Below are positions 1-64,000 of a stretch of DNA of 64,000 bases, one piece after another; position 1 is the first letter of the stretch; each line of letters opens with the position of its first letter. Origin of the DNA: Pedobacter sp. HDW13. GTDB lineage: Bacteria > Bacteroidota > Bacteroidia > Sphingobacteriales > Sphingobacteriaceae. Both the position numbers and the translations under genes were made by a program. The notes under the pieces are model-generated. The model saw only the letters and a program-made list of their open reading frames with translations, made no database searches and was not told the DNA's origin. The DNA lies in the NCBI RefSeq assembly GCF_011303555.1, contig NZ_CP049868.1:2356001-2420000 (forward strand), read 5' to 3'.

Positions 1-311
1 AATTCTGATTAAAGCGCTGTTTGCTAAAAGCTCAATGTTTTCGTAACCGGGGCGGTTGTTAATGTAACTGTTAAAAGAAAAAAGCACATCGCCACTTTGG
101 CCAAACCAAAAGGTGATTTGCTGGTTCTCGCCATCGCAATAGGCGCGGCTATACCGCTTTGAAGTACATAAAAATAGGGCTCTACCTTGTCCGCATGAAT
201 AATTGTGGCACCTTTTGGATGTTTAACATATTGGATATAGTTGGCAAGCTCAAGCAATGAATCATCACTTAATGCGCTAAAAACGGCTATATTTCTGAGT
301 TGTTCAATCAA
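1..311 (-). pseudogene. Crp/Fnr-type cyclic nucleotide-binding regulator, 5' part, frameshifted
   Basis: The N-terminal half of a cyclic-nucleotide-binding regulator starts at ATG 309-311 and runs off the left edge of the window. The first 56 or so residues read as a cNMP-binding jelly roll (…YFYVLQSGIA). The frame then turns to nonsense at about position 147. Reading on in the next frame gives RAYCDGENQQITFWFGQSGD and then a stretch containing SYINNRPGYENIELL, typical of Bacteroidota Crp/Fnr proteins. Adding one base to the GCGGGC-like run at 144-149 joins the halves seamlessly. The helix-turn-helix lies outside the window. It is either a pseudogene or a one-base sequencing error, and the latter is favoured because two other genes here show the same defect. 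The effector and target genes are unknown. Confidence 0.8.
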
Positions 312-482
312 AATTTAAGGCTATACAACAAAAATAGGAATGTTTTCCGGCTATAACCCGGTGATTGATTATTGCTTATTGAATATTTTTTAAATACGGG
401 TGTAACCTGTTTAAAAAGCATGTTGTCATAATGCACAGAACACGGTTCAATAAACAAAATATTTACATTAAAAATTATAATC

Positions 483-845
483 ATGGAAGGTATATTAGTT
501 CCCATTTCACTTTTTTTAGGCGCATTTGCCATGGTATTTGGTATCCGTTATTTATCAAACAAAGAAAAAATGGCAATGATTGAGCGTGGCATCAATCCAG
601 GTGTGGGCAGATCGGCTCCAAAACCCTATTTAAGTTTAAAATTTGGTTTACTGTTGGTGGGTCTGGGTATTGGCCTGCTTGTGGCGCTTGCAACGGTAAG
701 AAACATGTTTGGCGGCGAAATGACGCATGAAGAAACATCGCAGGCCGTTGCAGTATATTTTGGTTGCCTGGGTATTTTTGGCGGTTTAGGTTTAATCGTT
801 TCTTTCCTCATCGAAAAGAAAGCGATTGAGAAAGATAAAATCTAG
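483..845 (+). CDS. DUF6249-like small inner-membrane protein
   Basis: A 120-residue protein with three predicted membrane segments: about residues 5-22, 53-72 and 90-108. A basic cytoplasmic stretch follows the first segment (KEKMAMIERGINPG). This architecture, including the MAMIERGI motif, is that of the DUF6249 family common in Bacteroidota, whose function is unknown. The serine hydrolase gene begins 12 bases downstream, so the two are probably co-transcribed. The 170 bases upstream separate it from the divergent Crp-like gene and must hold both promoters, but no clear TAnnTTTG box was found. The family name is from memory and is moderately sure. Confidence 0.75.
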   Translation: MEGILVPISLFLGAFAMVFGIRYLSNKEKMAMIERGINPGVGRSAPKPYLSLKFGLLLVGLGIGLLVALATVRNMFGGEMTHEETSQAVAVYFGCLGIFGGLGLIVSFLIEKKAIEKDKI

Positions 846-857
846 TCTATTTTAACA

Positions 858-1958
858 GTGCAAACCAAACAAACCAACATCATCCGGGGCTTTCTTGTAA
901 TACTGATCTGCAACCTGTTTATGGTTGAAACGGTACAGGCTCAAAAGTTAAATAATCAGATTGATAGTTTGATTTCAGCTGCAATATCCGATCAGCAAGG
1001 TCCTGGAGGTGTATTTATGGTTGCCCGAAAAGGGCAGGTGCTTTATCAGAAGGCTTTTGGCAAAGCCAACCTCGAACTGGATGTTAACCTTACAACCGAA
1101 AGTGTTTTCCAACTGGGTTCTATGACCAAGCAGTTTACGGCTGTAGCAGTAATGCTTTTAGTGCAGCAGGGTAAATTAAAGGTAACCGATCCTGTTCGCA
1201 GATATATACCAGATTACCCCGGTGGGGATAAAATAACCATACACCATTTGCTTACCCATACTTCGGGCATTAAAGATTTTACCAAAATGAAGGCATTGGC
1301 AGGTATAGCCCTAAAAGAGATGACGCCTAAAATGGTGGTCGATTTTTTTAAGGATGAACCAGTTGATTTTGCTCCGGGCGAGCGTTTTGAGTACAATAAC
1401 TCAGGTTATGTGCTGCTGGGTTACCTGATCGAATTGGTTTCGGGCGAGCCTTATGCCACTTTTATACAGCAACACATTTTTAATCAGCTTGGCATGGCCC
1501 ATTCTTATTATGCAAGCGACAGGCAGGTGATCTATAACCGGGCTTATGGCTACCAGAAAAAAGAAAGTGGCTACGTAAATAAAACGGCTGTTAATTTTAG
1601 TGTTCCTTTTGCTTCGGGTGCGTTAATGTCTACCCTGGCCGATTTGCTGAAATGGCAAAATGCTTTAAACCAAAATAAACTGCTAAATGCTGTAGTAACC
1701 CAACAGGCATTTTCCAGCTATAAATTAAATAATGGCGAAGTGTTTAATTACGGTTATGGCTGGCACATTAAAGAGATTGGCGGTTTGCCTGCCAGGGCAC
1801 ATGGCGGTAGCATATTCGGGTTTAAAAGCATGGGTGTTTACGTACCCGGCGAAGATATTTATGTAGTGGGGCTCACCAACTGTGATTGTAACTCGCCAAC
1901 AGTACTTACCGAAAATATTGCGAAGCTGGTTATAGCCCAAACGATAAAGAGCAAATAA
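858..1958 (+). CDS. Secreted serine hydrolase, beta-lactamase/class C (PBP-like) family
   Basis: A 366-residue protein with a GTG start, chosen because it yields a complete signal peptide (hydrophobic stretch 11-23, likely cleavage after VQAQ, residue 29). The mature part has the class C/DD-peptidase active-site elements: S88-M-T-K91 (SxxK), Y179-N-N181 (YxN) followed by SGYVLLGYL, and a C-terminal HGG box in RAHGGSIFGF. Such enzymes attack ester or amide bonds in the periplasm or at the cell surface. Substrates range from D-Ala peptides to small esters and cannot be read from sequence. The length suits a one-domain serine hydrolase. There is no AmpR-type regulator beside it, so an inducible cephalosporinase is not implied. 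Confidence 0.88.
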   Translation: MQTKQTNIIRGFLVILICNLFMVETVQAQKLNNQIDSLISAAISDQQGPGGVFMVARKGQVLYQKAFGKANLELDVNLTTESVFQLGSMTKQFTAVAVMLLVQQGKLKVTDPVRRYIPDYPGGDKITIHHLLTHTSGIKDFTKMKALAGIALKEMTPKMVVDFFKDEPVDFAPGERFEYNNSGYVLLGYLIELVSGEPYATFIQQHIFNQLGMAHSYYASDRQVIYNRAYGYQKKESGYVNKTAVNFSVPFASGALMSTLADLLKWQNALNQNKLLNAVVTQQAFSSYKLNNGEVFNYGYGWHIKEIGGLPARAHGGSIFGFKSMGVYVPGEDIYVVGLTNCDCNSPTVLTENIAKLVIAQTIKSK

Positions 1959-1969
1959 ACCAGCCTTTA

Positions 1970-2391
1970 TTACTGCGGTTTAACAATGATGGCTACCGTT
2001 AGCCTGCTAATGCAGTTCATTTTGCCGCGCTCATTGTAAATTTTAATTTCCCAAACCTGCGTTTTGGCACCAATATGCAGTGGTTTGCAAATTCCTTTCA
2101 CCAAACCGCTTTTTACCGGCCTGAGGTGGTTGGCATTTACTTCTAAACCTACAGCCAGATATTTCTCGGGATCGATACACATGTAAGAAGCAATACTGCC
2201 AGCGTTTCGGCCAATACAACCGATGCTCCACCGTGCAATATACCTGCCGGCTGGTGTGTACGCTCATCAACAGGCATGGTACCGCTAATAAAGTCGGCTC
2301 CGATTTCGGTAAATTGAATATCAAGCAGCGCCCCAATATGGTTTTTGGGGCGGTTGTTTAGTTCATCAACAGTAAAATCTTTAAACCACAT
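1970..2391 (-). pseudogene. PaaI/hotdog-fold thioesterase, single-base frameshift
   Basis: Two reading frames together encode one hotdog-fold acyl-CoA thioesterase of 140 residues. The first (2391 down to about 2200) carries the catalytic-type segment HQPAGILHGGASVVLAETL. The second (about 2198 to 1970) carries YMCIDPEKYLAVGLEVNANH and ends SRLTVAIIVKPQ. The joint falls in CTGGCAGT on the minus strand. Restoring one G (CTGGGCAGT) gives an uninterrupted …AETLGSIASYMCI, and 422+1 bases is exactly 141 codons. Family members hydrolyse aromatic or aliphatic acyl-CoAs as homotetramers. The start ATG overlaps the end of the upstream DinB-family gene (same strand), so the two form an operon. It is probably functional in the organism, if the defect is a sequence error. 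Confidence 0.83.
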
Positions 2392-2890
2392 GGTAACGTT
2401 CTTTTAAAACCCCAACATGGTGGATTACATGGCCACCAACAATAAACAAAATAGATTTTACATTAATTTCCCGTCCAGAGGCAATCCCCTTTCTATTCAG
2501 TTCTTCTTCGTTTAGCGATTTAAAAAGATACAAATTGGCTTTACGCAGGGCTGCAAACTCTTCAATCAAATCTTCCAGCTCACGTTCGGCAAAGCGGGCA
2601 TTCAATACATAATCGTCTTCTTCAAAGCCCGGCAAGGGTTGTTGCTCTTTGCGGGCAAAGCAGGTAATGCGGAAAGCAAAAACACGCTCAGTGTCGATCA
2701 TGTGGCCCAGCATTTCTTTAAGTGTCCATTTTCCTTCAGCATAGGCATAATCGGCCTTATCGGCATTGGCCCTGAACAAAACAGGAATACTTTCTACCTG
2801 ATCGTTTAAAATTTCGAAAATATCGCGGTCAACCTTGCTGATGTAGGTTTCGCCCCAAATCGGATATTCGTTAGGCTGTGGTCGGTTCAT
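2381..2890 (-). CDS. DinB-family (putative metal-dependent) protein
   Basis: A 169-residue four-helix-bundle protein of the DinB/YfiT class. The metal-ligand histidines expected for the family are visible: one in LKEMLGHMIDTERVFAFR (near residue 67) and two in IVGGHVIHHVGVLKERY near the C-terminus. DinB_2/YfiT proteins bind nickel or zinc and are often thiol-S-transferases, but the substrate here is unknown. The gene overlaps the sensor kinase upstream (kinase stop inside its first codons) and the thioesterase downstream by about 10 bases, which indicates translational coupling in a three-gene minus-strand operon. Confidence 0.85.
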   Translation of the reverse strand: MNRPQPNEYPIWGETYISKVDRDIFEILNDQVESIPVLFRANADKADYAYAEGKWTLKEMLGHMIDTERVFAFRITCFARKEQQPLPGFEEDDYVLNARFAERELEDLIEEFAALRKANLYLFKSLNEEELNRKGIASGREINVKSILFIVGGHVIHHVGVLKERYHVV

Positions 2891-4079
2891 ATCTTAAACT
2901 GCTCTTTAATATAATTCTGAAAGTGGTGCCTTTGCCCAGTTCTGAGTCTTTTACAAAGATTTCGCCACTATGGTAATTTTCAACAATCCGTTTGGTAAGC
3001 GATAAACCGAGCCCCCAGCCGCGCTTACGGGTGGTATAGCCCGGCTGAAAAACAGCATCGAACTTCGATCTTGGAATACCTTTACCGGTATCGCTAACAT
3101 CAATAAAAACCTGTTCTTTGGCCAGGTTCTCAATAATATTAATCGATATAGAGCCTTCGTTTTCAATCGCGTTGGCGGCATTCTTTAGCAGGTTTTCAAT
3201 TACCCAGTCAAACAAGGGCACGTTAAGCATGGCCCTAACCTGTTCATCGCCCGTAATGCTAAATTTAACCTTATCGGAGGTACGTACTTTAAAATATCGG
3301 ATAAAATCGCTGATGACAATGTATACCGTATGGTCTTCGAGCATGGGTTTAGACCCGATTTTAGAAAAACGGTCGGTAATAATCTCCAGGCGCTTAATGT
3401 CGTTTTCCATTTCAGCAATCAAGGGATCGTCTTCCGCATCAAATTTAGATTTCATCAGCTCTGTCCAAGCCATTAAAGAGGAAATGGGCGTGCCCAGCTG
3501 GTGTGCGGTTTCCTTGGCCAAACCTACCCATACATGATCCTGCTCATCGCGCCTTGCCGAACTAAATGCGGTATAAGCCGTTAAAAGAAAAAGGAAAATT
3601 ACACCCATCTGGATGTAGGGGAAATACCTCAGCTGTGTTAAAATAAACGAATCGCGGTAGTAAGCCCTAAACTTCTTACCAAAAATGTTCATCTCATCGG
3701 GGCGGTGCTGTGCTTTCATTTGTTTCAGCTGGCGGACAAAATATAAACTATCGTAAGTAAGCTTCGGATCGCTGATCGGATAATTTGTTTTAGTGCTATC
3801 TAAGCCATTAAAAGAAGTAATTACTCCAGCCGAATCGGTCATGATTACAGGCGTTTTGGTGTTTTTTCTTACGGTTTCCACCACATCGCGGTAATCATCA
3901 TTGTCGTACAGAAACATGGCGCGCTCCTGAATCCTAACCCAAAGGTGAAATTGGTCTGCCTCTTCGCGTTCCATCTTCTTTACAAAAGAATCGGTGTAAA
4001 ATACTGAAGCAATGCCGATTAAGATGGCAAAAATTAGGAGGAAAAACTTCCAGCGGCGTTTCTTTTGATAAGGGTTCAT
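2871..4079 (-). CDS. Membrane sensor histidine kinase
   Basis: From ATG 4079 the product is about 402 residues. An in-frame ATG at 4142 would add 21 residues unlike a kinase N-terminus, so the internal start ahead of NPYQKKRRWKFFLLIFAIL is preferred. Layout: membrane segment 1 (residues 12-28), a periplasmic sensing region of about 120 residues, membrane segment 2 (about 157-173), an H-box AHQLGTPISSLMAW with phospho-acceptor His193, and a HATPase_c domain with N-box (LLKNAANAI), G1 (DTGKGIP) and G2 (GWGLGLSLTKR). There is no HAMP or PAS domain. No response regulator is adjacent, so it is an orphan kinase. Its gene overlaps the DinB gene. Confidence 0.88.
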   Translation of the reverse strand: MNPYQKKRRWKFFLLIFAILIGIASVFYTDSFVKKMEREEADQFHLWVRIQERAMFLYDNDDYRDVVETVRKNTKTPVIMTDSAGVITSFNGLDSTKTNYPISDPKLTYDSLYFVRQLKQMKAQHRPDEMNIFGKKFRAYYRDSFILTQLRYFPYIQMGVIFLFLLTAYTAFSSARRDEQDHVWVGLAKETAHQLGTPISSLMAWTELMKSKFDAEDDPLIAEMENDIKRLEIITDRFSKIGSKPMLEDHTVYIVISDFIRYFKVRTSDKVKFSITGDEQVRAMLNVPLFDWVIENLLKNAANAIENEGSISINIIENLAKEQVFIDVSDTGKGIPRSKFDAVFQPGYTTRKRGWGLGLSLTKRIVENYHSGEIFVKDSELGKGTTFRIILKSSLRYEPTTA

Positions 4080-4216
4080 GCTTGAGCTAGCCAAATTACA
4101 ATAACAAAACGAAAAAAACATAAAACGATTATGCTTTTTCAAAAAGCTTAATTAATGGTTTTGAAAGCATAATCGCTTCATCACACATGAAAACAGTATA
4201 AAACGGATGAAAAACA

Positions 4217-4224
4217 TATCTTTG
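4217..4224 (+). promoter_or_regulatory. Putative -7 element for gltX
   Basis: TATCTTTG matches the Bacteroidota -7 consensus TAnnTTTG, 80 bases ahead of the gltX start. No convincing TTTG -33 element was found at the expected distance, so the assignment rests on the -7 box alone. It implies a 5' leader of about 70 bases that contains an inverted repeat. Confidence 0.5.
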
Positions 4225-4244
4225 TAACGAGCATAGTGCGTGGC

Positions 4245-4298
4245 GCAAAGAGCATGGATTGCACCATGGCTCTAAGCTTCTAACTCCCTGCTCTTTGC
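4245..4298 (+). repeat. Inverted repeat in the gltX leader
   Basis: GCAAAGAGCA (4245-4254) is perfectly complementary to TGCTCTTTGC (4289-4298). A competing inner hairpin, AGAGCATGG against CCATGGCTCT (about 4249-4273), overlaps the left arm. It ends seven bases before the gltX ATG. It may be a dispersed palindromic repeat or a leader structure affecting translation. Confidence 0.6.
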
Positions 4299-4304
4299 TT
4301 AATC

Positions 4305-5813
4305 ATGGATAAAAAAGTTAGAGTAAGATTTGCCCCAAGCCCAACCGGAGGTTTGCATTTAGGCGGTGTGCGTACTGCCTTGTTCAATTATTTGTTCGCT
4401 AAAAAGAATAACGGAACTTTTGTACTTCGCGTAGAAGATACCGATCAGAACCGCTTTGTAGAAGGTGCCGAAGAATATATCGTAAATTGTTTAAACTGGT
4501 GTGGCATTACACCTGATGAAAGTCCGGAACAGCCGGGTAGCTATGGCCCATACCGCCAAAGTGAGCGTAAACCGAGCTACAGGAAATTTGCTGAACAGTT
4601 AATTAGCGATGGCTATGCCTATTATGCTTTCGATACTCCTGAGGAACTGGATGCTAAACGTAAAGATATTCCTAACTTTCAGTACGGCCAGGCTACGCGG
4701 ATGCAAATGCGTAACTCCTTAACACTTACCGTTAGCGAAGTAGAAGATTTACTAGCGGCCAAAGTACCCCACGTAATCCGTATTAAGGTGCCTGCCGATG
4801 AGGTAGTGTATTTTAATGATTTAATCCGTGGCGATGTAAGCTTCGAAACCTCGTTGGTTGATGATAAAGTTTTATTAAAAGCAGATGGTATGCCTACTTA
4901 TCATTTGGCTGTTGTGGTTGATGATAAAGCGATGGAAATTAGTCACGCTTTTAGAGGCGAAGAGTGGTTGCCATCGGCGCCGGTTCATATTTTGCTTTGG
5001 AAATATTTAGGCTGGGAGGCTGAAATGCCTGCCTGGGCGCATTTGCCTTTAATTTTAAAGCCCGACGGACATGGAAAGCTGAGCAAACGCGATGGCGATC
5101 GGTTGGGTTTTCCGGTGTATGCCATGAACTGGAGCGATCCTAAAACAGGCGATGTAACCAAAGGCTTTAAAGAAATGGGTTTTATGCCCGAAGCTTTTAT
5201 CAATATGCTGGCTCTTTTAGGCTGGAACGATGGTACCGACCAGGAAATATTTACGTTGAAAGAACTGGAAGAAAAATTCTCGGTAGAAAGAATTAGTAAA
5301 GCAGGTGCTAAATTCGATTTCGAGAAAGCAAAATGGTATAACCACGAGTGGATTAAAGCGCAAAGTGCTGAGCGTTTAGCGGCTGGCGTTAAAGAAGAAC
5401 TTGAAAAAGCAGGTATTGCCGTTAACGACGATGCTTTCTTAAACACCGTTATCGATTTGATTAAAGACCGTTGTACTTTATTGCCTGATTTCGTGGCGCA
5501 AAGCAGTTACTTCTTTGCTTCGCCGGCTGAGTACGATGTAAATTCGGTAAAACCAAAATGGACAGCTGAAAAGGCTGAATTTTTTAATGCCTTTGCCGAA
5601 GGATTAACTTTGACTGATGCTGCAACTGCAGAAACAGCTTTTAAGGCTTTAGCAGAGGAAAAAGGATTTAAACCCGGCGAACTGATGTTGCCTTTCCGCA
5701 TTATGCTGGTAGGCGGTAAATTTGGCCCTGGGGTTTTCGATATTGCACTATTGTTGGGCGTAGCCGAAACCAAAGCAAGAATAGCAAAAGCCATAGCTGT
5801 ATTTAATAGCTAG
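4305..5813 (+). CDS. gltX: Glutamyl-tRNA synthetase
   Basis: A 502-residue class I aminoacyl-tRNA synthetase that charges tRNA(Glu) with glutamate in the cytoplasm. The ATP-binding HIGH-type motif is H18-L-G-G21 within FAPSPTGGLHLGG. The KMSKS-type loop is K258-L-S-K-R262 followed by DGD. The catalytic Rossmann fold holds the GEEWLPSAPVHILLWKYLG segment, and the C-terminal helical domain carries the anticodon-binding region. The length is normal for the family. It cannot be told from sequence alone whether the enzyme also charges tRNA(Gln). The gene is monocistronic: a kinase lies divergently upstream, and a palindromic element follows the stop. Confidence 0.97.
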   Translation: MDKKVRVRFAPSPTGGLHLGGVRTALFNYLFAKKNNGTFVLRVEDTDQNRFVEGAEEYIVNCLNWCGITPDESPEQPGSYGPYRQSERKPSYRKFAEQLISDGYAYYAFDTPEELDAKRKDIPNFQYGQATRMQMRNSLTLTVSEVEDLLAAKVPHVIRIKVPADEVVYFNDLIRGDVSFETSLVDDKVLLKADGMPTYHLAVVVDDKAMEISHAFRGEEWLPSAPVHILLWKYLGWEAEMPAWAHLPLILKPDGHGKLSKRDGDRLGFPVYAMNWSDPKTGDVTKGFKEMGFMPEAFINMLALLGWNDGTDQEIFTLKELEEKFSVERISKAGAKFDFEKAKWYNHEWIKAQSAERLAAGVKEELEKAGIAVNDDAFLNTVIDLIKDRCTLLPDFVAQSSYFFASPAEYDVNSVKPKWTAEKAEFFNAFAEGLTLTDAATAETAFKALAEEKGFKPGELMLPFRIMLVGGKFGPGVFDIALLLGVAETKARIAKAIAVFNS

Positions 5814-5823
5814 TAGCTAAATC

Positions 5824-5884
5824 ATTGAATTTTGGATGAAAGCATGTTTCGATGCAAATCGCATCTAATCATCCAAAATTCAAT
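5824..5884. repeat. Palindromic element downstream of gltX
   Basis: ATTGAATTTTGGATGA (5824-5839) is perfectly complementary to TCATCCAAAATTCAAT (5869-5884), a 16 bp stem. The loop itself holds a smaller hairpin, GATGC-AAATC-GCATC (5851-5865). There is no T-run after it, so it is a structured or dispersed repeat more than a classical terminator. Confidence 0.7.
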
Positions 5885-5986
5885 AACCCATTCATCTTTT
5901 GCTGCTTACTTCACCAAAAAATATTTCTACATTAGTATAACAATTTTCGATAGATAAGGTTATTCATTAAAATAAAAATATAAACT

Positions 5987-6829
5987 ATGCAGTGGTTTGG
6001 TAAAGGCAGTAATAATGTTGAAGATGGCAGAAGCGGCGGCGGTGGCAAAACCGCACTGGGTGGCGGAATAGGGATTATCATTGTGGTGCTCGGCTTAATA
6101 TTCGGGAAAGATTTGACTGGTGTAGTTAGCCAGTTACCGGCCACTACGGGTACAGAAGAAGTGAAGCAGGGCGTACCGGCAAACGATGCACAGGCACAAT
6201 TTGTTTCCGGCGTACTGGAATCGACCGAGCAGGTTTGGGATGCAGAATTTAAAGCCATGGGTAAACAGTACGAATACCCGAAACTGAGGCTTTTTAGAGA
6301 TGGCGTACAAACGGCCTGTGGTTATGCTCAATCGAACGTGGGGCCATTTTATTGCCCCGGTGATCATAAAGTATATATCGATTTATCTTTTTACGATGAA
6401 CTGAAAAACCGTTTCGGCGCAGCTGGCGATTTTGCACAGGCTTATGTAATTGCCCACGAAGTTGGTCACCATGTGCAGAATTTGCTGGGCATTTCGGCTA
6501 AATTAGACGAGGCCCGCGGACAGGTGAGTAAAACAGAATATAACCGCCTATCGGTTAAATTAGAATTGCAGGCCGATTTCTTTGCCGGCCTGTGGGCGCA
6601 CAATGCCCAAAACCTGAAAGATTTTAAACTAGATGCAGGCGACATTGAGGAAGCCCTGACTGCAGCCAACGCCATAGGCGACGATAAGTTGCAGAAACAG
6701 GCAACCGGCGAGGTACAGCCCGATTCTTTTACTCATGGTACATCTGCCCAACGCATGTACTGGTTTAAAAAAGGTTTCGAAACCGGCGATATCAAACAGG
6801 GCGATACCTTTAATTCCAATAATTTTTAA
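5987..6829 (+). CDS. YpfJ-type neutral zinc metallopeptidase
   Basis: A 280-residue protein of the putative neutral zinc metallopeptidase family (YpfJ/KPN_02809-like). A glycine-rich N-terminus precedes one membrane segment (about residues 24-40), so the protease domain is probably periplasmic. The zinc-binding motif is H157-E-V-G-H161-H. The downstream segment LELQADFFAGLWAH provides the third-ligand region typical of the family. The conserved FYCPGDHKVYIDLSFYDEL stretch is also present. Substrates are unknown. It stands alone between gltX and the signalling operon. Confidence 0.9.
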   Translation: MQWFGKGSNNVEDGRSGGGGKTALGGGIGIIIVVLGLIFGKDLTGVVSQLPATTGTEEVKQGVPANDAQAQFVSGVLESTEQVWDAEFKAMGKQYEYPKLRLFRDGVQTACGYAQSNVGPFYCPGDHKVYIDLSFYDELKNRFGAAGDFAQAYVIAHEVGHHVQNLLGISAKLDEARGQVSKTEYNRLSVKLELQADFFAGLWAHNAQNLKDFKLDAGDIEEALTAANAIGDDKLQKQATGEVQPDSFTHGTSAQRMYWFKKGFETGDIKQGDTFNSNNF

Positions 6830-6934
6830 ATAATTAAAACTTTTTAAAAACGCTGTTGTTTGTTTACAGTTAAGGAGACTCGTTTCTCCTAACCAAACAT
6901 AATTATCCCGGCTTCTTATTTGTTTTAATAAAGA

Positions 6935-8068
6935 ATGATCCTTATAGTTGATGACAGGCCTGAAAACCTGATCTCGTTACAGAAAGTACTGCAGGCACAC
7001 AATTTTGAGGTTGATACCGCATCATCAGGTGAAGAAGCACTAAAAAAAGTTTTAAAGCATAATTACGTCCTGATTATTCTCGATGTACAAATGCCCGACA
7101 TGGACGGCTTTGAAGTGGCAGAGGCCATTTCGGGCTTTAGTAAGGCAAAAGATACCGCCATTATTTTTCTCTCGGCCGTTAATACCGAACTCAAGTTTAT
7201 TACAAAAGGATACCTTAGCGGAGGATTGGATTACATTACCAAACCTGTTGATATTAATGTACTCCTGTTAAAAATCAAAACCTTTTACCGCATTTACGAG
7301 CAAAACAGAAAGCTAAACGAGGTGCAGGAAAAGCTTTTGGAAGAAATAGAATTCCGCAAGCAGGCCGAACATAAAAAAGATGAGTTTATCAGTATTGCCA
7401 GTCACGAGTTAAAAACACCTTTAACCAGTGTAAAAGGCTATATTCAGTTGTTGCAGAGAAGCTTAAACCGCGATGATAAAACCATGGCGCAAAATCATCT
7501 CGAAAAAGCAAGCATACAGCTCGAAAAACTGAATGACCTCATTGTAGATCTGCTTGATATATCTAAAATCGAAAGCGGTAAGATGAAGTTTAACCTGAAA
7601 AGCTTTTGCGCCGATAACATGGTAAACAATGCCATCGAGATGCTGCAGCAATCTAACCCCGATTTTAAAATTACCAAGTTGGGCCAAACCCACGAAATGA
7701 TTTTTGGCGACGAAATCAGGTTGGAGCAGGTGGTAATCAATTTCATTACCAATGCCATCAAATATGCACCTGGCACCAATCAGGTTAATGTTACCATCAA
7801 TATAAAAGACGGCAAACTGTATCTGGCCGTTAAAGATTTTGGCATTGGCATTTCAAAAGAACAGCAGGAGAAAATATTCGATAAGTTTTACCGTGTTGAA
7901 GAAAACAGCAATCGTTTTAATGGCCTGGGCATTGGTTTGTATATCTGTTCAGAAATTATAAACCGGCATGGCGGTAAAATAGGGGTAAATAGTGTTCCTG
8001 ATGAGGGCTCTGAATTTTATTTTATTATCCCAATTACCGAAGAAGAAATCATAAAGAACCAGATCTAA
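6935..8068 (+). CDS. Receiver-histidine kinase hybrid (REC-HisKA-HATPase)
   Basis: A 377-residue soluble kinase. The N-terminal receiver (residues 1-115) has phospho-acceptor Asp50 in LIILDVQMPDMDG and a conserved lysine in ITKPVD. A short coiled-coil linker (120-148) leads to a HisKA box with His157 (FISIASHELKTPLTSVKGY) and HATPase_c with N-box (FITNAIKYAP) and GIGLYICSEII. The order REC before kinase suggests that another kinase phosphorylates it and so tunes its output. It has no membrane segment. It is the first gene of a six-gene operon; the large hybrid kinase starts 18 bases after its stop. Confidence 0.92.
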   Translation: MILIVDDRPENLISLQKVLQAHNFEVDTASSGEEALKKVLKHNYVLIILDVQMPDMDGFEVAEAISGFSKAKDTAIIFLSAVNTELKFITKGYLSGGLDYITKPVDINVLLLKIKTFYRIYEQNRKLNEVQEKLLEEIEFRKQAEHKKDEFISIASHELKTPLTSVKGYIQLLQRSLNRDDKTMAQNHLEKASIQLEKLNDLIVDLLDISKIESGKMKFNLKSFCADNMVNNAIEMLQQSNPDFKITKLGQTHEMIFGDEIRLEQVVINFITNAIKYAPGTNQVNVTINIKDGKLYLAVKDFGIGISKEQQEKIFDKFYRVEENSNRFNGLGIGLYICSEIINRHGGKIGVNSVPDEGSEFYFIIPITEEEIIKNQI

Positions 8069-8086
8069 TTAGCTTTAATTCCTATA

Positions 8087-11000
8087 ATGAAAACAACCCT
8101 TAAAAATAACCTGCGTTTGGGCCTTGGCCTTTCGTTGATTATTCTGTTTATCAGTTCGCTGGCATCGTACACCAGTATTAGTAACCTGATTAAAAGTACC
8201 GATCTGGTAAAACACAGCGATGAGGTGATTTTAAGCGCCGAAGGTGTAATCTCGACCTTAAAAGATGCCGAAACCGGTCAGCGGGGTTATCTTTTAACAG
8301 GGAACAAGATCTTTTTGCAGCCCTATTACGGTTCTACCGATACGGCCATGAACGCCCTGAACAAAATGCAGGTACTAACCAAAGATAACCCTCTGCAACA
8401 GAAAAATATTAAAGCACTAAGGGATATTATGGGCCGCAGGCTAAATATTATTACCTCTACCATCGAAATTAAATCGCTGGGCGGACAAATTGACCCTACC
8501 GTGCTTTTACAGGGCAAAACCTATATGGACCAGGCAAGGGCAGTTGTAGCCGGGATGGTTAGCGAGGAAAGAAGATTATTAGAGAGCCGTACCATCGAAC
8601 TCAATAAACTGACTGCTTATACGCCAGTTTTAATATTGGTGGCTGCTTTACTGGCGGTGCTCATTACCCTGTTTTTTTATAGAAAAGTTTCTATCGATTT
8701 TGATGAACGCGTTAAGCTTCAGAATGAAATTGAGGATAAAAAGTACGAAATGGAAAAGCGTATTCTGGCAATTAAAGAAATTGCACATCAGATTTCTATT
8801 GGTAACTATGGCGTAAAGCTCGATAGCCAGACCCGCGATGATATTGGAGAACTTTCCGATTCGTTAAATACCATGTCAGCCTCATTAAAAAAATCGTTCG
8901 ATACACTTGAAGAAAATGAATGGCTGCAAACAGGCGTGGCCAATCTGAACGTTAAAATGGTTGGCGAAAAAGATGTTTTTCATCTGGCCGAAGATATTAT
9001 TGCCTTTCTTGCCACTTACACCAAAAGCCAGATTGGTGCTTTATATCTTTTTAAAGACGACGGATACTTGCATTTGAAAGGGCAATATGCCTTGCAGGGA
9101 CAAAATTTAACACAAACTTTAGAAATCGGACAGGGATTAATTGGCCAGGCCGTAAAATCGGGCAAATCAATCTTGCTGGATGATGTGCCTCAAAATGAGC
9201 TTACCATTAGCCATGCCACAGGCAACATAAGGCCTGCACAGTTAATTGTACTGCCTATTATTAGAAATGAAATTTCTATTGGTGGTTTGGAACTGGGTAC
9301 CATTGGCAAATACACCGATTTACAGCTGCACTTTTTAAACCTGGTATCAACCGATGTAGGTACCGCGTTGCTGGGGGCGCAGAATCGTCAGAAATTGCAG
9401 CAGCTGCTGGAAGAAACCCAGGCACAATCTGAAGAGCTGCAGGTGCAACACAATGAACTGGAGGGTTTAAATGCCGAGCTTGAGGCGCAGGCGCAGAAAC
9501 TTCAGGCAAGCGAAGAAGAGCTCCGGGTACAACAGGAAGAATTGTTGCAAAGCAACCAGGAGCTGGAAGAAAGAAGCAGCTTACTGGAAGAGAAAAACGA
9601 ACTGATTGAAGAGCGCAATGTCGAAATTCAGCAAAAAGCCGAGGCTTTAGAATTAAGTACCAGATACAAATCTGAGTTTCTAGCCAACATGTCGCACGAG
9701 CTAAGAACGCCACTCAATTCGATTCTGCTTTTATCGAGGTTGATGGCCGAAAATGAAGCAATGGACCGCGAACACCAGGAGTATGCCGAAGTGATTCAAA
9801 GCTCGGGACAAGGCTTGTTGAGCTTAATTGATGAGATTTTGGATTTATCCAAAATAGAAGCGGGTAAAATGGAACTCGATCGTACCAACATTAAAGTGGA
9901 CGATATTGTGCTTAATATGCGTGCACTCTTTAACCCGATGGCCAGGGATAAAAACTTAACATTCGAAATTGAAAAATCGGCAGCGGTGCCCGAGTTTTTT
10001 CATACTGATAAAATGCGCTTAGAGCAGATTATTAAAAATCTACTGTCGAATGCCATTAAGTTTACCACTGTAGGTACTGTAACCTTAGCCATCGAAAAAA
10101 ATGATAAACTGGCTGCCTTGGTATTTAAAGTTACTGATACCGGTGTGGGTATTGCACCCGAAAAGCAGGGCATGGTTTTCGAGGCCTTTCAGCAGGCCGA
10201 TGGTTCTACCCGCCGTAAATTTGGTGGTACCGGCTTAGGCTTGTCCATCAGTCGTGAGCTGGCTAAACTGTTGGGTGGTTACATCGAATTAAAAAGTAAG
10301 GAAAACGAAGGCAGTGTTTTCACCTTGACCTTGCCTATCGATAAAAATAAGGGCTTTGATGGTGTAATTGCAAATTTAGACCAACCAACAACCACAATTA
10401 CGGAGCATACAGCTAAAAAAATAAATCCCTTAACCGTAGCTAATATTCCTCAGGAAATAGAAGACGACAGGGAGAATATCCAGCCGGATGATAAAGTGAT
10501 TTTGATTGTGGAGGATGATACCCCTTTTGCCAAAACATTGCTGGATTTTACCCGGAAAAGAAATTACAAAGGATTAGTGGCTGTGCGTGGCGATATGGGT
10601 ATTGAAATGGCCAAAACCTATAAACCGCTGGCTATACTGCTCGATATTCAGCTGCCGGTTAAAGATGGCTGGCAGGTAATGGAAGAATTGAAATCAGATC
10701 CTTCAACCCGGCCGATTCCGGTGCACATTATGTCGTCGTTACAGGTAAAGAAAGAAAGTTTGTTAAAAGGAGCGGTTGATTTTATCAATAAGCCGTTTGC
10801 TTTTGAGCACATGCAGGAAATCTTTGCCAAACTGGAACATGCTTTAAGTCGCCACCCTAAAAAGGTACTTATTGTCGAAGAAAATGAACAGCATGCCAAG
10901 GCTTTAAGCTACTTTTTAAGCAATTTTAACATCCAGACAGAAATTGTAAATCAGGTAAACGAAAGTGTTTCGGCTTTGCACAAACCAGAGGTGAATTGTG

Positions 11001-11674
11001 TAATCCTGGATATGGGCATTCCCGATAAACATGCTTACGAAACGCTGGAGGTGGTGAAAAAAACTCCCGGCTTGGAAAACCTGCCCATTATCATTTTTAC
11101 AGGCAAAAACCTCTCAAAAGGCGAAGAGAACCGGATAAAACAATATGCCGATTCTATAGTGGTAAAAACCGCACATTCGTATCAGCGCATTTTAGATGAA
11201 GCGGGGCTGTTTTTGCACCTGGTAGAGGAAAAAAGCAAAGAGAAAACCAAAACCACCAAAAAGTTCTCGGAGTTGCAGGATGTGTTAAAAGGGAAAACCG
11301 TTTTGGTGGCTGATGATGATGTGCGTAACATTTTTTCATTAACGAAGATGCTGGAGCAACACCAGATGAAAGTTTTGGCCGCTACAGATGGAAAAGAAGC
11401 ACTAAAACTTTTGAACGAAAACGCCGATGTAGATGTGGTGCTGATGGATATGATGATGCCCGAGCTGGATGGTTACGAAACAACAACGGCCATCAGGCAG
11501 GATCTTAAATACCGTAACCTGCCAATATTGGCTGTAACGGCAAAGGCCATGATGGGCGACCGCGAAAAGTGCATCGCAGCAGGTGCTTCAGACTATATCA
11601 GCAAACCGGTAGATATGGATCAGTTAATCTCTTTATTGCGGGTTTGGCTGTACGAAAATCATCATAAATCATAA
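8087..11674 (+). CDS. Membrane hybrid histidine kinase CHASE3-HAMP-GAF-coiled coil-HK-REC x3
   Basis: A 1195-residue multidomain kinase. Membrane segments at about 11-27 and 178-197 flank a CHASE3-type extracellular sensor (ETGQRGYLLTG at 62-72). HAMP covers about 200-272 and GAF about 295-430. A long Glu/Gln-rich coiled coil follows (about 433-525). The HisKA box has His537 (FLANMSHELRTPLNSILLL). HATPase_c spans about 640-750 (N-box NLLSNAIKF, G1 DTGVGIA, G2 GGTGLGLS). Three receivers follow, with Asp853, Asp975 and Asp1121. The middle receiver is divergent (ILDMGIPDKHAY). Such kinases integrate several inputs and pass phosphate to their own and separate receivers. The next gene is a single-domain receiver 16 bases downstream. 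The stimulus is unknown. Confidence 0.95.
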   Translation: MKTTLKNNLRLGLGLSLIILFISSLASYTSISNLIKSTDLVKHSDEVILSAEGVISTLKDAETGQRGYLLTGNKIFLQPYYGSTDTAMNALNKMQVLTKDNPLQQKNIKALRDIMGRRLNIITSTIEIKSLGGQIDPTVLLQGKTYMDQARAVVAGMVSEERRLLESRTIELNKLTAYTPVLILVAALLAVLITLFFYRKVSIDFDERVKLQNEIEDKKYEMEKRILAIKEIAHQISIGNYGVKLDSQTRDDIGELSDSLNTMSASLKKSFDTLEENEWLQTGVANLNVKMVGEKDVFHLAEDIIAFLATYTKSQIGALYLFKDDGYLHLKGQYALQGQNLTQTLEIGQGLIGQAVKSGKSILLDDVPQNELTISHATGNIRPAQLIVLPIIRNEISIGGLELGTIGKYTDLQLHFLNLVSTDVGTALLGAQNRQKLQQLLEETQAQSEELQVQHNELEGLNAELEAQAQKLQASEEELRVQQEELLQSNQELEERSSLLEEKNELIEERNVEIQQKAEALELSTRYKSEFLANMSHELRTPLNSILLLSRLMAENEAMDREHQEYAEVIQSSGQGLLSLIDEILDLSKIEAGKMELDRTNIKVDDIVLNMRALFNPMARDKNLTFEIEKSAAVPEFFHTDKMRLEQIIKNLLSNAIKFTTVGTVTLAIEKNDKLAALVFKVTDTGVGIAPEKQGMVFEAFQQADGSTRRKFGGTGLGLSISRELAKLLGGYIELKSKENEGSVFTLTLPIDKNKGFDGVIANLDQPTTTITEHTAKKINPLTVANIPQEIEDDRENIQPDDKVILIVEDDTPFAKTLLDFTRKRNYKGLVAVRGDMGIEMAKTYKPLAILLDIQLPVKDGWQVMEELKSDPSTRPIPVHIMSSLQVKKESLLKGAVDFINKPFAFEHMQEIFAKLEHALSRHPKKVLIVEENEQHAKALSYFLSNFNIQTEIVNQVNESVSALHKPEVNCVILDMGIPDKHAYETLEVVKKTPGLENLPIIIFTGKNLSKGEENRIKQYADSIVVKTAHSYQRILDEAGLFLHLVEEKSKEKTKTTKKFSELQDVLKGKTVLVADDDVRNIFSLTKMLEQHQMKVLAATDGKEALKLLNENADVDVVLMDMMMPELDGYETTTAIRQDLKYRNLPILAVTAKAMMGDREKCIAAGASDYISKPVDMDQLISLLRVWLYENHHKS

Positions 11675-11690
11675 AACATTTTAATCTGTT

Positions 11691-12062
11691 ATGCCTCAAA
11701 AGTTAATTCTCATTATTGATGATGACAATCGAAACATTTTTGCCCTGAAGGCTGTTTTAAAGGCCAAAGGATTCAATTGTTTGTCAGCTATAAGCGCTCA
11801 TGATGGTTTTTCTATTATAGAAGAACACGATAATGTTGCCATTGTGTTAATGGATATGATGATGCCGGATATGGATGGTTATCAGGCCATTGCCGCGATG
11901 AAAAAATCGGCCAAAATGCGAAATATACCTGTTTTGGCAGTAACTGCCCAGGCCATGGTTGGCGATAAAGAACGTTGCCTCAGTGCAGGTGCATCGGGCT
12001 ATGTTTCAAAGCCGATAAACGTTGATGAATTGTTAATGCAGATAGAAAAATTTACCAACTAG
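11691..12062 (+). CDS. Single-domain response regulator (CheY-like)
   Basis: A 123-residue protein made only of a receiver domain. Visible are the acidic pocket (IIDDDNRN), the phospho-acceptor Asp in VLMDMMMPDMDGY, the Thr in VLAVTAQAM and the conserved Lys in YVSKPIN. It closely resembles the third receiver of the hybrid kinase just upstream, which suggests a duplication. It has no output domain, so it must act as a phosphate shuttle or through protein contact. The next gene starts two bases after its stop. Confidence 0.93.
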   Translation: MPQKLILIIDDDNRNIFALKAVLKAKGFNCLSAISAHDGFSIIEEHDNVAIVLMDMMMPDMDGYQAIAAMKKSAKMRNIPVLAVTAQAMVGDKERCLSAGASGYVSKPINVDELLMQIEKFTN

Positions 12063-12064
12063 CA

Positions 12065-12883
12065 GTGATAAGTGAAGTGATAGATAATGAGCAGGTTGAA
12101 CTGTTGCTGAACGATGTTTTAGAAACTCATGGCTATGATTTTCTCGAATATTCGCATGCTTCGATAAAAAGGAGGATTACGCGGCTCTATGCGCTCGATA
12201 GTTTTGTAAGCTTTGCTGAGTTTCGTTATACTGTAAGAACCGATAAGCAATATTTTAAACGTTTTCTGGAAGAAATTACGGTTAATGTTACCGAAATGTT
12301 CCGCGATCCGTCTTTTTATAAGGCCCTGCGTAATGATGTACTTCCGGTTTTGGGTACCTATCCTTTCATACGCATTTGGGTTGCAGGCTGCTCTACCGGC
12401 GAGGAGGCCTATTCGCTGGCTATTTTGTTAAAAGAATTAAACCTGTTAAACAAATCGCTTATTTATGCCACAGATATTAATCCATCTGTTTTAGAAAAGG
12501 CAAAAAAAGGCATGTTTCCTTTAAATTACCTCAAACAGTATTCTGAAAATTACCAGCAAGCGGGCGGTACCAAAGATTTTTCTACCTATTACACGGCAAA
12601 CTATTCGCTGGCTAAATTTGATGAGTGTTTGAGTAGTAAAATGATTTTTTCTACCCACAACCTGGTTTCTGACCATTCTTTTAACGAGTTTCAGCTTATT
12701 CTGTGCCGGAATGTATTAATTTACTTTGATAAAGACCTGCAGCATAAGGTTTTTAACCTGTTCGATAATAGTATCGAAAATTTGGGTTATTTGGCCTTAG
12801 GTAGCAAAGAAAGTTTGGAGTTTTGGCCTAAAGCCAAAGCATATAGAAGGATTAAACTGGAGAAAATATGGAGAAAACTGTAA
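12065..12883 (+). CDS. cheR: CheR-type protein-glutamate methyltransferase
   Basis: A 272-residue CheR family enzyme that uses S-adenosylmethionine to methylate glutamate side chains, classically on chemoreceptors. Seen are an N-terminal helical domain, the family signature VNVTEMFRDPSFY, the SAM-binding segment IWVAGCSTGEEAYSLAI and the LILCRNVLIYF motif. The start is GTG, directly behind the receiver gene. No methyl-accepting chemoreceptor, CheA or CheW is encoded nearby, so the substrate is probably something else. The neighbouring hybrid kinase, with its Glu-rich coiled coil, is a candidate. The gene overlaps cheB by 16 bases. Confidence 0.93.
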   Translation: MISEVIDNEQVELLLNDVLETHGYDFLEYSHASIKRRITRLYALDSFVSFAEFRYTVRTDKQYFKRFLEEITVNVTEMFRDPSFYKALRNDVLPVLGTYPFIRIWVAGCSTGEEAYSLAILLKELNLLNKSLIYATDINPSVLEKAKKGMFPLNYLKQYSENYQQAGGTKDFSTYYTANYSLAKFDECLSSKMIFSTHNLVSDHSFNEFQLILCRNVLIYFDKDLQHKVFNLFDNSIENLGYLALGSKESLEFWPKAKAYRRIKLEKIWRKL

Positions 12884-13452
12884 ATACAGCCTCCTGTAGC
12901 GCATTAATTATAGGGGGCTCTGCCGGTAGTTTAGATGTATTGCTCGAAATTTTTCCTCAGCTAAGCCAGGACCTCAAGTTCCCCATTATACTGGTGGTAC
13001 ACCGCAAAGCCAGCAACGAATCGCTGCTTACCGATTTGATTAGAAACCGCACTTCGCTGTTGGTTAGCGAGGCTGAAGAAAAGGAATTGTTAACAGCAGG
13101 AAAGGTATTTATTGCACCAGCCGATTATCATTTGCTGATAGAAGAAGACCACAGTATTTCGCTCGATTATTCAGAAAAAATAAATTATTCGCGCCCTTCA
13201 ATCGATGTTACCTTTCAGTCTGCTGCAGAGGTTTTTAAGGTAGGCCTGGTGTGCATTTTGCTCTCAGGATCTAATGCCGATGGGGTAGAGGGGTTAAAAA
13301 GTGTAAACAATTTTGGGGGTAAAGTGGTTATACAAAATCCAAATACGGCCATAATGCCGTATATGCCCCAGCAAGCGGTACTGCAGGTACAGCCGCATGT
13401 GGTTTTGGATGGTCATGATATGGCCGCGTATATAAATAAATTGAATAATTAA
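12868..13452 (+). CDS. cheB: CheB-type protein-glutamate methylesterase, catalytic domain only
   Basis: A 194-residue protein corresponding to the CheB catalytic domain without the usual N-terminal receiver. The Ser-His-Asp triad can be placed as Ser18 (IIGGSAGS), His45 (LVVHRKAS) and Asp138 (LLSGSNADGVEG). It would remove the methyl groups added by CheR. Lacking a receiver, it cannot be switched by phosphorylation in the classical way; the separate receivers of the operon might bind it. The 16-base overlap with cheR indicates coupled translation and balanced amounts of the opposing enzymes. Confidence 0.92.
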   Translation: MEKTVNTASCSALIIGGSAGSLDVLLEIFPQLSQDLKFPIILVVHRKASNESLLTDLIRNRTSLLVSEAEEKELLTAGKVFIAPADYHLLIEEDHSISLDYSEKINYSRPSIDVTFQSAAEVFKVGLVCILLSGSNADGVEGLKSVNNFGGKVVIQNPNTAIMPYMPQQAVLQVQPHVVLDGHDMAAYINKLNN

Positions 13453-13476
13453 TTTACTTTTTCGGAGGTTAAATAT

Positions 13477-13842
13477 ATGGCAGGTGTAAAGAAAGTATTT
13501 GTTTTTGATGATAACAGGGATATCCTTGATCTATGTACATTTATTTTAGAGGATGCAGGTTACGAAATCAAAACATCTGAAAATGCAAACGATATAGAAA
13601 AACAGGTGGCCGAGTACATGCCCGATTTAATTTTTATGGATAACTGGCTACCCGATTTGGGAGGCATACAGGCTACAAAAGCTTTAAAAAGTCACCCCGA
13701 TTTAAAACACATACCCGTAATTTATTTTTCGGCTAATAACGATATTTCTTCGCTTGCCGATGAGGCTGGTGCCGATAGCTATTTATCAAAACCTTTTGAT
13801 ATTGCCGCCTTGGAGGATATTGTGAGAAAGCATTTAAGTTAG
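13477..13842 (+). CDS. Single-domain response regulator
   Basis: A 121-residue receiver-only protein with acidic pocket VFDDNRD, phospho-acceptor Asp in LIFMDNWLPDLGG and Lys in YLSKPFD. It is preceded by a clear ribosome-binding sequence (TCGGAGG, about 13460-13466), unusual in this window. That suggests independent, stronger translation. It is the last gene of the signalling operon. The output partner is unknown; CheB, which lacks its own receiver, is one possibility. Confidence 0.92.
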   Translation: MAGVKKVFVFDDNRDILDLCTFILEDAGYEIKTSENANDIEKQVAEYMPDLIFMDNWLPDLGGIQATKALKSHPDLKHIPVIYFSANNDISSLADEAGADSYLSKPFDIAALEDIVRKHLS

Positions 13843-13858
13843 GACTGTAACGATATTA

Positions 13859-14129
13859 TTTAACCGCAAAGCGCGCAAAGACCAAACGCAAAGAACGCTA
13901 AGCAATGGAGTATAGTATCAAAATTGTAAGCCCCTTTGCGTACTCTGCGAAACACTTCGCGACTTTTGCGGTTAAACGAAAGATAATTTCAGCCACGGAT
14001 TCACGGAAAGCATGGATATTTGGTGCAATTTGAATGTCTCATTTCCTCTGTGCAATACTTCGTACCCTTTGTGGTAAAAAATACTAATGTTATTTATCTA
14101 CGTAACAATTCGCGACTTTTGCGGTTAAA
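13859..14129. repeat. Intergenic repeat with TTTAACCGCAAAG ends
   Basis: TTTAACCGCAAAG at 13859 is mirrored by CTTTTGCGGTTAAA near 13963-13976 and again by TTTTGCGGTTAAA at about 14117-14129. The interior is rich in CAAAG and CTTTGCG blocks and includes AGCCACGGATTCACGG. The same motifs recur at 27.5-27.8 kb, and a related block at 39.0 kb, so this is a dispersed repeat family. No gene is visible in this gap. Confidence 0.75.
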
Positions 14130-14137
14130 CTTATTAG

Positions 14138-15094
14138 TTATGCCTTCCCCCAGATGCGCGTATTCAAATCCAGTTCCTGTACAATATCATACATAAATTT
14201 AACAGCTGTAATATCATCGTTCAGGGTTTCGGCATTAATTAAAGATTTAAACACCGGTGGTTCGAAATAATTCCGGTTTAGCGGGAAAGCGATATACATC
14301 CTTGATTCGATAAATGATAAGGTAATCTCGTACTTGGATTCGCGGTTAAGCGTTAAAATCCGATCCATCATAGCCGGAGTTAAAATATAACGCGCTTCCA
14401 CCTGATCAGAGCCATAAGTTACAAAGGTTTTGTCAAAATCAGGGTTTTCGAGCTTTACTACATCACTATCACCAAAGGAGAAGATGTTTTTCGAAAACCA
14501 GGCGCCCAGTGCATTTGCAAAGCCCTTCGGACGCACAATGGTTATTCCGTTAAAGTTTTTGTTAAAATCAGCTGCAAAAATAATCCCTCTAAAAATGTCG
14601 TGCCATTCGGTGCGTGTACCATTTTTAGTTTGCGTTACTGTTTTGTATTCGGCATGTACCTCGGCAAAGTAAAACCTGGTTTTCCCGGCACTTCCGGTTA
14701 CTAAGTCTTCCGTATTGTAACGATCAGGTTTTTGGGTGAAAAGCTGTGTATAAACAAATTCAGAAGCATCAATACCAGCGCCCGGCTGTAGCGCTAAGCT
14801 TTCGTCTAAAAATTTAAGTGCAGCACCAATTACATCGCGTTTATAAGCATTTTTATAAGCCCTTAAATCGTCGCCGATTTTATAATGCAGCACCGCACCA
14901 TAAATAAAAGGGATTAACCCGCCAATAACTGCGGGGATGGGAAAGCCCAATATAAAGCAGATAACAGCTATGGCTATACCCAGCAAAATAAAAATATAGC
15001 CTTTGATTTGGGTTGAGGCAATTTTTTTGCGCTCAAGATCCATCGTAGCCAACACCTGCTGCAAGGCTACATTTCCTTCAATACCGAATTGCAT
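14138..15094 (-). CDS. DUF3137 family protein (LemA partner)
   Basis: A 318-residue protein with two adjacent hydrophobic segments near residues 32-65 (a helical hairpin in the membrane), followed by a large soluble domain. Genes of the DUF3137 family typically sit directly behind lemA, as here, where the start codon shares one base with the lemA stop (TAATG). The function is unknown. The pairing suggests that the two proteins act together at the inner membrane. Confidence 0.85.
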   Translation of the reverse strand: MQFGIEGNVALQQVLATMDLERKKIASTQIKGYIFILLGIAIAVICFILGFPIPAVIGGLIPFIYGAVLHYKIGDDLRAYKNAYKRDVIGAALKFLDESLALQPGAGIDASEFVYTQLFTQKPDRYNTEDLVTGSAGKTRFYFAEVHAEYKTVTQTKNGTRTEWHDIFRGIIFAADFNKNFNGITIVRPKGFANALGAWFSKNIFSFGDSDVVKLENPDFDKTFVTYGSDQVEARYILTPAMMDRILTLNRESKYEITLSFIESRMYIAFPLNRNYFEPPVFKSLINAETLNDDITAVKFMYDIVQELDLNTRIWGKA

Positions 15095-15651
15095 TAGTTA
15101 TTGAAAAGATCTTTTGCGCTAATGTTTTTGCGTTCTTCGGCTGCAGTTTCTAGAACCGGTGTAGGCTGAAAGTTAAGCATGCCGGCAAATAAACTTCCCG
15201 GAAACATCATAATGGCGTTGTTGTAATCGGTAACACTGGCATTATAGGTTCTTCTGGCTGCGGCAATCTGCTCTTCACTTTCGGTCCAGGTGGTTTGCAG
15301 GTTTATAAAATTGGTGTTGGCCTTTAAATCAGGGTAGTTTTCAATGTTTACCATTAAACCCTTCATGCTGCTGCTCAGCTCACTGTCTAGTTGCGCTTTT
15401 TCGGAAGGTGTAATGTTTCCCGAGGTTGCTTTGGCCCTGAGTTCAACAATTTTGGTTAAGGTTCCCTGTTCGTAAGTAGTATATTGTTTTACCACTTCAA
15501 CAAGGTTTGGAATTAAATCGAAACGTTTTTTAAGCATTACATCAATGGCCGAAAAGGCATTGGTAACCTGGTTTTTCTTTCCGATAAGGGAGTTGTAAAA
15601 GAAAATTCCGAAAAGGAATATAACACCGATAATAATGAGGGCAATAATCAT
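15094..15651 (-). CDS. lemA: LemA family membrane protein
   Basis: A 185-residue protein with one N-terminal membrane anchor (residues 2-20) and a long helical domain. Family hallmarks are visible: the NAFSAIDVMLKKRFDLIPNLV segment, then TKIVELRAKA and YNASVTDYNNAIMMFP. LemA proteins expose their helical domain outside the cytoplasm and are widespread but poorly understood. It forms an operon with the downstream DUF3137 gene, with a one-base overlap. Confidence 0.93.
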   Translation of the reverse strand: MIIALIIIGVIFLFGIFFYNSLIGKKNQVTNAFSAIDVMLKKRFDLIPNLVEVVKQYTTYEQGTLTKIVELRAKATSGNITPSEKAQLDSELSSSMKGLMVNIENYPDLKANTNFINLQTTWTESEEQIAAARRTYNASVTDYNNAIMMFPGSLFAGMLNFQPTPVLETAAEERKNISAKDLFNN

Positions 15652-15698
15652 AATTGTAGTTTAAGGTTTAGAGTATAAATATATACAAACGTTACAAA

Positions 15699-17516
15699 TT
15701 AACGCTTTTCGCGTTTTTCTAATCGTTCGCGGTTTTGGCGGCGCTCCAGTCTTTTCTGTTTTCGCTGCAGGTGACTTTCTCTCATGGCCTTAAATTTGGC
15801 AATATGCGCCTTCACTTCGTTCTGTTTTTCTTCGGTAATGCCAATGCTGTATTTTATGCCTGTAAAAAGGCTGCGCCATATCATGCTAAAAAATGAAGTA
15901 TTGGCCGGGCGACTATAGTTTACGCTTAAAGGAATAAGTTTTCCGTCGGGACCCGGGTTTTCTGATTTGATGATTAGTGCATTGGCTAAGAATGATAGCA
16001 GGCCTCTTGTAACCAGGTGATCCTTTTCGGGGTCGTTCCTCATCAATGCAACCGAAAGGTCGTAGTACGAGAAGGCAACCGTGCCTTTAGCGCCCGAATC
16101 GTTAGCCTTGAAATTGAATTTAAGCTGATCTACATTGCCTCGGTTAATGCGTACAAGCCCCAACGGCTTGGTAATCTGGTTCAATACACGTGCATTAAAG
16201 CTATGGAGAGTTCCGTTATATGAAAAGGCACCATCATTAGCGGTAAGGTCGAATACAAAATTTACATCCAGTTTGCCCTGGCCGCAGAGGTAGGTAGTAA
16301 GATTGGCTTCCATAACTGGATTTATGGCCTTAATTTTTTGAAGGTTGGTGGCGTTTTTAATAAAGCCCGAAGTATGCTGAAAAGTAATTTGTCCTTTCTG
16401 GTTACTTTCGTTATTGTAAACTGCATAGTTAATGCCTACATCTTTCACTTGTATTTTTTGCACCAAAATAGGCATGTTAACACGTTGCAGCAGCTGGTGT
16501 GGAAACCTGCCAATTTTATTCTCTACCGGTTTTTGTTTAAGCCCTTTTTGGCTAAATACCGAAACAAAGCCATTTGCTATAGCCATCTCTTTTGCCCAAA
16601 GCTCTTGTTTGCTAATGTAAAGGGGCATGTCGATCCCGTTAAACATGATGTCGTTCATGCTGATATTAAAACGCTCGCGGGCATATCCGGCAACTTTTCC
16701 AAAGGCCATTTCATCATGCAGGGGTACAAGGGCAAAATGGTTAACCCGCAACTTACCGGTGCTGGCCCTGAAATCGAGCTTTTCCAGCTTAATATCGTAC
16801 ATCTTATTGGGCGTGCGGTAAGCATAATCGTTCAGGTTGATGACAATATCTTTAAGCAGATAAAAACGGGTTGGGTCTTCTGCCGAGGTAGAATCAACCA
16901 GTAAATCGGTGAGGGTAATATTCAGATCATCAATAGCAAAAGGTACCTCTTTTTTAAGGTTGTTGTTTACGTATTTAAAGCTTACATCCCTAAACCGAAT
17001 CGATTTGATGCTAAACTCCTTAAGGTTTTTGGAAATAAAAGCATAAGGCGATTTAATTGGGCGTGGTGCCCGGCCCTCGTTAAAGGCAAACTGCCGGTTT
17101 ACCATGCTAACCTCGGGCTTATCAAATAAAACCTCTTCCAGCTGCAGTTTTCTTTCGCGGTAAAGTGTTAAGGGGTGGAAACGTTTAACCACCAGCTTTT
17201 TTAATGAAACGGTATACAGGTTATTGGGTGCACGTTTCAGGGCTATCAACTGCTTATACCGGTTCTGATCGGGAGTGATTTTTACATTTTGGAGCGTAGC
17301 ATTACCCGTAAAAATATTGGTGCTTACCTTGGTAAAGCTGATGGTGTACAAGCTATCGGTAGAAGTATAAAGCAGGGTTTTGATCCTGCTGGTAAGCATA
17401 GGGCGCGATTTTACGTTTAAAAACCAGGCAATGCCAGCCAATACCAGAAAAATACCGAGCAAGCTGCCCGTAATCCATTTTAAAACTTTATAACGATATC
17501 TTTTAGTAGCTGGCAT
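15699..17516 (-). CDS. AsmA-like membrane-anchored protein
   Basis: About 605 residues from ATG 17516; a TTG five codons upstream is less likely. One N-terminal membrane segment (about residues 14-33) is followed by a long beta-rich region and a very basic C-terminus rich in Arg and Lys. The N-terminal pattern (anchor, then RPMLTSRIKTLLYTSTDSLY) resembles AsmA/TamB-type or DUF748 proteins, which bridge or modify the cell envelope. It is a paralogue of the gene upstream: both share KPLGLVRINRGNVD / KALGLVEIESGNVQ and the end motif SFFSMIWRSLFTGIK / SFFNLMWKTVFVGIK. The precise function is unknown. Confidence 0.72.
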   Translation of the reverse strand: MPATKRYRYKVLKWITGSLLGIFLVLAGIAWFLNVKSRPMLTSRIKTLLYTSTDSLYTISFTKVSTNIFTGNATLQNVKITPDQNRYKQLIALKRAPNNLYTVSLKKLVVKRFHPLTLYRERKLQLEEVLFDKPEVSMVNRQFAFNEGRAPRPIKSPYAFISKNLKEFSIKSIRFRDVSFKYVNNNLKKEVPFAIDDLNITLTDLLVDSTSAEDPTRFYLLKDIVINLNDYAYRTPNKMYDIKLEKLDFRASTGKLRVNHFALVPLHDEMAFGKVAGYARERFNISMNDIMFNGIDMPLYISKQELWAKEMAIANGFVSVFSQKGLKQKPVENKIGRFPHQLLQRVNMPILVQKIQVKDVGINYAVYNNESNQKGQITFQHTSGFIKNATNLQKIKAINPVMEANLTTYLCGQGKLDVNFVFDLTANDGAFSYNGTLHSFNARVLNQITKPLGLVRINRGNVDQLKFNFKANDSGAKGTVAFSYYDLSVALMRNDPEKDHLVTRGLLSFLANALIIKSENPGPDGKLIPLSVNYSRPANTSFFSMIWRSLFTGIKYSIGITEEKQNEVKAHIAKFKAMRESHLQRKQKRLERRQNRERLEKREKR

Positions 17517-17581
17517 TAAAAACGGGGACAATTTTTTAACAGCAATATACAGTTATAAAGATAATTGTAAGGCATTTAGAC

Positions 17582-19369
17582 TTAGTTATTTTCTCTTTTT
17601 GCCTTCCTGGCAGCTTTTCTATCTGCCCGTTTTTGCTCCCTGATCTTTTTGGCAATTACCTTCTGCTGTTTTACCGGATTTTTTTCAGGCACTACGCTCA
17701 CACCTACAATATCTTTAATGCCCACAAAAACCGTTTTCCACATCAGGTTAAAGAACGATGCCGAATTGATCCGGTTATTGGTCATGGTAGCCCGACGCAC
17801 TGCTTCTCCCTTTTGTGGGTTTTCATTTTTCACCAATACGGTATTGGCGAGGAAAGATAAGAAGCCTTTTTCTTTGGTTCCTTCTCCATCAATATTATCA
17901 GATAAGAGTTTTATTTTTAAATTGCTATACAACATGTTCATCGAGCCGCTCGCCGACCTTAAATTTCCATCTGCTCTAAAATCGATATGCTGTACATTGC
18001 CACTTTCTATTTCTACTAATCCAAGCGCTTTCGATAAAGGGTTTAAGTTTTTCAGGTCAAAATTGCCCAGGTTTCCGCTGTAACTAAAGGCCCCATTGGG
18101 ATCGGTGAGGTTAAAATCGATTTTTACATTCAATTTCCCTGCACCCATTAAGCGCGAACCGAGATCGGCGAGGGCATGATTATGTTGCTTTAAACGTGTA
18201 CTATCATTGGTAACATTTAAAATGGTTCCGGTTAGCCCTTTAAACTCTACGGAGCCTGTTTTTTTGCTGGCAGGGTTATATTCAGCGTATTTTACATCTA
18301 CATTTCTAAGCTTTACGGTATCAATAATGGTAGGTAAGTTTAACCGTTTCAAGGTCATGTTGGGATAATTTTGGCCTTTATCAAAACCTGGTGGAGGTGG
18401 CGATTCACGGCTCATAAATACTTCTACATTAGCCGGGCCAATTTTTAACGAGCGAGCGTGCAGCGTTTGATCGGCGTTTAAGGCAACAAAATCAACTCCG
18501 TTAAGTTCTATTTTATCAAAAGCTAAATTGTAGCGGTCTTTCTGTACCTTGTATTTCCGGGTAAAAGTTAATTCGGAGTACAAAGGCAAAAGGGTAAAGC
18601 CTTTAGCGGTTATGCGTTTTGATTTGGCAGAGCCCGTAATGGTATCTACCTTCATCGAATACATTTTATTTTTGGTAACGGACTTATAGCCCGCAAGCTG
18701 AAAGGATATATCTTTGGTATAATAGAACCTGGTTGTATCATTACCTGAAAGCGAATCCAGTAAAAAATCGTTAACCGTAATATCGAGGTGTTTAATTGAG
18801 TTTTTTACTTTTTTAGTTCCCGTTTTATTAATATAATCGAAATCGGCATCTACAATCTTTATCGCCTTAACATGGATGGATTTAAAAATCTTCGATACCT
18901 GGTCGTAAAGTGTTTTTTCGTTTTTAATGGTATCGGCTTTTTTAGGCACCTTGTTGTAAATCATATTGATGGAAGGCTGCTGTAAAATAATTTCGCTTAC
19001 TGCTACCTTTTTTTTAAAATAGGCCGTTAATATACCAACGCGGCTAATCTGTAGTTTTTTTAACTTCAGCTCAAAGGTATGCGTAGGTGCCAGCCTGGCT
19101 ACTTTTAAACTATCGAAAACCAAAGGGTTGGGGGTTAGCGTTACATCGCGTAGGGCCAGACTACCTGTAATTACATTCAGGTTGATGCTTTTAAAATCGA
19201 TTTGATAGAGGTGGTGCGAACCATTATACACCCCGGCCTTTATTTCTTCGGTAAGCAGGGGCTTCCATCTGGCACTCAAAAACATGGCGCCGAATAATAA
19301 AATCAGGATTAAGATCCCAAGGATACTGCCAATCCAGATCCAAACTTTGTTTTTATGTTGAGCTGTCAT
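17582..19369 (-). CDS. AsmA-like membrane-anchored protein, paralogue
   Basis: A 595-residue protein with one N-terminal membrane segment (about residues 11-31), an extended beta-rich domain and a basic tail (RADRKAARKAKRENN). It shares layout and several motifs with the next gene on the same strand (gap of about 65 bases). A tandem duplication is therefore likely, with considerable divergence since. The AsmA-like assignment rests on overall layout and is moderate. A role in outer-membrane lipid or envelope homeostasis would fit the family but is only inferred. Confidence 0.72.
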   Translation of the reverse strand: MTAQHKNKVWIWIGSILGILILILLFGAMFLSARWKPLLTEEIKAGVYNGSHHLYQIDFKSINLNVITGSLALRDVTLTPNPLVFDSLKVARLAPTHTFELKLKKLQISRVGILTAYFKKKVAVSEIILQQPSINMIYNKVPKKADTIKNEKTLYDQVSKIFKSIHVKAIKIVDADFDYINKTGTKKVKNSIKHLDITVNDFLLDSLSGNDTTRFYYTKDISFQLAGYKSVTKNKMYSMKVDTITGSAKSKRITAKGFTLLPLYSELTFTRKYKVQKDRYNLAFDKIELNGVDFVALNADQTLHARSLKIGPANVEVFMSRESPPPPGFDKGQNYPNMTLKRLNLPTIIDTVKLRNVDVKYAEYNPASKKTGSVEFKGLTGTILNVTNDSTRLKQHNHALADLGSRLMGAGKLNVKIDFNLTDPNGAFSYSGNLGNFDLKNLNPLSKALGLVEIESGNVQHIDFRADGNLRSASGSMNMLYSNLKIKLLSDNIDGEGTKEKGFLSFLANTVLVKNENPQKGEAVRRATMTNNRINSASFFNLMWKTVFVGIKDIVGVSVVPEKNPVKQQKVIAKKIREQKRADRKAARKAKRENN

Positions 19370-19558
19370 TTTTATGGCTTAATTGATACGTAACAGATGT
19401 AAGGGAGAAAGGTTTTTGATAGGCCGAAAGCTTAAAGTCTAAAGCGGAAGGACCAAAGTTGGATATGCTTTGGTAAAAACCAGATAAGGGTACGCTTTAT
19501 TAACACGAAAAGTGCGGGATCATAATCATACTGTAAACATTTAAACAAAATATGTCAA

Positions 19559-19591
19559 TTTGTCACTTTTAATTTTATTTGTGTATTTTTG
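19559..19591 (+). promoter_or_regulatory. Bacteroidota-type promoter of miaB
   Basis: TTTG at 19559-19562 and TATTTTTG (TAnnTTTG) at 19584-19591 are separated by 21 bases, matching the Bacteroidota sigma-A consensus. The miaB start codon lies 25 bases after the -7 box. Confidence 0.75.
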
Positions 19592-19615
19592 CAATCCCCA
19601 AAATGTTTTTAAATA

Positions 19616-21034
19616 ATGATTGATTTACAAGTACCAGATAAGACGCATGATGAGGCAAGGCAAGGCGAAGCGTTAATTTTAGATACGCCAGTAAAAGCCG
19701 ATGCCCGCAAATTATATATCGAAAGTTATGGTTGCGCCATGAATTTTGCCGATAGCGAAATTGTTGCCTCTATTTTGTCGGAAACTGGATTTGAAACCAC
19801 AGGGGATTACCATCAGGCCGATGTGATTTTTATCAATACCTGTTCAATCCGCGAAAATGCAGAAACCAGGGTTAGAAACCGCCTGTCGCAGTTTGGGGTA
19901 GAAAAACGCCGTAATCCGAAGTTAATTGTTGGCGTTTTGGGTTGTATGGCTGAGCGCTTAAAATCTAAATTTTTAGAAGAAGAGCGTTTAGTTGACGTAG
20001 TAGTAGGTCCTGATGCTTACCGCGATTTACCAAACTTAATTGAGCAGGTAGAAAGTGGTCACAAGGCTGTTAACGTACTGTTATCGCGCGAGGAAACCTA
20101 TGCCGATATTAGCCCGGTACGTTTAAACAGCAACGGCATTACCGCGTTTATTTCAATTACGCGCGGTTGCAACAACATGTGCTCGTTCTGCGTGGTACCA
20201 TTTACCCGTGGCCGTGAGCGTAGCCGCGATGCGCATTCGATTATTGAAGAAGCAAAAACTTTGTTTGATGGTGGTTACCGTGAGGTTACCCTTTTAGGCC
20301 AAAACGTAGATTCGTATACGTGGACATCGGAAGATGGCACCGAAACCGTAAATTTTGCGCAGCTTTTGGAGCAAACAGCTTTGGTTAGCCCCGATTTGAG
20401 AGTGCGTTTTTCTACTTCGCACCCTAAAGATATTACCGACGAAGTTTTACACACCATTGCCAAATACGATAACATTTGTAACTATATCCATTTACCAGTT
20501 CAATCGGGTAATACACGCGTGCTTGAATTGATGAACCGGACATATACCCGCGAATGGTATATCAACCGTATCGATGCCATCCGTAATATTATTCCCGGTT
20601 GTGCAATTTCGACCGATATTATTGCCGGTTTCTGTACCGAAACAGAAGAAGAGCACCAGGAAACGTTGAGTATGATGGATTATGTGGAGTACGATTTTGC
20701 CTATAATTTTACCTATTCTGAGCGTCCGGGTACTTTAGCTGCACGGAAACTCGAAGATGATATCCCTGAAGATGTTAAGAAACGCCGTTTGGCCGAAATT
20801 CTGGCGAAGCAACAGGCGCACTCGTTAATGCGTTTGCAGGAGTGGGTAGGAAAAACCGTTCGTGTTTTAATTGAAGGCACTTCAAAAAAATCAGATAAAG
20901 ACTATTGCGGAAGAGGTGATAGCGGTGCGATGGCCATTTTTCCGGCTATTGAAGGTGTTAAACCCGGCCAGTACGCAAATGTATTTATCGAGAAATGTAC
21001 ATCTGCTACACTGATCGGTAAAATCGTGTCGTAA
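19616..21034 (+). CDS. miaB: tRNA-2-methylthio-N6-dimethylallyladenosine synthase
   Basis: A 472-residue methylthiotransferase that adds a methylthio group to i6A37 of tRNAs reading UNN codons. The N-terminal UPF0004 domain has its three Fe-S cysteines at Cys40 ([10 protein letters not shown]), Cys76 ([10 protein letters not shown]) and Cys110 (LGCMAERL). The radical-SAM cluster is Cys185-x3-Cys189-x2-Cys192 ([19 protein letters not shown]). A TRAM domain follows at the C-terminus. The length fits MiaB, and the motifs fit MiaB better than RimO or MtaB. It is followed by a sigma-54 activator, a recurrent Bacteroidota neighbourhood. Confidence 0.96.
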
Positions 21035-21087
21035 ATCCGTTATGCTGTTCTGATTTATCTGGATCAGCATCTTAAACCAAAGAGACA

Positions 21088-21113
21088 CTGAAACAAGTTC
21101 AGTGTGACGAAAC
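21088..21113. repeat. Dispersed repeat of the GTCA..CTGAAC type
   Basis: The reverse complement of this stretch reads CGTCACACTGAACTTGTTTC followed by AGTGTC. This is a compact hairpin-like unit of the kind scattered through Bacteroidota intergenic regions. Related units occur at 33.8, 34.0, 37.15 and 53.44-53.57 kb. Confidence 0.65.
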
Positions 21114-21124
21114 ATTAAAGAAGA

Positions 21125-22372
21125 ATGGATACACAAAATATTAAACAACGTTTCGGTATTATTGGCAATTCGCCTTTGCTTAACCGTGCTATAGATATTG
21201 CCAGCCAGGTAGCGCCTACTGATATGTCGGTATTGATAACCGGCGAAAGCGGTAGCGGTAAAGAGGTGTTCTCGCAAATTATCCACCAAATGAGCGCCCG
21301 TAAACACGGTGCCTTTATTGCCGTAAACTGCGGTGCCATTCCCGAAGGAACGATAGATTCGGAACTTTTTGGTCACGAAAAGGGATCTTTTACCGGCGCA
21401 CACGAGGCACGTAAAGGTTATTTTGAAGTAGCCAACGGCGGAACCATTTTTTTAGATGAAGTTGCCGAATTGCCTTTAGGTACCCAGGCACGTTTGCTGC
21501 GGATTTTAGAAAGCGGCGAATATTTGCGCGTAGGTTCATCTAAAGTGCAAAAAACCGATGTACGCATTATTGCCGCAACCAATGTGGATGTGTACAACCG
21601 CGTTAAGAACGGCAAATTCCGCGAGGATTTATATTACAGGTTAAATACTGTTCCATTGCGTATCCCGGCTTTGCAGGAGCGTAAAGAAGATATTTATTTG
21701 TTGTTCAGAAAATTTGCAGCCGATTTTAGCGATAAATACCGTAGTCCGGCTTTGCACCTCGAACCAGATGCCATACAAATTTTAACCAATTACAGTTGGC
21801 CCGGAAACGTGCGTCAGTTAAAAAATATTGCCGAGCAGATTTGCGTGCTGGAGAAAGATCGCAATGTTACCGGTCAGGCTATATTAAATTATATCCCTAA
21901 CGAGGCAGGTAGTAATTTGCCAATGGCCATCAATTCTCAGTCAAAAGAAGATTTTACAGAAAGGGATATTTTGTACAAAGTTCTTTTCGATATGAAAAAG
22001 GACATGGTTGAGCTGAAGAAACTGGTTGCTGAGATTATTCAGCATGGAGGCAATACTGCAACTGTTTTGGCCGATAACCCGCAATACATTAACCAGCTGT
22101 ACCGTGATGTAGAGTTGCCTGCCGGACAAGAACATGCGTTTACGATACAACAACCCGCGCCAAGCAATAATAACATCAATGGCAGCAATAATGCTGATTA
22201 TTTTACGCACGATGCCGAAGAGGTAGAAGAATCGTTATCGCTGATTGATAAGGAATCGGACCTGATTAAAAAAGCGTTGAAAAAGCACAAAGGCAAGCGC
22301 AAGTTTGCTGCCCAGGAACTGGGTATATCAGAACGTACCCTGTACCGTAAGATTAAAGAATTAAATTTATAA
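21125..22372 (+). CDS. Sigma-54-dependent transcriptional activator without receiver domain
   Basis: A 415-residue enhancer-binding protein. The AAA+ domain begins almost at the N-terminus: Walker A GESGSGKE (40-47), the sigma-54 contact loop GSFTGA (87-92, a variant of GAFTGA) and Walker B IFLDE (108-112). The C-terminus has a Fis-type helix-turn-helix (AAQELGISERTLYRKIKELN). No sensory or receiver domain precedes the ATPase, so activity must be set by another protein or by expression level. The position between miaB and lptE is conserved in many Bacteroidota. Target promoters are unknown. Confidence 0.93.
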   Translation: MDTQNIKQRFGIIGNSPLLNRAIDIASQVAPTDMSVLITGESGSGKEVFSQIIHQMSARKHGAFIAVNCGAIPEGTIDSELFGHEKGSFTGAHEARKGYFEVANGGTIFLDEVAELPLGTQARLLRILESGEYLRVGSSKVQKTDVRIIAATNVDVYNRVKNGKFREDLYYRLNTVPLRIPALQERKEDIYLLFRKFAADFSDKYRSPALHLEPDAIQILTNYSWPGNVRQLKNIAEQICVLEKDRNVTGQAILNYIPNEAGSNLPMAINSQSKEDFTERDILYKVLFDMKKDMVELKKLVAEIIQHGGNTATVLADNPQYINQLYRDVELPAGQEHAFTIQQPAPSNNNINGSNNADYFTHDAEEVEESLSLIDKESDLIKKALKKHKGKRKFAAQELGISERTLYRKIKELNL

Positions 22373-22427
22373 GTTTAAGCCACTGTTGCCGTTATAAGCA
22401 TGCTGTAAAAAAGCATAACAATATATC

Positions 22428-22940
22428 ATGATGAAAATTAAAATACTTGCGCTGATATTGGTTGCTACTGTATTGAGTTCGTGCTCGTACAAATTTAGCG
22501 GAGCATCTACAACAGGCTTAAAAAATGTGGCTATTCGTTTATTCGAAAACAATGCGCCATTGGTAGTACCTACCTTAAGTAACCAGCTTACGGAGGCTTT
22601 AAAAAACCGGATCCGTACCCAAACCAAACTCATTCTGGTAACCGGTGAATCTGACGCCTCTTTCGAGGGCAGGATTACAGGCTATGATATTAAACCGGTG
22701 GCACTTCAAAACAGTGCTACACCAACCTCGGGCGCCAACAGGCTTACCATTACCGTTTCGGTAAAGTATAAAAATAACATCAAAGAGCACGAGAAAGAGA
22801 GCTTTGAAGAAAGCTTTACCCGTTATTTCGATTTTCCGGTAGGTGGTGCACCCATTCAATCTTTATTGCCAGGCGCTATCGAAAATATTAACAAGCAATT
22901 GGTAGAAGATATTTTTAACCGTGCTTTTGCACAGTGGTAG
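22428..22940 (+). CDS. lptE: LptE-like outer-membrane lipoprotein (LPS assembly)
   Basis: A 170-residue lipoprotein with signal peptide and lipobox LSSC (Cys19), followed by SYKFSGAST, characteristic of the Bacteroidota LptE family. LptE plugs the LptD beta-barrel and helps deliver lipopolysaccharide to the outer leaflet. The gene lies 55 bases after the sigma-54 activator and leads a run with a TPR-like gene and secG. Both ATG codons at its start give a complete signal peptide. Confidence 0.88.
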   Translation: MMKIKILALILVATVLSSCSYKFSGASTTGLKNVAIRLFENNAPLVVPTLSNQLTEALKNRIRTQTKLILVTGESDASFEGRITGYDIKPVALQNSATPTSGANRLTITVSVKYKNNIKEHEKESFEESFTRYFDFPVGGAPIQSLLPGAIENINKQLVEDIFNRAFAQW

Positions 22941-23014
22941 GCAAAACGGCCCGTTAAACACAAAATTTTTAAAAACCCGTCTACATTTTTTTAACTTAGC
23001 AGCAAACCTCAATA

Positions 23015-24037
23015 ATGGATAACAAACAGCTACTGGCAGATTTAATTGCGCAACCTGGAAAGGTTGGTCCAGAGCATGCATCCATGTTGCAGGAAATGGC
23101 TGAACAGTTTCCTTATGCGCAGCCTATTCAATTGCTTTTGGCAAGGGCTAATGCGGCATTTGTTCCTAAGGCCGCATTATATGGCCAGGGGCACGTACTG
23201 TTCCATATTTTAAATATGGTACCGGTTAAAGCAACCGATACTGTTGAGTTAGATGAGCAGGAAGTTTTTGAAGAAATCGGAGAGCCTGCGGCAACCGTTC
23301 TCTTAAATCAGAACAAGGCTGTTGAAGTAGAAACCCCCGATCATTTACCAGGTTCAGACAACCATTTGGTAGATCTGCCTGCTGTAGATCACTCTTTTAT
23401 CGAGGCCGCATCGGCAATCGATTTCTTCGCTTTTGAAGAAAAGACAAGTACTGAAGTAGTTGCTCCGGCACCTGAAATTGAAACGGTAGTACCTGATAGT
23501 CTGGAAAAGAATTTTGTTTCTAAGTACGATGACGATGAGCTTCCCTATACCTTTTTATGGTGGCTGGCTAAAACCAGGGCAGAGCACGAACAGATTTTTC
23601 AACCTTATGCGCAGGCAAAACCGGCTAAGCAAAAACCAAAGCCACAAACCACTCAGCCACAAGAAAAGGCAGAATTTCAGCAGCAGTACGTTGAGCATAT
23701 TTTTCACATTCAAACCCCTTTCGAAGTAGCAGACCATTTGGCCGAATATCCTGCTGCCGAAGTTAAGGATGTGAAAGGTGCCGAAATTATTGAACGGTTT
23801 TTAAAAGAAGACCCTACCATTAAGCCACCAAAGCCCGAACTGATTGATAATGAAAATAAGGCCAAGAAAAGTGCAGAAGATCATTACGACCTGGTTTCGG
23901 AAACTTTAGCCAAAATTTATATTGAGCAAATGCTTTACCACAAAGCCATAGATACTTATAAAAAATTAAGTTTGAAATATCCAGAAAAAAGTGGTTACTT
24001 TGCCGACCTTATCCAATCTATAGAAAAGAAATTTTAA
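23015..24037 (+). CDS. Hypothetical protein with C-terminal TPR-like helices
   Basis: A 340-residue soluble protein without signal peptide. The middle is acidic and low-complexity, then rich in Pro/Lys/Gln (AKPAKQKPKPQTTQPQEK). The C-terminal 60 residues look like one tetratricopeptide-type repeat (SETLAKIYIEQMLYHKAIDTYKKLSLKYPEKSGYF). The position between lptE and secG is conserved in Bacteroidota, which hints at a role in export or envelope assembly, but no function is known to me. Confidence 0.75.
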   Translation: MDNKQLLADLIAQPGKVGPEHASMLQEMAEQFPYAQPIQLLLARANAAFVPKAALYGQGHVLFHILNMVPVKATDTVELDEQEVFEEIGEPAATVLLNQNKAVEVETPDHLPGSDNHLVDLPAVDHSFIEAASAIDFFAFEEKTSTEVVAPAPEIETVVPDSLEKNFVSKYDDDELPYTFLWWLAKTRAEHEQIFQPYAQAKPAKQKPKPQTTQPQEKAEFQQQYVEHIFHIQTPFEVADHLAEYPAAEVKDVKGAEIIERFLKEDPTIKPPKPELIDNENKAKKSAEDHYDLVSETLAKIYIEQMLYHKAIDTYKKLSLKYPEKSGYFADLIQSIEKKF

Positions 24038-24050
24038 AAATTATATTACC

Positions 24051-24416
24051 ATGGTAACCTTTTTAGTCATTTTATTAATTATTGTATGTATCGCTTTAGG
24101 CTTATTTGTACTTATACAAAACCCTAAAGGTGGTGGTTTAGCTACAGGCGGTGGCACCAGTAACATGTTTGGTGTTCAACGTACCGGCGATGTTTTAGAA
24201 AAAGGATCTTGGGTTTTATTAACGGCAATCGTTGTTTTAACCTTGTCAATTACTACAATCGCTAAAACCAGCGGTGGTAAAGCTGCTGTTGGAAGTTCGG
24301 CTATTCAAGAGCGTTTAGATAAAACACCTTCACCATCACCACTTGGTGGAAACTTAAACAGCACTAAACCTGCTGCAACAACTCCAGCTAAAGCAGATTC
24401 TACTAAAAAATTGTAA
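24051..24416 (+). CDS. secG: Preprotein translocase subunit SecG
   Basis: A 121-residue protein with two membrane segments (about residues 2-21 and 55-73), separated by the SecG signature NPKGGGLATGGGTSNMFG. It is the accessory subunit of the SecYEG channel. The Ser/Thr/Pro/Lys-rich tail is usual for Bacteroidota SecG. It ends the lptE run and is followed by a clear terminator. Confidence 0.94.
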   Translation: MVTFLVILLIIVCIALGLFVLIQNPKGGGLATGGGTSNMFGVQRTGDVLEKGSWVLLTAIVVLTLSITTIAKTSGGKAAVGSSAIQERLDKTPSPSPLGGNLNSTKPAATTPAKADSTKKL

Positions 24417-24433
24417 CAACAATATTTAAAGTG

Positions 24434-24463
24434 AAAAGCTTTCCTCAACAGGGAAAGCTTTTT
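24434..24463 (+). terminator. Rho-independent terminator after secG
   Basis: AAAAGCTTTCC (24434-24444) pairs with GGAAAGCTTTT (24452-24462), an 11 bp stem with a seven-base loop, followed by T. Confidence 0.85.
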
Positions 24464-24520
24464 GCGTTTATACGCTCTACCAAACAGCTTGTCCCGGAGC
24501 AGGCAACTTATGCCCTGCTG

Positions 24521-24538
24521 TTAACACATATTTAACAT
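24521..24538 (+). promoter_or_regulatory. Pho-box-like tandem TTAACA repeat before the PhoR-like kinase
   Basis: TTAACA at 24521-24526 and TTAACAT at 24532-24538 are spaced exactly 11 bases start to start. That is the period at which PhoB/PhoP-type regulators bind direct repeats. The kinase start is 20 bases downstream. The same arrangement stands before the phosphate transport operon. Binding is inferred. Confidence 0.5.
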
Positions 24539-24557
24539 AAAAGCTTTAAATTGCCAC

Positions 24558-25583
24558 ATGAAATTAAGTGTGCTGGTTTTGTTTACTGCCCTTGCCGTAG
24601 GTCTATCTATTGGTATGGTTAATTTTTACTTTCAGCATAGCTGGTATTACCTGGCTATCTCTTTCGGTGTATCGTTTCTAAGCAGTTTCCTCGTTTTTTA
24701 TTATCTGCTCGAAAAATACATCTATACCAAAATTAAACTCATTTATAAGCTTATTCATAACCTTAAATTAGGTAAAGATTTAAAAGATGCCCTTGGTGAG
24801 TATGTAAGCTCCGATCCAATTAATGATGTAGAGCAGGAAGTGAAAGAATGGGCCGGTGCGAAGAAAAAGGAAATCGACTTGCTTAAAAAGCAGGAGCAAT
24901 TTAGGAGAGAGTTCCTTTCCAATGTTTCGCACGAGTTTAAAACACCGCTTTTTGCTATTCAGGGTTATATCGAAACCTTGCAGGATTGTTTGGTAGACGA
25001 TCCGGATCAGGCTGTGTTATTTTTAAAAAAGGCCGAAAACAACGTAGAGCGTTTGAGTTACCTGATTAACGATCTGGATGCCATTTCGAAGCTGGAAACA
25101 GGCGAATCGCCCATCAATTACCAGAAATTTGATTTTGTGCAACTGGCCAAAGAGGTGATGGAAAACCTGGAAGACAGGGCGGAGAGCAAAAACATTAAAC
25201 TTTTCTTTAAAGATAAATATACTGCCATAACTCCCGTTTCTGCCGATCGGGAAAAGATACGTCAGGTGTTGATTAACCTGATGGTAAACAGTATTAAATA
25301 TGGGATTGATGGAGGCGAAACAGCCATTAAGATTTTCGAATTGCACGATCAGGTTTTGATTGAAGTTACCGATAACGGAATTGGCATTGAAGAAAAGCAT
25401 CTGGCGAGGTTATTTGAACGTTTTTACCGCATCGATACCCATCGTGCGCGCGAGGTAGGCGGAACCGGTTTAGGTTTAGCCATTGTAAAACACATTTTAG
25501 AGGCACACCAACAAACCATATCGGTAAGAAGTACACCTGGTATCGGAACAACCTTTGCATTTACTTTGCAAAAGGGAGGGTAA
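24558..25583 (+). CDS. PhoR-like sensor histidine kinase
   Basis: A 341-residue kinase with two N-terminal membrane segments (about residues 3-24 and 30-51) and almost no periplasmic loop. This fits PhoR, which senses phosphate through the transporter and PhoU and not by ligand binding. After a linker comes the H-box [20 protein letters not shown] with His125, in the PhoR-style context, then HATPase_c (N-box [29 protein letters not shown]). No response regulator adjoins. A PhoU-like DUF47 gene and a phosphate transporter follow, which supports a role in phosphate control. PhoR by name is an inference. Confidence 0.82.
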
Positions 25584-25721
25584 GAACACTATATTTTTAG
25601 CTGTTCAAAACCAAATCTAAAAAATTAGTTTAAGGCTTACGGGCCTCTCTGCGCGTAAAATCCTGACATTCTTATTGGTAATGCGATTTTTGATGTTGTT
25701 TTTGTTAATATAATTAAGAAA

Positions 25722-25755
25722 TTAACATTAACTTAACATTGAGCTTGTAGCTTTG
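25722..25755 (+). promoter_or_regulatory. Pho-box-like repeat with -7 element before the phosphate transport operon
   Basis: TTAACA at 25722-25727 and TTAACA at 25733-25738 have an 11-base period and lie just upstream of TAGCTTTG (25748-25755), a match to the -7 consensus TAnnTTTG. The repeats occupy the place of the -33 element, as expected for an activator of the PhoB family. Transcription would begin shortly before the ATG at 25775. Confidence 0.6.
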
Positions 25756-25774
25756 CAACATATTAAAAATTAAC

Positions 25775-26416
25775 ATGAACAATATTTTTAAGTTCTTTAC
25801 GCCTCAAGACAGAAAGTTTCATCCACTGTTCGAGCAGGCAGGAAGCAATGCATTAAAAATTGCTGAAGCCCTTTTAGCAATGGTGAGCACAGCCGATGCG
25901 GAAAACAGAAAAGCCATTTTTAAAGAAATTGAGCGACTGGAGCATGTAGGTGATGATATTACCCATTCAATTTTTCTTGAGTTAAGCCGGAACTTTATTA
26001 CGCCTTTTGACCGTGAAGATATTCACCAACTGGCTACTGCTGTTGATGATGTTGCCGATTACATTTATGGCACAGCTAACCGCATGCAGATGTATAACAT
26101 GAATACCATTAATGAGCCGATTGTTAAAATTGCCGAGCTTTTGGTAGAAATGTGTACCGATATTGATAAAGCGATTAAAGAATTGCGCAATTTCAAAAAT
26201 ATCCGTGTTATTGCTGATGCTTGTATCCGCATTAACAGCGGCGAAAACCAGGCTGATTATGTATTTACCCTAGCGGTAGCCCGTTTGTTCGAATACGAAA
26301 CCAATGCAATTGAATTAATTAAACAAAAAGAGGTTTTACAAACGATAGAGAAAGCAACAGATAAGTGCGAGGATGTAGCGAATGTGCTTGAAACTATCTT
26401 GGTTAAAAACGCTTAA
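25775..26416 (+). CDS. DUF47 (PhoU-like) phosphate transport accessory protein
   Basis: A 213-residue all-helical protein of the DUF47 family, related to PhoU. Repeated E/D-rich metal-binding stretches are visible (IERLEHVGDDITHSIF, AVDDVADYIYGT, TDKCEDVANVLETILV). DUF47 proteins accompany Pit-type transporters and are thought to regulate them. The transporter gene follows after 12 bases. Confidence 0.92.
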   Translation: MNNIFKFFTPQDRKFHPLFEQAGSNALKIAEALLAMVSTADAENRKAIFKEIERLEHVGDDITHSIFLELSRNFITPFDREDIHQLATAVDDVADYIYGTANRMQMYNMNTINEPIVKIAELLVEMCTDIDKAIKELRNFKNIRVIADACIRINSGENQADYVFTLAVARLFEYETNAIELIKQKEVLQTIEKATDKCEDVANVLETILVKNA

Positions 26417-26428
26417 TAAAAAACAAAC

Positions 26429-27439
26429 ATGGTAACTACCTTACTGGTTGTTGTTGTAATTCTGGCTATTGCTTTCGATTATATTAACGGTTTCCACGAT
26501 GCCGCTAACTCGATTGCAACAGTTGTTTCTACAAAAGTACTTACGCCTTTTCAGGCGGTTTTATGGGCTGCGTTATTTAATTTCGCTGCTTATTTTTATT
26601 TTACCGACCACAAAGTGGCCAATACAGTTGCTAAAACTGTAATTGAAAACTACATTACATTAGAGGTTATTCTGGCAGGCTTAGTTGCTGCAATTATCTG
26701 GAACCTTCTAACCTGGTGGTATGGTATTCCTTCCAGCTCATCGCACACCTTAATTGGTGGTTTTGCAGGTGCTGGTATGACACATGCTTTGCTTACAGGC
26801 GCTAGTCCGCTCGATGCCGTAAACATGGGTTATGTAATTAAAATTGTTTCCTTTATTGTGTTGGCTCCGATAATCGGTATGGTAATTTCGGTGGTTTTAA
26901 CGCTTATCATTATCAATGTGTGCCGTTATGCCAAGCCGGCAACAGCCGAAAAATGGTTTAAACGTCTGCAGCTTTTATCATCTGCTGCCTTAAGTTTCTT
27001 CCACGGAGGTAACGATGCTCAAAAAGTAATGGGTATTATTGCAACAGCTTTAATCGCTTCAAAGGTGATTCCTAACTTCGAAGCCATGCCTGCATGGGTT
27101 CCAATTGCCTGTTACTCTGCCATAGCATTAGGTACTATGAGTGGTGGCTGGAAAATTGTAAAAACCATGGGATCGAAAATTACCAAGGTAACTGCACTTG
27201 AAGGTGTTGCTGCCGAAGGTGCTGGTGCGGTAACATTGGGTATTACCGAACACTTCGGTATTCCGGTTTCTACTACGCATACCATAACCGGTTCTATTGT
27301 AGGGGTAGGGGTTGTTAAAAGTGTATCGGCAGTACGTTGGGGTGTAACCATTAACCTGATTTGGGCATGGATTTTAACCATCCCGGTTTCAGCTACACTG
27401 GCAGCCATTATTTACGCGGTGATATACTACTTAAAATAA
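26429..27439 (+). CDS. pit: PiT family inorganic phosphate transporter
   Basis: A 336-residue, highly hydrophobic transporter with about ten membrane segments. It carries the duplicated PiT signature: FDYINGFHDAANSIATVVST near the N-terminus and SFFHGGNDAQKVMGI in the second half. SSSHTLIGGFAG and STTHTITGSIVGVG are the matching paired motifs. It imports metal-phosphate or phosphate driven by the ion gradient. It forms an operon with the DUF47 gene and ends at a clear terminator. Confidence 0.95.
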   Translation: MVTTLLVVVVILAIAFDYINGFHDAANSIATVVSTKVLTPFQAVLWAALFNFAAYFYFTDHKVANTVAKTVIENYITLEVILAGLVAAIIWNLLTWWYGIPSSSSHTLIGGFAGAGMTHALLTGASPLDAVNMGYVIKIVSFIVLAPIIGMVISVVLTLIIINVCRYAKPATAEKWFKRLQLLSSAALSFFHGGNDAQKVMGIIATALIASKVIPNFEAMPAWVPIACYSAIALGTMSGGWKIVKTMGSKITKVTALEGVAAEGAGAVTLGITEHFGIPVSTTHTITGSIVGVGVVKSVSAVRWGVTINLIWAWILTIPVSATLAAIIYAVIYYLK

Positions 27440-27466
27440 AAAACAAAATCCTTTAATAATACTCAG

Positions 27467-27497
27467 AAGACCAGGGCCAAAAGCGCTGGTCTTTTTT
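27467..27497 (+). terminator. Rho-independent terminator after pit
   Basis: AAGACCAG (27467-27474) pairs with CTGGTCTT (27486-27493), followed by TTTT. Confidence 0.85.
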
Positions 27498-27506
27498 GTT
27501 GTAATT

Positions 27507-27830
27507 TACCGCAAAGAACGCTAAGTCTTCTCGCAAAGGACACAAAGTGATTTGCAATTTCCTAAGCCCTAACCCCATCATTTCCAGCTTGATCTGATAG
27601 TAATCTTAATGCAATAGAAAGGCTAATGATTCATGTTTTATGCTTTAAGATTCCCGTTTTCACGGAAATGACGTAAAGTGGAACGGTATTGTGTTCACTA
27701 TAGTCGCTGGGATAAACAACAGGATGTTCAGCGAAGCTACCTTTAATGATATGGGTTTACCCTAAGTGGGGCTTCCAATGAAAAGCTCGGATGTAATAAT
27801 TTGCTTTGCGTGCTTTGCGGTTAAATCTGC
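27507..27830. repeat. Intergenic repeat, TTTACCGCAAAG family
   Basis: The left end TTTACCGCAAAGAACGCTAAG and the right end CTTTGCGTGCTTTGCGGTTA are imperfect inverted repeats of the family also seen at 13.86 kb. The interior, including GACGTAAAGTGG and GTTCAGCGAAGC, shows no gene. Confidence 0.6.
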
Positions 27831-27831
27831 A

Positions 27832-29133
27832 CTAAAACTTAACGCTCAGTTCAACTACATCGGTACCTTTTTTGGGAAGTACCCAATCCGGACCATCCTG
27901 AATCAGTCGTTTCGCTTCTGCATCGGCTTTTTTGTTAAGCGATTTAATAACTGTAATGTTTGAAGGCCTTCCGTTGGTTTTTACTTTAAAGCTTAAAATC
28001 ACAAACTGTTCAGGGCCTTTCGGGTTATACAGTTTATTGTTGTTTTCGAGGTATTGCTGATAGTTAATTGTAGCAACCGGAATAGGCTTGGTAATTTCCT
28101 CAGCCGATTTTCCATTCAGGTTCTGCTCTGCACGAAGCGTAATTTTAGGTGCAGGTATATTTTCTTTCTTGCGTCCATTCGATCCGGTAATCAGCGCAAT
28201 TTCGTTGAGTGTTTTTCCTCCACTCATGGCCGACCTGATCGCATTTGGATCTTGCATACCCACCACCGGAATCTCTTTAAAACCAATGGCATTAATTAAT
28301 AAATCCTTGTCTTTAGCGCTGCTATCAGCTGGCAAGGTAAAATATCCCTTGGTATCGGTTGCGGTTATGTTTTTCGATCCAGCCAGTTTAACTACAGCGC
28401 CACTAATGGGTTTTCCGTCACGCTGATCCACTACATTGCCACTAAAAACAATTTTACTTGATCCAAACGATTGTGGTGCAGCAGCTACTGCAAGCGGTTC
28501 GTCAAACCTAGCTTGAATAGAATCGGCTTTACGGGCGGCGAAAGCGCTCACCTTAGCTTTACTTAGGCTTGCACGTTCTTCAATTGCTTTGCTTTCTGCA
28601 ATTTCCCTTTGCACGCTATAATTGGTTGGTGTTGTTTTCTTGTTGATGGCCAGATCGCTGGTTTTAGCATCAGCAATCGCTTTATCAATTAAGGTTGATT
28701 TGGCAACTTTGGCCAAAGTATCTGTTTTAGGGCTAACAGCGGCTATAGCGGTAGTAGTATCGAGATTTACCATTACACCACCCGATTTTCGGGCGGCCAT
28801 TTCGGCATTTCTGCGGTTCGTTTCGCGCATAAAGAACAAAATACTCACCGCAATAAAAGCTACTGTAGCTGTAGCAGCAATGCTGAGCCTTTGTGTGGTA
28901 ATACCCCAGAGTTTACGCTTTATCGGCCTTTCCGAAACCCTGTCGTGCAGTTGCTTTTGTAAAATAGAAAGTGTTTGTTTGCGTTTAGGCGATTGTTTTA
29001 AGCCTTCCAAAGCTTCGGCAACGAAAGGATCTTCCAAGGCCTGCCTTTCTACAAAGTGCATAGCTTTGGCATCAAGCTTACCATCCAGGTAATCTTCCAG
29101 TACATCAATATCTAACCAATCGTTATTCACCAC
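27832..29133 (-). CDS. Anti-sigma-type membrane protein with carboxypeptidase-regulatory and TonB-like C-terminal domains
   Basis: A 433-residue protein. The N-terminal cytoplasmic part (residues 1-80) resembles a short zinc-less anti-sigma region (LEDYLDGKLDAKAMHFVERQ). One membrane segment follows (about 82-101). The periplasmic part has a carboxypeptidase-D regulatory-like domain (SGNVVDQRDGKPISGAVVKL, about 229-300) and a C-terminal TonB_C-like domain (about 355-433). The gene overlaps the end of the ECF sigma factor by 11 bases, so the pair is co-translated. It is probably a transmembrane anti-sigma factor that senses the envelope. The signal is unknown. Confidence 0.8.
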   Translation of the reverse strand: MVNNDWLDIDVLEDYLDGKLDAKAMHFVERQALEDPFVAEALEGLKQSPKRKQTLSILQKQLHDRVSERPIKRKLWGITTQRLSIAATATVAFIAVSILFFMRETNRRNAEMAARKSGGVMVNLDTTTAIAAVSPKTDTLAKVAKSTLIDKAIADAKTSDLAINKKTTPTNYSVQREIAESKAIEERASLSKAKVSAFAARKADSIQARFDEPLAVAAAPQSFGSSKIVFSGNVVDQRDGKPISGAVVKLAGSKNITATDTKGYFTLPADSSAKDKDLLINAIGFKEIPVVGMQDPNAIRSAMSGGKTLNEIALITGSNGRKKENIPAPKITLRAEQNLNGKSAEEITKPIPVATINYQQYLENNNKLYNPKGPEQFVILSFKVKTNGRPSNITVIKSLNKKADAEAKRLIQDGPDWVLPKKGTDVVELSVKF

Positions 29134-29701
29134 TGTTTTTCTCTATACAAATCTTTAAATTCCGCTTACCGTTTTGGATGTAACTTTTTACCTTAAGCAT
29201 GTCGTAGCCCGTAATATCGGCCACTTCTTTATAGCATTTTTCCTGTAAATAAAATAAATCTACGCTTTTTCGCTGTTCTTCAGGCAAAGTTTGCATACAC
29301 TTTTCCATAATGGTAAGCTGTGTTTCTTTTGTGTTGTCTATATCCAGATGCACAAACTCGCTGTTTTCCACAAAAGTATCGTCTATAGAAACATTATTTT
29401 GCCTGGCCGATTTACGCAGCGCCATTAAGCAATGGTTACGCGTAAGTACATGAAGCCAGCTTTTGAAATTCTGTACCTCGTGCACTTTGAGCTTGGTTAC
29501 CAACTCTTCAAAAATCTGCATTACAGCATCCTTGCTTTGCTCTTCATCCTTAAAGTAGTTTAGGCAAACCCCGAAAACCAGGTGCATATATTTGTTGTAA
29601 AGCGTACCCAATGCATCTAAATTGCCCGCGTTTTTATACTCGGCAATTAGTTTAGCATCATCTTGCTGGCTATTTCCAGCTGTATTTTTTATAAATCTCA
29701 A
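29123..29701 (-). CDS. ECF-type RNA polymerase sigma factor
   Basis: A 192-residue sigma-70 family protein with region 2 (LYNKYMHLVFGVCLNYFKDEEQSKD, residues 34-60, then FKSWLHVLTRNHCL) and region 4 (LPEEQRKSVDLFYLQEKCYKEVADITGYDMLKVKSYIQNG). It directs RNA polymerase to a regulon not visible here. It is co-translated with the membrane anti-sigma-like gene, which should hold it inactive. The ORF starts close to the divergent DUF4197 gene, and the 200-base gap between them holds both promoters. Confidence 0.9.
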   Translation of the reverse strand: MRFIKNTAGNSQQDDAKLIAEYKNAGNLDALGTLYNKYMHLVFGVCLNYFKDEEQSKDAVMQIFEELVTKLKVHEVQNFKSWLHVLTRNHCLMALRKSARQNNVSIDDTFVENSEFVHLDIDNTKETQLTIMEKCMQTLPEEQRKSVDLFYLQEKCYKEVADITGYDMLKVKSYIQNGKRNLKICIEKNSGE

Positions 29702-29872
29702 AAAAACAGGTAGCTATATCGAATTATCTTTCAAGTATAAAAAATATTTCTGAGTGATAAGACATAAACTAATCTTTTAGGCTAATCTGTTTGAATTATG
29801 CCTCATGAAAGCTATTTTATTTGAGAGACGGGAAGGGATGAAAATTTAACATTTCAACTTTGCCGAAACACT

Positions 29873-29880
29873 TATCTTTG
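29873..29880 (+). promoter_or_regulatory. Putative -7 element for the DUF4197 gene
   Basis: TATCTTTG matches TAnnTTTG 56 bases before the start codon. No TTTG was found at the proper distance upstream, so this is tentative. Confidence 0.4.
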
Positions 29881-29935
29881 ATCACCAATAAAAAACTGGC
29901 CGTTGTTTTGCTTGTCAGGATTAAACACACACCAA

Positions 29936-30697
29936 ATGAAAAGAATTAAAACTTTTTCTACTGCACTGGCTTTACTGCTGTTTGCCAGCTTTACCGTTAC
30001 TGCCCAGATTAAACTGAGCGATATTTTTAAAAAAGTAACCGAAAAACAAGGAACCACCGCCGGTGCTACAGGAACACCCTCAACTTTCGAAATAGGACAG
30101 GGCATTAAAGAAGCATTGCAAATCGGTATTTCGGCTGGTGCCGACAGGCTTTCGGTTAAAGATGGTTTTTTGGGCAACCTGGCGGTTAAAATTTTAATGC
30201 CACCCGAAGCACAAAAAGTAGAAAAAACATTGCGGGGCATTGGCTTGAACAAGCTTTGCGATAATGTAATTGTGAGCCTGAACCGCGCAGCAGAAGATGC
30301 CGCTACAGAAGCCAAGCCCATTTTTATTTCGGCCATTAAACAAATGACGCTTACCGATGCTACCAATATTCTTTTGGGCAATAAAGATGCCGCTACCGAA
30401 TACTTTAAGCGGGTAACTACAGCTCAGCTAATGCAAAAGTTTAGCCCGATTGTAACCACCAGCTTAAGTAAGGTAAATGCCACCAAATATTACAGCGATT
30501 TAACCACGCAGTACAACAGGTTGCCATTGGTAAAACCCGTTAACACCAACTTAACCGAATACGTTACGCAAAAGGCGATTGATGGATTGTTTATCGAAGT
30601 AGCGAAAGAAGAACTGAAAATAAGGGATAATCTAGGCTCAAGAAGCTCTACCTTATTGCAAAAAGTGTTTGGCTATGCCGATAAGAAAAAAAGTTAA
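29936..30697 (+). CDS. DUF4197 family exported protein
   Basis: About 253 residues from ATG 29936, which directly precedes a signal peptide (KRIKTFSTALALLLFASFTV, cleavage near TAQ). The mature protein is helical and matches the DUF4197 family, with GIKEALQIGISAGADRLSVK and KQMTLTDATNILLGNKDAAT. Function is unknown; the family is periplasmic or surface-located. A TTG codon 33 bases upstream in the same frame is not needed and was rejected as start. Confidence 0.88.
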   Translation: MKRIKTFSTALALLLFASFTVTAQIKLSDIFKKVTEKQGTTAGATGTPSTFEIGQGIKEALQIGISAGADRLSVKDGFLGNLAVKILMPPEAQKVEKTLRGIGLNKLCDNVIVSLNRAAEDAATEAKPIFISAIKQMTLTDATNILLGNKDAATEYFKRVTTAQLMQKFSPIVTTSLSKVNATKYYSDLTTQYNRLPLVKPVNTNLTEYVTQKAIDGLFIEVAKEELKIRDNLGSRSSTLLQKVFGYADKKKS

Positions 30698-30722
30698 GTC
30701 TAATTAAAATCATAAAAAGAGG

Positions 30723-30756
30723 AGATTCAGGTTCTGCAAGGGGCCCGAATCTTTTT
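30723..30756 (+). terminator. Terminator after the DUF4197 gene
   Basis: AGATTC (30723-30728) pairs with GAATCT (30747-30752), followed by TTTTG. The stem is short but can be extended by G-C pairs into the loop. Confidence 0.6.
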
Positions 30757-30783
30757 GTTTAAAAACAATTTGTAAAATTGTAT

Positions 30784-31716
30784 ATGACGAAATTTAACAT
30801 TCAGCTGGCCTGTATTTTTATAGCCGGCACGGTACTTACAAGTTGTAGCAATCAACAATCAGCAGAGGGCGGTTCGAAAGCGATATTAGATACGGTTTCG
30901 TTAAGCAGTAAAAACTATGCCCTGGCCTATCAGGATGGCGAAAAGATTGTGGCTACCAGCATCGATACCATGAAGCAGATTTCGTTCGGTGGTGCTACCG
31001 ATCCGGCCATTTCGCCCGACGGGAATAGACTTGCCTACACTTTAAGCGATTCTGCTGGGCACCGCTCCATATGGATTGCCGATATGGAGAATAAAAGTCA
31101 GGGCGAATTGGTGGTAAATAACAACAATTATTACCAGGCGGTATGGTCGGCTGATGGCAGTACCATTGCTTTTAACATTTTTAACAAACAAGGCCTATGG
31201 AAAATAGGCATTATTAAAGCAGATAATTCAGGCTATGTAATGCTTGATAGTGCATCTAAAATTAATGTGTATGCCCCAACGTGGAAAAATGAGAAGGAAA
31301 TCGTTGGTCAGGATTTAACCAATTTGTACACTTTTGATCTTTCGGGTAAGGTGATTGATACCAAGTTAATTGCAGGTTTAATTGGTAAAGATTTAACCAT
31401 TGCCAGTAGTAATCGTTTCTTTTATACCAAAGACGGCAACAAACTGATTTTCAATGCCGGCAATACTGATGTATTGGATGGATTAACCGGGCCTGCTGAG
31501 GCGGTTTATATTTTGGATTTGGCCAATAAGAAAATCGACAGGCTTTCGCCCAAGGGTATAAATGTATCTTACGTTTTTGTAACTGCCGACGACCGGATTT
31601 TTTATAGCGGTGCCGAAAAACCCTTTATTCAATCGAAAATTTATGTAGCCGATTTGAAGGGTAACAGTAAAATTGTGGTGGATAAGGGCACTAATCCAAC
31701 CGGGGCTTTAAAATAA
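30784..31716 (+). CDS. TolB-like beta-propeller lipoprotein
   Basis: About 310 residues from ATG 30784, chosen over a TTG two codons earlier. The lipobox VLTSC (Cys near residue 22) marks an outer- or inner-membrane lipoprotein. The rest shows repeated WD40/TolB-type blades (ATDPAISPDGNRLAYTLSD, YYQAVWSADGSTIAFNIF). Such propellers bind other proteins or ligands; no partner is evident. The next gene starts five bases downstream. Confidence 0.78.
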   Translation: MTKFNIQLACIFIAGTVLTSCSNQQSAEGGSKAILDTVSLSSKNYALAYQDGEKIVATSIDTMKQISFGGATDPAISPDGNRLAYTLSDSAGHRSIWIADMENKSQGELVVNNNNYYQAVWSADGSTIAFNIFNKQGLWKIGIIKADNSGYVMLDSASKINVYAPTWKNEKEIVGQDLTNLYTFDLSGKVIDTKLIAGLIGKDLTIASSNRFFYTKDGNKLIFNAGNTDVLDGLTGPAEAVYILDLANKKIDRLSPKGINVSYVFVTADDRIFYSGAEKPFIQSKIYVADLKGNSKIVVDKGTNPTGALK

Positions 31717-31720
31717 CAAT

Positions 31721-32647
31721 ATGGCTAAAAAGGTAAAAATAGTAATCGTTGGGATTGGCGGTGTCGGCGGCTATTTCGGCGGTTTGCTGGCTAAAAAATA
31801 TGCTGGAAAGGGAGCTGTTGAAATCGTTTTTGTAGCTCGTGGCGAACATTTAAGTGCAATTAAAGCAAATGGTTTAAAGGTGATAAGGGGCAATGAAGCT
31901 TTTATTGCAAGTCCAGATCTGGCAACCGATCATTTTGATGAAACAGGCATAGCTGATTACATTATCATTTGTACCAAAAGTTACGGTTTAAACCAAACAC
32001 TCGACAGTTTAAAGCCTTGTATTGGCCCACAAACTGTGCTTCTGCCATTGTTAAACGGTGTTGATGCCTATGATATCATTAACCGGCGTTTCCCAGAAAA
32101 TACGGTGTTAAAAGGTTGTGCCTTTATCATTTCGCGGTTAAAAAGTGCAGGTGTAATTGAAAACTCGGGTGCGATACAGAAAATATCTTTCGGATTAGAT
32201 GGACCTTTAACATCAGAGGTATTATTGCTTAACGATATATGCCGTGATGCTGGAATTGAGGTAAACTGTACCGATAAAATTTCGACCGCAGTATGGGAGA
32301 AATTTATTTTTATATCGCCAACCGCCACAGTTACCTCTTTTTACAATAAAACCATTGGTGAGGTACTCTTGCACCATAGTCATGAAGTTAAGCTACTGAT
32401 TGCCGAAATAAAAAGCCTGGCTTTAGTCAAAGGGATTTCCCTCGGTGACGATATTATGGAAAGGACCTTTAATACCATGAAATCGATGAAGTACGAAGCC
32501 ACTTCTTCAATGCACAGGGACTATCTGGGGCAAAAACCTGAAACGGAAGTAGAATCGTTAACAGGTTACATTGTGCACGAAGCCGCTAAATATGGTTTGG
32601 AAACACCAATCTACACGCATTTTTACGCAGGCCTGGTTGTGAGGTAA
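31721..32647 (+). CDS. Ketopantoate reductase family (PanE/ApbA-like) oxidoreductase
   Basis: A 308-residue NADP-dependent enzyme. The N-terminal Rossmann motif is VGIGGVGGYFGGLLAKKY (about residues 10-27). The conserved catalytic Lys-containing segment CTKSYGLNQTL (near residue 88) and the C-terminal domain (SSMHRDYLGQKPETEVESLTG) are present. PanE reduces 2-dehydropantoate to pantoate for coenzyme A. Many Bacteroidota carry paralogues of unclear substrate, so the pantothenate role is likely but not certain. There are no other pan genes nearby. Confidence 0.83.
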   Translation: MAKKVKIVIVGIGGVGGYFGGLLAKKYAGKGAVEIVFVARGEHLSAIKANGLKVIRGNEAFIASPDLATDHFDETGIADYIIICTKSYGLNQTLDSLKPCIGPQTVLLPLLNGVDAYDIINRRFPENTVLKGCAFIISRLKSAGVIENSGAIQKISFGLDGPLTSEVLLLNDICRDAGIEVNCTDKISTAVWEKFIFISPTATVTSFYNKTIGEVLLHHSHEVKLLIAEIKSLALVKGISLGDDIMERTFNTMKSMKYEATSSMHRDYLGQKPETEVESLTGYIVHEAAKYGLETPIYTHFYAGLVVR

Positions 32648-32811
32648 AATTATTAGGAGAATTAAAAATCCTCAGTTCATAAGGACAGGAAAACATATCC
32701 TGACCAACATAGCGATTCATTTTCAGAGTATTAGCTTTTTTTTGAAAAAATTAAAGAAAATTTAAAGTAATATTGAGTTTCATCCGTTTACTGGTTTACA
32801 AAAGATAAATA

Positions 32812-33363
32812 GTGCCAAAAAACGAACCTCAAAATATCATTTCTACAGTTGCCAGTTACGGTAAGCGCCTCTTTAGTTTCATCCGTGGGCGGGTGAATAC
32901 GGACGAGGATGCAGAAGATATTTTGCAGGATGTTTGGTTTCAATTAAGTAACCAGCCCGAGGCGGGTGCCATTGAGCAGATTAGCGGCTGGTTGTATCGT
33001 GTAGCACGGAATAAAATAACCGATAAGTACCGTAAACAGAAAGAAGAACGGCTGGAAGATTTTACTTTTGAAGGGGAAGATGGCGAAATCAGTTTTAGGG
33101 ATATATTGCTGGCCGAATCTTATTCGCCCGAAGAAGAAAGTTTAAAAAAGCTCTTTTGGGATCAGCTTTTTTTAGCACTCGATGAGCTGCCAGAAAACCA
33201 GCGATACGTATTTGTTCAGAATGAGCTCGAGGAACGTACCTTTCAGGAGCTGGCCGATGAAACCGGCGAAAATATCAAAACTTTAATATCGAGAAAAGGT
33301 TATGCGGTAAAGCATTTACGCAGCCGCTTACAAAATTTATATCAGGAATTTATCAATTATTAA
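32812..33363 (+). CDS. RNA polymerase sigma factor, ECF type
   Basis: A 183-residue protein with a GTG start. Region 2 is visible as FSFIRGRVNTDEDAEDILQDVWFQL, then SGWLYRVARNKITDKYRK. Region 4 is ALDELPENQRYVFVQNELEERTFQELADETG, then TLISRKGYAVKHLR. The downstream small membrane protein starts 11 bases after its stop and may be a regulator, although no recognisable anti-sigma domain occurs. It heads a cluster that ends with an Hsp20, suggesting an envelope or protein-folding stress regulon. Confidence 0.88.
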   Translation: MPKNEPQNIISTVASYGKRLFSFIRGRVNTDEDAEDILQDVWFQLSNQPEAGAIEQISGWLYRVARNKITDKYRKQKEERLEDFTFEGEDGEISFRDILLAESYSPEEESLKKLFWDQLFLALDELPENQRYVFVQNELEERTFQELADETGENIKTLISRKGYAVKHLRSRLQNLYQEFINY

Positions 33364-33374
33364 ATTTGCAGGAG

Positions 33375-33716
33375 ATGAGAAATAGAAAGTTTAGTAAAGG
33401 CAAGAAATTCATTTTCTTTTTACCTGTGGTAGTACTAATTGCCACCGCTTTGGGTTTTGTAGTAATGTACTTGTGGAACTGGATTTTACCTGAAGTAGCC
33501 CATGCCGGGCGACTTAATTTCTGGCAGGCAATTGGGCTGCTCGTGCTGTGCCGCATATTGTTCGGTAATTTTAATAAAGGCGGCGGCGGTGGTTTCCGCG
33601 AAAAAGCACATAATATGCGTGCGAAATGGCACAGTATGAACGAAGAAGAAAGAGCGAAGTTTAAAGAAGAATATAAACGGCGTTGTGGTGGCTGGGGCCG
33701 CCACGATCAGCGATAA
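33375..33716 (+). CDS. Small membrane protein next to the sigma factor
   Basis: About 113 residues from ATG 33375, which has a CAGGAG ribosome-binding site; the TTG upstream was rejected. Two membrane segments (about residues 12-33 and 46-63) lead to a Gly-rich linker and a charged tail (WHSMNEEERAKFKEEYKRRC). The tail resembles the helical repeats of Spy/CpxP-type periplasmic sensors, but only loosely. Co-transcription with the sigma factor suggests that it controls it. No family is recognised. Confidence 0.7.
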   Translation: MRNRKFSKGKKFIFFLPVVVLIATALGFVVMYLWNWILPEVAHAGRLNFWQAIGLLVLCRILFGNFNKGGGGGFREKAHNMRAKWHSMNEEERAKFKEEYKRRCGGWGRHDQR

Positions 33717-33727
33717 AGAGTGATTTG

Positions 33728-33750
33728 AAGCCAGCTAAGCTGGCTTTTTT
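33728..33750 (+). terminator. Terminator after the sigma factor operon
   Basis: AAGCCAGC (33728-33735) pairs with GCTGGCTT (33739-33746), followed by T, with a three-base loop. Confidence 0.85.
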
Positions 33751-33779
33751 GTTGCTTGTCTATTTTATTTCCTAAAAAG

Positions 33780-34060
33780 TCTGTCATCCTGAGGGTTAAT
33801 TTATTTCATAAAAATTAATATTTAGTAACAGCCCATTCAGGGACGTCATTTCGAGCGAAGTACAACGTAGCCGAGAAGTCTATTTAAAGATCTCTCACCG
33901 CCTGTACGGGCATGCATTTCGCCACCGGTGAAAAACCGGGCGGCTCTAGTCACAATGACGATTCTTCTACGGGGTCTGTCATCCTAAGTCTGTCGAAGGA
34001 CTTTCGGCGCTCCATAGCTGAGTAGCTAAAAGTCAGCTGCTAAAAACTGAACCACCCATA
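33780..34060. repeat. Intergenic region of mixed dispersed repeats
   Basis: The 437-base gap 33717-34153 contains no gene. It contains GTCATCCTGAGGG (33783), GTCATTTCGAGCGAAG with CGAGAAGTCT (33844-33880), CACAATGACGATT (33950) and GTCATCCTAAGTCTGTCGAA (33968). These are pieces of the repeat families also found at 37.15 kb and 38.9 kb. Confidence 0.65.
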
Positions 34061-34153
34061 CTCCCTGGCTAAGACCCCTCAAAAAATATTTCAAAAAAAA
34101 TTAAAGTAAAATCTTTTCTCTGCCGTCTACCTAATCAAACAAGGAAATTAACC

Positions 34154-34420
34154 ATGAAAAAAATATTAAAAGCCATAGGATTCGGAATTGTACTGGGTGC
34201 AGCCGTATTCTTCGTTCCATTTATATTCAAATTTATTTTAATTGCCATGCTCATCGGAATGGTGTTCAGAATTTTTGCCTTTAACCGCCGCAGGCGCTTT
34301 GCCCAGCGTTTTAATGAATACTACCCCAATCACTTTGAACAGATTACCCCAATTGATGGTCAATGGTACCGTCCAAACGTTCAGGGTAACGGCGTAGCAA
34401 ACAGTATTAACATAAATTAA
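34154..34420 (+). CDS. Small membrane protein, function unknown
   Basis: An 88-residue protein with one long hydrophobic hairpin (residues 7-45, broken by PF/KF), then an arginine cluster (FNRRRRFAQRF) and a polar tail. An AAGGAAA sequence lies about six bases before the ATG. It is followed after seven bases by another small exported protein. No family is recognised; the neighbourhood suggests envelope stress. Confidence 0.7.
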   Translation: MKKILKAIGFGIVLGAAVFFVPFIFKFILIAMLIGMVFRIFAFNRRRRFAQRFNEYYPNHFEQITPIDGQWYRPNVQGNGVANSININ

Positions 34421-34427
34421 TTTAGCC

Positions 34428-34667
34428 ATGAGAGCATTTAGAATATTTTTAGTCTTAGTAGCAGCCGGAGCAACTTTTTACAGCTTAAACGTATTGGCTG
34501 TTCAGAACGGATACCGCGACCGGTTAGACTTTAGAAACAGGTACTACCATGAGCATGATTGCAGGCCTGAACAGAAAAGCCATGCTTTTAACCACCACAG
34601 TAACAATACAACAAGCGCTTTTGAGTTTAAGCCAGAAGCCACTCAACACATCGTCCCCGTAAAATAA
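34428..34667 (+). CDS. Small exported protein, function unknown
   Basis: A 79-residue protein with an N-terminal hydrophobic stretch (residues 4-25) that could be a signal peptide or anchor, then a His/Asn-rich tail (YYHEHDCRPEQKSHAFNHHS). It is six bases upstream of the truncated glycosyltransferase gene. No family is recognised. The His-rich tail might bind metal, which is a guess. Confidence 0.6.
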   Translation: MRAFRIFLVLVAAGATFYSLNVLAVQNGYRDRLDFRNRYYHEHDCRPEQKSHAFNHHSNNTTSAFEFKPEATQHIVPVK

Positions 34668-34673
34668 ACTGAT

Positions 34674-35054
34674 ATGTCGCGCGTACTTTTTTTATCCAAT
34701 CCATATGACAGTTCTGCGAGGCCGATTTTAGGTCTGGCCAACGAACTGATTAGCAAGGGGCAGGAAGTTACATTTTTCAGCTCGGATGAGTTTCAGGAGC
34801 CTGTTGAGGGCATAGGTGCTGACTTTAAGCCTTATAAGGGAGATCTGGATATTTTTCAGCAAAAGAAAAGCGACGAATCGAAGTCGGGCCTGATTAGCGC
34901 ATTGCTCGAACCGATGAAATTTATCGATGATATTGTAGTACAGATCAGGGGGCTAAAATTCGATTATGCCGTATTTTCTCCAGCTTACCCATACGCTAAT
35001 ATCATTACCCAACTACTGGGAATACCTAAAACGCAGTTTGGTGTTTCCAGTTAA
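34674..35054 (+). pseudogene. MGT-type UDP-glycosyltransferase remnant
   Basis: A 126-residue product matching only the N-terminal nucleotide-recognition-side domain of macrolide/MGT glycosyltransferases (GT1): ARPILGLANELISKGQEVTF, then DYAVFSPAYPYANIITQLLG. Complete family members have about 400 residues. No frame after the stop continues the family sequence, so the C-terminal UDP-sugar-binding domain has been deleted, not frameshifted. It lies in a row with small membrane genes and Hsp20. It could persist as a non-catalytic protein, but it lacks the donor-binding site. Confidence 0.75.
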
Positions 35055-35110
35055 AACGCAGGCAACAGCGCTTGAGAATTAATAATTACAAACCATTAAA
35101 TTTTAAAAAC

Positions 35111-35557
35111 ATGTACAACGAACATAGCTGCCATACAGGCAAAATGCATCACGGTTGCGGCCATAGGGGCGGCAGATTTGGTCATCACTTTGGTGGCCGT
35201 TTTAAACCGGGATACGAAATGTTTAACCGTGGTTTCAGGCGCGTGCCTGTAAACATCGAGGAAACAGAAAATAGTTTCATTATTCACCTCTTTGCACCCG
35301 CTTTGGTTAAAGAAAACCTGAAAGTAGTAACCAAGGATGATGTTTTAACCATTTCATACCAACCGGCTGAAGACGGGCCAACTGAAAAATTTAGTCGACG
35401 CGAGTACAGCAACGGTGCTTTTGAAAGAGCTTTTGCTTTAAACGGAAAAGTACTTAACGAGCAAATTTCTGCGGCTTATGCCGATGGAATTTTAAAGGTA
35501 ACATTGCCTAAAAACCCCGAAACCAATACACCAGAGAAAGATATCCTGGTGGACTAA
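35111..35557 (+). CDS. Hsp20 (alpha-crystallin-type) small heat shock protein
   Basis: About 148 residues from ATG 35111. The N-terminus is unusually rich in His and Gly (HTGKMHHGCGHRGGRFGHHF), followed by an alpha-crystallin domain (about 46-148): VPVNIEETENSFIIHLFAPA, NGKVLNEQISAAYADGILKV and the terminal LPKNPE tail. Small heat shock proteins hold unfolding proteins in oligomers. The His-rich start is not typical and may bind metal. It lies last in the sigma-factor cluster, consistent with stress induction. Confidence 0.9.
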   Translation: MYNEHSCHTGKMHHGCGHRGGRFGHHFGGRFKPGYEMFNRGFRRVPVNIEETENSFIIHLFAPALVKENLKVVTKDDVLTISYQPAEDGPTEKFSRREYSNGAFERAFALNGKVLNEQISAAYADGILKVTLPKNPETNTPEKDILVD

Positions 35558-35580
35558 GTTTTGTCTATTATAATTTCACC

Positions 35581-35612
35581 AATGCTCCGGTTATGATCGG
35601 GGCATTTTTTGT
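35581..35612 (+). terminator. Terminator after Hsp20
   Basis: AATGCTCCG (35581-35589) pairs with CGGGGCATT (35598-35606, one G-T pair), followed by TTTTT. Confidence 0.8.
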
Positions 35613-35649
35613 TTAAAGGCTTTTGAGGCTGTACAACTTTTAGGGGTAT

Positions 35650-35780
35650 TATTTTGAAAGCTTCCTGCTGTGGGTGGGAAGCTTTCAAAGTAACTATGAT
35701 TTGTCGCTGCGCATGGTAGGAAGCTTTCAAAGTGGTTTTGATCTCCTGTTGCTGTGAGCAGCAAGTTTTCAAAGATTTGG
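35650..35780. repeat. Imperfect tandem repeat, about 52 bp units
   Basis: GGAAGCTTTCAAAGT occurs at about 35681 and 35730, and a variant GCAAGTTTTCAAAG at about 35761; an inverted GAAAGCTTCCTGCTG begins near 35657. The interleaved TGATTTGTCGCTGCG and TGATCTCCTGTTGCTG are also related. It produces a short minus-strand ORF that is not a gene. The 349-base gap holds nothing else except the helicase promoter. Confidence 0.7.
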
Positions 35781-35852
35781 AAGCCGGAAAAGGATTTCAG
35801 GGCTGAGGGATTATAGTTAAAATGGCCAATCCTGTATTGATATTGAAATGCG

Positions 35853-35884
35853 TTTGCTATTCGCCTTAATTTGAGGTACTTTTG
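35853..35884 (+). promoter_or_regulatory. Promoter of the DEAD-box helicase gene
   Basis: TTTG (35853-35856) and TACTTTTG (35877-35884, TAnnTTTG) with a 20-base spacer match the Bacteroidota promoter consensus. The start codon is 22 bases after the -7 box. Confidence 0.78.
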
Positions 35885-35906
35885 CTAAAAGACAAAAACA
35901 AACAGA

Positions 35907-37136
35907 TTGAATTTTAACGACTTTAATTTTAACCCCGATTTATATGAAGGCCTAATGGCCATGGGGTATAAAAGCGCTACTCCCATACAAGAACAAGCCA
36001 TTCCGGTAATTTTAGATAATCACGATCTGATTGCCTGCGCCCAAACGGGTACAGGAAAAACGGCCAGCTACCTTTTGCCGGTAATGGACAAAATTAGCCG
36101 GGCTGCCGACAGGCATAACAATACTTTGATTTTGGCGCCAACCCGCGAGCTTGCCCAGCAAATTGATTTGCAGGTAGAAGCATTGGCTTATTTTACCAAT
36201 ATCAGTTCATTAGCCGTTTATGGCGGAGGTGATGGTATTGCTTACGAACAGCAAAAACGTTCGATGCGCGAAGGTGTGGATATTATTATTGCTACACCAG
36301 GCCGCTTAATGGCACACTTATCATCAGGGGTATTGAAGCTGGAGCATTTGCAGCATTTAATTCTGGATGAAGCCGACAGGATGCTGGATATGGGATTTTA
36401 CGATGATATCATCCGGATTATCAGTTACCTGCCTAAAAAAAGACAAACACTTTTGTTTTCGGCTACCATGGCACCGAAAATCAGGAATATGGCCGGCAAA
36501 ATTTTGCACGAGCCTAAACAGATTACCATCTCCATTGCTAAACCTGCCGAAGGGATCGATCAGCAGGCCTATAATATCCACGATCAGCAAAAACAAGCCT
36601 TACTAACCGAGATTTTTAAGGACGAAAAATATAAAAGCAGTATCATTTTTGCCTCAACTAAAGAGAAAGTAAAAGCCTTGTATAAAGCTTTTAAAGGACT
36701 TGGTATTAAAGCAGAGGCCTTTCACTCAGATTTAGGCCAGAAAGAGCGTGAGGACATCTTGTTGGCCTTTAAAAACAGAAGATTGCCCATATTGATCGGT
36801 ACAGACGTATTGTCGCGCGGTATTGATGTAGAAGGAATCGATCTGGTAATAAATTACGATGTTCCGGGCGACCCGGCAGATTATGTACACCGGATAGGTC
36901 GTACGGCGAGGGCAGCTACAAAAGGAACAGCCATTACCCTGGTTAACGGTAGGGATAAACGCAAATTCGACAACATAGAGAAACTGATTGAAAAACAGGT
37001 GCCTCGAATGCCTTTACCTGAGGATATTGCCACGATGGAAATTACCCATGTGGAAGAAAAAAGACCACAGCATAAGGGCAATGGTAAGAAACGGGTTTGG
37101 CATAAAAAGAAACCAAAACCTAAACCAACAAGTTAG
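35907..37136 (+). CDS. DEAD-box ATP-dependent RNA helicase
   Basis: A 409-residue helicase. The start is TTG, chosen because it keeps the conserved upstream Phe and the Q motif intact (FNFNPDLYEGLMAMGY, then TPIQEQAIP); the later ATG codons would remove them. Motif I AQTGTGKTASY (about residues 49-59), motif Ia PTRELAQQ, motif II DEAD in LILDEADRMLDMGF, motif III SAT, and motif VI HRIGRTARA are all visible, followed by a basic C-terminal tail. These enzymes remodel RNA in ribosome assembly or mRNA decay. It is probably RhlE/DbpA-like, and the exact subgroup is open. Confidence 0.94.
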   Translation: MNFNDFNFNPDLYEGLMAMGYKSATPIQEQAIPVILDNHDLIACAQTGTGKTASYLLPVMDKISRAADRHNNTLILAPTRELAQQIDLQVEALAYFTNISSLAVYGGGDGIAYEQQKRSMREGVDIIIATPGRLMAHLSSGVLKLEHLQHLILDEADRMLDMGFYDDIIRIISYLPKKRQTLLFSATMAPKIRNMAGKILHEPKQITISIAKPAEGIDQQAYNIHDQQKQALLTEIFKDEKYKSSIIFASTKEKVKALYKAFKGLGIKAEAFHSDLGQKEREDILLAFKNRRLPILIGTDVLSRGIDVEGIDLVINYDVPGDPADYVHRIGRTARAATKGTAITLVNGRDKRKFDNIEKLIEKQVPRMPLPEDIATMEITHVEEKRPQHKGNGKKRVWHKKKPKPKPTS

Positions 37137-37149
37137 TTCTGGTCTACGT

Positions 37150-37175
37150 TGTCATCCTAAGCCTGTCGAAGGACT
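37150..37175. repeat. Dispersed GTCATCCTAAGCCTGTCGAAGG unit
   Basis: This copy is nearly identical to the one at 33968 (GTCATCCTAAGTCTGTCGAA). It belongs to the dispersed repeat set of the chromosome. Confidence 0.6.
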
Positions 37176-37209
37176 TTCTGAATTCACAGCAGACATTTCA
37201 ATAAAATTT

Positions 37210-37259
37210 AGCCACAGATTCACAGATTTTTATTTAATCTGGAAATCTGTGGCTTTTTA
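37210..37259 (+). terminator. Terminator after the helicase gene
   Basis: AGCCACAGAT (37210-37219) pairs with ATCTGTGGCT (37245-37254), followed by TTTT; a second inner stem CAGATT/AATCTG lies inside. Confidence 0.8.
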
Positions 37260-37360
37260 GTTACACATGCGCTACGGCACCAATTTTTATGGATTGATTC
37301 CTCCGAAAATCATATGATTTTTGTTGTTTATTTAACAATATGGTGATATTCATTTGCGGT

Positions 37361-37391
37361 TTTGACAACGATAAAGAGTAAATTAGCTTTA
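37361..37391 (+). promoter_or_regulatory. Promoter of dps
   Basis: TTTG (37361-37364) and TAGCTTTA (37384-37391, one mismatch to TAnnTTTG), spacer 19 bases, 16 bases before the ATG. Confidence 0.65.
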
Positions 37392-37407
37392 TAAAAACAG
37401 AATCAAA

Positions 37408-37881
37408 ATGGACGCAAAAATTGGAATAACCCCAGAAAATAGACAAGCAGTTTCAGAACAATTGGCTAAATTATTGGCCGATGAATATGTTCTGTACACA
37501 AAAACCCGTAATGCACACTGGAATGTGGAAGGTATCGACTTCTTGGCTAAGCATAAATTTTTCGAAGAACAGTATAACCAACTGGATGAATTTATTGATA
37601 GCGTTGCAGAACGTATCCGTAAAATTGGTCATTATGCACCTGCAACCCTGAAAAACTTTTTGGCTTTAACGCACCTAACTGAATACAGTGAGCGCCACAA
37701 CGATAGTTTGGGTTACATTAAAGATTTATTGGCCGACCATGAAACCGTAATTGAATTTATCAGGGGTAACATTAACCCGATTGCCAATGATTATGGTGAT
37801 GCCGGAACCAGCGATTTTATTACCGGACTTATGGAAACCCACGAAGAAATGGCTTGGTTTTTAAGAGCGCATTTAAAATAG
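37408..37881 (+). CDS. dps: Dps-family DNA-binding/ferritin-like protein
   Basis: A 157-residue ferritin-like protein that forms a dodecamer, stores iron and protects DNA from peroxide. The ferroxidase-site residues are visible in TRNAHWNVEG (His) and FEEQYNQLDEFIDSVAERI (Asp/Glu). LMETHEEMAWFLRAHL closes the C-terminal helix. There is little basic N-terminal tail, so DNA binding may be weak. A clear terminator follows. Confidence 0.94.
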   Translation: MDAKIGITPENRQAVSEQLAKLLADEYVLYTKTRNAHWNVEGIDFLAKHKFFEEQYNQLDEFIDSVAERIRKIGHYAPATLKNFLALTHLTEYSERHNDSLGYIKDLLADHETVIEFIRGNINPIANDYGDAGTSDFITGLMETHEEMAWFLRAHLK

Positions 37882-37899
37882 TTTATCAAATCATTTTTT

Positions 37900-37937
37900 A
37901 AACGCCAATAGGATAAAATCTTATTGGCGTTTTTGTT
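37900..37937 (+). terminator. Terminator after dps
   Basis: AAACGCCAATA (37900-37910) pairs with TATTGGCGTTT (37922-37932), followed by TTG and T-rich sequence. Confidence 0.85.
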
Positions 37938-37961
37938 TTATGGCTATATTTACAGCACCCC

Positions 37962-38873
37962 ATGGCAAATTTTATTATTATCGGTCTGTGCATACTGGCA
38001 GGCATCCTTTTTAGAAAAAGCAAAACCCTGCCCAAGGATGCACACAAAGGCATTAATGCTTGGATTATTTACATTGCCTTGCCTGCGGCTTCATTTAAAT
38101 ATTTGCCGCATATTGTTTGGACAAAAGACCTGCTCTTTCCGGTGCTGGCGCCAATTTGTGTGTGGTTGTTTGGCTGGTTGTTCGTTACCGTATATAGCAG
38201 GAGCCAAAAACTAAGCAGGGCAACAACAGGCGGGTTAAAGTTAACCAGTTCTTTAAGTAACACTTCATTTTTGGGTTTCCCTCTAATTGCAGCCTACTTT
38301 AGCGAAAAAGATCAGGCTATTGCCATTATCTGCGATCAGGCTACCTTTATGCTCTTATCAACCATTGGTATTGTTGTGGCAATCCGCTCGTCGCAGAATC
38401 AAAAACTGAGCGCGCAGCTGGTGCTTAAAAAGGTGCTCACATTCCCGCCGCTTATTGGTTGCATTTTAGCTTTAACGGTTCCACATTTTATCACTATTAG
38501 CCCACTCGAACCGCTTTTCGAAAAACTAGCCGGAACGGTTGGTCCGTTGGCTTTATTTTCGATTGGTTTGCAACTTAAGTTTGGTGGATGGTTTAGCGAA
38601 TTGAAACACATCAGCTTTACTTTATTATACAAACTAATACTGGCCCCTGTGGTTGTTCTGGCCATAGCTGTGCTATTGGGTTTAAGCGGTACAATTACCA
38701 GGATAACCATTTTTGAAATGGCAATGCCAACCCTGGTAACGGCTGGGGTAGTGGCCGATCAGTATAACCTGAACCCTAAACTGGCTAACCTGGTAGTAGG
38801 TGTGGGGATTGTACTGTGTTTTGTTACTACAGGCTTGTGGTGGTTGGTGCTGACTTATTCGGGGTTGGTTTAA
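37962..38873 (+). CDS. AEC family transporter (auxin efflux carrier-like)
   Basis: A 303-residue protein with about ten membrane segments in two inverted halves, typical of AEC permeases (malate, malonate or amino-acid-type carriers in bacteria). TTGGLKLTSSLSNTSFLGFP carries the first crossover motif, and FEMAMPTLVTAGVVADQYNLNPKLAN the second-half equivalent. The substrate cannot be told. There is no co-transcribed enzyme. It starts just after the dps terminator. Confidence 0.87.
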   Translation: MANFIIIGLCILAGILFRKSKTLPKDAHKGINAWIIYIALPAASFKYLPHIVWTKDLLFPVLAPICVWLFGWLFVTVYSRSQKLSRATTGGLKLTSSLSNTSFLGFPLIAAYFSEKDQAIAIICDQATFMLLSTIGIVVAIRSSQNQKLSAQLVLKKVLTFPPLIGCILALTVPHFITISPLEPLFEKLAGTVGPLALFSIGLQLKFGGWFSELKHISFTLLYKLILAPVVVLAIAVLLGLSGTITRITIFEMAMPTLVTAGVVADQYNLNPKLANLVVGVGIVLCFVTTGLWWLVLTYSGLV

Positions 38874-38883
38874 TCGCAAATGA

Positions 38884-39080
38884 TTTAGCCACGGAGGCAT
38901 TTCGAGCGGTGCAATGTATTCGAAAACTATTGGGAGCTCAGCGAAGCTAAAGCTGTTTAAAGACTTCTCCATTGCGCTGCGCTCCAGTCGAAATGACGAT
39001 TACTATGGTAAGATCGGCGTCATTCGTCAAAAGCCCTACGCTTAGCGCACTTCGCGAAAAACTCAACGCGCTTAGCGATT
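38884..39080. repeat. Intergenic repeats with CATTTCGAGCG ends
   Basis: TTTAGCCACGGAGGCATTTCGAGCGGTGCA at the left (from 38884) is partly mirrored by TCCAGTCGAAATGACG at 38982-38997. This is an inverted-repeat unit related to those near 33.85 kb. A block with GCGCACTTCGCGAAAAACTC follows (39038-39060). No gene is visible in this 264-base gap. Confidence 0.6.
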
Positions 39081-39090
39081 AAATCCAATA

Positions 39091-39118
39091 AAAAAGCCGC
39101 AAAATTTCTTCTGCGGCT
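39091..39118 (-). terminator. Terminator of the C1 peptidase gene
   Basis: Read on the minus strand, AGCCGCAG and TGCGGCT flank an AAGAAATTT loop and are followed by T. Confidence 0.82.
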
Positions 39119-39137
39119 CCCCATCATTTAAGCTTTT

Positions 39138-40331
39138 TTACAAACCTAATTTTTTAGCAATAGCAGATGGAATACCTGCTTTGTTTAATAAAAAGGCAGT
39201 AGTTTTATATTTTACGTAGTTTTTGGTTACGTATAAATAACCTTTGTAATCATTGGTTACACCCCAAGAGTTTTTAACGATATAGTATTCTTTTCCATTC
39301 TGATCTTTCGATACACCAACAATGTGCATACCGTGGTCATCGGTAGTTTGGTAGTTATCAAAAGCAGCCTGACGGTTTTCCTGTGTAATTTCCATCTCTG
39401 CCTGCGGACCATTAAACATATCGGTTTTCTCTTTTACCGTCATGTCGTTATAAGGCGTTTGCGGAACGAAAGCCACACCGTTTTTGTAGCTGAAAGATTT
39501 CTCGCTTACATCAGTAGCCCAGGCCACAGTATAACCGTTTTTCAAAGCGTTGTCGATAATGTCGGTAATATCGTTTACTTTAACATTGTAAACCTGATCA
39601 AACGACCAGTTATCAGGAACCAATAACGTAAACTTGCTATAGAAAGGGTGATCGTTGAAAGAAGATAACTCTACATAATTATCAGGGTTGATGCCTACTA
39701 CTTCGTTTGCGAAAGTTTTAGGAGTATATTTTTTGCCATTGTAAGTAAAGTTCTCTGGAACAGCGCCTAAATAAGCATCGATAACACCAGTATAAGCTTT
39801 TAACCAGTTTGGTGTTAATTCACCGTTCGAATTTTTAACCACAGCTTCTAAAACACCTTTTTCGATGTCGCCAAGCTCGGCCGTTTTATTGGTTTTTGTA
39901 CCGTAGTTTAAGCCGGTATAGGCTTCCTGTGGCACTGCACCATATTTTCTGTACATATTAATTACATCGTGCAAAGCACCACCATCGCCTAAAGAAACCG
40001 CGCCATGCATACGTACATAGTTGATTCCTTTTTCTACATAAGCATTACGGGCCGTGAAAATCTGCGATAACTGAACAGGTTGTTTACCCGCTTTAATCAT
40101 TTCCGATTCAAGGAAAGAGTTGGTAGAATAGCTCCAGCAAGTACCCGATGAACCCTGGTTTTGAACAGGCGTGTTGGCCAGATTAATAACATCAGTAAAT
40201 TTAAAAGAGGCTTTACTGTTTTCGCTTTGGTTGTTTTTTAAAGAATTAACAAGATTGTCCTGACCATAGGTTACTAAAGTAGATAACGACAAAGCCAGAC
40301 CAATCACACTGATTTTGGTGTAGTTGATCAT
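39138..40331 (-). CDS. C1 papain-family cysteine peptidase (aminopeptidase C/bleomycin hydrolase-like)
   Basis: A 397-residue peptidase with an N-terminal signal peptide (residues 1-23, VTYGQ). The catalytic Cys65 lies in VQNQGSSGTCWSYS with the oxyanion Gln58. The catalytic His is in DDHGMHIVGVSKD, and the Asn in YIVKNSWGVTND. The layout matches the PepC/bleomycin hydrolase family common in Bacteroidota, here exported, so it probably trims peptides in the periplasm or outside the cell. It stands alone on the minus strand with its own terminator. Confidence 0.92.
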   Translation of the reverse strand: MINYTKISVIGLALSLSTLVTYGQDNLVNSLKNNQSENSKASFKFTDVINLANTPVQNQGSSGTCWSYSTNSFLESEMIKAGKQPVQLSQIFTARNAYVEKGINYVRMHGAVSLGDGGALHDVINMYRKYGAVPQEAYTGLNYGTKTNKTAELGDIEKGVLEAVVKNSNGELTPNWLKAYTGVIDAYLGAVPENFTYNGKKYTPKTFANEVVGINPDNYVELSSFNDHPFYSKFTLLVPDNWSFDQVYNVKVNDITDIIDNALKNGYTVAWATDVSEKSFSYKNGVAFVPQTPYNDMTVKEKTDMFNGPQAEMEITQENRQAAFDNYQTTDDHGMHIVGVSKDQNGKEYYIVKNSWGVTNDYKGYLYVTKNYVKYKTTAFLLNKAGIPSAIAKKLGL

Positions 40332-40444
40332 TTTTTTATGAATAATTAATAAAATTGAGCGAATGTAGAAATACTTGTTGATTTAGGGTCAGAATGTTTG
40401 TAATAAATCCATAATATCTGTCATTTAAATGCAACAATGTTGAG

Positions 40445-41875
40445 TTAGCACTCCGGCAAACTGATCGGGATATTGGTTGCAAGGCCTCCGTCTGAGGTTT
40501 CTTTGTACTTTGCATTCATATCCAGTGCAGTTTCCCACATTGTGTTTACTACGGCATCTAAACTTACCTTAGCCTTATCAGGGTTGCTTTGTAAAGCCAG
40601 CTGACTTGCGGTAATGGCTTTTATGGCCCCCATGGTATTTCTTTCAATACAAGGGATTTGCACCAGACCGCCAATAGGATCGCAGGTTAAGCCCAGGTGA
40701 TGTTCCATAGCAATTTCGGCTGCCATTAGTACCTGTCTTTGCGAGCCTCCAAGGCATTCGGTTAGTGCAGCTGCAGCCATGGCTGATGAAACGCCAATTT
40801 CGGCCTGGCAACCGCCCATAGCGGCTGAAATGGTGGCGCCTTTTTTGAAAATACTGCCTATTTCTGAAGCGCAGGCAATAAACTGAATAATTTTGTCTTC
40901 AGTATAGCCATTGCAGAAGGTAATGAAATATTGGAGTACTGCCGGTATTACTCCTGCAGCACCATTAGTTGGTGCGGTAACCACACGGCCAAACGAAGCA
41001 TTTTCTTCATTAACAGCCAGTGCAAAGCAGCTTACCCAGTCTAAAATATAGTTGAAACCATTTCCACCGTTTCTAATCGCTTCCACCCAGGTATCGTAAT
41101 TGGTATATTCGTTTTGACCGATCAGTCTTTTGTTGAGCGGGAAAGCACGTCGGGCAACATCTAAACCACCGGGTAGAAAACCGGTAGTATGGCAACCGCG
41201 GTAAATGCAATCGCGCATAACAGCGAAATGTTGTAAAATGCCTTTTTTCGTTTCTGCTTCGGGGCGCCAGGCCAGTTCGTTTTCCAGTACAATCTCGCTT
41301 ACTTTTAAGCCGGTTGATAAACACCAATGTAAAAGATCTTTGGCTTTCTCGACCGGAAAGGGTAGGTCTACCTGCGGTTTATTGCTGTTGTCTTCACCCT
41401 CTTTTACCACGAAACCACCACCAATAGAATAGTAGGTTTCTGAGAAAGCTTTTCCATTGCTTAAAAAAGCCTGAAAAGTAACGGCGTTGGGGTGGAAGGG
41501 CAGGCTTTCGGAAAACAGGAAAAGCAAATCTTCTGTATAATCGAAATCAATAACGAGTTGATTGGCCAGGTTCAGTTTTTTGTTCTTTTGTATGGCTTCG
41601 AAAGTTGGCGTTACTGCATCTACATCAAAAGTTACCGGATCGGCACCTGTTAAGCCTAATAAAATGGCAACGTCAGTTCCATGGCCCTTACCTGTTTTAG
41701 CAAGCGAGCCATACAACAATATTTTTATGCCTTCTACGGTATCAATCGGGTGGTTTTGCGCTAGAGAAGCGGTAAACTGCTGTGCTGCCCTCCACGGACC
41801 TAAAGTATGCGAGCTGGATGGGCCGATGCCTATTTTAAAAATATCGAAAACTGAAATCTGTTCCTTAATCATCAC
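40445..41875 (-). CDS. sdaA: L-serine ammonia-lyase (iron-sulfur L-serine dehydratase)
   Basis: A 476-residue single-chain enzyme that converts L-serine to pyruvate and ammonia with a 4Fe-4S cluster. The N-terminal domain carries [19 protein letters not shown]. The catalytic domain carries [36 protein letters not shown] and [19 protein letters not shown], with the expected cluster cysteines. The length is that of fused alpha-beta SdaA. It is monocistronic. Confidence 0.95.
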
Positions 41876-41889
41876 GAAAGTTAGTTATG

Positions 41890-41897
41890 CAAAGCTA
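41890..41897 (-). promoter_or_regulatory. Putative -7 element for sdaA
   Basis: On the minus strand TAGCTTTG matches TAnnTTTG, 15 bases before the ATG, implying a very short leader. A TTTA near 41920-41923 may serve as a weak -33 element. Confidence 0.4.
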
Positions 41898-41974
41898 TGA
41901 TTGTTTTGTGATTTTTAGCTAAATAATTTTTTGCTGCTGCCTGAAAAAGTTTTACATTGTTAGGCACTAAAATA

Positions 41975-42478
41975 ATGCCTCAAATGCAATTCGACCCGTT
42001 TAATAGAGATTTAAATTTAGCTTACTGCCGAGCTTCTACGCAGAAAAGGTTTGCTAACCACGTTATTGATGTACTCGTGTTCTACGTTGCGTTATTTGTT
42101 GGCGGAATTGTGATAGAAATAATCTATCCAGGTTTGTTGGATGGTATCAACGGTTTGTTGCTGATCCGCTTAATCGGAATGGTTTGTTACAGCTTGTTTA
42201 TGTGTTTTATTGAAGCTGTTTCACGTGGAAAATCAATCGGTAAATTAATTACAGGAACAAAAGCAGTAAATTCAGACGGGACAGAAATCGATTTTCCGAA
42301 AGCCTTTCTGCGTAACATCATACGCGCGGTTCCTTTTAATGAACTTAGTGCATTGGGAAATCCCTGCGAACCCTGGCACGACAGGTGGTCGAATACAATT
42401 GTGATAGAAGAGAAAAAACTGGCATTGCAGAAGCAACGCACGGATTTGTTTGAATCTGTTAAAAATCAAACTCTATAA
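41975..42478 (+). CDS. RDD family membrane protein
   Basis: About 167 residues from ATG 41975; the TTG at 41957 was rejected. Three membrane segments are predicted. The family-defining Arg and Asp pairs lie in CRASTQKRFANHVIDVLVF and FLRNIIRAVPFNELS, and SRGKSIGKLITGTKAVNSDG is also characteristic. RDD proteins may be ion exchangers, but the function is not settled. Its end overlaps the convergent MgtC-like gene by 20 bases. Confidence 0.88.
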   Translation: MPQMQFDPFNRDLNLAYCRASTQKRFANHVIDVLVFYVALFVGGIVIEIIYPGLLDGINGLLLIRLIGMVCYSLFMCFIEAVSRGKSIGKLITGTKAVNSDGTEIDFPKAFLRNIIRAVPFNELSALGNPCEPWHDRWSNTIVIEEKKLALQKQRTDLFESVKNQTL

Positions 42479-43118
42479 TATCATCATCTTTTAGCATCCG
42501 CTCTACAAACTTCTGGTGGTTTTGTGGCGTGCCGGTAGCCGTCCAGTTTCCGGTAATGATATTATTTACCAGTTGGTGTTTGCCGCGCTGAGGCTTCAGT
42601 TTGCTTTCCCTGAAAACTTCCTCATAGCTTTCTAAATCGCCATGGGTATGCTGTTTTTTAACAATGCGGTACACCCGTTTGGTAAAGCGACGGTCGCCAA
42701 TTTCTTCTAAAAAAGGAAAAATAATCAAGGCCAGCATCACTACAATGGTAACACCTATAGCCTGATGATAATAACCAGAACCAACAGCCATACCAATGGC
42801 TGCAACAATCCAGATGATACAGGCGGTGGTTAAGCCTTTAACGCGGTTTTCTTCTTTGAAAATTACGCCTGCGCCTAAGAAACCTATACCTGTTACAATG
42901 TTCGATGCAATTCGGTCTTGGCTCGTTGCCCCGATATTAATAGATAGGATAGTGAATAGCGTAGCTCCCAAACCAATCATCATCATGGTTTTTAAACCTG
43001 CTGATTTACTTCTGTACTCGCGTTCGGCACCTATGATACCACATAACAGGGTGGCGAGTAAAAATTTATTCACCTCGCTTTGCGTAATGAAATGGTTATT
43101 TTCCAGAATCTCGTTCAT
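42459..43118 (-). CDS. MgtC/SapB family membrane protein
   Basis: A 219-residue protein. The MgtC core with four to five membrane segments occupies residues 15-140, including LLATLLCGIIGAEREYRSKS, GLKTMMMIGLGATLFTI, NIVTGIGFLGAGVIFKE and VKGLTTACIIWIVAAIGMAV. A cytoplasmic C-terminal domain follows. MgtC-type proteins relate to magnesium or to ATP synthase inhibition in some pathogens. Here the function is unknown. Confidence 0.9.
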   Translation of the reverse strand: MNEILENNHFITQSEVNKFLLATLLCGIIGAEREYRSKSAGLKTMMMIGLGATLFTILSINIGATSQDRIASNIVTGIGFLGAGVIFKEENRVKGLTTACIIWIVAAIGMAVGSGYYHQAIGVTIVVMLALIIFPFLEEIGDRRFTKRVYRIVKKQHTHGDLESYEEVFRESKLKPQRGKHQLVNNIITGNWTATGTPQNHQKFVERMLKDDDIIEFDF

Positions 43119-43141
43119 TGCCTTAAATTAACTAAGGCAAA

Positions 43142-44164
43142 TTAATAAAAATCGTAACATCTTAAGCCATTTGCACGGCCTCCGTTCGAACTATTTGGAA
43201 AGTATTTTTCGTAGCCCACCCCAATTTCGGATGTACCGCCGGTATTCGTGTAGTTAATTTTAGAGGTGGTTGCATCATGGCTAATGCCCAGTCTGAATTT
43301 TTCGCCGTTGGTTCTTCTATTAAAAATATCGAAGATGACCGAAAAAACAATCGCGTCGTTTCCGTTTCTATTGCCATCGTTACGGTACCAGATGCCGGCG
43401 TTAATACCTGCGTATTTGTATTGCATACCCGCACTGAAAGAAGTAACGTTGGTTTGTTTGTAAGCAACGATAGAAGGGATGAGGTAGCTACCGTCGCGGT
43501 CGTACTGATCGGGGATCAGGGTTAATTTGTAGCTCAAATTGCCTGAAACACGAAGGGGTAATTTGCTTTGAAAACCCGAAAGTGATTCGTCGGGCCGGTT
43601 AAGGTGGTGGGTAGCTAGCCCCATCATAAATTTGCCTACCACCAGGTTTGCTCCTGCGTTGGCATCTAAATAAAAGCGGCTATCTACGCTGGGGCGCTCG
43701 GCACCTGAAATACTGCCGGGAATATAGCCTGTATTAATGTCGATCTGATCGCCAAACACCAGTTTATCCCAATTTAATTTCTGGTTGGTAACGCCAGCCT
43801 GCAAGCCAAACGAAAGGGTAAAATCGTCGCCGCCGATAATGTAGGCATAACTTACAGCAATATTATTTTTAACCAGATAAGCTGTGCCTTCGCTGCTGCG
43901 GTTAAAAACCAGGCCAATACCACTGTTCAGTCTGCGCAGGTTAATATCGCCCGAAGCAGTCATGTACGAAAAATCGCTGGCCAGGCCGGTCCACTGGTTG
44001 CGGTATAGTGCATTAAACCGGATATCGCCTTCAAACTGTCCGGTTAGCGCCGGATTTAAATATATAGGCGCATTGTAAAACTGAGAGTAAATATGGTCTT
44101 GCGCCAGTGAAATTAACGGTAGCACCAATGCAAGCAAAAATATGATTATCCTTCTCCCCATCAT
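43142..44164 (-). CDS. PorP/SprF family T9SS outer-membrane protein
   Basis: A 340-residue protein with a signal peptide (IIIFLLALVLPLISLAQ) and a predicted beta-barrel rich in alternating residues. QDHIYSQFYNAPIYLNPALTG is the PorP/SprF hallmark. Such proteins are encoded directly behind T9SS type B-sorted proteins and are thought to anchor or help export them. The stop of the giant upstream protein abuts its start, so the two are translationally coupled. Confidence 0.93.
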   Translation of the reverse strand: MMGRRIIIFLLALVLPLISLAQDHIYSQFYNAPIYLNPALTGQFEGDIRFNALYRNQWTGLASDFSYMTASGDINLRRLNSGIGLVFNRSSEGTAYLVKNNIAVSYAYIIGGDDFTLSFGLQAGVTNQKLNWDKLVFGDQIDINTGYIPGSISGAERPSVDSRFYLDANAGANLVVGKFMMGLATHHLNRPDESLSGFQSKLPLRVSGNLSYKLTLIPDQYDRDGSYLIPSIVAYKQTNVTSFSAGMQYKYAGINAGIWYRNDGNRNGNDAIVFSVIFDIFNRRTNGEKFRLGISHDATTSKINYTNTGGTSEIGVGYEKYFPNSSNGGRANGLRCYDFY

Positions 44165-47100
44165 CTATCTGATTAAATATATTACGCCCGTTTTTTTCGG
44201 AGGAGATGAATCGTAGGTCATCCCTTTCCAATCGCTGCCATTGATAAACCTGATATCTACTTTCCAATAATAAACGCCCTGTGGCTGATCCTGGCCTTTG
44301 TAAGTACCATCCCAACCCTCTAAAGGTGCACCATCGTCTAATTTGGTTGTTTCCCATAACAACTGTCCCCATTTATTGAAGATAGACATGGTCCATTCTT
44401 TTATGCCACGGCCTTTTGCCTTAAAAATCTTGATTTCGTTTTTCGCACTTGCCGGCATAAAGGAGTTCGGAATATTTAAATAACCCGGCACGCCGATAAT
44501 CCTAACCGATTGGAACGTGCTGGCAGTACAACCTTCCTTGTTCAATACTTTTAAGGTTACGGTGTAAGTACCTTCGTTAGCATAAGTATGGTTGGGGTTT
44601 TGCAGGGTCGATTTAGCACCATCGCCAAAAGACCATTCCCAGCTTACGGCATCGGTGCTGGTATCTTTAAAGCCAAAGCTGTAATTCGGAATGGAAAGTT
44701 CGTTGCCCGGACTCACGGTGAAAGTTGCCACAGGAGGAGCGGCGATTTGGATGAAATTGGGTAGGGCCAAAGTATTGGTACAGCCCAGGCTGTTGGTAGT
44801 GGTTAGGCTAACGGTATAATTTACGCCCGAACCGTTGTAGGTATGTTGTGGCTCAAAGTCTGTAGAAGTTGGAGAACCATCGCCAAAATCCCATACATAT
44901 CCAACTGCGCCAACGCTGGTGTTTTTAAACTTTACCACAAGATTGGTACAGCCAACGGTTTTGTCGGCCATAAAACCGACAGTTGGTTGTGGTAATATAG
45001 TTACGGTTTCGCTTGTCGAATTTGTAGAACAGTCGTTTTTTGCATCAAGCTTAATCGTATATCTACCTGGTTTGGTGAAAAGGTGTGGGAAAACACCGGT
45101 AGTAGTAGAAAAGGCTGTGCTGATTTCACCGGTATCTTCGTTGGTAAAGGTGTAGATGAAGCTGCTTGCGCCACTCGTATTATTGATGAAGTTTACGGTA
45201 AAGGGTGCACAACCGCTCTTCTCGTTTCCGTTTACCACCAGTTCGGGAATGATGTTGTTTGGCGAAACCCTGATGACCACCGGAGTGGCATTTACTTCAC
45301 CACAGCCATTTTTGGCAGTCATGGTTACCGTAAAATCTTTTACCACCAATGTTGTAAAAGTGTGACTTACAGTTTGTCTGTCGGTGTAAGTTTCGGGGCA
45401 CTACCATCACCAAAATTGTAGGTGTAGGTGGTTCCGGTGCTTTCTGGCCCGGTATTGGTAAAGTTTACTAGTAAATCAGCACAACCTGTTGTTTTATCAG
45501 GAGAAAACAGGGCAACAGGTTTGGCATGTACAATAACCGTAGCGGTTGTTATCACCGGCGGACCACATGGTGAGGTTGTTGTTAGTGTAATGTTATAGGT
45601 TTTGTCTTTCCCTGTTGGATCGGCCAGGAAAGTTATTGCTGCTGGCTGGGCAAGGGTAGAAGATTGCCCGTTGCCGAAATTCCATGAGTATGTTGCGCCG
45701 TTAAGCGGAGTAGTGGTATTGGTAAAGGTAACACCACTGAGCGGATCACAACCTTCGGTTACGCTTTGTGTAAAGGACGATGTAACGATGGGTAAGGTGG
45801 TAAATACTTCGCTTTTTTCGTCAGGGTTACAGCTCAGGCTGCTGGTTACCACGAGCTTTATGGTTACACTTTCATTGCCATTGGAAATGGTATAACCAGG
45901 AAATGCAGTGCCGGTTCCAATTTGTACGTTGTTGGCAAACCAGGTGTAGGTTGCATTGCGGTCGGGATATAATGTAGCCGCTACATTGGTTGCATCGAGC
46001 CTAAAAGGAGCACAGCCAGTGTTGGTTGTGTAAGTTATTTCGGCTTTTGCATGTGGGTTTACCGTTATTTTAGTCTCGTTACTCAAATTACCCGAGCAGG
46101 CTCCGCTGGCCACTGCACGTCGGTAATAGATGGTTGCAGCTGGCGTTGGTGGGTTAAAGCTAATGCCTGTAGCACCCAGTATATCGCTCCAGGCAGTTCC
46201 GTTTATACTCGATTGCCATTGGTAAGTATAGGTACCACTGCCACCTGCAGGCGCAGAACCAGTAAGCGGCGCTGCCGGCGAGCCCACACAAATGTTCTGG
46301 TCGGCGCTGATGGTATTATTGGTTAAGCCCGGTAACACATTAACCTGTATCGTGTTGCTAAACGAAGTACAGATGGTACTGTTTACTAGTCGCCTGAAAT
46401 AGGTAGAAGTGGTAGCCGTTGTGGTTAAATCTTTATTAATGGCCGAAGGGATATTGGTCCAGGTACTGCCATCGGGGCTGCTTTGCCACTGATATGTATA
46501 GGTGCCTGTACCTCCGGTAGGTGTATCGCCGGTTACGGTAGTGTTCTGGCCTGCGCAAACAGGTGCGGCCGATGCATTAATGGTATTGCTAACTGGCGGA
46601 TAATAGGTAATGGTTACATCATCGGTAGAAGGAGGGCAGCCGCCAAAACCGGTAATGGTCCACCTGAAAGTATAAGTTTGGCCAGGTACAACACCGGTAA
46701 CAGCGGTATTAAATAAGGATGCGTCGGTAAATACCACACCGGTTTGTCCGGAGGTTAGTGTCCAGATACCCGTGTTGGGTGCCGGATTATTTCCATTTAA
46801 GGTAATACTGTTACCACTGCATAAGCTTTGATCGGAGCCCGCATTGGCCGCCACTGTACCTGGGTTTACGGTAATGGTGGTTATGGTAGAAAGGGCTTCG
46901 GCACAGCTTCCGCTTTGTACTACCGCGCGGTATTGGGTTGTAACGGTAAGGTTGGTAAATACATAAGGGTTGGTTGTAGCGGTAACTGTCGACCAGTTTG
47001 TTCCGTTATCAACCGAGCGTTCCCAGCGGATAATGTTGCCTACCTGTCCGCTTAGCGTAATGTTTCCTCCATTGGTACCTGAGCAAACACTTGCATCGCC

Positions 47101-50100
47101 TGCAGTAGTGCCGCCTACACTCAGCGGGTTAACGGTTATTTGTACTTCATCAAAAGAACTTGAACAGCCAGCGTCGCTGATGGTCCACCGCAATACATAG
47201 GAATTGCCTGCCGACAGGCCCGAAATCTGGGTGTTGTTTTGGGTGTCATCGGCAAAGGTTATAGTGGTAGGGGCAGATGTGATTGTCCATTTACCCGTTC
47301 CCACAACCGGGTTGTTTCCTTTTAGGGTGTAAGTAGTTTGGTTACAGATGGCCTCATCCAGACCTGCGTTAGCCGGTGTTACGCTGGGTAATATGGTTAT
47401 GGTTACTGTAGCAGTAGTACCGGGACAGCCATTGGCAGATACAGGTATAACCGTATACATTACTGTTCCGGGGCTAGTGCCCGAATTGGTTAAAATATCG
47501 TTAATCTGGTTCCCTGCTGCGGCAACAGGCCTGTTGGTATTGCCGGTTATGGCACCGGTTATAGTACTGGTATAAGTATAATTTACCCCTGCCAGGTTTG
47601 CGGAAAGGGTTATGCCGGCTGCAGTTGCATTACAAATGCTGGTGCTTAGAGGAGTGGCTGTGGCTATTGGGTTTGGCGTTATGGTTACGGTAAGGTTGAA
47701 AGCTGTACCATCGCAGCCATCTTTGTGCGGTACAATCACGTAAGTTACTACCGCATCGTTGCTGGCATCTGTATTGGTTATGATATCGTTAATATCGCCG
47801 GTTCCACTGGCGCTATAGCCTGTTGCATTTGGGGTTCCGGTGGCTGTCCAGGTGTAGGTAACACCGGTTACAGCCGAGGTTGGCGTATAAGCCACGCTTT
47901 TTCCGGTACAGATGGTTTTGGTTGCTGCACTGGTAAGGCTGATGTTTTGTTTGATAGTTAAAATAATATCATCATCAATCTGGTTACAGGGAGCAGGCAA
48001 AGTGGTTGTAGCCCGCAATTTTAAAGTCACTGTTCCTGCTGCTTTTTCGGCTGCGGATGGGGTGTAAACGGCGTTTAAATCGTTTCTGTTTGTGCTAAAT
48101 GTACCTGTTCCACCTACCCAGCTTTGGCTTGAAGTCGTACCTGTTACCGCACCTGCCAGCGTAAAGCCCGGATCGTTAAAGCAAATGCTTTGATCGGGGC
48201 CTGCATTAACCACAGGAGCCGTGCTGAATGTGAGGATCTGGGTATCGGTTACCGTTCCACAGTTATTTTTATGTGTAACCGTAACCGTGTAAGTATCGTA
48301 GCTATCGAATTTAATGGATGGATATTTAGAATTGGCAGTTGTACCGCCTGCAAAGCTGTAGGTGCCTCCGCTGGCTGCACTAACCGTCCAGGTATAGGTA
48401 TCGGCCAGATCTTTTGCAGTACCTGAAAGCGTGGTTTTGGTAGGGCCGGTGGTGGTATTGTTAAAATCGTAAGTAGATAAGTTACAAACGGTAATATCAG
48501 GCGAAAGAATGGCGACCGGCGTTGCATTTACCACTACAGTTTGCGCTGGGGTGGTAACCACGCCGCATGATGGGGTCGAAATGCTTAGTATGATGGTATA
48601 GATACCCGGATTGGTAAAATTAAATTCAGGTTCTTTACTTGTTGCGTTAGTGCCGTTGGCGTAAGTTACTGCAGGTGTTACCGACCACGAATAGGTATTG
48701 GCCGCATTGCAAATGTTATCTAACACCGAATTATCAGTAGGTTTTAATGTGCCGGGAGCACAAATGGTTGTTGCTGGTAGGGTGAAATCTGGTTTAGGTG
48801 GATCCTGGATACAGATTTCATGGGAAACAGGGGCAGCATCACAATTACTAGTCTTATTTATAGATGTCAAGGTGATGGTGTAACTGCCATGGCTTGGGAA
48901 CTTATAGACAAAGTTAAATGACTTAGGTTTATCAATCTCTTGAATTACACCATTAACAGACCAGTTATAGCGGATATCGTTAGGTGTACAAGCCGGGCTA
49001 TTAGTAGTTGGATTTTCGCCTAGCGTGGAAGTGTTAACAAAAACAACATCACTATTGGTACATGCAGGTGTATTATATACGAACGAATTCTCAGGTTTTA
49101 CAACCACCTTTGCCGAAGAAGAAACCGGCGTACCTAAAGAAGAACAAAAATCGTTTGACACTTTAATTGATACGTCGAAGGCGTTATAAATGGTTCCGGC
49201 GCTAGAAGTAGATACACTTCCGCAGGAAGATTTGGTATAGATATGTGATACTTTGCCACTATTAGCAATAATTTCGCAAAGGGTATAGGTTGAGGTGGTT
49301 TGGTCGCCCCAAATAATGGTATAAATATCGCCCGGAAAATTGTATTGAATACCCGAACTCGAAGTAATGTCTACGTTAAATGTAAATGCATCTAATGGTA
49401 AGCATTTTATATCGTTACCAGTGTTGGCAAAAGCTGTTACGGTCTTATTATTAATCAATAAGTAAGCTTTAGTGGCCACCGTACCATCTGGCATTACCGC
49501 TTTAGTATAAATTGTATAATGCGCTTGTTGTGCAGTGAAACTCTGTATGGCAGTTGGGAAAGAAATAAGGGTTGGGCTTCCTCCATTTACCTCATCAGTT
49601 ACAGTGGCTGTGAAAGTACTATTAGTGGTCGATTCATTCTTTAAGAAAAAGGGATTGCTCGCTCTACTGGTACAGGTACCAAAAGTTTCATCATTGGCTG
49701 CATTTAGCAAGGTAGAGGTTAATTTCGCTTCCACGGGAGCACCGGCTTTAACTTCAAATGTTGTTGAGGCAGTACTTGTGAATGCTGGAGTTGTAGATTT
49801 AATTCTAACTTGGTAGCCTGTACCTGGCGTAAGAACAGCTGGAAGTTTTCCGTTAATGTAAGTACTGTAAAAACCGTTATAGGTACCAATCAGGGTTTCG
49901 GCGGCAAAACTTCCGTTCTGATCAGAAAGATAAAGCTGAAACTGGTTTCCCTGTGTGGCACAACCAGAGGTAATGTTAAATGGAACACCGATGGTGCTGC
50001 CCGGAGTAAAAGGGCCGGCATCTACTACACCGATATTAACCTGCGAAAAACATACTGACGTATAAAACAATGCCCCAAAAAAGAGGACAAAAAAATGCCA

Positions 50101-50124
50101 TTTCCTTTTACAACGAATCTTCAT
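44165..50124 (-). pseudogene. Giant T9SS type B-sorted adhesin-like PKD/Ig protein, frameshifted near 45396
   Basis: Two frames encode one protein of about 1986 residues: 5960 bases plus one missing base is 1987 codons. N-terminal signal peptide (WHFFVLFFGALFYTSVCFSQ), then many Ig/PKD-like domains with recurring YTYQWQSSPDGSTW and TFRWTITGFGGCPPSTDDV units. PKD repeats follow (YSWNFGNGQSST, YVWDFGDGSPTST, WEWSFGDGAKST), and the C-terminus is a gliding-motility-associated/type B sorting domain (IPNSFMPASAKNEIKIF, then WDGTYKGQDQPQGVYYWKV). The break lies in GCCCCGAAACT on the minus strand; a fifth C restores FGDGSAPETYTDRQTVSHTF. It is probably secreted through T9SS and surface-bound. It pairs with porP/sprF downstream. 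Confidence 0.88.
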
Positions 50125-50349
50125 AAATCTCTAACACTAGGGAATGATTTTATTGCGTTCTGGAAGTTATAGCTGTGTAACTTGCTTAATCTGTTTCCAA
50201 GGCTGGGTTCAGACGTAAGACGCGTCAATAAATATTCGGTGCAAAGAACGTAATTTTTGCATTACATCTGCAAAATTTTACACCAACATTAACTAAATGA
50301 GCAGGTTATATCGCTTGTTAAATCTGGTTTTACGGGGCAAAAGGGCATA

Positions 50350-50381
50350 AAAAACCCCAAGGCTTTATCTCCTTGAGGGCA
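50350..50381 (-). terminator. Terminator after groL
   Basis: On the minus strand CCTCAAGG and CCTTGGGG form the stem around AGATAAAG, followed by TTTTTT. Confidence 0.82.
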
Positions 50382-50417
50382 TATTTTTACACGAAATTGT
50401 TTCGTTATGGATTGGTA

Positions 50418-52052
50418 TTACATCATACCGCCCATACCGCCGCCGCCCATTGGAGGCATTGGAGCACCACCTTCTTCAGGCTCGTCTGCTAAAACAACTT
50501 CAGTAGTTAATAACATTGCTGCAATAGATGCTGCGTTTTCTAATGCTACACGGCTTACTTTAGTTGGATCGATAACACCGGCACCAATTAAGTTTTCGTA
50601 AACACCAGTACGGGCATTGTAACCGTAATCAGCAGTACCTTCTTTAACTTTTTGTACCACGATAGAACCTTCGATACCTGCGTTTTCGCAAATCTGACGT
50701 AATGGCTCTTCAATAGCACGGCGGATGATCTGGATACCAGTGTTTTCGTCTTCGTTAGCACCTTTTAAATCAGCGATAGAAGCTACAGCGCGGATGAAAG
50801 CAACACCACCACCAGCAACAATACCTTCTTCTACAGCCGCACGGGTTGCATGTAAAGCATCATCAACACGGTCTTTTTTCTCTTTCATTTCAACCTCACT
50901 TGCTGCACCAACGTAAAGAACTGCAACACCGCCAGCTAATTTAGCCAAACGCTCTTGTAATTTTTCTTTATCGTAATCAGAAGTAGTAGTTTCGATTTGC
51001 GCTTTAATCTGGTTAACACGGGCTTTAATATCTTCAGTGTTACCTGCACCGTTAATTACAGTTGTATTGTCTTTATCAACAACAACTTTCTCGGCAGAAC
51101 CTAAGTAAGTTAAATCAGCATTTTCTAATTTGTAACCTCTTTCTTCCGAAATAACAGTACCACCAGTTAAAATAGCGATGTCTTCTAACATTGCTTTTCT
51201 TCTGTCGCCGAAACCTGGAGCTTTAACAGCCACAACTTTCAGTGAACCACGGATTTTGTTTACTACCAAAGTAGCTAAAGCTTCACCATCTAAATCTTCA
51301 GAAATGATTACTAATGGTTTACCAGTTTGAACAGTTTTTTCTAAAACCGGCAACAATTCTTTCATGTTGCTGATTTTTTTATCGTAGATTAAAATGTAAG
51401 GGCTGTCTAGTTCAGCTTCCATTTTATCTGCATTGGTAACGAAGTAAGGAGATAGATAACCTCTATCAAACTGCATACCTTCTACTGTTTTTACTTCAGT
51501 TTCAGTACCTTTTGCTTCTTCAACAGTAATTACACCATCTTTACCTACTTTGCTCATTGCCTCAGCAATTAACGAACCGATTACCTCGTCGTTATTAGCC
51601 GAAATAGAAGCAACCTGTTTAATTTTGTTGTTGTCTTCGCCAACGGTTTGCGATTGAGTTTTTAAGTTTTCTACAACAGCAGCAACAGCTTTGTCGATAC
51701 CGCGTTTTAAATCCATTGGATTTGCACCAGCAGCAACGTTTTTAATACCAGTAGTAATAATAGCCTGCGCTAAAACGGTAGCAGTAGTAGTACCATCACC
51801 AGCAATATCAGCTGTTTTAGAAGCTACTTCTTTAACCATTTGAGCACCCATGTTCTCAACTGCATCTTTCAATTCGATTTCTTTAGCAACAGTAACACCA
51901 TCTTTGGTGATTGCCGGTGAACCGAATTTTTTATCGATAATTACGTTACGTCCTTTTGGACCTAAGGTTACTTTTACTGCATTTGCAAGAATATCAACAC
52001 CTCTTTTCAGGGCGTCGCGTGCTTCTACGTTATATTTTACTTGTTTAGACAT
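50418..52052 (-). CDS. groL: 60 kDa chaperonin GroEL
   Basis: A 544-residue chaperonin subunit that assembles as a double heptamer and folds proteins with GroES. It is collinear with Gro[37 protein letters not shown] (ATP-binding), [36 protein letters not shown], and a Gly/Met-rich tail (GGGGMGGMM). It lies about 100 bases behind groS on the same strand. Confidence 0.98.
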
Positions 52053-52154
52053 TTTAAGATTTATTTTAAAGTTTTAATGCTTGAAGGTTGAAATGTTTCA
52101 GTCCCTCGATTTATATCACATTGCAACATTTAAACGTTACAACATTTCAATTCC

Positions 52155-52445
52155 TTATCCTACAACAGCGTAGATGTCAGTTTCGCGCATAATCAGGTAA
52201 TCTTTACCTTCGTAAGGGAACTCAGTACCGCCGTATTTACCATAAATTACAACATCGCCAACTTTTACGCTAGCTTTTTTACCTTCAGCATCTTCTTCAG
52301 AAACAGAAACTACAGTTCCTTTAGATGGTTTTTCTTTAGCAGTATCAGGAATATACAAACCTGATGCAGTTTTTTCTTCTGCTGCAGCCGGTTCAACTAT
52401 TACTCTGTTCGAACTGCCAGCAATTGGTTTAAGGTTTAACGCCAT
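52155..52445 (-). CDS. groS: 10 kDa co-chaperonin GroES
   Basis: A 96-residue co-chaperonin that caps GroEL. The mobile loop region and the conserved KPSKGTVVSVSEEDAEGKKA and VKVGDVVIYGKYGGTEFPY segments are present. It is the first gene of the groS-groL operon. The upstream region has no CIRCE inverted repeat that I can see, so HrcA control is not indicated. The 100-base spacer to groL holds CGTTACAACATTTCA, shared with 61.97 kb. Confidence 0.96.
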   Translation of the reverse strand: MALNLKPIAGSSNRVIVEPAAAEEKTASGLYIPDTAKEKPSKGTVVSVSEEDAEGKKASVKVGDVVIYGKYGGTEFPYEGKDYLIMRETDIYAVVG

Positions 52446-52653
52446 AACTTTTATTATTTTTTATTTTGATTTTGTTTTTTAACTAGGCATACAATTAACA
52501 CTTTTTATGCCAATAGGTTTTCAGGGACAAATTTTCACCAAACTGTCAAACTTTTCATGCTAATTGCTTGTGGGCGTGTCAGCATGGCAGTAAGTTTTGA
52601 TTCCTTAAGCCCGGAAATTAAGGTTTGCCCCATTCTTCCGGAGTTTGGCGAAT

Positions 52654-53418
52654 TTATTCATAAGTTTTCTCTGTTAAGTATTTCCAATATCTTTTAGGTA
52701 CATGTTGCACGTGTAATTTTGTGTTTTTTCTGGCTACAATGTTAGCGCTTTTAAAATAATCTTTCCAAAGGGCCGCATAAAGCGCTTCATTTTCGTCCAT
52801 CAGTGCAGGGGCGGGCTTTTGCTTGTTAATCCCTTCGGCAAAACCAATTGTGATTTCTGTTACCGTATCTAAATTGTAGTGTAAACCATATTTGCGCTTT
52901 AAATCATAAATTATCCATTGCTGATCGGCATAACGGTTTTTAAAATGATTGGAAATTAAAGGCAGCACATTAAAGTCGGGATCAATACCGGCATAAAATA
53001 AACCATCACCTGTTTTTTGAAACCGGATAAAGGCCTCCATCCGGTGTTTCTCGCGCTCTACACTTTTGGCATATTTAGCAAGCGCCATTACGTGTTCGTT
53101 GCCATAATTGCCCTCCGCACCGGCGGCCTGCTTAAAAATATAAACCGAAAAATGAAAGAGGTGGTTATAGGCCTCCAGGATTTCGGATAAATAAGTGCAG
53201 TAAAATTTGCGCAAGCCTGCTTTCGTCAGTTTCTTTTGAAGCCCCAGCCAAACACGGTCGGCTTTTGAAGCATCGGTGATCACCGTAAAACTTTCGGCAA
53301 AGGCTTCGGGCTGAAACATTTCGAATGATTTGAGCACAACCTTGCCGGGTTTGCGTTCAAACCATTCGAAAACAGCTGTTAAGAGTCCAGGTAGGGAACC
53401 GTCGAAGATGTAGATCAT
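52654..53418 (-). CDS. TIGR03915-type probable DNA metabolism protein (DUF4130)
   Basis: A 254-residue soluble protein of the DUF4130/TIGR03915 family: MIYIFDGSLPGLLTAVFEWF start, ARFGLQ-like helical core, PLISNHFKNRYADQQWIIYDL and a C-terminal YFKSANIVARKNTKLHVQHVPKRYWKYLTE. The family is almost always encoded next to the radical-SAM family TIGR03916, as here. The pair is predicted to act in DNA repair or modification, but its chemistry is not known. A 136 bp inverted-repeat element separates the two genes. Confidence 0.85.
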   Translation of the reverse strand: MIYIFDGSLPGLLTAVFEWFERKPGKVVLKSFEMFQPEAFAESFTVITDASKADRVWLGLQKKLTKAGLRKFYCTYLSEILEAYNHLFHFSVYIFKQAAGAEGNYGNEHVMALAKYAKSVEREKHRMEAFIRFQKTGDGLFYAGIDPDFNVLPLISNHFKNRYADQQWIIYDLKRKYGLHYNLDTVTEITIGFAEGINKQKPAPALMDENEALYAALWKDYFKSANIVARKNTKLHVQHVPKRYWKYLTEKTYE

Positions 53419-53438
53419 AGGTACTTTTTTCGTTAAAT

Positions 53439-53574
53439 TGTCATGCTGAACGCAGTGAAGAATCTCTTTTCTATAAGTCAGATTACCTGGTATTTATAAA
53501 CGTTAAGTCCTGTGGTAATAGGAGTCAATAACCGTCCCGAGCATTGCAGATTCTTCACTGCGTTCAGCATGACA
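53439..53574. repeat. MITE-like inverted-repeat element
   Basis: The left end 53439-53465 and right end 53548-53574 are perfect 27-base inverted repeats (left arm begins TGTCATGCTGAACGCAGTGA). The 82-base interior is AT-rich and encodes nothing. It belongs to the GTCATGCTGAACG repeat type and can fold into a long hairpin between two same-strand genes, with possible terminator or RNA-stability effects. Confidence 0.88.
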
Positions 53575-53579
53575 GCAGA

Positions 53580-54836
53580 TTAAAACAAAAGCATCTGGTT
53601 GTTATCTGTTTTTAAATATTTGCTTTTACTTTCGGCCAGGATAAAGGCTTTAATCTGGGTGCCCTGATAATCTCTTAACTGATAGGGGCTATCGGCACAA
53701 ACTATAAAATGCCGTGCTTTATTGTAGGCAATGCCTATTTTCTTAAGTTGGTCAATCCTCAGTTTTCCAAATTTGCGGGCCTGAACAATTTTTTGGGCCG
53801 ACATTACCCCAATCCCCGGAACGCGCAAAATCATTTTGTAATCGGCCTGATTAATATCGACCGGAAAATGTTGCATGTTGCGGATGGCCCAGCTCAATTT
53901 GGGGTCGATATCTACATCGAGGTTTGGGTTGGCATCGTTTAAAATTTCCTGAACCTTAAAGCCGTAGAAACGCATCAGCCAATCGGTTTGGTACAGGCGG
54001 TTTTCTCTTAATAATGGCGGTTGTGTGCCTAAAACCGGCATTCGGCTGTCGTTGCTAATGGGCACATAACCCGAATAGTACACTCTTTTTAGCGAGAAGT
54101 TTTTGTAAAAGGCATTTGCGGTATACATAATGTCCTTATCACTTTCTGGTGTTGCGCCGATAACCATTTGGGTACTTTGCCCGGCAGGTACGAATTTCGG
54201 AATATGCTTAATCAGTTTTTTATCGGCCGAAAACTGGGTAATCTGCTTTTGTACAAATTCGAGGGGCTTAATTACATCGGCATGGTTTTTTTCGGGGGCG
54301 AGCAGTTTAAGACCGGCTTCGGTAGGCATTTCTAAATTGATGCTCATTCTGTCGGCATATAAGCCCGCCTCTTTAATTAGCTCATCGCTGGCACCTGGAA
54401 TGGTTTTTAGGTGGATATAACCATTGTAGTTTTGTTCTAAACGCAGTTTCTTAACAACAAGCAGTAAGCGTTCCATCGTAAAATCGGCGTTTTTAAAAAT
54501 CCCTGAGCTTAAAAACAGGCCTTCAATATAATTACGCCGGTAAAAGTTCATGGTCAGGTCTACCACCTCATCAACGGTAAAGGCAGCGCGCTTGATGTCG
54601 TTGCTTTTCCGCGAAACACAGAACAAACAATCGTATATGCAGTGATTGGTAAGCAGGATTTTTAGCAGGGATACGCACCTGCCATCTTCAGTATAGGTAT
54701 GGCAAATGCCCGATACATGGCTGTTGCCAAGACCTTTATTGTCATTTTTTCTTGTGCCGCCGCTTGATGAACAAGAAACATCATATTTAGCGGCGTCAGC
54801 AAGAATATTCAGCTTTTCACGAATCCTGTCAGACAT
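53580..54836 (-). CDS. Putative DNA modification/repair radical SAM protein (TIGR03916)
   Basis: About 418 residues from ATG 54836; a TTG eight codons upstream was rejected because the family begins near MSDRIREKLNILADAAKYDV. The radical-SAM cluster is Cys66-x3-Cys70-x2-Cys73 (TNHCIYDCLFCVSRKSND). An additional N-terminal cysteine group (CSSSGG, GICHTYTEDGRC) may bind another cluster. The C-terminus carries a helix-hairpin-helix segment (LRVPGIGVMSAQKIVQARKFG), a DNA-binding signature. With the DUF4130 partner it forms a two-gene DNA-associated system whose substrate is unknown. Confidence 0.9.
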   Translation of the reverse strand: MSDRIREKLNILADAAKYDVSCSSSGGTRKNDNKGLGNSHVSGICHTYTEDGRCVSLLKILLTNHCIYDCLFCVSRKSNDIKRAAFTVDEVVDLTMNFYRRNYIEGLFLSSGIFKNADFTMERLLLVVKKLRLEQNYNGYIHLKTIPGASDELIKEAGLYADRMSINLEMPTEAGLKLLAPEKNHADVIKPLEFVQKQITQFSADKKLIKHIPKFVPAGQSTQMVIGATPESDKDIMYTANAFYKNFSLKRVYYSGYVPISNDSRMPVLGTQPPLLRENRLYQTDWLMRFYGFKVQEILNDANPNLDVDIDPKLSWAIRNMQHFPVDINQADYKMILRVPGIGVMSAQKIVQARKFGKLRIDQLKKIGIAYNKARHFIVCADSPYQLRDYQGTQIKAFILAESKSKYLKTDNNQMLLF

Positions 54837-54927
54837 AGGTAGATGTTTTAATACTAACAAAGATAGTTAAAAACTAAAAATATTAGTATTTTAATGGTCG
54901 TAATCCTATTCTGTTCGGGAATATTAA

Positions 54928-55455
54928 TTAAAAGCTGTTTGAAGGTTGTAATTTACCGTTTAGCGGTAATTGACTGCCGATGTGGTAATTTTCCTGGTAA
55001 TGTTCCAGTTCTGAAAAAAAGCGATCGGCTTCGGCTTCAAGATCGTTTACGGGATTAAAGTTTGCCACAAAGTTTGGGTGCTTAAATTCGATCTGGTAAT
55101 AATAACCACCGTTATTGTTATCGAACAATTCGGTTACCCGGCTAACATTTTCCCAGCCCGAAAAAAAATCGGTCCGGCGGTATAGTAAAGAAGTACTTTT
55201 TAATTTAAAGCCAATGCCATCATCACCGATTAATACTTCGCTGCGCACAAAAACAAGTGTTTTAGTTACCCAGAAGAGCATCAGCGCCATCGAAACTATA
55301 GAAAGGAAAACCAGCATTAACACCATTCCTTCCGAAAGCGAAGTAAACAAACCAAAAATGCAGTACATCACTAACGATATGAACAGCAGTGGAAAGCCAA
55401 TCATAGCAATCAGCATCACATTGTTTTTGTGATATTTTAGTTTGTAGACGTGCAT
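54928..55455 (-). CDS. Membrane protein, function unknown
   Basis: A 175-residue protein with two membrane segments (about residues 12-35 and 42-65) and a soluble C-terminal domain resembling a PH-like fold (LIGDDGIGFKLKSTSLLYRRTDFFSGWENVSRV). The membrane-plus-PH-like layout is common in small Bacteroidota proteins with no known role. It stands alone between the radical-SAM gene and the HD hydrolase gene. Confidence 0.68.
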   Translation of the reverse strand: MHVYKLKYHKNNVMLIAMIGFPLLFISLVMYCIFGLFTSLSEGMVLMLVFLSIVSMALMLFWVTKTLVFVRSEVLIGDDGIGFKLKSTSLLYRRTDFFSGWENVSRVTELFDNNNGGYYYQIEFKHPNFVANFNPVNDLEAEADRFFSELEHYQENYHIGSQLPLNGKLQPSNSF

Positions 55456-55529
55456 GGCTTTAATTTTTGTAAAGTTAAGCCGGTATGCATGCCTTTGAAA
55501 TACTTAGTTTTAGGTATTTTTCCTTTAGA

Positions 55530-56177
55530 TTATTGCTTGCCCGACCACTCTTTGTAAAAATGATCTAAATAAAGCAACATAAAATTATGCCTTTCAGTTG
55601 CCATAGTCTTACCAGTTTCGGTGTTCATAAGGTCTTTTAACAGCAATAGTTTTTCGTAAAAGTGATTGATGGTTGGTGCAGTTGTATTTTTATAACTTTC
55701 TTTGGTTAGGTGCTCTTCTGGCGCAATAGCCGGATCGTAAAGCACCCTGTTTTTAAAACCGCCATAAGTAAAAGCCCTGGCAATACCAATGGCGCCAATA
55801 GCATCCAAGCGGTCGGCGTCTTGTACAATCTGCATTTCCTTTGAGGTGAAACCGGCAGCATCAAAGCTGTTTTTGAACGACATGTTCTGGATAATCAGTT
55901 TAACGTGCTTAATCGTTTCTGCATCAATAGCAATTGATTCCAGAAATGATGCTGCCATATTGGGGCCTAATTCTTCATCGCCATGGTTAAACTTTGGGTC
56001 GGCAATATCATGAAGCAAAGCTGCAAAAGCCACAACAAGCTCGTTGCCATTTTCTTGTTGGTTAATGGTTTTTGCGGTTTCAAAAACCCTTTCAATGTGG
56101 AACCAGTCATGCCCTGCTTCAGCATTTGCTAAAGTTCTTTTTACAAAATCGATGGTTTTCTGAATAGGTTCCTGCAT
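55530..56177 (-). CDS. HD-domain phosphohydrolase
   Basis: About 215 residues from ATG 56177; the TTG six codons earlier was rejected. The HD superfamily metal-binding residues appear in AEAGHDWFHIERVFETAKTI (His-Asp-x2-His) and LLHDIADPKFNHGDEELG (His-Asp), with the later QDADRLDAIGAIGIAR Asp. It resembles YedJ/DUF-type phosphohydrolases of nucleotides. The substrate is unknown. The XRE regulator is upstream on the same strand, about 70 bases away. Confidence 0.88.
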   Translation of the reverse strand: MQEPIQKTIDFVKRTLANAEAGHDWFHIERVFETAKTINQQENGNELVVAFAALLHDIADPKFNHGDEELGPNMAASFLESIAIDAETIKHVKLIIQNMSFKNSFDAAGFTSKEMQIVQDADRLDAIGAIGIARAFTYGGFKNRVLYDPAIAPEEHLTKESYKNTTAPTINHFYEKLLLLKDLMNTETGKTMATERHNFMLLYLDHFYKEWSGKQ

Positions 56178-56249
56178 TGTGCTAAATTTTTCCAAAGGTA
56201 TTGGAATTATTTGGCGCGGGAAATAAATGATATCAACACGGCCACTAAG

Positions 56250-56531
56250 TTAGCTCGCTGCTGCAGCCCTGCGCTCATCGTCAGCAATAATTTTGATCAG
56301 GTCATTGTGATTAAGCGTTAACAGGTGCGATACCTCTACTTCTAAAATTGCAGCAATTTGAAATAGGCGATCTATAGTGAGTTTGCTGTATCCAAGCTCA
56401 ATTTTACTGTAAGCGTTTTGAGATATTTTTAATTTTGCAGCCAGGTAATCTTGAGTATAGTCCCTGTACTCTCTAATTTTTCTAATATTCCCGGCCACAT
56501 TCTTTGTCTTTAATGCCAATGTATTTTCCAT
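56250..56531 (-). CDS. XRE-family helix-turn-helix regulator
   Basis: A 93-residue protein consisting of one HTH_3 (Cro/CI) domain: IRKIREYRDYTQDYLAAKLKISQNAYSKIELGYSKLTIDRLFQIA, followed by a short tail (VSHLLTLNHNDLIKIIADDE). No toxin or effector partner lies directly beside it, and the target is unknown. Confidence 0.88.
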   Translation of the reverse strand: MENTLALKTKNVAGNIRKIREYRDYTQDYLAAKLKISQNAYSKIELGYSKLTIDRLFQIAAILEVEVSHLLTLNHNDLIKIIADDERRAAAAS

Positions 56532-56834
56532 AAAAAGGTGTTAAAATTTTAACGTTTCTCTTCTCATTTACGAAAGTTATAAGCCAATAGTTTTTAAAAA
56601 GTGATTTTTTAGCACTATTAGGAATTACGTGAAGTGGAGAGCCAACTTATTACTAGCAACAATTAGATCTTGAAAAAGTTTGAGTTGCTGTATTTGTTAT
56701 TGATAATTAGCGGGTTGTGTTTTTTGCTGAAGTGTTTGAGGCGTTATAAGCGTTAGATACTGATAGGTGTTCTGAAATTTATGAGAGGCTGGTAGTATAG
56801 CGTAAACTTAGATTGGGGCAATCGGTTTTAGGTT
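56532..56834. other. Gene-free 303-base gap
   Basis: No repeat or promoter of note is visible. A plus-strand run of 29 codons (56670-56756, TTG start) would encode a hydrophobic peptide with a basic end, but support is weak (see findings). Confidence 0.5.
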
Positions 56835-57329
56835 TTAATACAAACCCCAATCGTCTTCAAATTCGTCTTTTTCGAAATATTTTACCCACTCGATGAACAA
56901 TAAGCGAAATTTTTCGATTTCAGCCAAAACAATGTCTTTATACTCGGGCGTACAGATCCCGAACATATCTGCAGCTCTTACCTGGGTTTCGAGCTCGCGG
57001 CAGTTGGTTCTGATAATGGAAGCATTTTCCATCCGTAAAATGTACATGTCCGCACCCTCTGCACCCACAATTTTAGGGCAGAGCATAAGCGCATTCTGCA
57101 TAATTAAATTGGCGGTCATTTCGGCCATTTCGCCTTCAAGTGTTTCGCAAAACAGGGCTGCATATTTGTATACTGCCCTGGCTTGGTTATATAAGTTCTT
57201 AGCCCTGGATACTTTTAATCTCACTTTTTCGGCATCATCAGACGATAGATTTTCTTCATCCTCATCATCCCGGCCAAAGCGGCTAAAATGCTCCCATTCG
57301 GGCATATGATCCATGTCATCGAATTCCAT
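56835..57329 (-). CDS. Hypothetical protein, no recognised family
   Basis: A 164-residue, mostly helical, acidic protein (FSRFGRDDEDEENLSSDDAEK at the N-terminus) without signal peptide or membrane segments. Helices around residues 40-95 (VSRAKNLYNQARAVYKYAAL, then CETLEGEMAEMTANLIMQNA) suggest a bundle. The gene is bounded by a gap on one side and the THUMP methyltransferase gene on the other. No function can be given. Confidence 0.7.
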   Translation of the reverse strand: MEFDDMDHMPEWEHFSRFGRDDEDEENLSSDDAEKVRLKVSRAKNLYNQARAVYKYAALFCETLEGEMAEMTANLIMQNALMLCPKIVGAEGADMYILRMENASIIRTNCRELETQVRAADMFGICTPEYKDIVLAEIEKFRLLFIEWVKYFEKDEFEDDWGLY

Positions 57330-57396
57330 ATTCTTAAAAATTGGTTACGTTATGGAACGTAAGAGCGTGTAATATATTAATTTTCAAGGAAAAAGA

Positions 57397-58578
57397 CTAC
57401 TCTTCTGTTTTTGGAGCCCTTTTCGAGCCATCGTACAATTCGTATTCCAACAACCTACAGTCTAATTTACCGTTATAAAATTCAACTTTTTTAGCAGCTT
57501 TTAAGCCTATTTTTTTAGCAAGATCGGGATTTCCTGTGAAAATATATCCAGAATAGCCCTTGCATTTTGTTTTCATAAAATCGCCCATGCGCTTATAAGT
57601 AAGTTCTAATTTACTGTGCACGCCTAAACGCTCGCCATATTCGGGGTTAAAAACCACTGCACCTTTGCCATCTTCGGGTACAGGCGTAAGCTCGAAATCG
57701 CAAACCTCGAACTCGATTAAAGTATCTACGCCAGCTGTTTTTGCATTTCTGCGTGTTACTTCAACAGCATCCTCAGAAAGATCGGAAGCTACGATTTTAA
57801 GATCAATATTTTTAATCACCTGATCTTTTAATAACCTGCGCTCTGCAAAAAATACTTCTTCGTTATAACCCAGAATGTGCATAAAGGCATAATTCATGCG
57901 GTAAAGTCCGGGGGCACGGTTAGTAGCAATCAGTGCCGCTTCGATAGCTAAGGTACCCGAACCGCACATAGGGTTAATAAACGGCGATTTTTTATCCCAG
58001 TTGGTGGCATAAATTACACCCGAAGCAAGCGCTTCGAGCATAGGTGCTTTGCCTGGTATTTTGCGGTAGCCGTGTTTGGCCAGGGTCTCGCCCGAAGTAT
58101 CTATAAAAACATTGGCTTCGGCATCTTTCCAGTATAAATGTACCACTGCTTTGTTTACGTCCGATCCGGAATTGGGGCGAATACCTTTTTTCTCTTTCAG
58201 GCGGTCTACAATAGCATCCTTTACTTTCAGGTTGGCAAAAAGCGGTGTGGTAATATTGGGGTTATCAACATTTGAAGTAACGGAGAAATAACCCGAAAAA
58301 TCGATTAATTCTTCCCACTCAATGGCTTTAATTTCGTTGTATAAATCATCGGGCGTAACAGCCTTAAAATTTTTGATCGAGTATAAGATCTGACTGGCGC
58401 AACGCAAGTTCAAATTCAGCTTTATACACTCCGTAACGGTAATATTGAGCTCAACACCAGTTGGGAAAGCTCTTTCGATAGTGTAGCCTAAAGCCTTAAC
58501 TTCTTCTTGTAAATAGGGCGAAAGGCGCTTGTTGCAGGTAATAATTACCTTGCTTTTATTGTGGAAAACTTGCATCAT
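57397..58578 (-). CDS. THUMP-domain class I SAM-dependent RNA methyltransferase (RlmL-like)
   Basis: A 393-residue enzyme with an N-terminal THUMP domain (about 50-165, RNA binding) and a Rossmann methyltransferase domain (about 170-393). Present are PFINPMCGSGTLAIEAALIA (SAM binding) and the catalytic motif written here as FNPEYGERLG, where many N6-adenine enzymes have NPPY. It resembles the RlmL/Trm14-like group that methylates 23S rRNA (m2G) in other bacteria. The substrate is therefore probably rRNA or tRNA guanine, not proven. Divergent from the DUF3127 gene. Confidence 0.88.
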   Translation of the reverse strand: MMQVFHNKSKVIITCNKRLSPYLQEEVKALGYTIERAFPTGVELNITVTECIKLNLNLRCASQILYSIKNFKAVTPDDLYNEIKAIEWEELIDFSGYFSVTSNVDNPNITTPLFANLKVKDAIVDRLKEKKGIRPNSGSDVNKAVVHLYWKDAEANVFIDTSGETLAKHGYRKIPGKAPMLEALASGVIYATNWDKKSPFINPMCGSGTLAIEAALIATNRAPGLYRMNYAFMHILGYNEEVFFAERRLLKDQVIKNIDLKIVASDLSEDAVEVTRRNAKTAGVDTLIEFEVCDFELTPVPEDGKGAVVFNPEYGERLGVHSKLELTYKRMGDFMKTKCKGYSGYIFTGNPDLAKKIGLKAAKKVEFYNGKLDCRLLEYELYDGSKRAPKTEE

Positions 58579-58646
58579 AATATATGCGAAGTTATCAATA
58601 AAATTATAGAGATTTGATGTTTATAAGTACATTATTAGTATTAGGT

Positions 58647-59015
58647 ATGGAAATTAAAGGAAAAGTACACGAAATAGGTGCCACACAACAAGTAAGTGAA
58701 ACGTTTAAAAAACGTGATTTAATAGTAGAATACGCAGAAAATCCAACATATCCAGAATATATCCGTTTTGAGGCTTTACAAGATAAAACTGCATTATTAG
58801 ATACATTTAAAACTGGCGATGAGGTTGAGGTTTTCTTTAATTTACGCGGCCGTCCATGGACAGATAAAACAGGTAAAACATCATATTTTAACAGCCTTGT
58901 GATTTGGCGCATCAATGCTGTTGCAGCAGGTGCTCCTGCAGCAAGCACACCAGCTTATGCAGCTCCGGTTGATGTAAGCAATACATCAGGCGAGGATGAT
59001 GATTTGCCTTTCTAA
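58647..59015 (+). CDS. DUF3127 family protein (OB-fold-like)
   Basis: 122 residues from ATG 58647. The family begins MEIKGKVHEIGATQQVSETF, so the longer upstream frame (58614) is rejected. The conserved segments KKRDLIVEYAENPTYPEYIR and GDEVEVFFNLRGRPW resemble an OB-fold of the SSB type. The tail is Ala-rich and ends in acidic EDDDLPF, as does single-stranded DNA-binding protein. It probably binds nucleic acid or a repair protein through the tail, which is an inference. Confidence 0.85.
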   Translation: MEIKGKVHEIGATQQVSETFKKRDLIVEYAENPTYPEYIRFEALQDKTALLDTFKTGDEVEVFFNLRGRPWTDKTGKTSYFNSLVIWRINAVAAGAPAASTPAYAAPVDVSNTSGEDDDLPF

Positions 59016-59050
59016 ATAAAGAATCTTTTTTAAGCAAACAATTTTGAACC

Positions 59051-59083
59051 AATGCCGGGGCTTTTGCCGCGGCATTTTTTTTT
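59051..59083 (+). terminator. Terminator after the DUF3127 gene
   Basis: AATGCCG (59051-59057) pairs with CGGCATT after a GGGCTTTTGCCG inner stem, followed by a long run of T. Confidence 0.85.
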
Positions 59084-59264
59084 GGTAATACTTCCGAAGT
59101 TTTTAAAGCTAAGGGATTAGAAAACTTCGAATGTATTCCTTTACCCCGCTGTTAAAATATGTTAAAAACAAGTACTTAGCGCTGTTAATCAGTATTTTTG
59201 ATAAACTAATGGGTTTTTAACAACCTGTTTCTGGTTTTTTTAGTCCCGGTTACGAAACTTATTC

Positions 59265-61085
59265 ATGAAGAAAAGAAGTTTTTGGTTAATTACAGTTTTA
59301 ATGACAGTGGCGCTGCTCGGTGTGTTTGTAATGCAATTGTATTACATCCGGGAGTCCTATAAACTAAAATCCCAGCTTTTTGACGAACAGGTAAACCAAA
59401 CACTTTCTACTGTTGTGAATAAAATTCAGCGTAGAAATGTTGCCGATCACTTAAACCGGAAAGATGCCGAAAATAAGCTTAAGCAAATTCAGGATTCGAG
59501 ACAGCGTACGCTGGATATTAAAGACCTGCGGCAGCAATATGTGCAGGAAGCAGAATTGCGGCAGGTTGAAAGGGAAAACCAGATTGAAGCTTACCTGAAC
59601 CAACAGGATAGTATTATCAGGGTATCGTACCGTGCGCCCAATGTAATTTCGGAAAGAGAATATACCTCACTAACATCGAAGAACGGCGATAAGCTCGATT
59701 TGCAGATGGATGCATTTATTGATATCAAAAGTTTGATATTAAAAGGCTATAGCATGCGCAGCAAGCCTTTTTCTACTCCACCAAAGGCATTTGAATTTAA
59801 AAGCTTGCAAAACTTGCCCGATACTTTACGGTATCTGGTTTTCGATCCGAGAGATGGTAGCCCGGGTTTTGCAAATGTGCCAAAAATCCCGACTGATTTA
59901 GACAAGAAATTTAAGCGTGATGATGAAATCGCAAAGAAAAAACTCGAACTGAAAATTGCTGCCTTAGGAAAGGATACTTTTTCTTACAATCGCTTAAGCA
60001 TGGTTGAAGATGTGTCGAAAGAATTGCAGGAAACCAATGTTCCCATTTATAAGCGTATTAATTTCGATTCGCTGGGTAGCATACTGCGGGCAGAGCTTTT
60101 AGCCAATAACATTACGCTTGATCCATCTTACCGGGTTTCTTTGGCCAAAAAAGATTCAACCATCTTTATGACCGCTTCGAATGTAAAGGGAGAGTTTTTA
60201 CCAGAAAACACGTACAAAATACCACTTTTTGGAAACGATATTTTTCGCGATCCGGGAATGCTTTTTGTGAGTTTCCCAGATAAAACCTCGGCAATTGTTT
60301 CTAATTTGAGCGCAACCTTAGCATCGTCGGTTGGCTTGTTGCTGGTGCTGGTTTTTATCTTTTCTTATACACTTTATGCTATTTTAAAGCAAAAGAAAAT
60401 ATCAGAGATGAAAACTGATTTCATCAACAACATGACCCACGAGTTTAAAACCCCCGTAGCCACCATCATGATTGCGAGCGAGGCTTTAAAAGACCCTGAG
60501 GTAACCGAAGATAAAACGCGGTTAAAACGCCTGGCAGGAATAATCTACGATGAAAACGTTCGCCTTGGTAGCCATATAGAGCGGGTTTTAAGCATAGCCA
60601 GGTTAGAAAAAGGCGAACTTAAAATGGAAAATACCGAGGTAGATATGAACGATCTGATTATGATTGTTCTGGATAGTATGGAGTTGCAGCTGCAAAAAAG
60701 AAATGCAGTAATTACAGTAAATACCAATGCCGAAAATGCCATTGTTTTTGGCGATGAACTGCATTTATCAAATGTAATTTACAACCTGATTGATAATGCC
60801 AATAAATACAGTGCCGATACGCCAGATATAACCATTACCACACGAAATACCAGCAAGCATTTAATTATCGAAATTGCCGATAAAGGTATAGGCATGACCA
60901 AAGAGCAGGCCAAGCGAATTTTCGATCAGTTTTACAGGGTGCCCACTGGGAACCTGCACGATGTTAAAGGTTTTGGTCTGGGGTTAAATTACGTTCAGGA
61001 TATCATTAAAAAATTAAACGGAACCGTTAAAGTAAGTAGCGAAAAAGATAAAGGAACTACGTTCGAAATATCGTTACCTTTATAA
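59265..61085 (+). CDS. RprX-like membrane sensor histidine kinase
   Basis: A 606-residue kinase. It has two membrane segments (about 4-25 and 345-370) with a large helical periplasmic sensor between them (KLKQIQDSRQRTLDIKDLRQ). The H-box has His392 (FINNMTHEFKTPVATIMIAS). HATPase_c contains NLIDNANKYS, DKGIGMT and GFGLGLNYVQDI. It is followed by an OmpR-type regulator gene (about 180 bases later). It resembles the Bacteroidota RprX-RprY system. The signal is unknown. Confidence 0.9.
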   Translation: MKKRSFWLITVLMTVALLGVFVMQLYYIRESYKLKSQLFDEQVNQTLSTVVNKIQRRNVADHLNRKDAENKLKQIQDSRQRTLDIKDLRQQYVQEAELRQVERENQIEAYLNQQDSIIRVSYRAPNVISEREYTSLTSKNGDKLDLQMDAFIDIKSLILKGYSMRSKPFSTPPKAFEFKSLQNLPDTLRYLVFDPRDGSPGFANVPKIPTDLDKKFKRDDEIAKKKLELKIAALGKDTFSYNRLSMVEDVSKELQETNVPIYKRINFDSLGSILRAELLANNITLDPSYRVSLAKKDSTIFMTASNVKGEFLPENTYKIPLFGNDIFRDPGMLFVSFPDKTSAIVSNLSATLASSVGLLLVLVFIFSYTLYAILKQKKISEMKTDFINNMTHEFKTPVATIMIASEALKDPEVTEDKTRLKRLAGIIYDENVRLGSHIERVLSIARLEKGELKMENTEVDMNDLIMIVLDSMELQLQKRNAVITVNTNAENAIVFGDELHLSNVIYNLIDNANKYSADTPDITITTRNTSKHLIIEIADKGIGMTKEQAKRIFDQFYRVPTGNLHDVKGFGLGLNYVQDIIKKLNGTVKVSSEKDKGTTFEISLPL

Positions 61086-61262
61086 AGCTGTTAACCATCG
61101 GGACAAAAGCTTGCTTTATCGATACATTAAAAAAGAACAGGTTTAATTTACTTAATATAGTAGCGTATTAATTTAAAGTTACGTATAAATTAAACCGTTA
61201 TGCAGATTTCGAATCAAACTTTCAGTGTAGGTAATGCTACATATGCGAATAAAATTAAGAAA

Positions 61263-61958
61263 ATGAAGAAAATACTTCTGGTAGAAGACGATCCAAACTT
61301 AGGTTTATTATTACAGGACTATTTACAACTAAAGGGTAAATTTGATGTGGTGCTGTGTACTGACGGGGAAGAAGGGCTGCGGGCTTTTAGCAAGCAGAAC
61401 TTCGATTTATGCATTTTGGATGTAATGATGCCCAAAAAGGATGGCTTTACCTTAGGTAAAGATATTAGAAAGGCTAATGCACACGTGCCAATTATTTTTG
61501 CAACTGCTAAAACTATGTTAGAAGATAAGGCTGCGGCATACGATTTGGGCGGTGATGATTACATTACCAAACCTTTCCGTATTGAAGAGCTTTTGTTGCG
61601 CATAAACGCCATGTTTAAACGTGTGGCCAATAAAACAGATAGTGCCGATGAATCAGCAGAAACACAGTTTTCCATTGGTCAGTATCATTTCGATTATACT
61701 ACACAGATTATTACCAGTAACGATCTTCAGCAAAAACTGTCTACCAAAGAGGCAGAGTTGTTGCGTTTGTTGTGCCTGAAAAAGAATACCGTGTTAACCC
61801 GTGAAGAGGCTTTATTGAGTATCTGGCACGATGATAACTACTTTAATGGTCGCAGTATGGATGTATTTTTAAGCAAATTGCGCAAATACCTGCGCGCCGA
61901 TCCGGCGGTTGAAATTATCAATGTACACGGAAAAGGGTATAAGTTATTGGTGAATTAG
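61263..61958 (+). CDS. OmpR-family response regulator (RprY-like)
   Basis: 231 residues from ATG 61263 (MKKILLVEDDPNLGLLLQDY); an in-frame ATG at 61200 adds an atypical 21-residue extension and is rejected. The receiver has Asp in LCILDVMMPKKDG and Lys in YITKPFR. The winged-helix DNA-binding domain carries LSTKEAELLRLLCLKKNTVL and NGRSMDVFLSKLRKYLRADP. It is the partner of the preceding kinase. Confidence 0.92.
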   Translation: MKKILLVEDDPNLGLLLQDYLQLKGKFDVVLCTDGEEGLRAFSKQNFDLCILDVMMPKKDGFTLGKDIRKANAHVPIIFATAKTMLEDKAAAYDLGGDDYITKPFRIEELLLRINAMFKRVANKTDSADESAETQFSIGQYHFDYTTQIITSNDLQQKLSTKEAELLRLLCLKKNTVLTREEALLSIWHDDNYFNGRSMDVFLSKLRKYLRADPAVEIINVHGKGYKLLVN

Positions 61959-61969
61959 GAAACAGCTGT

Positions 61970-61991
61970 AATGTTGTAACGTTACAACATT
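61970..61991. repeat. Perfect 22 bp palindrome between convergent genes
   Basis: AATGTTGTAAC followed by GTTACAACATT is a perfect palindrome. The right half, with the following TTCA, recurs at 52134 (CGTTACAACATTTCA). It may be a regulator site, a bidirectional hairpin or a dispersed repeat. Confidence 0.7.
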
Positions 61992-62004
61992 TCAGCACCC
62001 AAAC

Positions 62005-62853
62005 CTATAAGTATAAATTTTTCTCAATCGTCGGAATAATCCCTCTTTCCTGAGCCAGTTTAAACAAAGTATCAACCGCTTTACGGCCTTCTTCGCCCAG
62101 GTTAATGCTGTACTTGTTTACATAAAGCTCAATGTGTTTGTACATTACGCTTTCTTCCATGGCCTGTGCATGCTCGCGAATAAAATCGATACTCGATTTT
62201 GGATGGGTAAAGGCATATTCTACCGACTGTCTGATTAAGCGGTTTACTTTTAACTGCACATCGCGATCGAGGTTGCGGTTAACTACAATGCCACCTAAGG
62301 GAATTGCACAGCCGGTGAGTTTTTCCCAGTAATCGCCAAGATCAATAATTTTGTTCAAGCCCTTATCCTGGTAGGTAAACCTGTTTTCGTGGATAATCAA
62401 GCCTAAATCAATTTTTTCTTCCAATAAAGCCGATTCGATTTCAGAAAATACCAGTTCCTGTTTGTTTTGTAACTCAGGGTAGGCAATGCCCAGCAAGAAA
62501 TTTGCGGTAGTATATTTGCCAGGTATGCCTACTTTAAGCCCAGCATCAGGGGTTAGTAATGCCGGATCATTTTCGCCTTTAAAATGGTTTTTACTAATCA
62601 ACAACGGACCAACACCGAAGCCTAAGGCACTGCCTGCATCGAGCAAGGCATATTGATTGGCCACATAGGCAAAAGCATGAAAACTTAATTTGGTGATATT
62701 TAATTCGCCCCTTAGTGCTTTCTGGTTCAGGGTTTCCACATCATCGTAATAAACCTCAAATTCTAAACCTTCGGTATCAATTTTATGGTGAATTAAAGCG
62801 TCGAAAATAAAGGTATCGTTAGGGCAGGGCGAAAAGCCAAGGGTAAGTTTCAT
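62005..62853 (-). CDS. mqnD: 1,4-dihydroxy-6-naphthoate synthase (menaquinone via futalosine)
   Basis: A 282-residue enzyme that converts cyclic dehypoxanthinylfutalosine to 1,4-dihydroxy-6-naphthoate in the futalosine route. It has the periplasmic-binding-protein-like fold of MqnA/MqnD: LGFSPCPNDTFIFDALIHHK near the N-terminus, YDDVETLNQKALRGELNITK and SALGFGVGPLLISKN. The CPNDTF context points to MqnD and not MqnA. The neighbour mqnB catalyses the preceding step. Confidence 0.9.
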   Translation of the reverse strand: MKLTLGFSPCPNDTFIFDALIHHKIDTEGLEFEVYYDDVETLNQKALRGELNITKLSFHAFAYVANQYALLDAGSALGFGVGPLLISKNHFKGENDPALLTPDAGLKVGIPGKYTTANFLLGIAYPELQNKQELVFSEIESALLEEKIDLGLIIHENRFTYQDKGLNKIIDLGDYWEKLTGCAIPLGGIVVNRNLDRDVQLKVNRLIRQSVEYAFTHPKSSIDFIREHAQAMEESVMYKHIELYVNKYSINLGEEGRKAVDTLFKLAQERGIIPTIEKNLYL

Positions 62854-62893
62854 AAATCAAAATTAATTACTGTGGTAAACTAATTGGTCATAC

Positions 62894-63517
62894 TCAGTTC
62901 ATTTCTCCAATAAAAGCAATGGCCCAATCGTTCAGGTTTTTTATGGAAAGACCTATTTTCCAGTTATCTTTATTTCGGGGCTCCACATAATTGGAGATGC
63001 TCCTGATTTGCAGGCAATCTATATTTAATTGTTTACAGGCATAAAAAACAGCTGCACCTTCCATGCTTTCGGTTGTGGGGTTTAACCGTTTAACCAAATG
63101 TTTAATGCTTTTTTCACTGCCCGTTACACGGTTCATGGTAATGCCTTTAACGAGCGGTAAACCTACTTTGCGTTGGGTTCTGGAAGTGTAATGGCTTTCG
63201 CCAAAGCCCAGGTCGGTAATGGTTAAAAAGTCGTCACCGCTTTCTGCACCCAGTTCGGCAAAGGTATCTTCGCTAATGTTTAATACTGTTCCGAGCGCAA
63301 TATTCCGGTCAAAACAACCTGCAATGCCAAAATTTACAACCAGTTCATATTTGTGCGATAAGTACTTGCCCAATGCAAAAGCTGTTGCCACCATTCCAAC
63401 TCCGGTAATCAGCAGATCAAAATTTTTGCTTTCAACAAAATCGCCCTCCGGCAAATTAAAATGCTGGTAAAAGAAAGAAAGTTCGGCCTTTGTGGCTGCA
63501 ACAACTAAAGTTTTCAT
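62894..63517 (-). CDS. mqnB: Futalosine hydrolase
   Basis: A 207-residue nucleosidase of the MTA/SAH phosphorylase fold, with VNFGIAGCFDRNIALGTV and the catalytic segment TESMEGAAVFYACKQL. It hydrolyses futalosine to dehypoxanthinylfutalosine and hypoxanthine. It is encoded upstream of mqnD on the same strand (40-base gap), so menaquinone is made by the futalosine pathway. Confidence 0.9.
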   Translation of the reverse strand: MKTLVVAATKAELSFFYQHFNLPEGDFVESKNFDLLITGVGMVATAFALGKYLSHKYELVVNFGIAGCFDRNIALGTVLNISEDTFAELGAESGDDFLTITDLGFGESHYTSRTQRKVGLPLVKGITMNRVTGSEKSIKHLVKRLNPTTESMEGAAVFYACKQLNIDCLQIRSISNYVEPRNKDNWKIGLSIKNLNDWAIAFIGEMN

Positions 63518-63593
63518 AGTGTAAATTTAATGGTTTGTTTCGATAAACTTTGGTTTCTTTAAGCTTTGGTGTTTAGGCTTAATGCTTTATCAG

Positions 63594-63601
63594 TATATTT
63601 G
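63594..63601 (+). promoter_or_regulatory. Putative promoter -7 element for the QueD-like gene
   Basis: TATATTTG matches TAnnTTTG 17 bases before the ATG. A TTTA at 63572-63575 lies 18 bases upstream as a weak -33. Confidence 0.5.
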
Positions 63602-63618
63602 CGGTTTATTTTATAGTA

Positions 63619-64000
63619 ATGATTTACATAACGAGAAAAGCATCATTTAACGCAGCACATAAGCTAGCCCGAACCGATTGGGATGATGATAAAAATAGTG
63701 AGGTTTATGGCAAGTGTGCTAACCCAAACTGGCACGGCCATAACTATTGGTTATACGTTACCGTTAAAGGCGAAGTTAATCCGGAAACGGGTTTCCTTGT
63801 CGATCTGAAGTGGTTAAAAGATGTAATGAATAATTATGTTGTAGATAAGGTTGACCATAAAAACTTAAACCTTGATGTCGATTTTATGAAGGGCAAACTG
63901 GCCTCAACCGAAAATCTGGCTATCGAAATCTGGAAACAGTTGTGGGCACCGATTGCCGAAAGCGGTGCAATTTTACATTGCGTAAAAATCTACGAAACTG
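63619..64000 (+). CDS. 6-pyruvoyl-tetrahydropterin synthase/QueD family, partial at right edge
   Basis: The first 127 codons or so of a QueD/PTPS-type enzyme, cut off by the window end. Zinc ligands are visible as His13 in KASFNAAHKLAR and the WHGHNYWLYVTVKGE pair. The FLVDLKWLKDVMN and VDHKNLNLDV (with catalytic-type His) and STENLAIEIWKQL segments confirm the family. QueD makes 6-carboxytetrahydropterin for queuosine; eukaryotic-type PTPS makes pterin cofactors. The exact reaction cannot be decided from the fragment. It diverges from mqnB. Confidence 0.9.
   Translation, partial: MIYITRKASFNAAHKLARTDWDDDKNSEVYGKCANPNWHGHNYWLYVTVKGEVNPETGFLVDLKWLKDVMNNYVVDKVDHKNLNLDVDFMKGKLASTENLAIEIWKQLWAPIAESGAILHCVKIYET

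Follow-up and report, generated by a model that had tools for sequence, protein, structure and literature searches.

Two TTAACA dyads at a phoR-DUF47-pit locus

The window analyzed here is a 64,000-nucleotide stretch of the 6.38 Mb one-contig genome of the soil bacterium Pedobacter sp. HDW13. It encodes, on the plus strand, a 341-aa sensor histidine kinase (24558-25583) containing HisKA and HATPase_c domains and two N-terminal hydrophobic segments, in which no PAS domain was found. Downstream on the same strand are a DUF47/PhoU_div protein (25775-26416; PF01865, E 1.2e-23), 99% identical to the DUF47 proteins of P. soli and P. kyungheensis, and a Pit-type phosphate transporter (26429-27439; PF01384, E 2.8e-89), whose gene directly follows that of DUF47 in a probable operon. 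PstC is absent from the genome, leaving Pit as the sole phosphate importer identified here. We rejected the candidates for PstS, as the only PstS-fold matches in the genome were a member of an exbB/tonB-like operon and a LysR-type regulator. The window also contains a second two-component pair (59265-61085 and 61200-61958), the regulator of which is RprY-like, at 304 bits against an RprY model cut-off of 370, and is not PhoB.

Both the kinase and DUF47-pit are preceded by an exact TTAACA-N5-TTAACA dyad, at 24521-24537 and 25722-25738 respectively. All four half-sites (24521 and 24532, 25722 and 25733) are exact and on the plus strand, bearing out the exact 11-base period described in an earlier sequence-only reading of this locus. 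That reading also had the second dyad abutting a perfect TAnnTTTG box; the box is indeed perfect (TAGCTTTG, 25748-25755, + strand), but 9 nt lie between the two. The kinase dyad is likewise followed after 9 nt by a putative -7 element, TAAATTGC (24547-24554, + strand), which is weaker than TAGCTTTG. As TAnnTTTG has been placed at -12 to -5 (PMC9723704), the half-sites fall at about -38/-33 and -27/-22, and thus the dyad occupies the -33 region, in agreement with the proposal that it takes the place of the -33 element. Separately, we note that TAnnTTGY (SM5), a variant found in Flavobacterium psychrophilum and assigned in that species to an alternative sigma factor (PMC9723704), fits TAAATTGC better than TAnnTTTG does.

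Chance or A+T-rich composition might be invoked for such sequences in a window of 41% GC, and the relaxed dyad (2 mismatches) is uninformative, being no commoner in the window than in shuffles. Exact pairs, however, are expected in the window at a mean of only 0.053 over both strands (300 dinucleotide shuffles), with P(>=2)=0.003, and a pattern search of the genome gives 11 exact dyads versus 4 for a backwards control. Given also its retention across genera with diverged flanks and the phylum-wide counts below, we regard chance as practically untenable overall, and for the 25722 dyad it is already refuted.

Conservation of the dyads

We looked for a dyad in sense within 150 nt upstream of DUF47 in 80 Sphingobacteriaceae loci and found one in 77; of the 523 other genes that these loci contain, 3 have one. 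The gap to the -7 box is near-constant in these relatives, mostly the same 9 nt. In distant genera the flanks have diverged, and conservation is limited to the half-sites, the -7 box and part of the spacer. At the kinase, 27 of 63 loci have an exact dyad and several more a version with a single mismatch, and nearly all of these belong to one Pedobacter clade in which the dyad lies 37-38 nt upstream of the ATG amid diverging flanks. Across the same 63 loci, the P. cryoconitis clade lacks the dyad yet keeps the core promoter TAAATTGC, and beyond this clade the dyad is mostly absent. This distribution, family-wide for the pit box and restricted to one clade for the kinase box, suggests that the pit box is old and that the kinase box was either gained later or lost elsewhere.

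As the TTAACA pairs sit in the -33 region beside a good -7 box, they could be a form of the -33 element that is common in ordinary Pedobacter promoters, and no operator at all. A set of 84 TAnnTTTG promoters showed no general TTAAC signal, and the few occurrences, at -26 and -15, correspond to the box positions in regions that were partly picked for boxes; nor does the same set support a lone TTAACA as a general -33 element. Together with the scarcity of the dyad before other genes and a phoB promoter (below) whose best half-sites are farther upstream yet in phase, these observations make an ordinary promoter variant very unlikely.

To assess the dyad across the phylum, we searched 296 Bacteroidota genomes for the exact composite motif TTAACA-N5-TTAACA-N9-TAnnTTTG and its backwards control. 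There were 12 matches in 11 genomes and none for the control. All 12 are intergenic, in sense and 20-42 nt upstream of a gene: five precede DUF47-pit (window included), two precede relatives of the phosphate-cluster TonB receptor, and one each precedes a PstS-type binding protein (PF12849), an OprP-like porin and a beta-propeller protein that we read as belonging to the YncE/phosphatase-like class. For the remaining two, which precede genes for a TetR regulator and a kinase-like protein, no connection to phosphate is obvious. Several of the matches fall outside the class of the window. The motif is therefore not equally common at other sites; equal frequency at random intergenic sites is what the sequence-only reading had named as counting against a Pho box. 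As in Pho boxes, at least two direct repeats of about 11 nt run head-to-tail, they overlap the upstream promoter element (in nearly all relatives the last repeat stops 9 nt short of TAnnTTTG), and they are enriched before phosphate-acquisition genes in both the family and the phylum scans.

A PhoB candidate and its probable pairing with the window kinase

Scoring nine of the ten OmpR-type regulators in the genome against PhoB models identified an orphan response regulator as the best PhoB candidate (genome 5667348-5668037, outside the window and 3.3 Mb from the kinase). It reached 227 bits with TIGR02154 and 220 bits with the Bacteroides PhoB model, compared to 201 and 185 bits for the next of the nine. 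The regulator and the kinase both scored below the NCBIfam equivalog cut-offs (227 of 296 bits for TIGR02154, 235 of 334 for TIGR02966 and 220 of 270 for NF053854); calling them PhoB and PhoR orthologues therefore rests on synteny and a reciprocal best hit and not on equivalog membership.

Relatives of the orphan regulator are present in all 118 phylum genomes searched. In nearly all listed contexts outside Sphingobacteriaceae, the gene next to its orthologue encodes an orthologue of the window kinase, with 37-49% identity to the latter in the contexts listed. Conversely, a kinase from a phoBR pair elsewhere found the window kinase as its best match in this genome (256.6 versus 122.1 bits), so both synteny and reciprocal best hit identify the kinase, PhoR-like in the earlier reading, as PhoR. 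In some of the listed phoBR contexts, the neighbors also include homologues of the two kinds of gene that carry boxes here, encoding the TonB receptor and the beta-helix lipoprotein. Regulator and kinase are not encoded together in this genome or in two other Sphingobacteriaceae; in this family phoB and phoR lie apart, phoR mostly neighboring DUF47-pit, and in Daejeonella an apparent phoU-pst cluster, read by eye, sits between them.

The phoB promoter itself carries the longest array. In 30 Pedobacter genomes it consists of TTAACA-N5-TTAACT-N5-TTAACT-N5-TTGCAT-like repeats followed after 9 nt by TACTTTCG, in the same phase as the pit dyad but two half-sites longer, with the best half-sites farther upstream. 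The 11-nt period is exact in the pit, kinase, phoB (four half-sites) and small-RNA (two to three, below) promoters. Near phoB we also observed three tandem genes for paralogous small secreted proteins sharing NVNIGSQPxWGPTGYDxVDYYYxPD (family members at genome 5671017-5672855 and 5252446-5252967).

Based on the conservation of the motif, its phosphate-gene targets, the PhoB/PhoR pairing and the phoB promoter array, we predict that the boxes are a Bacteroidota PhoB operator. Another OmpR-family regulator with the same half-site could instead use them, with phosphate genes as only part of its targets, for example one that answers envelope stress or redox in the manner of E. coli ArcA, which has a similar motif. 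The PhoP motif of Riemerella anatipestifer is noted as ArcA-like with 583 sites (PMC9603813), and some exact boxes in the present genome precede non-phosphate genes. Across the phylum, however, most exact composite matches are at phosphate genes, and the longest array is in the promoter of the PhoB-like regulator itself; we consider such a regulator unlikely.

A wider predicted regulon

The sequence-only reading had envisaged a regulon of two units, which our searches suggest is too small. An exact dyad with the -7 element CAGTTTTG lies upstream of ppk1, and another precedes a beta-helix lipoprotein gene between two TonB receptor genes (genome 4065227-4070908) that themselves have boxes among the better composite matches. 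Also among the better matches is one before a metallophosphoesterase gene (genome 6086314), and boxes precede sigma/FecR genes (genome 6094497 and 6095266) upstream of a SusC-SusD-alkaline phosphatase/GDPD cluster. From the sequences, the regulon thus appears to extend to ppk1, the TonB/lipoprotein island and the alkaline phosphatase-SusCD cluster. With as many as 3 mismatches allowed, the genome contains 61 matches to the composite motif versus 26 to the control, so individual weak sites are unsure. Five of the exact dyads are located before genes without an obvious phosphate role. Another exact dyad, upstream of an OprP-like gene, is in reverse orientation and was left out of the Pho promoters; the protein has no Pfam match.

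The box-bearing gene classes match those that Flavobacterium johnsoniae induces when phosphate is depleted (PMC8115612). In that species, the PHO regulon comprises PhoBR beside a TonB receptor and beta-helix lipoprotein, an alkaline phosphatase/SusCD/FecR cluster and a polyphosphate-kinase-like gene, most of them induced by phosphate depletion; no operator was described, and the main text does not contain 'pho box', 'motif' or 'promoter' (PMC8115612). PhoBR is together there whereas phoB and phoR are split in Pedobacter. As side observations, the clustering of metallophosphoesterase, alkaline phosphatase/GDPD, SusD, SusC, FecR and ECF sigma genes at genome 6085407-6095198 resembles PUSII of F. 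johnsoniae, and two-mismatch composite sites at genome 59616, 5119483 and 5989552 precede HAD-type-hydrolase-like genes. Elsewhere, two tandem 5S rRNA genes lie downstream of a 23S gene (L152:582-992).

A candidate multicopy small-RNA family in Pedobacter

One good composite match, at genome 4077599, is followed by no gene and precedes a unit of ~76 nt in which an invariant linker joins an A+U-rich hairpin to an intrinsic terminator. The genome has three copies (4077634-4077710, 567333-567405 and 3162180-3162256); the family, with its in-phase TTAAY arrays before TAnnTTTG, was noted at 4077588-4077718, 3162145-3162256 and 567333-567405. In nearly all copies that we read, TAnnTTTG is preceded by two or three TTAAY half-sites with an 11-nt period, and the upstream sequence shows little other conservation. 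The promoters of these paralogues are looser (TTAAY) than the strict TTAACA, so a related regulator is possible there.

A DNA search found the small RNA in 57 of 60 Pedobacter genomes. Under strict filters, covariance-model matches were confined to Pedobacter (3 of 61 family genomes and 2 of 119 class genomes), with one Pedobacter genome in the family sample also lacking a match. Of 20 predicted pairs, eight show compensated changes, all in the terminator stem; because the upstream hairpin is almost invariant, the covariation speaks for the terminator stem and not for that hairpin. No Rfam family matched at or above its gathering score, and the open-access literature yielded nothing direct on a Pedobacter phosphate sRNA. 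We describe the family here as previously unlisted, multicopy and Pedobacter-specific. From its sequence features, we infer that the RNA may be transcribed, phosphate-controlled and a regulator, although 9-mer complementarity to gene start regions gave no target signal (15 matches versus 19 expected).

Discussion

Our results make it very probable that both dyads in the window are operators of the PhoB-like response regulator, presumably phosphorylated by the window kinase in phosphate starvation, with binding and activation predicted from sequence. Upon starvation, PhoR would phosphorylate the regulator encoded at 5667348-5668037, and PhoB~P would bind the TTAACA half-sites head-to-tail, one helical turn (11 nt) apart. 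With the last half-site ending 9 nt before TAnnTTTG, PhoB~P would fill the -33 region (about -38 to -22) and contact or recruit RNA polymerase, leading to more PhoR, DUF47 and Pit. We infer both the occupancy and the polymerase contact by analogy with PhoB and PhoP. As phoR adjoins DUF47-pit in a genome without Pst, one might guess, and no more than guess, that DUF47-Pit feeds the phosphate signal to PhoR.

The PhoP box of Bacillus subtilis consists of tandem TTAACA-like repeats. The Pedobacter box shares with it the TTAACA half-site, the ~11-nt period and two to four tandem copies, so the likeness to the Gram-positive box noted in the sequence-only reading holds for both sequence and period, and the half-sites in the phoB promoter point to a positive autoregulation like that of PhoP. 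Unlike in B. subtilis, the box is joined at a fixed 9-nt gap to the Bacteroidota -7 box TAnnTTTG, the regulator and kinase genes are unlinked, and the targets are Gram-negative phosphate genes. In E. coli, the Pho box comprises two 11-nt direct-repeat units bound head-to-tail in tandem by PhoB, which contacts sigma (PMC4415409). Pedobacter likewise has 11-nt direct repeats in place of the upstream promoter element of phosphate-uptake genes, but its half-site is TTAACA and not CTGTCAT, its genome lacks Pst, and no PAS domain was found in the kinase.

Closer in phylogeny, PhoP of R. anatipestifer (Flavobacteriia), studied for virulence and not phosphate, bound a TTTAACA motif in DAP-seq; this possible counterpart shares the core half-site, the phylum and phoPR autoregulation, and the parts of the report available to us give neither a tandem/-7 grammar nor a phosphate regulon (PMC9603813). 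We found nothing direct on a described Bacteroidota Pho box in open-access papers.

Taken together, a joint reading is possible, if somewhat doubtful as a whole: Pedobacter PhoB would drive lineage-specific, multicopy, trans-acting sRNAs of ~76 nt (three copies here, with in-phase TTAAY half-site promoters), forming a phosphate RNA arm unshared by the other sampled Bacteroidota genera, while DUF47-Pit would replace Pst-PhoU as the partner informing PhoR of phosphate.

For Bacteroidota, a phylum that matters in the turnover of organic phosphorus, TTAACA-N5-TTAACA-N9-TAnnTTTG provides a concrete, predicted operator grammar of phosphate control and allows regulons to be predicted from sequence. 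The analysis also names a likely PhoB partner for an orphan kinase and points out a new small-RNA family that may belong to the phosphate response.
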